Of a stretch of DNA of 21,753 nucleotides, positions 1-21,753 are shown one piece after another. Under the pieces are notes generated by a model. That model ran no database searches, was not told the DNA's origin, and was given only the letters and a program-made list of their open reading frames with translations. Within the stretch, counting starts at the first letter, position 1; every line of letters starts with the position of its first letter. The position numbers and the translations under genes were made by a program. The stretch lies in IMG/VR virus record IMGVR_UViG_3300023278_001741, positions 1 through 21,753 of that record. One strand, 5' to 3'. Origin of the DNA: a virus.

Positions 1-152
1 AAGAAGTTGTAGACCTTACACATCTTATCAATGAATTTGCATTGTTACGAAACAAGTACATCGGCATTACCAAGGCGCTGGATGCAAAACAATTCCAAAT
101 CAACAACATTATCAAACTTAGAGCCGCAGGTCTTGAGGACCTTGGACTCTAA
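1..152 (+). CDS. 3' end of an upstream phage gene (partial, unknown)
   Basis: An open frame enters from the left edge (first full codon at base 3) and stops with TAA at 150-152, giving the last 49 residues of a protein. The tail is mixed charged and hydrophobic (it reads ...LTHLINEFALLRNKY... and ends ...LRAAGLEDLGL) and looks helical. The other two forward frames close within the first 35 bases, so this is the likely coding frame. I do not recognise the family. The next gene starts inside or right at its end, as is usual in this tightly packed region. Confidence 0.55.
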   Translation, partial: EVVDLTHLINEFALLRNKYIGITKALDAKQFQINNIIKLRAAGLEDLGL

Positions 153-393
153 TAGAGTTGTAATACATCAGTTTAAAGCAAGTCTAGATCACAGTGATCC
201 TGATATACTAGCACATGCACAACTAATAGGATGGGAAACAGAAAACCCAACTTTGTGCGAATGGCTAGAACTGTATGCAATACAACAAACAATAGAAACT
301 TGGATAGACCACGATCAAAATGCGTATGTAACACGAATTGTGGCAGAATTACAACAAGAAGATTTTTTGCTTTATAAACTTAAATGGGGTTGA
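142..393 (+). CDS. Small conserved phage protein, start uncertain
   Basis: The frame encodes about 80 residues containing VVIHQFKASL near the start and ending ...LYKLKWG. The opening IHQF followed by an acidic D-P-D segment, and the closing KWG, resemble small unannotated proteins of marine T4-like phages; that is recollection, not a search. No ATG lies where the conserved part begins. In-frame TTG codons at 133 and 142 are the candidate starts, both overlapping the upstream gene, and neither has a well-spaced Shine-Dalgarno. In-frame ATGs at 31 and 79 would overlap the upstream gene deeply and would add unrelated-looking sequence. The gene is followed by a strong promoter. No function can be assigned. 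Confidence 0.55.
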   Translation: MDSNRVVIHQFKASLDHSDPDILAHAQLIGWETENPTLCEWLELYAIQQTIETWIDHDQNAYVTRIVAELQQEDFLLYKLKWG

Positions 394-418
394 CAATCAC
401 AGTCAACGAGCATATACT
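390..418 (+). promoter_or_regulatory. sigma70-type promoter for the 454 gene and ligase operon
   Basis: TTGACA at 390-395 and TATACT at 413-418 are separated by exactly 17 bp, so the -35 is perfect and the -10 is one base from consensus. It sits 36 bp before the ATG at 454, which has AGGAG at 441-445. The -35 lies in an inverted repeat, GTTGAC (389-394) and GTCAAC (102-107 of the same hundred, i.e. 402-407), that could be an operator. Two other promoters in the window share GGTTGACA. The likely role is early transcription by unmodified host RNA polymerase. Confidence 0.8.
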
Positions 419-453
419 AGTAGCATAAGTTAACACAGCAAGGAGAACGCAAT

Positions 454-1140
454 ATGCGCGGCGATCTTTATAATGTAGATACAGTACTAGCACTTAGTAT
501 TGCAATTGATCGAGAGCAAGGATTTATTCGAAGCGGATATGGTTACACTGATCCAACGGGTAAAACTATTCAAGACAATAAGTCTCGTATGGTGTCTGCA
601 TTATCTAACCCAGAACTAGTGCAGGTCAATGACGCTGATATTGAAGCGGCCAAAACACTCAAAGACTATTTTGCTAGTAGCCTTACTTTTAAGAAGCTGG
701 GTATGAGTCTTAACGAGTTTGAAGATGCAGTTCTTAAGATAGTTAGCAATGAAGAAACTGATACATTTGGTGTATCCGTTGCTGCTAGTTTGCCTAACAG
801 TATGCGTCACAGTACCAAACGAGATACTGTAAAAGAGCAACTGGATACACTTATTCCAGTTAGTGCGCCTGTTGGATCATTGCACAAGCGTACACATATG
901 ACCCTGGATGTGGTTGATATAACCTATATCAAAAAGATGGGTGTACACATGGTCACCTGTGTTGAAAACAAACAGAATGTAGTTAAGTTTTGGTTCTCAA
1001 AAGATCCAGATGTTACTGGTATCTTTGAAAACAAAACAATCAATATTACTGGATTTGTAAAAAGCCAAGGCAAGAGCAAATATAGTAATTGTATGGAAAC
1101 CATGATCAATCGAGTTAAGATTGAATCAGTTAAGGAATAA
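454..1140 (+). CDS. Unknown 228-aa phage protein with possible OB-fold C-terminus
   Basis: First gene after the promoter at 390-418, with a clear AGGAG 8 nt before its ATG and a 2-nt gap to the DNA ligase gene, so the two are probably co-transcribed. The N-terminal two thirds is helical and charged. The last 75 residues or so (from about MTLDVVDITYIKKM) alternate strand-like segments with VVKFWFSKDPDV and INITGFVKSQGK, resembling the small beta-barrel domains in some phage DNA-handling proteins. The OB-fold suggestion is from pattern alone. Position next to ligase is consistent with DNA replication or repair, but no catalytic motif is visible and no family is recognised. Confidence 0.8.
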   Translation: MRGDLYNVDTVLALSIAIDREQGFIRSGYGYTDPTGKTIQDNKSRMVSALSNPELVQVNDADIEAAKTLKDYFASSLTFKKLGMSLNEFEDAVLKIVSNEETDTFGVSVAASLPNSMRHSTKRDTVKEQLDTLIPVSAPVGSLHKRTHMTLDVVDITYIKKMGVHMVTCVENKQNVVKFWFSKDPDVTGIFENKTINITGFVKSQGKSKYSNCMETMINRVKIESVKE

Positions 1141-1142
1141 CC

Positions 1143-2456
1143 ATGAGTGTACCCAATCATTGGTATATCCGTCGTCTAGAAGAACACCCTAGTAGACTTA
1201 ACAAAGAACAAATCCTAGCAGATGCTAACAATTCAGATGCAAAGGATTTCTTTGTTGGCGTTCGCATGGCATTAGATCCTCTTGTAACATTTGGCGTCAA
1301 ACAGGTTCCTGTTAAAACAGAACCTGATGGCCCCGGTCTTGCCTTTGACGGCTTTGTTAAAGTAGCAACACAACTACAGAGCAGAGAACTCACAGGCAAT
1401 ATTGCACGAAGTGCAATTGATGCAATGATGAACACCTCAACACAAGCAGAATGGAACGACTTTTATCGTCGTATCCTGATCAAAGATTTGCGATGCGGTG
1501 TAAGTGAAAAGACTGTAAACAAAGTAGTACCAGGTTGTGTTCCTGTGTTTACTTGCGCTCTTGCTCACGACAGTGCCAATCATGAAAAGAAAATGAAGGG
1601 CAAGAAACAGATTGAAATCAAACTCGACGGTGTTCGTGTTCTTGTTGTTATTCACGACACTCACGGCAAGAAGATTGAAATGTACAGTCGTAACGGAAAA
1701 CAGTTTCACAACTTTGATCACATCATTGAAGAAATCCGTGCTGTAGTGCAAGAGTATCCTGTGCCTTATCCGCTAGTACTTGACGGTGAAGTAATGAGTG
1801 CTAGTTTCCAAGATCTAATGAAGCAGGTACATCGTAAGGATAATGTAGAAGCAAACGATGCTGTACTGCATTTGTTTGACACTATTCCGCTAGGCTGTTT
1901 CCAAAATGGTACATGGGACAAGCCACAGAGTTTCCGTAGTGCTATCACTAAACATTGGGTAGAAGAACATGCAAGCGTTTTAAAGCATGTACAAGCATTG
2001 GACTGGGAAACTGTAGACTTGGATACACCCGAAGGCAACAAACGCTTTGTAGAGCTTAATAAAGCGGCTGTAGACGGTGGTTATGAAGGTGTAATGATCA
2101 AAGACATTGATGCACCCTACGAATGCAAACGAACTCACGCATGGCTCAAAGCCAAACCATTTATTGAAGTAACTCTTAAGGTAGTTGGCTATGAAGAAGG
2201 TACTGGACGAAATATCGGACGCCTTGGAGCTCTGGTTTGCTCCGGCAACGACGATGACAAAGAAATCACAGTCAATGTTGGTAGCGGCTTTAGCGATTGT
2301 GATAGAGATGATTTTTGGAGTGTCGGCCATCTTCTCCTTGATCAACTTGTGGAAGTAAGAGCAGACGCAGTTACACAAAACCAAGACGGAACATATAGTT
2401 TGCGTTTTCCCCGTTTTAAAACATTTAGAGGCTTCGAATCAAACGAAAAAATATAA
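1143..2456 (+). CDS. ATP-dependent DNA ligase (T4 gp30-like)
   Basis: Seals 3'-OH/5'-phosphate nicks in duplex DNA through a lysyl-AMP intermediate, as in joining Okazaki fragments. All nucleotidyltransferase motifs are visible in order: motif I KLDGVR at 160-165 with K160 as the adenylated lysine, YSRNGK at 181-186, motif III LVLDGE at 211-216, motif IIIa LHLFDTIPL at 242-250, motif IV EGVMIK at 315-320 and motif V WLKAK at 334-338. An OB-type C-terminal domain follows (VVGYEEGTGR onward). At 437 aa it is slightly shorter than T4 gp30 (487 aa). The N-terminal 150 residues match the usual adenylation-domain extension. AAGGAA precedes the ATG; the stop overlaps the next start by one base. Confidence 0.95.
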   Translation: MSVPNHWYIRRLEEHPSRLNKEQILADANNSDAKDFFVGVRMALDPLVTFGVKQVPVKTEPDGPGLAFDGFVKVATQLQSRELTGNIARSAIDAMMNTSTQAEWNDFYRRILIKDLRCGVSEKTVNKVVPGCVPVFTCALAHDSANHEKKMKGKKQIEIKLDGVRVLVVIHDTHGKKIEMYSRNGKQFHNFDHIIEEIRAVVQEYPVPYPLVLDGEVMSASFQDLMKQVHRKDNVEANDAVLHLFDTIPLGCFQNGTWDKPQSFRSAITKHWVEEHASVLKHVQALDWETVDLDTPEGNKRFVELNKAAVDGGYEGVMIKDIDAPYECKRTHAWLKAKPFIEVTLKVVGYEEGTGRNIGRLGALVCSGNDDDKEITVNVGSGFSDCDRDDFWSVGHLLLDQLVEVRADAVTQNQDGTYSLRFPRFKTFRGFESNEKI

Positions 2457-2836
2457 TGGATGATACTACTACCAAAGAAGAATACCAAGCTGAAAGCACT
2501 ATGAGCAAGGCAGCAACCCTTGCTATGGAACTGAGCAAGGAAAAGGCACGACTGCAAAAAGAACTAGAGGACATGCAACAACAGTTTGAGATTGTTGCCC
2601 CTAGTACTCCTACAGGCGGCCCTGACAGTTACCTAAAGTGGATTGGTGTAGTCTTTGCAGTAGGTGGTATCTTTTTACAAAACGCAGGGTTTGGTGTATA
2701 CGGACAAGTTTGTTATCTACTAGGTGCAACCAGTTGGACATTTGTAGGCATCTATTGGAACGACAAAGCAGTAATGCTGGGCAGTGTTATCCCAGCAACA
2801 GCAACAGCAATGAATTTAGCACAACAACTGCTATGA
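2456..2836 (+). CDS. Small membrane protein with N-terminal coiled coil
   Basis: The 126-aa product has an acidic N-terminus, a predicted coiled-coil helix at about 19-46 (rich in K, E, Q and L), then three hydrophobic stretches at about 59-75, 79-100 and 105-122, likely inner-membrane segments. The ATG at 2456 overlaps the ligase TAA (TAATG), which suggests translational coupling; an internal ATG at 2501 (MSKAAT...) is an alternative start. It overlaps the next gene through ATGA. I do not recognise the family. The membrane location is inferred from hydrophobicity only. Confidence 0.7.
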   Translation: MDDTTTKEEYQAESTMSKAATLAMELSKEKARLQKELEDMQQQFEIVAPSTPTGGPDSYLKWIGVVFAVGGIFLQNAGFGVYGQVCYLLGATSWTFVGIYWNDKAVMLGSVIPATATAMNLAQQLL

Positions 2837-3207
2837 TCTCATATAGCACCAACTGGATGGGCCCAATCAACATGCAATGGTATCGTGAGCGTGGTCTCAC
2901 TAAAATCGTTCGTGAAGTGTTAGAAGAAGACCAAAAGTTTAGCAAACGCAAGAAGGGTGATGTCTGGGAGTATGAGGTTATCACCACACACTACGGTGCT
3001 GGGCGCATCGATATCAGAGATAGCAGTAAAGAAGGGTATGACGGTTGGCACGAATACAGTCTTGCTCCTATGCACGGTGAAGATTGGAATGCTCTAGATG
3101 ACTGGCTGGCAATACTTGAGACTGATGATGTGTGGGAATACGAACATCTTATAGAATTCTTTGAAAAGTATTACGGTAAGAAGATACGGTGGGATAATGT
3201 TGTATAA
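2833..3207 (+). CDS. Conserved unknown 124-aa phage protein
   Basis: The start is the ATG of an ATGA overlap with the previous stop; the frame is open further upstream, but that part lies inside the membrane-protein gene and looks like non-coding shadow. The product begins MISYSTNWMGP and is rich in Trp, Tyr and acidic residues (GYDGWHEYSL, DWNALDDWL, FFEKYYGKK). I recall unannotated marine myovirus proteins with the same YSTNWMGP opening, but have no function for them. It closes the ligase operon; a new promoter follows within 40 bp. Confidence 0.75.
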   Translation: MISYSTNWMGPINMQWYRERGLTKIVREVLEEDQKFSKRKKGDVWEYEVITTHYGAGRIDIRDSSKEGYDGWHEYSLAPMHGEDWNALDDWLAILETDDVWEYEHLIEFFEKYYGKKIRWDNVV

Positions 3208-3244
3208 AACTAACATATTTTTGCAAAAAAACAACAAATAATGG

Positions 3245-3273
3245 TTGACAGTAAGACATCTTGGCTCTATACT
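3245..3273 (+). promoter_or_regulatory. sigma70-type promoter for the 3304 gene
   Basis: TTGACA at 3245-3250, 17-bp spacer, TATACT at 3268-3273. This is the same pair of hexamers and the same spacing as the promoter at 390-418. The gap between genes (3208-3303) is AT-rich and contains this promoter plus AGGAG at 3293-3297, 6 nt before the ATG at 3304. No terminator-like hairpin is obvious between the preceding stop and the -35. Confidence 0.8.
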
Positions 3274-3303
3274 ATACATATAGTAAGAAATTAGGAGAAG
3301 ACC

Positions 3304-3648
3304 ATGCAAGTAGCAGTGATCCATACAGCGTTTGAAGATACCCCTCGTACAGTTGCTTTTGTTGAAGTAGGTGATCGTACTGGTACGGCGGCGCTTGAAT
3401 ATGCGTATGAGCGTACAAACAACATTATGGGTTCATGGAGCCGTCCAGAGCAGTTTATGTTTGATGGTGAAAAGTTTGATAATCCAGACTTTAGCGAAGA
3501 TGTTACTGTTGTAGCAGAACTGCCTGTTTCGGAGCGTACTGGCGAAACAATGGGCTTGCGTTCAACTTCAATGGGCGACCAGATGTTGCTGGGTACTGTT
3601 AAGTACGAAGTTGCTGTTTTTGGTTTTAAAGAAATGGAGATGGCATAA
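3304..3648 (+). CDS. Unknown 114-aa protein, promoter-proximal
   Basis: A strong AGGAG Shine-Dalgarno and its own consensus promoter suggest high early expression. The product (MQVAVIHTAF...) has strand-rich segments with many acidic residues and few lysines, and no cysteine or nucleotide-binding motif. Segments such as TVAFVEVGDRTGTAALEYAY and NNIMGSWSRPEQF give no family match that I know. The stop shares a base with the next ATG. Small, strongly expressed early phage proteins often act on host functions, but nothing in the sequence says so here. Confidence 0.8.
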   Translation: MQVAVIHTAFEDTPRTVAFVEVGDRTGTAALEYAYERTNNIMGSWSRPEQFMFDGEKFDNPDFSEDVTVVAELPVSERTGETMGLRSTSMGDQMLLGTVKYEVAVFGFKEMEMA

Positions 3649-3821
3649 TGATTAGGTTTATTGCAGGACTGTTAATTCTTATTGGTGTTGCGGGCAATGA
3701 TTGCGACGGCGCTTGTGGCCCGGGTATGTCAATTGAACAGATCATGATTTGGAGCACTGTGGGTATATTTCTAATGTGCTGGTCGCTTCCAAAATTAATT
3801 CGGCAGGGATACATTGATTGA
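3648..3821 (+). CDS. 57-aa two-helix membrane peptide
   Basis: ATG at 3648 overlaps the preceding TAA (TAATG), and TGA at 3819-3821 overlaps the next start. The product begins MIRFIAGLLILIGVAG, a hydrophobic helix that could be a membrane anchor or signal-like segment. A short loop with two cysteines follows (NDCDGACGPG), then a second hydrophobic helix at about 31-50 and a basic end. The exact overlaps on both sides and the lack of any other gene in this interval support it being real. Function unknown. Confidence 0.65.
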   Translation: MIRFIAGLLILIGVAGNDCDGACGPGMSIEQIMIWSTVGIFLMCWSLPKLIRQGYID

Positions 3822-4939
3822 TCAATGACCTATACACTACATGGGGAATTGATGACTCGCTAGCAGTTGCCGGCGAGTTTTCTTGCTACGAAAGTGTATT
3901 AGATAAACTGAGTGCATGCACTAAATCAGTCTATGAAGCCGACCCAGAAGGCACCATTGAGCGAGTGTTTGAAATATATCGCAGCATCAATGTAGTGCCT
4001 ATTACCTATTACACAGAACAAGGCCTAGTAGATGCAATTAGAAACTTTGCGCTAAATGTAGGCAATCCAGTTGTAGGTGATACTATTGGACTGGGCAATA
4101 ATCAAGGTCAGCGAATCAACAGATTTTTATTTCCTAACATGATGACTGCGGAGCCAAAGGGTAGAGGTTCAAACAGTCTACGAGATCGATTCTATAACGA
4201 TACTAAACTGCGCCGGGCAATTAGAATTTGTTATGACTTTCGTGATGGCAATAATCCAGTCCATCCTCAATTTATACGAACTGCATTAGAGTTAGTTACT
4301 GGTGAAAACATCACCAATTTTAAACCACTCAATGCACGAGCAATTGCCGAGCATCTATGTCCTTATATGTGGGGCAATATTTACGACTATAGTGCAGGAT
4401 ATGGTGGCCGCTTGCACGGTATCGCTACTAGCAACATGCGTTACAACTATACATGCGTAGATCCGAATACAGAAACAGTAAAATATTTAGAATATTTAAA
4501 TGATGTAATTGCCAACAGTGTTGGTAACTACAGTAATATAGTGTGCAGTACCAGTGAAGACTATCAACCCGAAAACATAGATTGTGCTTTTAGTAGTCCG
4601 CCTTATTTTAATTTAGAAAAATATAGCAACGAAGAGACACAGTGTATGGTTAAATATAGTACATTAGATGAATGGTTCGATGGATATGTTATACCAACTA
4701 TGACTAACATCTATAAAGGACTCAATGATAATGGTATATTTGCCACCAATATTGCCGACTACAAAGCGCCACCGAACAAGGAATACTTTGTTGTGGAGCC
4801 ATGGCGCGAAGCAGCTGAGAAAATTGGTTTCTCACATATTGGCACTATTAAAATGATGCTAACCACTAGACCTGGTGTGGGCAATGATCGCAAGCAGGGT
4901 AGAGAAAAGTGGGAAGGCGTATATGTGTTTAGGAAATAA
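3818..4939 (+). CDS. Site-specific DNA methyltransferase (SPPY class)
   Basis: Transfers a methyl group from S-adenosylmethionine to an exocyclic amino group of a DNA base. SAM-binding motif I appears as DYSAGYGGR at about 190-198, with an acidic loop CVDPN at about 213-217, and catalytic motif IV is SSPPYF at about 259-264. SPPY is commonest in N4-cytosine enzymes but also occurs in N6-adenine ones, so the base is undecided. The 373-aa length suits a single-chain enzyme; the N-terminal 180 residues would be target recognition or an accessory domain. The only plausible start is TTG at 3818, overlapping the previous stop. No restriction partner is nearby, so it may protect phage DNA or mark it. 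Confidence 0.85.
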   Translation: MINDLYTTWGIDDSLAVAGEFSCYESVLDKLSACTKSVYEADPEGTIERVFEIYRSINVVPITYYTEQGLVDAIRNFALNVGNPVVGDTIGLGNNQGQRINRFLFPNMMTAEPKGRGSNSLRDRFYNDTKLRRAIRICYDFRDGNNPVHPQFIRTALELVTGENITNFKPLNARAIAEHLCPYMWGNIYDYSAGYGGRLHGIATSNMRYNYTCVDPNTETVKYLEYLNDVIANSVGNYSNIVCSTSEDYQPENIDCAFSSPPYFNLEKYSNEETQCMVKYSTLDEWFDGYVIPTMTNIYKGLNDNGIFATNIADYKAPPNKEYFVVEPWREAAEKIGFSHIGTIKMMLTTRPGVGNDRKQGREKWEGVYVFRK

Positions 4940-4945
4940 CAAAAT

Positions 4946-5416
4946 ATGAAAGCCAAGTTTGTACAAGCATACATGGATGTAGCAGAACGGTTTGCACAAC
5001 TGAGTAGTGCAACTCGTTTACAAGTAGGTGCGATTATTGTAAAGGATGATCGTATTATCAGTATTGGCTACAATGGTATGCCCAGTGGTTGGGATAATGT
5101 TTGCGAAGAATGTTGTGACGGCGGCGGACCTGCTTATAGTATTGGTTGCAATCACGATCACTGTACTGGTCCTAAAACTAAGCCAGAGGTGCTCCACGCA
5201 GAAGCAAACGCATTAACAAAGTTAGCAGGGTCAACTGAAAGTGGCAAAAATGCCACAATATTTGTGACACATCAGCCCTGTTTAGACTGCGCTAAACTGA
5301 TATATCAAACCGGTATTACTAAAGTTTACTATGCAGAACCCTATAGGCTAGACACTGGGCTAAAATTCCTGGAAAAAAGTGGCGTACAAGTAGAAAAAGT
5401 ATCCAAAAGTGGTTGA
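4946..5416 (+). CDS. dCMP deaminase
   Basis: Zinc enzyme converting dCMP to dUMP, which feeds thymidylate synthesis for phage DNA. The catalytic motif HAEANA is at 84-89 (H84 zinc ligand, E86 proton shuttle) and PCLDCAK at 111-117 provides zinc ligands C112 and C115. A Cys/His-rich insert at about 53-73 (CEECC, then CNHDHC) matches the second structural zinc site of T4-type dCMP deaminases. Length (156 aa) is slightly below T4 Cd (193 aa). It follows the methyltransferase by 6 nt, so the two are likely in one transcript. Confidence 0.93.
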   Translation: MKAKFVQAYMDVAERFAQLSSATRLQVGAIIVKDDRIISIGYNGMPSGWDNVCEECCDGGGPAYSIGCNHDHCTGPKTKPEVLHAEANALTKLAGSTESGKNATIFVTHQPCLDCAKLIYQTGITKVYYAEPYRLDTGLKFLEKSGVQVEKVSKSG

Positions 5417-5440
5417 CATATACCCTAGTGATGTTATTAT
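5413..5440 (+). promoter_or_regulatory. sigma70-type promoter for the AAA+ ATPase gene
   Basis: TTGACA at 5413-5418 within GGTTGACA, followed by an AT-only stretch in which TATTAT at 5435-5440 (16-bp spacer) is the best -10; TATATA starting at 5438 gives a longer spacer. The -35 overlaps the last codons of the dCMP deaminase gene. AGGAG at 5466-5470 lies downstream, 6 nt before the ATG at 5477. It is the least perfect of the three promoters of this type. Confidence 0.65.
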
Positions 5441-5476
5441 ATATATGTAGGTTGTTAAACAATGCAGGAGAAAGAC

Positions 5477-6487
5477 ATGCAAATGATTCGTGTTTTAGAT
5501 GGTGAGTATGGCGGCAAGGCAATAACAGATCAAATGTTTCCTTTAGTCAAACCATTTGCTACTGGTAAAAACGGTGGCTTCATTACAGTTGATGCTAAGA
5601 AGATCGAAGGCTTTCCAGATCGTGAGATTCGTATTAAGTTGCGGAGCGAAAGCGATTATGCTCAAGCTGACGGAGAAAGCATGAGTAGTTGTGATAAGAG
5701 TGACGACCAGCGTATTGCAGAAATTGCAGAACGGTTCCAGATCCTAGAAGATATGACAGAAGCCGCTATTGACGGTGTTGTACGAGGAATGGTAGTTTGT
5801 GGCCCTCCGGGTGTTGGCAAATCATTTGGTGTTGAAAAAGTACTAGATCAAGCAAACATGTTTGATCAACTGGGCGACCGCCCACTCAAATACGAAATTG
5901 TCAAAGGTGCAATGACATCGCTCGGACTGTACTGTTTGCTATACAAGAACAGTGACAAAGGTCGTGTGCTAGTGCTTGACGATTGTGATAGTATCTTGTT
6001 TGATGAGCTTGCACTAAACTTGCTCAAAGGCGCACTTGACAGTGGCAAACGCCGCAAGATTAACTGGAACGCAGACAGTTCAAAGCTGCGTACTGAAGGT
6101 ATCCCAGATAGTTTTGATTTCCAGGGGTCAATCATCTTTATCACTAACTTGAAGTTTGATAATATGATTGCAGGAGGTAGACTAGGTAAGATTAAAGATC
6201 ACTTGGATGCGATCCTTAGTCGGTGTCACTACTTAGACCTCACCCTGGACACTATGCGTGATAAAATGCTGCGTATTAAGCAAATTGTCGCCGTCGGTAT
6301 GTTAGATGATTACCGGTTTACTGAGGCTGAGAAAGACACGGTGGTTAAGTTTGTTACTGACAACAAACATAAGCTGCGTGAAGTATCACTCCGCATGGTG
6401 TTGAAAATTGCAGACTTGTACAAGATGGCTCCTCAAAATGATCGTTGGATCCAACTAGCAGAATCCACTTGTATGAAGCGAGCATAA
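5477..6487 (+). CDS. AAA+ ATPase of unknown role
   Basis: 336-aa P-loop ATPase. Walker A GPPGVGKS is at 109-116, Walker B VLVLDDCD at 164-171, and a sensor-1-like IIFITN at 219-224. A C-terminal helical lid follows with likely arginine-finger and sensor-2 region. I chose ATG 5477 because AGGAG lies exactly 6 nt upstream; the ATG at 5462 is in front of that Shine-Dalgarno. It resembles the MoxR/DnaC-like or gp44-like branches only in general; without a search I would not call it a clamp loader, since the surroundings differ from gp44. It sits behind its own promoter and before a strong hairpin, so it appears to be a single-gene unit. Confidence 0.85.
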   Translation: MQMIRVLDGEYGGKAITDQMFPLVKPFATGKNGGFITVDAKKIEGFPDREIRIKLRSESDYAQADGESMSSCDKSDDQRIAEIAERFQILEDMTEAAIDGVVRGMVVCGPPGVGKSFGVEKVLDQANMFDQLGDRPLKYEIVKGAMTSLGLYCLLYKNSDKGRVLVLDDCDSILFDELALNLLKGALDSGKRRKINWNADSSKLRTEGIPDSFDFQGSIIFITNLKFDNMIAGGRLGKIKDHLDAILSRCHYLDLTLDTMRDKMLRIKQIVAVGMLDDYRFTEAEKDTVVKFVTDNKHKLREVSLRMVLKIADLYKMAPQNDRWIQLAESTCMKRA

Positions 6488-6492
6488 AGTTT

Positions 6493-6537
6493 ATAGACTC
6501 GGCGCTACTCCTGCTCAACCTACTACTGCCGGTCTAT
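6493..6537 (+). other. Imperfect hairpin in the 6488-6597 gap
   Basis: ATAGAC (6493-6498), a bulged T, then CGGC (6500-6503) pairs with GCCG (6528-6531) and GTCTAT (6532-6537), giving ten base pairs around a 24-nt pyrimidine-rich loop. It directly precedes a perfect hairpin. It could be part of an RNA 3' end or a small structured RNA. It is not a tRNA: no acceptor, T-loop or anticodon pattern is present. Confidence 0.4.
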
Positions 6538-6539
6538 TA

Positions 6540-6572
6540 GAGGGGATATTAGCATTTTGTTAATATCCCCTC
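6540..6572 (+). terminator. Perfect 12-bp hairpin, likely terminator or RNA-stabilising stem
   Basis: GAGGGGATATTA at 6540-6551 is the exact inverse complement of TAATATCCCCTC at 6561-6572, with a 9-nt loop. It lies after the AAA+ ATPase stop and before the oxygenase start. The sequence after the stem is ACCCTTTATAAC and lacks a proper T-run, so intrinsic termination would be inefficient. An alternative is a stem that sets the 3' end by RNA processing. Confidence 0.55.
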
Positions 6573-6597
6573 ACCCTTTATAACAGAGAGATTGACA

Positions 6598-7272
6598 ATG
6601 ATAACCGTTAACCAACAAAGACTACAAGAACTAAGAGCAGAGTTCCATGAGCCGTTTGGTCCTGTGATGACCACTGGTGTTATTGGTAAAGAGATCTTAG
6701 ACAACATTAACAAATACAGTGACGACTTCTTTGAGAAAAAGAATACCAAAGACTACGGGCCAGAGCTAGTCGGCACCAATGTACAAGAAGTGCAGTTCCC
6801 AAATGAAACGGCAGAAGACATAGGACTATGTGATGTAATACGAGACCTTGCCAGTTCAATGACAGGGTTTTATATGCAACGCAATAGGATTTACAACCGT
6901 AACCAACCCAAAGCATATCTAGACAGTGTGGACTTCATTGACTTTTGGGTTAACAAAACACATGCAGGTGACTACAATCCTTTGCACAGTCATGGCAGTA
7001 TGTTGAGTGGTATTGTGTATCTAAAAGTACCGCCGGAACTGCATCAAGAAGGCAACAAGAGTCACTACCGCACAGAAGCACACACCGAGTTTCATTGCCC
7101 AACGCAAGAATTGTTTTCCAACAATGCTTGGTTGCTTTTACCGCCAGAAGGCACTATAATACTATTTCCAAGTTGGGTTTCACATACAGCTTATCCATTC
7201 CGTAACCCTGAACTAGAACGCAGAACAATGAGTTTCAATATTAATGTTAAAGTCATGCAAACTAATAATTAA
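6598..7272 (+). CDS. 2-oxoglutarate/Fe(II)-dependent oxygenase
   Basis: 224-aa double-stranded beta-helix oxygenase of the type common in marine T4-like phages (similar to the TIGR02466 family as I recall it). Visible motifs: WVNKTHAGDYNPLHSHG with H130 and H132, SGIVYLKVP at about 137-145, and the distal FPSWVSHTAYPF with H196, followed by an RRTMSFN segment whose arginine (208/209) would bind 2-oxoglutarate. The proximal metal motif reads HxH, not the textbook HxD/E. I start at ATG 6598, 7 nt after AGAGAG; a TTG two codons earlier sits too close to it. Substrate unknown; nucleic acid or protein hydroxylation are both possible. Confidence 0.85.
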   Translation: MITVNQQRLQELRAEFHEPFGPVMTTGVIGKEILDNINKYSDDFFEKKNTKDYGPELVGTNVQEVQFPNETAEDIGLCDVIRDLASSMTGFYMQRNRIYNRNQPKAYLDSVDFIDFWVNKTHAGDYNPLHSHGSMLSGIVYLKVPPELHQEGNKSHYRTEAHTEFHCPTQELFSNNAWLLLPPEGTIILFPSWVSHTAYPFRNPELERRTMSFNINVKVMQTNN

Positions 7273-8698
7273 AGACGAAGTCAACATCAAGTTCGAAGGA
7301 CTAGATGTTAGTGATCGTCGTGCGCTTGAAAAGAAGCTCAAGTTTTTTATGAGCTATGCGTACCATGTGCCAGCATACAAGTTGGGCAGATGGGATGGAT
7401 GTGTCAGTTTCTTTAGCGTAGGCGGCAGCACTTATCTTAATCTACTGGATAAGATACTGCCCTTATTGGAACACTACGACATCGATATTGAAGATCGTAG
7501 ACCGGAACACAATTTTAAATTTGACCATGTAACAGAAACCAGTTACAGTCATGTGCAGTGGCAAGACAAACATCCTGCGGCTGGCCAACCTATTTTACTG
7601 CGAGACTATCAAGTAGAAGTAATCAACAAGTTTCTATCCACGCCACAGTGCTTGCAAGAAATTGCAACTGGCGCAGGCAAGACCTTGATGACTGCTGTGT
7701 TGAGTAACAGTATTGAACCCTACGGTCGTAGCATTGTTATTGTGCCCAACAAAGACCTTGTGGTACAAACAGAAGTAGACTATCGCAACATGGGACTTGA
7801 TGTAGGCGTGTACTTTGGCGACCGCAAAGAGCTAGGTAAAACACACACCATTTGTACATGGCAAAGTCTTAATGTAATGGAAAAGCGATTCCGCGATGGT
7901 GAAACTACATTGAGCTTGGGTGAGTTTGCAGAAGATGTAGTTTGCGTTATAGTAGACGAAGTACACCAAGCCAAAGCAGATGTACTTAAAAAACTGCTAA
8001 CAGGCCCATTTGCAAATGTTCCTATTCGTTGGGGACTAACTGGTACTATTCCAAAAGACGAGCATGAAGTGGTCAGTCTTAATGCCAGTTTGGGTGTAGT
8101 AGTAAACAGTTTGGGTGCAGCAGAACTACAAGAACGAGGTGTACTAGCCAACTGTGAAGTTAATGTAATGCAACTACAGGAAACGGCAGAGTACTCAAAC
8201 TATCAACAAGAGCTAACCTACTTGGTCACTGACAAGCAACGACTTGACTATATGGCCAAGATGATTGATGCGCTAGCCGCACAGGGTAACACACTGGTGT
8301 TGGTGGATAGAATTAAAGCAGGCCAAGGCCTATGTGAACTACTGCCTGACGCAGTGTTCGTTAGCGGTACTATGAAGTCAAAAGACCGCAAAGAAGAATA
8401 CGATGAAGTAAGCGAAACAGATAATAAAATTATTATTGCAACATACGGTGTTGCCTCAGTTGGTATTAACATTCCTCGTATCTTTAATCTTGTTCTACTA
8501 GAACCTGGCAAGAGTTTTGTCAGGGTTATTCAAAGTATTGGACGAGGAATTCGTAAAGCACAAGACAAAGACTTTGTGCAAATTTGGGATATAACTTCGA
8601 GTGCTAAGTTTAGCAAGCGACATCTCAGAGAAAGAAAAAAGTTTTACAAAGATGCACAGTATCCGTACAATGTGCAAAAAATAGATTATAGGAAATAA
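7244..8698 (+). CDS. uvsW: UvsW-like recombination DNA helicase (SF2)
   Basis: ATP-dependent helicase that unwinds branched DNA and R-loops in T4, shifting replication from origin to recombination mode. The N-terminal 95 residues with RWDGCVSFF (49-57) match the UvsW DNA-binding domain. Helicase motifs follow: LLRDYQVEV (118-126, Q-like), ATGAGKT (141-147, Walker A), VDEVH (237-241, motif II, DEVH in place of DEAH), LTGT (265-268, motif III), IIIATYGVASVGIN (396-409, motif V) and QSIGRGIRK (430-438, motif VI). At 484 aa it is close to T4 UvsW (503 aa). The start overlaps the oxygenase gene by 29 nt and gives the expected short lead into KLIIKDEVNIK. Confidence 0.92.
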   Translation: MLKSCKLIIKDEVNIKFEGLDVSDRRALEKKLKFFMSYAYHVPAYKLGRWDGCVSFFSVGGSTYLNLLDKILPLLEHYDIDIEDRRPEHNFKFDHVTETSYSHVQWQDKHPAAGQPILLRDYQVEVINKFLSTPQCLQEIATGAGKTLMTAVLSNSIEPYGRSIVIVPNKDLVVQTEVDYRNMGLDVGVYFGDRKELGKTHTICTWQSLNVMEKRFRDGETTLSLGEFAEDVVCVIVDEVHQAKADVLKKLLTGPFANVPIRWGLTGTIPKDEHEVVSLNASLGVVVNSLGAAELQERGVLANCEVNVMQLQETAEYSNYQQELTYLVTDKQRLDYMAKMIDALAAQGNTLVLVDRIKAGQGLCELLPDAVFVSGTMKSKDRKEEYDEVSETDNKIIIATYGVASVGINIPRIFNLVLLEPGKSFVRVIQSIGRGIRKAQDKDFVQIWDITSSAKFSKRHLRERKKFYKDAQYPYNVQKIDYRK

Positions 8699-8699
8699 T

Positions 8700-9200
8700 A
8701 TGCATATACTCACAGTAGAAAATGAAGCATACCAACTAGATAACATCCCTACAGAAGTAGAAGACATTCGTTATTGTGTACTCGACTATACAGACAAAGA
8801 CAATGTAGACTACATGTTTGTACCATTGGTGTTTCTAGAAAGTTTTAATAGTCCAGCAGTTGTACTTCGCATCAAAGGCAAAGAATTTACAATGCCACTG
8901 GATTGGTCAATTGTTATTGGCGACCGGGAGATCGGCGATCCTGAAGTTATTCCGATCATGCACTTGAATGACAGAGGGTTTAGTGCATTTACATTTAATC
9001 CACTCAAAGACTTTACTCCAGCGTTCTTAGAAATTGAAGTGGTCAATGTGTACAATGAAGTTAAATGGTACTTTCCAAAACTCAAATACGGACACTTTTT
9101 AGCAGTGCCAAGCACTAATGATCCAAAAGATCCTATTATGTTTTTTGTTAAAGAGACAAACAAAGTTCCAGAAGTATTAGATATTAATCAATTATGGTAA
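8700..9200 (+). CDS. Conserved unknown marine-phage protein
   Basis: 166 aa, starting 1 nt after the UvsW stop with AGGAA upstream. Distinctive blocks are RYCVLDYTDKDNVDYMFVPLVFLESF and, further on, MPLDWSIVIGD and LNDRGFSAFTFNPL. I recall closely similar unannotated proteins directly after uvsW in cyanophages, so it is likely a conserved part of the replication/transcription block. The sequence looks like a compact alpha/beta protein with no membrane segment, metal site or nucleotide motif. It overlaps the ferredoxin start by 7 nt. Function unknown. Confidence 0.8.
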   Translation: MHILTVENEAYQLDNIPTEVEDIRYCVLDYTDKDNVDYMFVPLVFLESFNSPAVVLRIKGKEFTMPLDWSIVIGDREIGDPEVIPIMHLNDRGFSAFTFNPLKDFTPAFLEIEVVNVYNEVKWYFPKLKYGHFLAVPSTNDPKDPIMFFVKETNKVPEVLDINQLW

Positions 9201-9508
9201 CAGTAGTATTAGAAAATCGCAATGGTGTAACACAAGAGATAGAAGCAACTGAAAACAACTTGATGTATCTCTTACAGGGATATCTAGTAGGACCATGGGG
9301 GCAGTGCGGCGGCAGTTGTGCATGTGCAACATGTCATGCAGTTATAGAACAAGGATGGGAATACCTTGCTTGTGCCGACGATGATGAGTTGGGTCTATTA
9401 GAACTAGAACCAAACAGTACCGATCGTAGTCGTTTGTGTTGTCAGATATCACTTGACACACTGCCCAGCGATGCTATACTTAAAATAAAGGTACCGCACA
9501 GTGACTAA
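9194..9508 (+). CDS. [2Fe-2S] ferredoxin, adrenodoxin/Isc type
   Basis: 104-aa electron carrier. The cluster ligands are C38, C44, C47 and C83, in the C-x5-C-x2-C ... C pattern (QCGGSCACATCHA, then SRLCCQI). C42 and C82 are extra. The acidic helix DDDELGLLELEP at about 62-73, just before the R-L-x-C-Q motif, is typical of adrenodoxin-like ferredoxins that interact with a reductase. This differs from the photosynthetic plant-type ferredoxin of cyanophages. Likely an auxiliary metabolic gene giving electrons to a host or phage oxidoreductase (ribonucleotide reductase, an oxygenase, Fe-S assembly); the partner is not visible here. Confidence 0.9.
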   Translation: MVTVVLENRNGVTQEIEATENNLMYLLQGYLVGPWGQCGGSCACATCHAVIEQGWEYLACADDDELGLLELEPNSTDRSRLCCQISLDTLPSDAILKIKVPHSD

Positions 9509-9986
9509 AGCCAAGACCAAAGACAACAGCAGTATTCCAGTACAGAGTGTCATGGGTGCAATTGATACCCGTGACTGTGACTTTTGGGACTCACTCAATG
9601 AAGAACAACAAAAGAAATTCAGTGCTTGGATCTATATGCGCTATGCAAGTGGATGTGAAAGCAAGATCCCTGAAATAAATCAACACTATTTACAGATGGT
9701 TAATGCATTTGTTAATGTTAATTTCAATGATCTAAGGCATCATCCACAACTGCAACTACAACTACTATGTCTTGCAGGCATTGGCAAGAAGCAATATCAT
9801 CCATGGATGAAGCCTCCTAAGGGTTCTAAGAAAGATAAACTAACCCAGTGGCTCAGTGATCAGTTTCCGCATCTTAAAAATGATGAAATTGAATTATTTA
9901 AAAGCATGAACACTGCTGAAGATTATGTTCAATTAGCAGAAGACCTAGGCTATACAGACAAACAGATCAAGGAACTATTTAAATAA
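9501..9986 (+). CDS. Probable clamp-loader small subunit (gp62-like)
   Basis: 161 aa from a GTG start overlapping the ferredoxin stop by 8 nt. The order of features fits phage gp62: an N-terminal F-x-x-W-I-x-x-R-like segment (KKFSAWIYMRYAS), a Y-x-x-M-V-N helix, then GKKQYHPWMKPPKG and a helical end with acidic patches. gp62 and gp44 together load the sliding clamp at primer termini. Here no gp44 gene is adjacent. The similarity is weak and drawn from memory of marine-phage gp62 proteins, so an unknown helical protein is the alternative. Confidence 0.55.
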   Translation: MTKAKTKDNSSIPVQSVMGAIDTRDCDFWDSLNEEQQKKFSAWIYMRYASGCESKIPEINQHYLQMVNAFVNVNFNDLRHHPQLQLQLLCLAGIGKKQYHPWMKPPKGSKKDKLTQWLSDQFPHLKNDEIELFKSMNTAEDYVQLAEDLGYTDKQIKELFK

Positions 9987-10660
9987 TGTTTATTTGTGCG
10001 TACTGCAATAAGAGTTTTAGCAAAGAAAATACTCTTACTGTGCATATGTGCGAGCAAAAGCGTAGGCATATGGTTCAAAATGATAAGCCTGTTCGACTAG
10101 GGTATAGAGCATATCAGTTGTTTTATACTAAAAACACCAACAGTAAAGAACCCAAGACCTATAAAGAGTTTGCAAAAAGTTCTTATTACACAGCATTTGT
10201 GAGATTCGGAAAACACATACTAGACATCAATGCTATTGATCCAGAAAAATTTATTGAATTTGTGTTGCGTATGGGTGTTAAACTGGACAACTGGTGTAAA
10301 GACTCAGTGTATGAAGAATATGTGCGAGACTTAACCAAGCGAGAAAGTGTTGACAGAGCAGTTGAAAGAAACATACTGTTAATGCAACAATGGAGTTTAC
10401 AAGAAGAACAAGAGTGGACCAAGTTCTTTGACAAGATAACACCACAACTAGCAGTGCATTGGATCAAGACAGGTAGAATAAGTCCATGGATTATATACGG
10501 ATGTGATGCGGCGCAGAATCTATTAGACAGAATGAACGACGAACAAATTAAAATGGTAGCTGAATATATTGATCCTATCTATTGGCGCAAGCGTTTGATT
10601 AAACAGCGTGAAGATGCTCAGTGGATTCAGGGTGTATTTAAAAGTGCAGGAGTTGTATAA
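9986..10660 (+). CDS. Zinc-finger protein, conserved in marine T4-like phages
   Basis: 224 aa beginning MFICAYCNKSFSKENTLTVHMCEQKRR: C4-x2-C7, then 12 residues to H20 and C22 (or H28), a C2H2/C2HC-type finger at the very N-terminus. The remaining 190 residues are helical, with YRAYQLFY, SSYYTAFVRFGKH and a late ISPWIIYG block. I recall the same domain layout in unannotated cyanophage proteins located next to replication genes. The finger would bind DNA or a replisome partner. Start and stop overlap both neighbours by one base (TAATG), so it is translationally coupled to the gp62-like and mini-DnaE genes. Confidence 0.8.
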   Translation: MFICAYCNKSFSKENTLTVHMCEQKRRHMVQNDKPVRLGYRAYQLFYTKNTNSKEPKTYKEFAKSSYYTAFVRFGKHILDINAIDPEKFIEFVLRMGVKLDNWCKDSVYEEYVRDLTKRESVDRAVERNILLMQQWSLQEEQEWTKFFDKITPQLAVHWIKTGRISPWIIYGCDAAQNLLDRMNDEQIKMVAEYIDPIYWRKRLIKQREDAQWIQGVFKSAGVV

Positions 10661-11238
10661 TGCAAGCAACAGATATTGATATTGACTTTGCAGATCGAAA
10701 ACAAATACTAGAACTAATTCCACACAGTGTGGCCATGATCGAAGACAAGGGTCGAAAGCGCAAGCATAACACAGGTGTGTATTTTCATCGCATGCCAGAA
10801 GATCCTGTAACAGGATTAAGCACAGTTGATCACAAGCAAGCAGAACAAATGGGCTTCTTTAAATTGGACATGCTTAATGTGAGTATGTATGCAGGCGTCA
10901 ACGACGAAGCTCATCTATTAAGGTTGATGAATCAAGAACCTCATTGGGATCTATTGTGTCATCGAGAGGTTGCTGAACAGTTATTTCATGTGGGCAACCA
11001 CAGTGAGTTATTGGCACAACTAAAGCCCAAGAGCATAAGTGATCTTGCAGCAGTGTTGGCAATTATTCGCCCAAGTAAACGATATCTAGCTAAAAGCAGT
11101 TGGCCAGATATTCGAAAAGAAGTTTGGATTAAACCTGATAACGACGAGTACTTCTTTAAGAAAAGTCACGCTATAGCATATGCAACTGCGGTTGTAGTAC
11201 AAATGAATCTTATTTGTGAGCAGTTGACTACTTCTTGA
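10660..11238 (+). CDS. Mini-DnaE: reduced C-family DNA polymerase core
   Basis: 192 aa that aligns by eye with separated parts of the bacterial DNA polymerase III alpha palm and fingers. It opens with DIDIDF at 5-10 (the PDxDxDF catalytic motif, D7 and D9), continues through KHNTGVYFHRMP to GFFKLDML (D70 in the place of the third palm aspartate), then WDLLCHREVAEQLF, LLAQLKPKSISDLAAVLAIIRP at about 117-138 and KKSHAIAYA at 167-175. PHP, most of the fingers and all C-terminal domains are absent. AGGAG lies 7 nt before the ATG. Polymerase activity is not established; it may be a primer- or template-handling relic. Similar small proteins exist in cyanophages to my recollection. Confidence 0.75.
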   Translation: MQATDIDIDFADRKQILELIPHSVAMIEDKGRKRKHNTGVYFHRMPEDPVTGLSTVDHKQAEQMGFFKLDMLNVSMYAGVNDEAHLLRLMNQEPHWDLLCHREVAEQLFHVGNHSELLAQLKPKSISDLAAVLAIIRPSKRYLAKSSWPDIRKEVWIKPDNDEYFFKKSHAIAYATAVVVQMNLICEQLTTS

Positions 11239-11617
11239 TCAGTTGTATTTGCCTGCGTTTAACTCTTTTCTGCATGATGTTCTGCATGCACACTGAATGA
11301 CCATGTACAACTTCAAAGTCTTTGCTGTTAAATGTCATTAAGATGTCTCTAAAAGGCGCCCAGCGTTTACCTAGTACTAGGTTAATACTCACAGTGCGAT
11401 TGCTTTCCCACCACCATTCATCGCCTAGCTCTAAATATAAAGATTTAAGCTCAGGTATTTTTATCATTTCGTACACATACATGCTACTAACAACATTGTC
11501 GGTGTTCTGTATGATACCGATATACTCCTTGCCGCCGTATGTGCAGAGGCTTAAAAACGGAAACTCGTCTAGTAATTTTTGATACTTTTGGGGGATCATT
11601 TGTGCTTGTTCTTCCAT
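11228..11617 (-). CDS. Conserved unknown phage protein, the only - strand gene
   Basis: 129 aa on the reverse strand, running convergently into the mini-DnaE gene with an 11-nt overlap of the two 3' ends. The sequence contains FPFLSLCTYGGKEYIGIIQN, GDEWWWESNRTVSINL and a basic end RVKRRQIQLIKK. I recall nearly identical blocks in unannotated cyanophage proteins, which makes the strand assignment firm. Its ATG (11617-11615) has no Shine-Dalgarno, and a late-type promoter CTAAATAA ends 8 nt upstream on this strand, so its mRNA may be almost leaderless. Function unknown; a late protein is likely from the promoter. Confidence 0.85.
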   Translation of the reverse strand: MEEQAQMIPQKYQKLLDEFPFLSLCTYGGKEYIGIIQNTDNVVSSMYVYEMIKIPELKSLYLELGDEWWWESNRTVSINLVLGKRWAPFRDILMTFNSKDFEVVHGHSVCMQNIMQKRVKRRQIQLIKK

Positions 11618-11625
11618 TGTAATAT

Positions 11626-11632
11626 TATTTAG
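11626..11632 (-). promoter_or_regulatory. Late-type promoter for the reverse-strand gene
   Basis: Read on the - strand the sequence is CTAAATAAT, matching the marine T4-like late element. Only 8 nt separate it from the ATG at 11617, so the transcript would begin within about 3 nt of the start codon. It lies 3 bp from the forward late promoter at 11636-11643, making a compact divergent pair. Confidence 0.55.
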
Positions 11633-11635
11633 TTG

Positions 11636-11643
11636 ATAAATAC
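11636..11643 (+). promoter_or_regulatory. Late promoter for the structural gene at 11671
   Basis: ATAAATAC in the context TTGATAAATACTT matches the T4 late promoter TATAAATA recognised by gp55. The expected transcript start is about 5-6 nt downstream. GAGG at 11657-11660 then precedes the ATG at 11671 by 10 nt. Confidence 0.65.
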
Positions 11644-11670
11644 TTGTGAGTATTTTGAGGACGAAAATGC

Positions 11671-12468
11671 ATGACTCAAACAGTAGAATTTTATCACTAC
11701 AACGATACCAGAGTTTTTACACTGGTCGAAAACAACAGCAAAACGGTGAACCTTCCCATGAATGATAGAATCATAAAAATGTACAAGGGAGCGGACAGTT
11801 TCTTGAGCTTTAGAATCAAGAATCAGGATCGTAAACCCATAGCAATGAGCGGCAAAAACGCAATTGCTTATTTCACAAAAAACGGCGCAAGCGCAGCAAG
11901 CCTCAGTCGACCACTATTAGTTACCAGTACCTTTGATGGTGCATGTGAACTGTTAGTACACGAAAAGGATCTAAGAAACTTGCAAAGTGGTTTCTATCAC
12001 TTGACTATTACGCTAGAAGATAGTAATGGTGTTATTCGTCCACTGTATTCAGACTACAATCAAAGAGCCAGTGCAACAGTAGAAATATTAGATGCACAAT
12101 TGCCTACCCTAAAAGAAAGTGTTGTCTTAGATCAGTTCTACGATCTACAAAGCAACGGTGTATTCTATACAGATATCTTTGCAGGAGATGCACAGAGCTT
12201 TGACAAAGCAGGCTTACACACATTTGCAGTATATGCTACCAATTACACAGGAAGAGTATATGCAGAAGCAACACTGGATCTACAAGGCACCGCCAGTAGC
12301 CGTTGGTTCGAATTAGACCTAACATTAGCCAACAAGTATATTCAATTTACCAACTTCAATGGTGTTGATGCTTACAACTTTTCAGGCAATTTAATGTGGG
12401 TAAGATTCCGCTATGAACCAGATTTAAATAACACAGGAACACTTGACAAAATCGTATATAGAAGTTAA
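11671..12468 (+). CDS. Probable virion structural protein (tail, baseplate or neck)
   Basis: 265 aa, strand-rich, with alternating polar and hydrophobic residues and many Asn, Thr and Tyr. The N-terminal half (IIKMYKGADSFLSFRIKNQD, then a segment on turning input ranges into FYHLTITLEDSNGV) resembles the immunoglobulin-like N-domain of baseplate upper proteins; the C-terminal half looks like a second beta-sandwich ending ...MWVRFRYEPD. It is preceded by a late promoter, consistent with a virion role. An ATG 4 nt upstream in another frame gives only a 32-codon peptide and is ignored. It lies, unusually, between replication genes. Confidence 0.7.
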   Translation: MTQTVEFYHYNDTRVFTLVENNSKTVNLPMNDRIIKMYKGADSFLSFRIKNQDRKPIAMSGKNAIAYFTKNGASAASLSRPLLVTSTFDGACELLVHEKDLRNLQSGFYHLTITLEDSNGVIRPLYSDYNQRASATVEILDAQLPTLKESVVLDQFYDLQSNGVFYTDIFAGDAQSFDKAGLHTFAVYATNYTGRVYAEATLDLQGTASSRWFELDLTLANKYIQFTNFNGVDAYNFSGNLMWVRFRYEPDLNNTGTLDKIVYRS

Positions 12469-12477
12469 TATAACACT

Positions 12478-13527
12478 ATGAGTATTGTGTTAGACTTCGT
12501 ACGACAGTATATCCCGTCTGGTTGGCGATCCTCCGCCAACGGCTGGACCAGTGGCAATTGTCCAATGTGTACATACAATGGACAAACGAGGCCTGACACT
12601 CGCAAACGAGGCGGCTTTTATATTGAAAGTGACACGCTCCAATACAACTGTTTTAACTGTGGTTACAAAACAGGTTGGAGCCCGGGCCGTCCTATCAATC
12701 CCAGACTGGTAAAACTGTTAGAAATACTGGGTGCAGACAAAGCAGATGTGCAACGGATTAAACTGGAATTGGCTCGCAGTGAAGAGCTCCAGCAAGTATT
12801 AGAGAGAAAAGTAGATGAAGAGAAGCCGGCAGTCTTCAACTGGCCAGAAGTTCAATTGCCAGCCGTTGCACACAGTTTATATGATTGGGCTAGGCATCTG
12901 CTAGACAACAACGAAGATTCTACGCAGTACAGTTCAATTGCTGAATACGCTATTAATAGAAACTTTGATATACAGGATCGTAGACTGTATTGGAGCAACT
13001 GCCCAGCACACGGTCTTACCAAGCGTATACTGATACCGTTTACATATCGAGGCAGGCCTGTAGGATACACTGCAAGATGGGCATGTGGTGATAAGCCAGA
13101 GTCAGTACCCAAGTACTTTAATCAGACTCCAAAAGACTATGTGTTTAATTTAGACGCACAAAACAGTGAGCGCAAATATGTGTTGGTAGTAGAAGGTCCG
13201 TTGGATGCACTATACATTGATGGTGTTGCAATTCTGAGTAACAACTGTAGCAACACGCAGGCAAAAATAATTGAAGAACACAATCCGGGCAAGCAGATTG
13301 TGATTGTGCCTGACAGAGACAGTGCAGGCGCAGGATTGGTCAATACTGCAATCAAAAGAGGATGGGCAGTGAGCTTCCCGCCATGGCAAGAAGGCGTAAA
13401 AGATGTAGGTGACGCAGTAGATCGATATGGTAGACTGTTCACACTTAAGAGTATAATTAGTAGTATACACACAAACGAAGGTAAAATTAAAGTGCTTACC
13501 AAAAAGCATTGTAAAGGAAATAATTAA
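12478..13527 (+). CDS. DNA primase (gp61-like)
   Basis: Synthesises RNA primers at the fork together with the gp41-type helicase. N-terminal zinc ribbon: C28-x2-C31 (NCPMCTYNG) and C58-x2-C61 (NCFNCG). Toprim domain: VLVVEGPLDAL at 235-245 (catalytic E239, D243), VPDRDSAG at 277-284 (D279, D281) and KDVGDAV at 308-314. At 349 aa it is the length of T4 gp61 (342 aa). No Shine-Dalgarno is evident before ATG 12478. The stop overlaps the helicase start by one base, matching the coupled 61-41 function. Confidence 0.93.
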   Translation: MSIVLDFVRQYIPSGWRSSANGWTSGNCPMCTYNGQTRPDTRKRGGFYIESDTLQYNCFNCGYKTGWSPGRPINPRLVKLLEILGADKADVQRIKLELARSEELQQVLERKVDEEKPAVFNWPEVQLPAVAHSLYDWARHLLDNNEDSTQYSSIAEYAINRNFDIQDRRLYWSNCPAHGLTKRILIPFTYRGRPVGYTARWACGDKPESVPKYFNQTPKDYVFNLDAQNSERKYVLVVEGPLDALYIDGVAILSNNCSNTQAKIIEEHNPGKQIVIVPDRDSAGAGLVNTAIKRGWAVSFPPWQEGVKDVGDAVDRYGRLFTLKSIISSIHTNEGKIKVLTKKHCKGNN

Positions 13528-14909
13528 TGGCAAGTGAATATAGTGCAGAAATGCAAAAACTCTACATTGAGTTTATGTTAACAAATCCAGAACTGTACAC
13601 TAGGGTCAGTGGTATCACAGACAAAACATTTTATGATCCAGAGTATAGAGAAACTGTAGAGTTTATTAATACACATGTCAACCAATATGGCGCAATGCCC
13701 ACAGTAGAGCAACTGCGAGCAGTAGCAGGTCAAGACTATAATAAAGTACCTGGCATTGACAAACGATATGAAGATTGGTTTTTGGATGAATACGAAAAGT
13801 TTTGTAGACACAAAGCACTTGAGGCTGCTATTCTTAAGAGCTATGACAAACTTGAAAAGAAAGAATATGGTGAAGTTGAAAAGATTGTAAAGGATGCAGT
13901 GCAGTTGGGTTTGGCCAAAGATCTAGGCACAGACTATTGGGCCGACCCCGCAGGTCGTTTGGGCAGTATTAAAGAGAGCAACGGACAGACCAGCACAGGC
14001 TGGAAAACATTTGATGCTAAACTGTATGGTGGATTTAATAGAGGTGAACTCAACATCTTTGCAGGTGGTTCTGGTGCAGGTAAGAGTTTGTTCTTGCAGA
14101 ATCTTGCAATCAATTGGAGTAAGGCTGGATTAAACACACTGTACATCAGTTTGGAACTTAGCGAAGGGTTGACCAGTATGCGACTTGATGCTATGAATAC
14201 TAATATGGGCACCAAAGACCTGTTTAAGAATCTTGATGATGTTGACATGAAGATTCGCATAATGGGCAAGAAAGCAGGCAAACTGCAAATTGTGCAATTG
14301 CCCAATGGATGTACCATTAATGATTTGCGAGCATATGTTAAAACATATGAAGCAGAAAAGAATGTGAAAGTGGATGCTATTTGCGTAGACTACTTGGACT
14401 TGATGTTTCCTGTAAGTGTTAAAGTAAGTGCAGAGAATTTGTTTATTAAAGACAAATATGTCAGTGAAGAATTGCGTAACTTTGCAATGGAAGGCAACTA
14501 TCTGTTTGTAACGGCCAGTCAGTTGAACAGGGGTGCAGTAGATGAAGTTGAATTTGATCACAGTCACATCAGTGGCGGCTTGAGTAAGATTCAAACTGCT
14601 GACAATGTGATTGGTATTTTTGCTAGTAGACCAATGCGAGAGCGTGGCAGAGTACAAATTCAGTTTATGAAAACTCGTAGTAGTAGTGCAGTTGGTAGTA
14701 AATTGGATCTGGCATTTGATATTAACAGTTTGAGAATTGATGATTTAGACGAAGATGAAACTGAAGAAGCAGGCGCAAGCACAATTTATGACAAATTAAA
14801 ACAAAAAAGTACAGTAACAAATGCACAATCTAACAGTGCAGTAGTAGAAAAAGTGTCCGGTGCCGCCGGACAAGACCGATTACGCAGCCTGTTGCGTAAA
14901 ATGGAATAA
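13527..14909 (+). CDS. Replicative DNA helicase (gp41, DnaB-like)
   Basis: Hexameric 5'-3' helicase of the T4 primosome. N-terminal helical domain to about residue 135, then the RecA-like core: Walker A GGSGAGKS at 180-187, LYISLELSEG at about 205-214 with catalytic E210 region, Walker B ICVDYLDL at 285-292, and VTASQLNRG at 328-336. T4 gp41 is 475 aa; this is 460. AAGGAA lies about 7 nt before the ATG, inside the primase gene end. The acidic C-terminus (DLDEDETEEAG) probably contacts the primase or loader. Confidence 0.95.
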   Translation: MASEYSAEMQKLYIEFMLTNPELYTRVSGITDKTFYDPEYRETVEFINTHVNQYGAMPTVEQLRAVAGQDYNKVPGIDKRYEDWFLDEYEKFCRHKALEAAILKSYDKLEKKEYGEVEKIVKDAVQLGLAKDLGTDYWADPAGRLGSIKESNGQTSTGWKTFDAKLYGGFNRGELNIFAGGSGAGKSLFLQNLAINWSKAGLNTLYISLELSEGLTSMRLDAMNTNMGTKDLFKNLDDVDMKIRIMGKKAGKLQIVQLPNGCTINDLRAYVKTYEAEKNVKVDAICVDYLDLMFPVSVKVSAENLFIKDKYVSEELRNFAMEGNYLFVTASQLNRGAVDEVEFDHSHISGGLSKIQTADNVIGIFASRPMRERGRVQIQFMKTRSSSAVGSKLDLAFDINSLRIDDLDEDETEEAGASTIYDKLKQKSTVTNAQSNSAVVEKVSGAAGQDRLRSLLRKME

Positions 14910-14914
14910 AACGA

Positions 14915-14922
14915 CTAAATAC
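14915..14922 (+). promoter_or_regulatory. Late promoter opening the virion gene block
   Basis: CTAAATAC, 5 nt after the helicase stop and about 25 nt before the 83-aa gene. It matches the other late-type elements in the window and marks the switch from replication genes to virion genes. Confidence 0.6.
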
Positions 14923-14946
14923 ATACAAGAGAATGAGGACATGAAT

Positions 14947-15198
14947 ATGCAACGCAATACTAAAAGCCTATTACACGAAATCAATGCATTTGCTAAAAGA
15001 CAAGACAAACATCATATTGTTGAAAGCAAAGCAGATAATGTTATTGCCACTGTGATTAATTTTGTACAATTAATCGACGAAGTATATTCAGCTGAGGATG
15101 CAGACGATCTAAAAAAGAGATTATTCAACAGTATTAAAACAAATGATCCTCGTAAATTCACTCGTGGTATAAGAAGAATTCAAAATGAAAGCAAATAA
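14947..15198 (+). CDS. Small helical late protein (83 aa), unknown
   Basis: I place the start at ATG 14947, 8 nt after GAGG at 14935-14938; ATG 14941 is only 2 nt from that Shine-Dalgarno. The product MQRNTKSLLHEINAF... is predominantly helical and basic at its end (FTRGIRRIQNESK). Similar short unannotated proteins with a S-L-L-x-E-I-N-x-F opening precede structural genes in cyanophages, by recollection. The late promoter upstream and the gene order suggest a prohead or internal protein. The frame is open further upstream, but that part is shadow within the helicase gene. Confidence 0.7.
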   Translation: MQRNTKSLLHEINAFAKRQDKHHIVESKADNVIATVINFVQLIDEVYSAEDADDLKKRLFNSIKTNDPRKFTRGIRRIQNESK

Positions 15199-15219
15199 CC
15201 AATTGGGAGGCAATCTATA

Positions 15220-16557
15220 ATGCGTTTTTATGAGATTGCTTTAACAGGCAAAAGAAAAAGAAAGCAGCGTGGCGATCGTGCAAACAGAATGATCCAACGA
15301 CAACTGCATGACAGTATCGTTGAAGCTGAAGGTAAAAACACACACCTTGAGCATTTAGAAGATCAGATCCTCAATATGGGCTACGATGGCGTTCAACAAA
15401 CTATCAGTTACCTTAAAAATCTATACAGTATGCTAGACGGACACGCAAGCAGCAGTGTGCGAGTAACTACCAAGTGGGACGGAGCCCCTGCTATTGTTGC
15501 AGGTCCTGATCCTGTAGACGGAGAGTTCTTTGTAGGTACTAAGGGTGTATTTGCAAAAGATCCTAAACTTAATAAAACACTGGCAGACATTGAACAGAAT
15601 CATGGTGATGTTGACCAAAAAGGTGAAACAGTTTCAAAAGAAGGACTCAGAAGTAAACTGCGTCCTGCATTAGAATATCTAAAGCAACTGAACATGCCCA
15701 CAGTTATGCAGGGTGATCTGTTGTTTACACCAGACATGCTAAAAACTGCCACAATTGAAGGCGAAGAATATATTACATTTAAGCCAAACACAATCACATA
15801 TGCAGTACCAGCAAACAGTGATCTTGCAACAAAGATTCGCCGTGCTAAATTGGGTATTGTGTTCCACACAACCTATGATGGCGGCCCGACACTGGCAGAT
15901 ACACAAGCACAATTTGGTGCAGACATTGACGCTCTAACACCAACGCCTGATGTGTTCTTTGACAATGCAGACATCAAAGACTATAGTGGCACTGCATCAA
16001 TGACTGCACAAGAAACAAAATTAATTAAAAAAGCAATCAACGATGCAACTCGTTATGCTAACCAAATTGGCAAGAAAACATTTGAAGTACTCAACAACAG
16101 TGCTATTAAAGACATTGCCACTGAACTAAAAGCACATGTAAACAATTACATTAAAACACAGGGATCGTTTACAGAAGATCCTGCACAGTATGTAGATGAC
16201 TTTGTTGCAAGAATGAACAACAAGTACAACGCACAGATCGAAAAGCTCAAAAGCGAAACAGGCAAAGAGCGCAAGGCACAAGAAATGGAGCAGGGCATTC
16301 AGTGGATCAATGATAACAAAAGTGCGCTAGAAGGCATTTATGGATTGTACCTGCGTATTATGGCTGCAAAATTAATGTTTGTTAAAAAACTGAGCCAAAT
16401 TGATAACATTCCTGCATTCTATGCAAACGAAGATGGCAGTTATACAGTTGCAGATCCAGAAGGCTTTGTTGCTATTGATCACATGGGCAATGCAGTTAAA
16501 CTGGTAGACAGATTAAAGTTTAGTGCTGCTAACTTTGGCGATAAGAATTTTGGGTGA
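15220..16557 (+). CDS. Ligase-like nucleotidyltransferase fold protein, probably virion-associated
   Basis: 445 aa with GGGAGG 9 nt upstream. I recognise it as an unannotated family of marine T4-like phages (probably DUF6267). Its motifs parallel covalent nucleotidyltransferases: KWDGAP at 85-90 (motif I, K85), FFVGTKGVF at 103-111, VMQGDLLF at 162-169 (motif III-like), GIVFHTTYDG at 212-221 (IIIa-like), EGFVAID at 414-420 (motif IV-like) and VKLVDRLKFS at 426-435 (motif V-like, compare Rnl2-type ligases). About 190 helical residues are inserted between IIIa and IV. The N-terminus is very basic and carries SIVE/A at 32-36, a gp21-type cleavage site. Enzymatic activity is inference. Confidence 0.8.
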   Translation: MRFYEIALTGKRKRKQRGDRANRMIQRQLHDSIVEAEGKNTHLEHLEDQILNMGYDGVQQTISYLKNLYSMLDGHASSSVRVTTKWDGAPAIVAGPDPVDGEFFVGTKGVFAKDPKLNKTLADIEQNHGDVDQKGETVSKEGLRSKLRPALEYLKQLNMPTVMQGDLLFTPDMLKTATIEGEEYITFKPNTITYAVPANSDLATKIRRAKLGIVFHTTYDGGPTLADTQAQFGADIDALTPTPDVFFDNADIKDYSGTASMTAQETKLIKKAINDATRYANQIGKKTFEVLNNSAIKDIATELKAHVNNYIKTQGSFTEDPAQYVDDFVARMNNKYNAQIEKLKSETGKERKAQEMEQGIQWINDNKSALEGIYGLYLRIMAAKLMFVKKLSQIDNIPAFYANEDGSYTVADPEGFVAIDHMGNAVKLVDRLKFSAANFGDKNFG

Positions 16558-16561
16558 TAAC

Positions 16562-17428
16562 ATGACAGACAAGAAATACACTGCACTAGAATGGGCCACA
16601 ATGGAAGGCGGACACACAGTTAACAATGTGAGCTCGCAATACAGTTTTATTAACAACGAAATCAGTGAAGCAAGACTGTTCCGTCAGCGTAATATTACTA
16701 ACAAGATGACACTTAAAGATGCAGCAGACTTTGCATTTTTAAACACATTGGTATTGTACATGCTATACAGTGAATATGAAAGCAGTCCGCAAGCAATGGC
16801 ATATGCGGATAAAACAATTCTTTATCAAAATTTTAATAACTATAGACAAGCAGGCACAGACTTATACAATTCATACTATGCTCTAATGGGCACTGATGGT
16901 AAAACAAACATTGTACACGGCGGCCCTGAAGATGCTAACAGTGCGTTTGCACAAAAATTAAATGTTAGTGCGCCCATGATACGCAAGTTTTTTGTAGACA
17001 TGGCTTCTGGCAGACTGGATCCTAGATTTGTACAACGATTTTTATTGCGTTTAGAAAAAGGTCTGGGTATCAGCACACAAAACTATCGCAGTGTTCGTAG
17101 ACTGGTACAAGATTGGCCACGATTAAATGTAATGGAAAGAAAACTAGCAACCACTAGAATGCTACAGTACTTCCGTGCTAGCTATCGTAGAGCTGAGTTG
17201 TTCCCTCTACTAGAAGCTCTGGCTGCTGGTAAAGGTCTAGAAATACAAGGCGCCAAGGATGCACAAAAAGGTAGACTTGGACAAGCGGCTTCAGTGGCCG
17301 CAGCATTTGCAGGCGGATATGCCGCAGTAGCAGCTATGGGTGCAATAGGCGGCGTTCATGGCGGCAGTAGAAACCTAGGTTCAACTCCTGAAAGAGGATA
17401 TATGAGCCGTACGACAGGTAAGAAATAA
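16562..17428 (+). CDS. Probable virion protein with Ala/Gly-rich C-terminus
   Basis: 288 aa from ATG 16562, 4 nt after the previous stop; the longer frame upstream lies inside the preceding gene. The N-terminal 230 residues are helical, with NNEISEARLFRQRNITNK and FLLRLEKGLGIS blocks that I recall in unannotated marine myovirus proteins. Residues about 240-270 form a hydrophobic Ala/Gly stretch (GQAASVAAAFAGGYAAVAAM...) able to enter a membrane or pack tightly, followed by a polar tail. Location in the late block suggests an internal or structural protein. Function unknown. Confidence 0.75.
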   Translation: MTDKKYTALEWATMEGGHTVNNVSSQYSFINNEISEARLFRQRNITNKMTLKDAADFAFLNTLVLYMLYSEYESSPQAMAYADKTILYQNFNNYRQAGTDLYNSYYALMGTDGKTNIVHGGPEDANSAFAQKLNVSAPMIRKFFVDMASGRLDPRFVQRFLLRLEKGLGISTQNYRSVRRLVQDWPRLNVMERKLATTRMLQYFRASYRRAELFPLLEALAAGKGLEIQGAKDAQKGRLGQAASVAAAFAGGYAAVAAMGAIGGVHGGSRNLGSTPERGYMSRTTGKK

Positions 17429-17440
17429 CAGGAAACCATT

Positions 17441-17887
17441 ATGGTAAGCAGAACAAGTATATATCAGCCAGGCGAATTTGCACACGGCAACCAAGAATTC
17501 TTTACAGTGTTCACTCTAGTAGACATCACCGATACTGGTGTAAAAAGAGGAACATCAACATCAGCCAAACAGGCACAAAATTTAAGCACACTACTACAAG
17601 CAGTTGGCCTTCGTTGTCAACCAATTATTTCAAGTGTTCTTAAAATCCCCAATAGCGATCTAAGTGAATACGCATTTGGAACCAATCACGCAACAGGTAC
17701 AGATACTATCTGGGCATTGAAGTTTGCAACAGAACACAGTGACCAGACCAATGTACCATCACTAACAGAGGATCTAAACAATCTACCTATCTATACTGGG
17801 CTTGACGAAACAGTAGTAATAAACAGCGTTAGTACTGTAGACCCTGCAACCAAAAACATATACTTTATTAGAAACACCAATCTCTGA
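17441..17887 (+). CDS. Small probable structural protein
   Basis: 148 aa, with AGGAAA 5 nt before the ATG. Strand-rich with many Ser, Thr and Asn, acidic overall and without cysteine-based motifs apart from one C. Ends IYFIRNTNL. The composition and the position after two late genes suggest a virion component such as a head decoration or tail protein, but I do not recognise the family. Confidence 0.7.
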   Translation: MVSRTSIYQPGEFAHGNQEFFTVFTLVDITDTGVKRGTSTSAKQAQNLSTLLQAVGLRCQPIISSVLKIPNSDLSEYAFGTNHATGTDTIWALKFATEHSDQTNVPSLTEDLNNLPIYTGLDETVVINSVSTVDPATKNIYFIRNTNL

Positions 17888-17893
17888 TAAATA
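17886..17893 (+). promoter_or_regulatory. Weak late-promoter candidate
   Basis: GATAAATA overlaps the stop codon of the preceding gene. It fits the late element except for the missing C at the end, and lies 130 nt from the next start, so it is less convincing than the one at 17970. Confidence 0.25.
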
Positions 17894-17921
17894 AATTTGT
17901 TAGATGCAAATCTATCCTGGC

Positions 17922-17940
17922 TAATATAGGTTAATATAGG
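17922..17940 (+). repeat. Short direct repeat TAATATAGG
   Basis: TAATATAGG occurs twice in tandem (17922-17930 and 17932-17940) in the 137-bp gap between 17888 and 18024. The rest of the gap is AT-rich and holds the late promoter candidates and the Shine-Dalgarno of the next gene; I see no gene or stable hairpin. Confidence 0.5.
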
Positions 17941-17969
17941 TATACAATTTAGGCTCGCAAACTGATATT

Positions 17970-17976
17970 CTAAATA
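17970..17976 (+). promoter_or_regulatory. Late promoter for the 18025 gene
   Basis: CTAAATA in TTCTAAATAGG, about 48 nt before the ATG at 18025, with GAGGAA at 18010-18015 serving as Shine-Dalgarno. Confidence 0.5.
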
Positions 17977-18024
17977 GGAATGTCATTAACCATTTGAACA
18001 ATAGTTCGCGAGGAAGAGTACAGT

Positions 18025-18267
18025 ATGGAACAAACAAAGACACTTAGTCTAGAAAAGACAAACCTAGAAGCGCATGTTGACCTATGTGCGGAAAGATATC
18101 ATCGCCTAGAAACTCGACTCGAACTAATTGAGAGACGACTAGACGATGTTGCAGAAAAGATTACTGCTGGAAACAACAGTATGATTAAGGTTTTGGTCGG
18201 GTCCGCTGCAACAATAATTGCAGGCTTGCTCAGTACTGTAGTAGTATTACTAATTAACATGTCCTGA
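18025..18267 (+). CDS. Small coiled-coil, single-TM protein (XhlA-like layout)
   Basis: 80 aa: a charged helix at about 5-48 with heptad-like Leu/Arg spacing (RLETRLELIERRLDDVAEKI) and one hydrophobic segment at about 53-78 reaching the C-terminus. This is the layout of XhlA/haemolysin-type lysis accessory proteins, and it sits just before a second membrane protein. A role in holin-type lysis or in membrane attachment is inference; the layout is shared by unrelated tail-anchored proteins. Confidence 0.75.
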   Translation: MEQTKTLSLEKTNLEAHVDLCAERYHRLETRLELIERRLDDVAEKITAGNNSMIKVLVGSAATIIAGLLSTVVVLLINMS

Positions 18268-18276
18268 CAACCGATA

Positions 18277-18303
18277 CCCGCTAAAACCTATTTAGGAGGC
18301 GGG
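18277..18303 (+). promoter_or_regulatory. Possible Shine-Dalgarno-sequestering hairpin
   Basis: CCCGC (18277-18281) can pair with GCGGG (18299-18303), and inner CCT with AGG, placing the AGGAGG Shine-Dalgarno of the gene at 18306 inside the structure. The stem is short. Confidence 0.35.
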
Positions 18304-18305
18304 AT

Positions 18306-18611
18306 ATGTCAAAAAAAACAATAGCGAACTGGATCTACAAGTCAAGCAAGATCTGGACTTTATACGCAATCACAGCTCCCATTATATTTGTATTAGCATC
18401 AGCCACGCTGTATATGCTTGGTTTTGCTACGATCGATATACTAGTATGTGTCGGAATTTCCATAGGAATAACCACAATGATCACATGGTGGTTCTGGGCA
18501 GTATGGAGCATCGGCTCAATGGCCTATATGTTCCTGACCGCAAATGAAGACTTTCAAGTGATCAGAGAACAAATCAAAGAAGCACGAGATGAAATACGAC
18601 AACTTGATTAA
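18306..18611 (+). CDS. Small two-helix membrane protein
   Basis: 101 aa, with AGGAGG upstream. Basic N-terminus, hydrophobic segments at about 18-38 and 43-75 (the second Trp-rich: ITWWFWAVW), then a charged amphipathic helix at 80-101. I recall similar unannotated proteins with the ANWIYKSSK opening in cyanophages. Two membrane helices plus a charged tail would suit a holin or an accessory, and the preceding XhlA-like protein makes a lysis pair conceivable, but this is unproven. Confidence 0.8.
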   Translation: MSKKTIANWIYKSSKIWTLYAITAPIIFVLASATLYMLGFATIDILVCVGISIGITTMITWWFWAVWSIGSMAYMFLTANEDFQVIREQIKEARDEIRQLD

Positions 18612-18621
18612 AAACAATTAT

Positions 18622-18656
18622 TGCACCTCTAAGGCATAAATACACATAGAGGTGCA
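18622..18656 (+). promoter_or_regulatory. Late-gene switch: hairpin with late promoter in loop and SD in 3' arm
   Basis: TGCACCTCTA (18622-18631) is the exact inverse complement of TAGAGGTGCA (18647-18656). The 15-nt loop holds the late promoter, and the 3' arm holds the Shine-Dalgarno GAGGTG, 6 nt from the ATG at 18661. RNA reading in from upstream would fold and hide the ribosome site; RNA started at the late promoter would lack the 5' arm and be translated. Confidence 0.7.
18636..18643 (+). promoter_or_regulatory. Late promoter inside the hairpin loop
   Basis: ATAAATAC in GCATAAATACACA. The predicted start, 5-6 nt downstream, falls at about 18648, the beginning of the 3' hairpin arm. Confidence 0.65.
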
Positions 18657-18660
18657 GTAA

Positions 18661-18963
18661 ATGAAGTTTAATGAAATATTATCAGAAAGTACAGGCGATG
18701 TCATTGTCGAAGCCAAAGTGGTTTGGGCAAGAAAAGGCAAGGCTATTACTCGCAAATACCGTTGTACATTTGGAAAGAGGGCAGGCAGAGTTGTTGCTAG
18801 TCCTGCTCAATGTTCAGCGCCAATTGACATCAAAAAGCGTTTTGCACTAAAAAGACTTAAAGCAAAGATGGGCGGCAAAATGGCTCGCAAGGCCAAACGC
18901 ACCAAAAGAACAAATCCTCAAAGTAAAAGGATTGCAGCACTAAACAAGGCGGCCAAACGATGA
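18661..18963 (+). CDS. Very basic small protein, likely packaged with DNA
   Basis: 100 aa with a strongly basic body: most of residues 19-100 are Lys/Arg-rich (MARKAKRTKRTNPQSKR near the end). The N-terminal 18 residues are different, acidic, MKFNEILSES...DVIVEA, with two gp21-type prohead cleavage candidates, ILSE/S (after 9) and VIVE/A (after 17). The likely reading is a capsid-targeting propeptide removed during head maturation, releasing a DNA-binding internal protein. I recall similar cyanophage proteins with an RKGKAITRKYRC opening. Expression is probably gated by the hairpin/late-promoter switch directly upstream. Confidence 0.8.
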   Translation: MKFNEILSESTGDVIVEAKVVWARKGKAITRKYRCTFGKRAGRVVASPAQCSAPIDIKKRFALKRLKAKMGGKMARKAKRTKRTNPQSKRIAALNKAAKR

Positions 18964-19466
18964 GATTTAATGAAGTTGTAATTAAAGATAAAAAGATGTA
19001 TGATGCGTTGAGCAGTATGCTATCAACCGCAGGCATTGAAAAATCATCCGACGACCTAGTAGATGCAGTAAAAGATCTAAGTGTTACTGATTTAACCCTG
19101 TTATTCAAAGCAATTGAAGATCAGGATATAGATGAAGTAAGATTCATCTTAGGTAACCTATTAGAATACAAGAGCCCAAGTTTTAAAATGGGCGACAGAG
19201 ATCCAGGTGGTGATACTGGTCGATACAGTAGAGATGCAGTACAACCACAGAAATATTATAGTCAATCAAACATTGTTGCAGGCGGAAAAAAAGCTGTAAC
19301 AGGTGGCGGATACAATGACGCCGATATGACTGTCGAACCAAACCAACCAATTGATAGAGCAGACAACCCAGATTATGCCACCATTACAACTGCAAGCGGC
19401 GACCAAAAAACAATTCAAAGTCCTGTCGCCATTGCCCGTGTAAAACGACTAGCAGGATTACGATAA
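18960..19466 (+). CDS. Unknown late protein (168 aa)
   Basis: ATGA overlap with the basic-protein stop. N-terminus MRFNEVVIK resembles the MKFNEILSE of the previous gene; the first 70 residues are helical, with a death-fold-like pattern of short leucine-rich helices, and the rest is Gly/Asp/Gln-rich and probably flexible (GDRDPGGDTGRYSR, TGGGYNDADM), ending in VKRLAGLR. It is a late gene by position. Function unknown. Confidence 0.7.
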   Translation: MRFNEVVIKDKKMYDALSSMLSTAGIEKSSDDLVDAVKDLSVTDLTLLFKAIEDQDIDEVRFILGNLLEYKSPSFKMGDRDPGGDTGRYSRDAVQPQKYYSQSNIVAGGKKAVTGGGYNDADMTVEPNQPIDRADNPDYATITTASGDQKTIQSPVAIARVKRLAGLR

Positions 19467-19690
19467 TGAGAATAATCGAAGTACAGGGTGGCATCCCCAT
19501 TATGTTAAGCAACAAGGAGTACGATGTATTGTGCAAGTGTACACCTGGTGTTTATAAAAGCGAACTTTCTGAAAGGGAACAGCATATTGCTAAAGCCTTA
19601 ACCAGCAAGGGTGCTATTGTTAGAGGAAAAGACGACAATGGCATTTATTATAGATACAACAGAATAAATCCAGGAGACTACAATGGTTGA
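19466..19690 (+). CDS. Small unknown protein, winged-helix-like
   Basis: 74 aa with a TAATG overlap at the start and an 8-nt overlap at the end. The pattern MRIIEVQGGIPIMLSNKEYDVLCKC...LSEREQHIAKALTSKGAIVRGKDDNGIYYRYNR, with two helices then a beta-hairpin, fits a small winged-helix domain. The start also resembles the M-R-[FI]-x-E pattern of neighbouring virion genes. Function unknown. Confidence 0.65.
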   Translation: MRIIEVQGGIPIMLSNKEYDVLCKCTPGVYKSELSEREQHIAKALTSKGAIVRGKDDNGIYYRYNRINPGDYNG

Positions 19691-20282
19691 TCAAAAAGAA
19701 GTCGATTTCATGGCTAAACTGAAAAGTAAACTAAACAGTGGAAAATCTCGCCAACCCGGACAGGGCGCGGCAGGTGGCTACAGTAAAAGTTCTAACCCTG
19801 ATATTGCTGCAATGGAAAATATACTAGGAAAACTAAACGAAGCTGCTGACAGAGTAGTAGAGAAAACTGAAAACACACAAATGTCAAGCATCATGGCTAG
19901 AACCAGCAAAACTGCTACAGGCCTAGAAATGATGAACTACAAGATCAACATCACTGAAGAACAATGGGGCAAGCGTGTCAAAAAATGGTATGCTATTCAA
20001 GACACTGACACCGGTGATACATTGTACGAAGATATCTGTTTGTTTGAAAGTGCGTTTGGTATTGTGCATGCTATGTTGAATAGCAAGCCAAGCAGAGCTA
20101 CTAGTATTGCAGAACTGGATGCTAGGTATCGTAGCAAGCTGAGCGAATGTGCGTATTATAAGCAAATGGCTGCACGAGCAACAGAAGATTTTAAAATAGA
20201 TCTATATGAAACCAAATTTGAGCAAAATAAAGATCGTGCTAAGGCTGTGCGTAACGATATCCGTGCTAGACTTTGGATTTAA
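19683..20282 (+). CDS. Unknown late protein (199 aa)
   Basis: AGGAG 6 nt before the ATG. A polar, Gly-rich N-terminal 45 residues is followed by a helical section (AAMENILGKLNEAADRVVEKT), a central ITEEQWGKRVKKWYAIQDT strand-rich block and a C-terminal run of charged helices ending NDIRARLWI. It shares a run of overlapping genes with three small late proteins. I recall similar proteins in cyanophages without annotation. Confidence 0.75.
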   Translation: MVDQKEVDFMAKLKSKLNSGKSRQPGQGAAGGYSKSSNPDIAAMENILGKLNEAADRVVEKTENTQMSSIMARTSKTATGLEMMNYKINITEEQWGKRVKKWYAIQDTDTGDTLYEDICLFESAFGIVHAMLNSKPSRATSIAELDARYRSKLSECAYYKQMAARATEDFKIDLYETKFEQNKDRAKAVRNDIRARLWI

Positions 20283-20289
20283 TAAATAC
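20282..20289 (+). promoter_or_regulatory. Late promoter for the Pro-rich protein
   Basis: ATAAATAC overlaps the previous stop codon by one base and lies about 25 nt before the ATG at 20315. Only a weak GGAT at 20303-20306 could act as Shine-Dalgarno. Confidence 0.6.
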
Positions 20290-20314
20290 TACTATTAATA
20301 ATGGATGATATAAT

Positions 20315-21753
20315 ATGTTTGTAAATGATTTCACAAATAGTGCAAAGAGATTAAAAGTATTGAATGATTACCTCAGTGACAACTTTGGTATCAAGCTCAA
20401 GACTGAAAATTTAACGCCTCAAAAAGTGCGTGATCTATTAGAGCAAGTGAAATCTGAACCAAACATGCAAAAGCGTTTGGTAATGACAGAAGCACTAAAC
20501 ATTATCCTAAGAGAAATTGCACCTAAGCGTAGCAAAAAGCGCAAGGCAACAGAAAGTGTTAGTCTTAACGAACAAGCATTACCCGTAGAACAAATTGGAT
20601 TGATTGATCCAGAAACTGGTAGAATCTTAAGTGCTAACCAAAATGCAAGACCCCAAGTCAGATTTACAACTCGTGGTGGTAATGTAGTTGATATTACAGA
20701 TGCACTAAGACGCAACCCTAATATTGCTAGATCATATGCTACTACTCTTAACAATCAAGCATTTAACTTTTTACAAAATGCAGATGAACTTGCAAGACTT
20801 CGCCGCGGCCTAGGCGCTGCCAACGACAATAGATTTAGACAACTTGGTGGACAACTAGCAGATGTTGCTGATAGTAAACTGGGTTGGATTGCTAGAAATG
20901 CAGGCAAGTTAACTTGGTTGGGCAGATTGGCCAGAGTTGCTAGCCTTCCAATGGCTGCACTTGAGTATGCAATAAGCCCAAGTGAGTTAGGTGACGGTAC
21001 TGTTCCTGAAGAATGGAACCTTGCAGTAGAATTAGCAAGAGCTGGTGACTTTACGGCTGCTGAAGAATTAACTAGCAGAGAGTTTGTTGAAGAACTTCAG
21101 CGAACTGATACAGTAACACAAGAAACATTGCGTAGACTCAACACCGAGGCTATGGATATTGAAAATGAAATTTGGCAAAATGCTGATAGAGAAACACGAG
21201 ATCGCGAAGCACAAAGAGCTCGTGATGAAATAACTCGTGATCATACAACTGCATTTAGTCCACAGCCTGTAGAACCAGTTGAGCCTGAGCAACCTGACGC
21301 ACCAGAAGTAGAGCCAGCTGAACCGCCAGCAAGACCAGCAAACGATCCTACCCCTCCTGGTGTAGTTCCAATATTTCCACCAGTAGTGCCTGCTCCTAGT
21401 AAGCCATTTGTTCCGGACACTACTCCTATAGAGCTGCCAACACCTGCAAACGATCCTACACCACCAGCGCCAGCACCAGAAGAGCCAGCACCAGAGCAAC
21501 CTGCACCAGAAGAGCCAGCGCCTAGTACGCCTCCTCGTCCTGCTGCGCCCCCGCAACCTAAACCAGATACTCCTCCGGAAGAAAAGCCTGAGGATCCAGA
21601 ACCAGAAGAAGAAACACCTGACGAAAAGCCAGAAGACAAGCCGGAGCCTAAGCCAGAAGACAAGCCTGCTGAGGAACCTGCTGAGGAACCTGCTGAGGAA
21701 CCTGCTGAGGAACCAGCAACTGACCCAGCAACTGATCCTGCAACTGATCCTGC
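20315..21753 (+). CDS. Long late protein with Pro/Glu-rich tail (3' partial)
   Basis: The frame stays open from ATG 20315 to the window end (479 codons plus 2 nt); an ATG at 20301 stops after seven codons. Residues 1-90 are helical, with a SLNE/Q site near 85 resembling a prohead cleavage site. A middle section (about 95-310) is mostly helical, with an amphipathic basic-hydrophobic stretch LGWIARNAGKLTWLGRLARV. From about 315 to the edge the chain is Pro/Glu/Ala-rich (EEPAPEQPAPEEPAP). It could be an internal or ejection protein with an extended linker; the C-terminal domain is outside the window. Confidence 0.8.
   Translation, partial: MFVNDFTNSAKRLKVLNDYLSDNFGIKLKTENLTPQKVRDLLEQVKSEPNMQKRLVMTEALNIILREIAPKRSKKRKATESVSLNEQALPVEQIGLIDPETGRILSANQNARPQVRFTTRGGNVVDITDALRRNPNIARSYATTLNNQAFNFLQNADELARLRRGLGAANDNRFRQLGGQLADVADSKLGWIARNAGKLTWLGRLARVASLPMAALEYAISPSELGDGTVPEEWNLAVELARAGDFTAAEELTSREFVEELQRTDTVTQETLRRLNTEAMDIENEIWQNADRETRDREAQRARDEITRDHTTAFSPQPVEPVEPEQPDAPEVEPAEPPARPANDPTPPGVVPIFPPVVPAPSKPFVPDTTPIELPTPANDPTPPAPAPEEPAPEQPAPEEPAPSTPPRPAAPPQPKPDTPPEEKPEDPEPEEETPDEKPEDKPEPKPEDKPAEEPAEEPAEEPAEEPATDPATDPATDP
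21665..21753 (+). repeat. 12-bp in-frame tandem repeat encoding PAEE/PATD
   Basis: CCTGCTGAGGAA repeats four times exactly (21665-21712), then three diverged units CC[AT]GCAACTGA[CT] (21713-21748) encode PATD, and a further unit begins at the edge. The unit equals four codons, so copy-number change would keep the frame. Confidence 0.85.

Follow-up and report, generated by a model that had tools for sequence, protein, structure and literature searches.

Does the open reading frame two genes behind the replicative helicase of this virus encode a ligase, and would that ligase be carried in the capsid? The window, by which we mean the whole stretch of DNA analysed (an IMG/VR virus record of 21,753 bases), contains an ATG ORF on the plus strand (15220–16557) encoding a protein of 445 aa. 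From a Pfam match, motif conservation, an AlphaFold model and structural matches, this DUF6267 protein is predicted to be a ligase-type covalent nucleotidyltransferase.

The DUF6267 family and its conserved motifs

The window protein matched Pfam DUF6267 (PF19782) with an E value of 1.8e-103 (347 bits, against a cut-off of 27) and covered positions 1–372 of the 376 in the profile, and is thus a full-length member; it also corresponds to PHROG 455. The family (DUF6267, PHROG 455, T4-GC 71/190 of S-PM2) has no assigned function, and the name DUF6267 was not met in the literature searched. The clade of the window differs from DUF6267 at large in having an extra basic propeptide of about 35 aa. 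In tblastn searches, the family was retrieved from 463 phage records with the window protein as the query, and from 471 with the S-PM2 copy. Nearly all these records are T4-like cyanophages, together with the pelagiphage HTVC008M, the Methylophilales phages Melnitz and the Stenotrophomonas phage DLP6. DUF6267 was present in 371 Synechococcus and 61 Cyanophage records, as compared with 376 and 61 for the S-PM2-type gp43 polymerase; it is close to universal in T4-like cyanophages. A ligase-type prediction would give a testable function to a function-less family found in nearly every gp43-bearing record of these phages.

An earlier note on this DNA had proposed five nucleotidyltransferase motifs and an N-terminal SIVE/A (residues 32–36), and all of them were found at the residues claimed. 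Motif I is KWDGAP (residues 85–90; 15472–15489), with K85 as the proposed nucleotidylated lysine and K, D and G invariant in both branches of the family; motif III is QGDLLF (164–169; 15709–15726), in which D166 replaces the usual Glu, is invariant over 61 homologues and stands, in a profile alignment that was not significant, opposite the RNA-ligase QGE; motif IIIa, GIVFHTTYDG (212–221; 15853–15882), is conserved and forms a beta strand in the model; motif IV is EGFVAID (414–420; 16459–16479), with E, G and V invariant in both branches; and motif V is VKLVDRLKFS (426–435; 16495–16524), with K427 and R431 invariant in both branches (all on the plus strand).

In the 61 homologues (41–68% identity), K85, D87, G88, Q164, G165, D166, G212, H216, T217, E414, G415, V417, K427 and R431 were invariant. 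A short branch (about 300 aa, 37 sequences), with K37/D39/G40 as motif I (invariant in all 37), kept the equivalent K, D, G, Q, D, H, E, G, V, K and R without exception, and the profiles of the long and short branches were 33% identical in an alignment of 297 columns (E 5e-64). K85 and E414, the pair on which the earlier proposal turned, are conserved throughout, as are their equivalents in the short branch. The residues picked by eye are thus those held by selection across both branches, and the motifs are more than chance. One short sub-branch (A4; e.g. L179, L189 and L232) has QAD for QGD in motif III and keeps the other motif residues. The acidic residue of motif III in covalent nucleotidyltransferases is usually Glu, and their motif V is KxK; the motif III Asp and a motif V with R431 and no second Lys are family-wide departures from the textbook ligases.

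Predicted fold and comparison with known ligases

Sequence profiles provided no link to ligases. Neither the window protein nor eight relatives matched a ligase family in the Pfam scan, including the Rnl2-type RNA ligase PF09414 and the DNA ligase PF01068, no ligase match was obtained with NCBIfam, and hmmsearch against the PDB did not connect DUF6267 with a ligase. The profile-profile comparison proposed in the earlier note also went against a detectable relationship, with hhalign giving Prob <1% against T4 Rnl2 and bacterial RNA ligases; in these non-significant runs, TTKWDGAP was placed on ISEKLDGSS, QGD on QGE and HEGYV on REGIV. Matches of DUF6267 to the Tsp45I, AA_kinase and SorB profiles fell below the cut-off and were taken as chance.

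The AlphaFold model of the window protein (61-row alignment) had a pLDDT of 86.9 and a pTM of 0.80, and that of the short branch, built from its own separate alignment, 90.0 and 0.86. Ligases accounted for 49 of the 50 best PDB rows obtained with VIA-align for the window-protein model, the first being the Naegleria RNA ligase (NgrRnl; Z 8.8 over 184 residues, 3.6 A), with REL1 (Z 7.9), T4 Rnl2 (7.8), fungal Trl1 (7.2), T4 Rnl1 (7.0) and human DNA ligase 1 (6.5) in further rows; the comparison with Rnl2 and the T4 ligase folds advised in the earlier note therefore placed both T4 RNA ligases among the best matches. All 50 best rows for the short-branch model were ligases, again headed by the Naegleria RNA ligase (Z 9.8), and RNA ligases ranked above DNA ligases for both models. 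Foldseek alone yielded no match at E <= 0.001 for either model, with ligases dominating the top of the short-branch search. Z values of 8–10 are moderate when taken singly, and we propose a ligase fold because one superfamily fills both top lists from two separate alignments. With two separate predicted structures matching ligases best and the proposed catalytic residues invariant, DUF6267 very probably has the covalent nucleotidyltransferase (ligase-type) fold suggested previously.

The structural alignments end at model residue 440/441 on residue 339 of NgrRnl, which, provided that the tail contains no gap, would align K427 with K326, the motif V lysine of NgrRnl, and these end points are compatible with K85 and E414 meeting in one pocket; the spacing between motifs IV and V is 13 residues in the window protein (E414–K427) and 14 in NgrRnl (E312–K326). 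Between motifs IIIa and IV lies a predicted insert of six helices (residues 263–394; 16006–16401, plus strand; DSSP of the model, pLDDT mostly >90). A helical insert of 190 aa had been described here, its oddity being taken as a possible sign of a repurposed fold. The insert is present, but the helical part covers about 130 aa of the 192 residues between the motifs. Because the insert is standard across the family (shorter in the short branch), it lends no support to a repurposed fold, and the view that this protein is a lone exception with an unusual insert was rejected. Only 18 residues follow K427, which leaves motif V without a succeeding OB or C-terminal nucleic-acid-binding domain.

The best structural matches of DUF6267, NgrRnl, T4 RNA ligase 2 and trypanosome REL1, are nick-sealing Rnl2-like RNA ligases. 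K170 and D172 of NgrRnl belong to a motif I of the form KxDG, as in DUF6267, the motif IV Glu and the motif V Lys occur in the same order and spacing in both groups, and the N-terminal stretch KYSSLEN of T4 Rnl2 resembles the start of the DUF6267 core, KNTHLEH. DUF6267 differs from the Rnl2-like ligases in its lack of detectable sequence similarity, its motif III Asp, the absence of the second motif V Lys and the helical insert, and it lacks both the N-terminal OB domain of NgrRnl and the C-terminal domain of T4 Rnl2.

Candidate N-terminal signals for capsid targeting

In T4, targeting to the capsid depends mainly on residues 4 and 7 and processing on residues 8 and 10, the protease gp21 following an L/I-x-E rule (Black's work, reviewed in PMC9026906). 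IPII and IPIII begin with MKTYQEFIAEA (read from NC_000866), and the tag pattern used here was aromatic, aromatic, aliphatic and Glu at positions 4, 7, 8 and 10. DUF6267 homologues carry MxxFxxFLxEA in the register of the tag of the capsid-targeted, injected T4 proteins (IPII/IPIII and Alt) and have an L/I-x-E-type cleavage site in common with them; the known T4 internal proteins are not ligases, unlike the predicted DUF6267 fold. The patterns were written after the N-termini had been seen, so the counts for DUF6267 are descriptive: the strict T4-like pattern was found in 26 of 61 long proteins, and a slightly relaxed version, which picks up targeting sequences like those of the T4 internal proteins (e.g. 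MYSFKQYLSESK), in 44 of 88 long homologues. An [ILVM]xE sequence lies within 16 aa before the core in 58 of the 61 homologues, a short-motif occurrence only. Over whole contigs the tag was rare: it was found in 2 of the 180 ORFs of contig G003 (DUF6267 and a cytidylyltransferase-like protein), in 3 of 180 Melnitz ORFs, one of which is the gene directly upstream of DUF6267, and in none of the 181 ORFs of HTVC008M. On a tree of the 88 long forms, the tag label requires at least nine changes and the untagged copies six, and the idea that the tag arose only once in the family was rejected; packaging, if that is what the tag means, would have been repeatedly gained or lost on one enzyme core.

S-CREM2 provided a more independent test of whether the tag marks virion proteins in this phage family: four of its five tagged ORFs, compared with 45 of the 194 others, are in the list of virion proteins (Fisher p 0.014), for which the authors say that co-purification is possible (PMC10665884). 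Among the tagged proteins are a SAM hydrolase (MKDFDSFLEE), an APH-like kinase (VKRFDAFLTE), a cytidylyltransferase (MKNFSSFLTEA) and gp13 (MKDLHSFLTE); the three enzymes, detected in virions by mass spectrometry, share their N-terminal tag with the DUF6267 homologues and belong to other families. The DUF6267 copy of S-CREM2 is a short form without the tag and is absent from that list. Similarly, the cytidylyltransferase of S-SZBM1 (MRFRQFIIEA) was found in virions, and the untagged DUF6267 copy of this phage (MAKNTHLEH) is absent from the reported virion proteins. This simple N-terminal signature may reveal the set of injected proteins of marine T4-like phages. In the Cas9-like gp12 of S-CREM2 (L371, 4205–6814), reported in virions, a tag-like LRFASFMAEA lies some 17 residues from the annotated start. 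In S-CRM01, g130 (L107, 9697–12162), annotated as a kinase and located two genes behind DUF6267, belongs to a type that has been reported in the virions of this phage, and its N-terminus, MISFDQFLSE, matches the T4-type tag exactly.

In the window protein and its nearest relatives the basic propeptide (MRFYEIALTGKRKRKQRG...DSIVE/AEGKN) is longer than in the T4 internal proteins and does not follow the strict T4 pattern. The putative propeptide corresponds to residues 1–35 (MRFYEIALTGKRKRKQRGDRANRMIQRQLHDSIVE; 15220–15324, plus strand), with candidate cleavage at IVE/A between residues 35 and 36, as judged from disorder in the model (pLDDT <50 for most of residues 1–37), the clade-wide pattern given below and the T4 gp21 rule. 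The resemblance of this site to those of prohead proteases, remarked upon before, seems justified, as I33-V34-E35/A36 fits L/I-x-E. The start of the protein, MRFYEI, is a clade variant common to neighbouring genes, the clade-wide pattern being M[KR][FILV]x[ED][ILV]...[ILV]xE. Three other window genes within 18661–19690, all on the plus strand, begin with M[KR][FILV]x[ED][ILV]: one for a basic protein of 100 aa that also has IVE/A (MKFNEILSESTGDVIVEAK; 18661–18963), one for a protein of 168 aa (MRFNEVVIK; 18960–19466), and one for a protein of 74 aa (MRIIEV; 19466–19690) matching phrog_16215, 'virion structural protein'.

The gene directly upstream of DUF6267 (14941–15198, plus strand) encodes 85 aa, matches phrog_11854, 'virion structural protein', and contains HHIVES; its syntenic counterpart in contig G001 has VVES, and similar sites (IVES, IVEA and VVES) occur in genes neighbouring DUF6267. 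Before it lies a DnaB-like replicative helicase (13527–14909, plus strand; PF03796, E 3.9e-18), downstream of which DUF6267 is also found in cyanophages and pelagiphages. The gene had been assigned to a late block, which is a loose description: it is placed two genes behind the helicase and heads a run of small genes with weak matches to virion proteins. G001 (134.8 kb) has gp21, gp23 and the same gene order as the window. Seven of its 156 ORFs carry the clade signature; the DUF6267 cluster of 12 ORFs accounts for six of them (hypergeometric p 3e-7), and the remaining one adjoins gp21. Six of seven related records contain a gp21-type protease, one of them being G001, from which the window relative L005 comes; the window is itself a 21.7-kb fragment. 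These signals suggest that DUF6267 is probably targeted to the capsid in the window phage, and packaging of the window protein may reasonably be inferred from them. In G001, two proteins of 729 and 537 aa (L344, 4762–6951 and 6954–8567), both starting with MKIN and without a confident Pfam match, are encoded between the 86-aa gene and DUF6267 and are candidates for further injected proteins.

Proposed function and alternatives

The reading that we favour is that the window protein is a divergent, active ligase-type enzyme that is targeted to the capsid and injected, a full statement for which we consider the chances to be even. ATP would supply the AMP that is attached to K85, in a pocket shared with D87, D166, E414 and K427, and, once adenylated, the enzyme would join broken polynucleotide ends, those of RNA (e.g. 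cleaved host or phage tRNA) being likelier than those of DNA. The basic propeptide would bring it into the prohead, where a gp21-type protease would cut after IVE35, and the mature enzyme, starting at A36, would be injected with the genome and act in the first minutes of infection. The analysis itself established the membership of the family, the predicted fold, the invariance of the motifs and the occurrence of the targeting signal in homologues; in this statement we infer catalysis, substrate, cleavage, the packaging of the window protein and timing, and the likelihoods expressed here for fold, activity, targeting and the full statement are judgements rather than computed values. That the protein is an active end-joining enzyme is, on balance, more likely than not.

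The window has a DNA ligase of its own, as indicated previously: the gene at 1143–2456 (plus strand) encodes an ordinary ATP-dependent enzyme (PF01068, E 2.9e-20; phrog_114) with an OB domain (PF14743). The DUF6267 copy of the window would therefore probably be injected and join ends, with RNA as the likelier substrate. RNA-end repair is favoured for the packaged forms because the nearest folds are RNA ligases and some homologues have neighbouring kinase genes whose products match the profiles of L-seryl-tRNA kinase and zeta/AAA_33. The flanks in the window's clade contained neither a kinase nor a cytidylyltransferase partner, and the preference for RNA over DNA is therefore a lean only. The regular expression used for kinase motifs also caught the P-loop of DnaB, so the resulting kinase count of 36 does not represent true kinases. 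A general tRNA-repair operon (kinase and ligase) was considered and stays a hint, since kinase genes are confined to a minority of the loci and none was seen near the window. No virion-packaged nucleic-acid ligase was found in the literature searched; if the favoured reading is true, a virion-borne ligase would represent a new type among phage ejection proteins. Its extension to the whole family, with DUF6267 as an unrecognised polynucleotide ligase of T4-like marine phages that was turned into a virion-borne, injected enzyme in many lineages, is more tentative, and we would put it below an even chance.

Alternatively, DUF6267 might serve T4-like marine phages as their replicative or repair DNA ligase in place of gp30, sealing nicks in phage DNA, with packaging secondary in some lineages. 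A 2010 review reported that g30 homologues had not been found in cyanomyoviruses and, leaving open the question of distant homologues, considered use of the host ligase more probable (PMC2984593). In our scan, which detected both the DNA and the RNA ligase of T4 as a control, no match to PF01068 (ATP-dependent DNA ligase), PF01653 (NAD-dependent DNA ligase) or PF09414 (RNA ligase) was obtained in eight complete genomes of marine phages bearing DUF6267 (S-PM2, HTVC008M, Melnitz-3, P-SSM2, S-RIM8, S-SZBM1, S-CREM2 and S-SCSM1). DUF6267 may thus be the enzyme that cyanomyoviruses were reported to lack, and its near-universal distribution and its location within the gp43-uvsX-gp41 replication cluster also favour this reading. 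DUF6267 is a good candidate for this role, which could explain nick sealing in cyanomyoviruses that have no recognisable g30 ligase (PMC2984593). However, a DNA ligase accompanies DUF6267 in the window, S-CRM01 and DLP6, the capsid tag present on many copies is needless for a replication enzyme, RNA ligases outrank DNA ligases among the structural neighbours, and the host enzyme may serve these phages, as argued in that review. We regard this reading as unlikely.

Less probable still is a nucleotidyltransferase acting on other targets (protein AMPylation, capping or NAD-linked chemistry), together with a neighbouring NMNAT/cytidylyltransferase-like virion protein. To our knowledge, protein AMPylation is not an established function of the ligase-type nucleotidyltransferase fold, which counts against this possibility, and the cytidylyltransferase-like partner was not seen within the flanks of the window's clade. 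Elsewhere, cytidylyltransferase-like genes lie downstream of DUF6267 in 29 of 129 loci, despite short flanks, and S-PM2 has DUF6267 fused to a CTP_transf_like domain in one protein of 591 aa (LN828717; structure matches). Proteins of this type have been found in cyanophage virions (PMC3037559, PMC10665884, PMC9602691), and T4-GC190, the cytidylyltransferase cluster, was described in 2010 as an experimentally determined virion protein of cyanophages (PMC3037559). The fusion is a single open 591-aa frame in LN828717 (93485–95260; L110, 7486–9261) and is split into two ORFs, T4-GC 71 and 190, in NC_006820 (103025–104804; L101, 7992–9771), a difference due to either a sequencing error or a real frameshift. 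In contig G003, a 900-aa protein (L351, 7289–9991) combines a tag with two domains, one cytidylyltransferase-like and the other a zeta/AAA_33 kinase.

A structural or scaffold-associated virion protein keeping a dead ligase fold would accord with the capsid-type N-terminus, the 'virion structural' PHROG matches of the neighbouring genes, the motif III Asp and the absent second motif V Lys, but a dead fold would not keep its catalytic residues invariant over branches that are about 30% identical, and untagged copies are retained in cyanophages (e.g. S-PM2, S-SZBM1 and S-CRM01), so we consider this explanation highly improbable and reject a structural protein of the late block as the sole reading.

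Two further regions of the window deserve mention. A 192-aa protein (10660–11238) has a weak match to the finger domain of DNA polymerase III alpha (PF17657, E 0.005) and adjoins a C2H2 zinc-finger protein (9986–10660); it may represent part of a DnaE-like protein within a replication region of T4-like type. At the other end, an open-ended ORF (20315–21751), cut by the end of the window, has a C-terminal proline/glutamate-rich low-complexity repeat (EEPAEEPATDPATDP).
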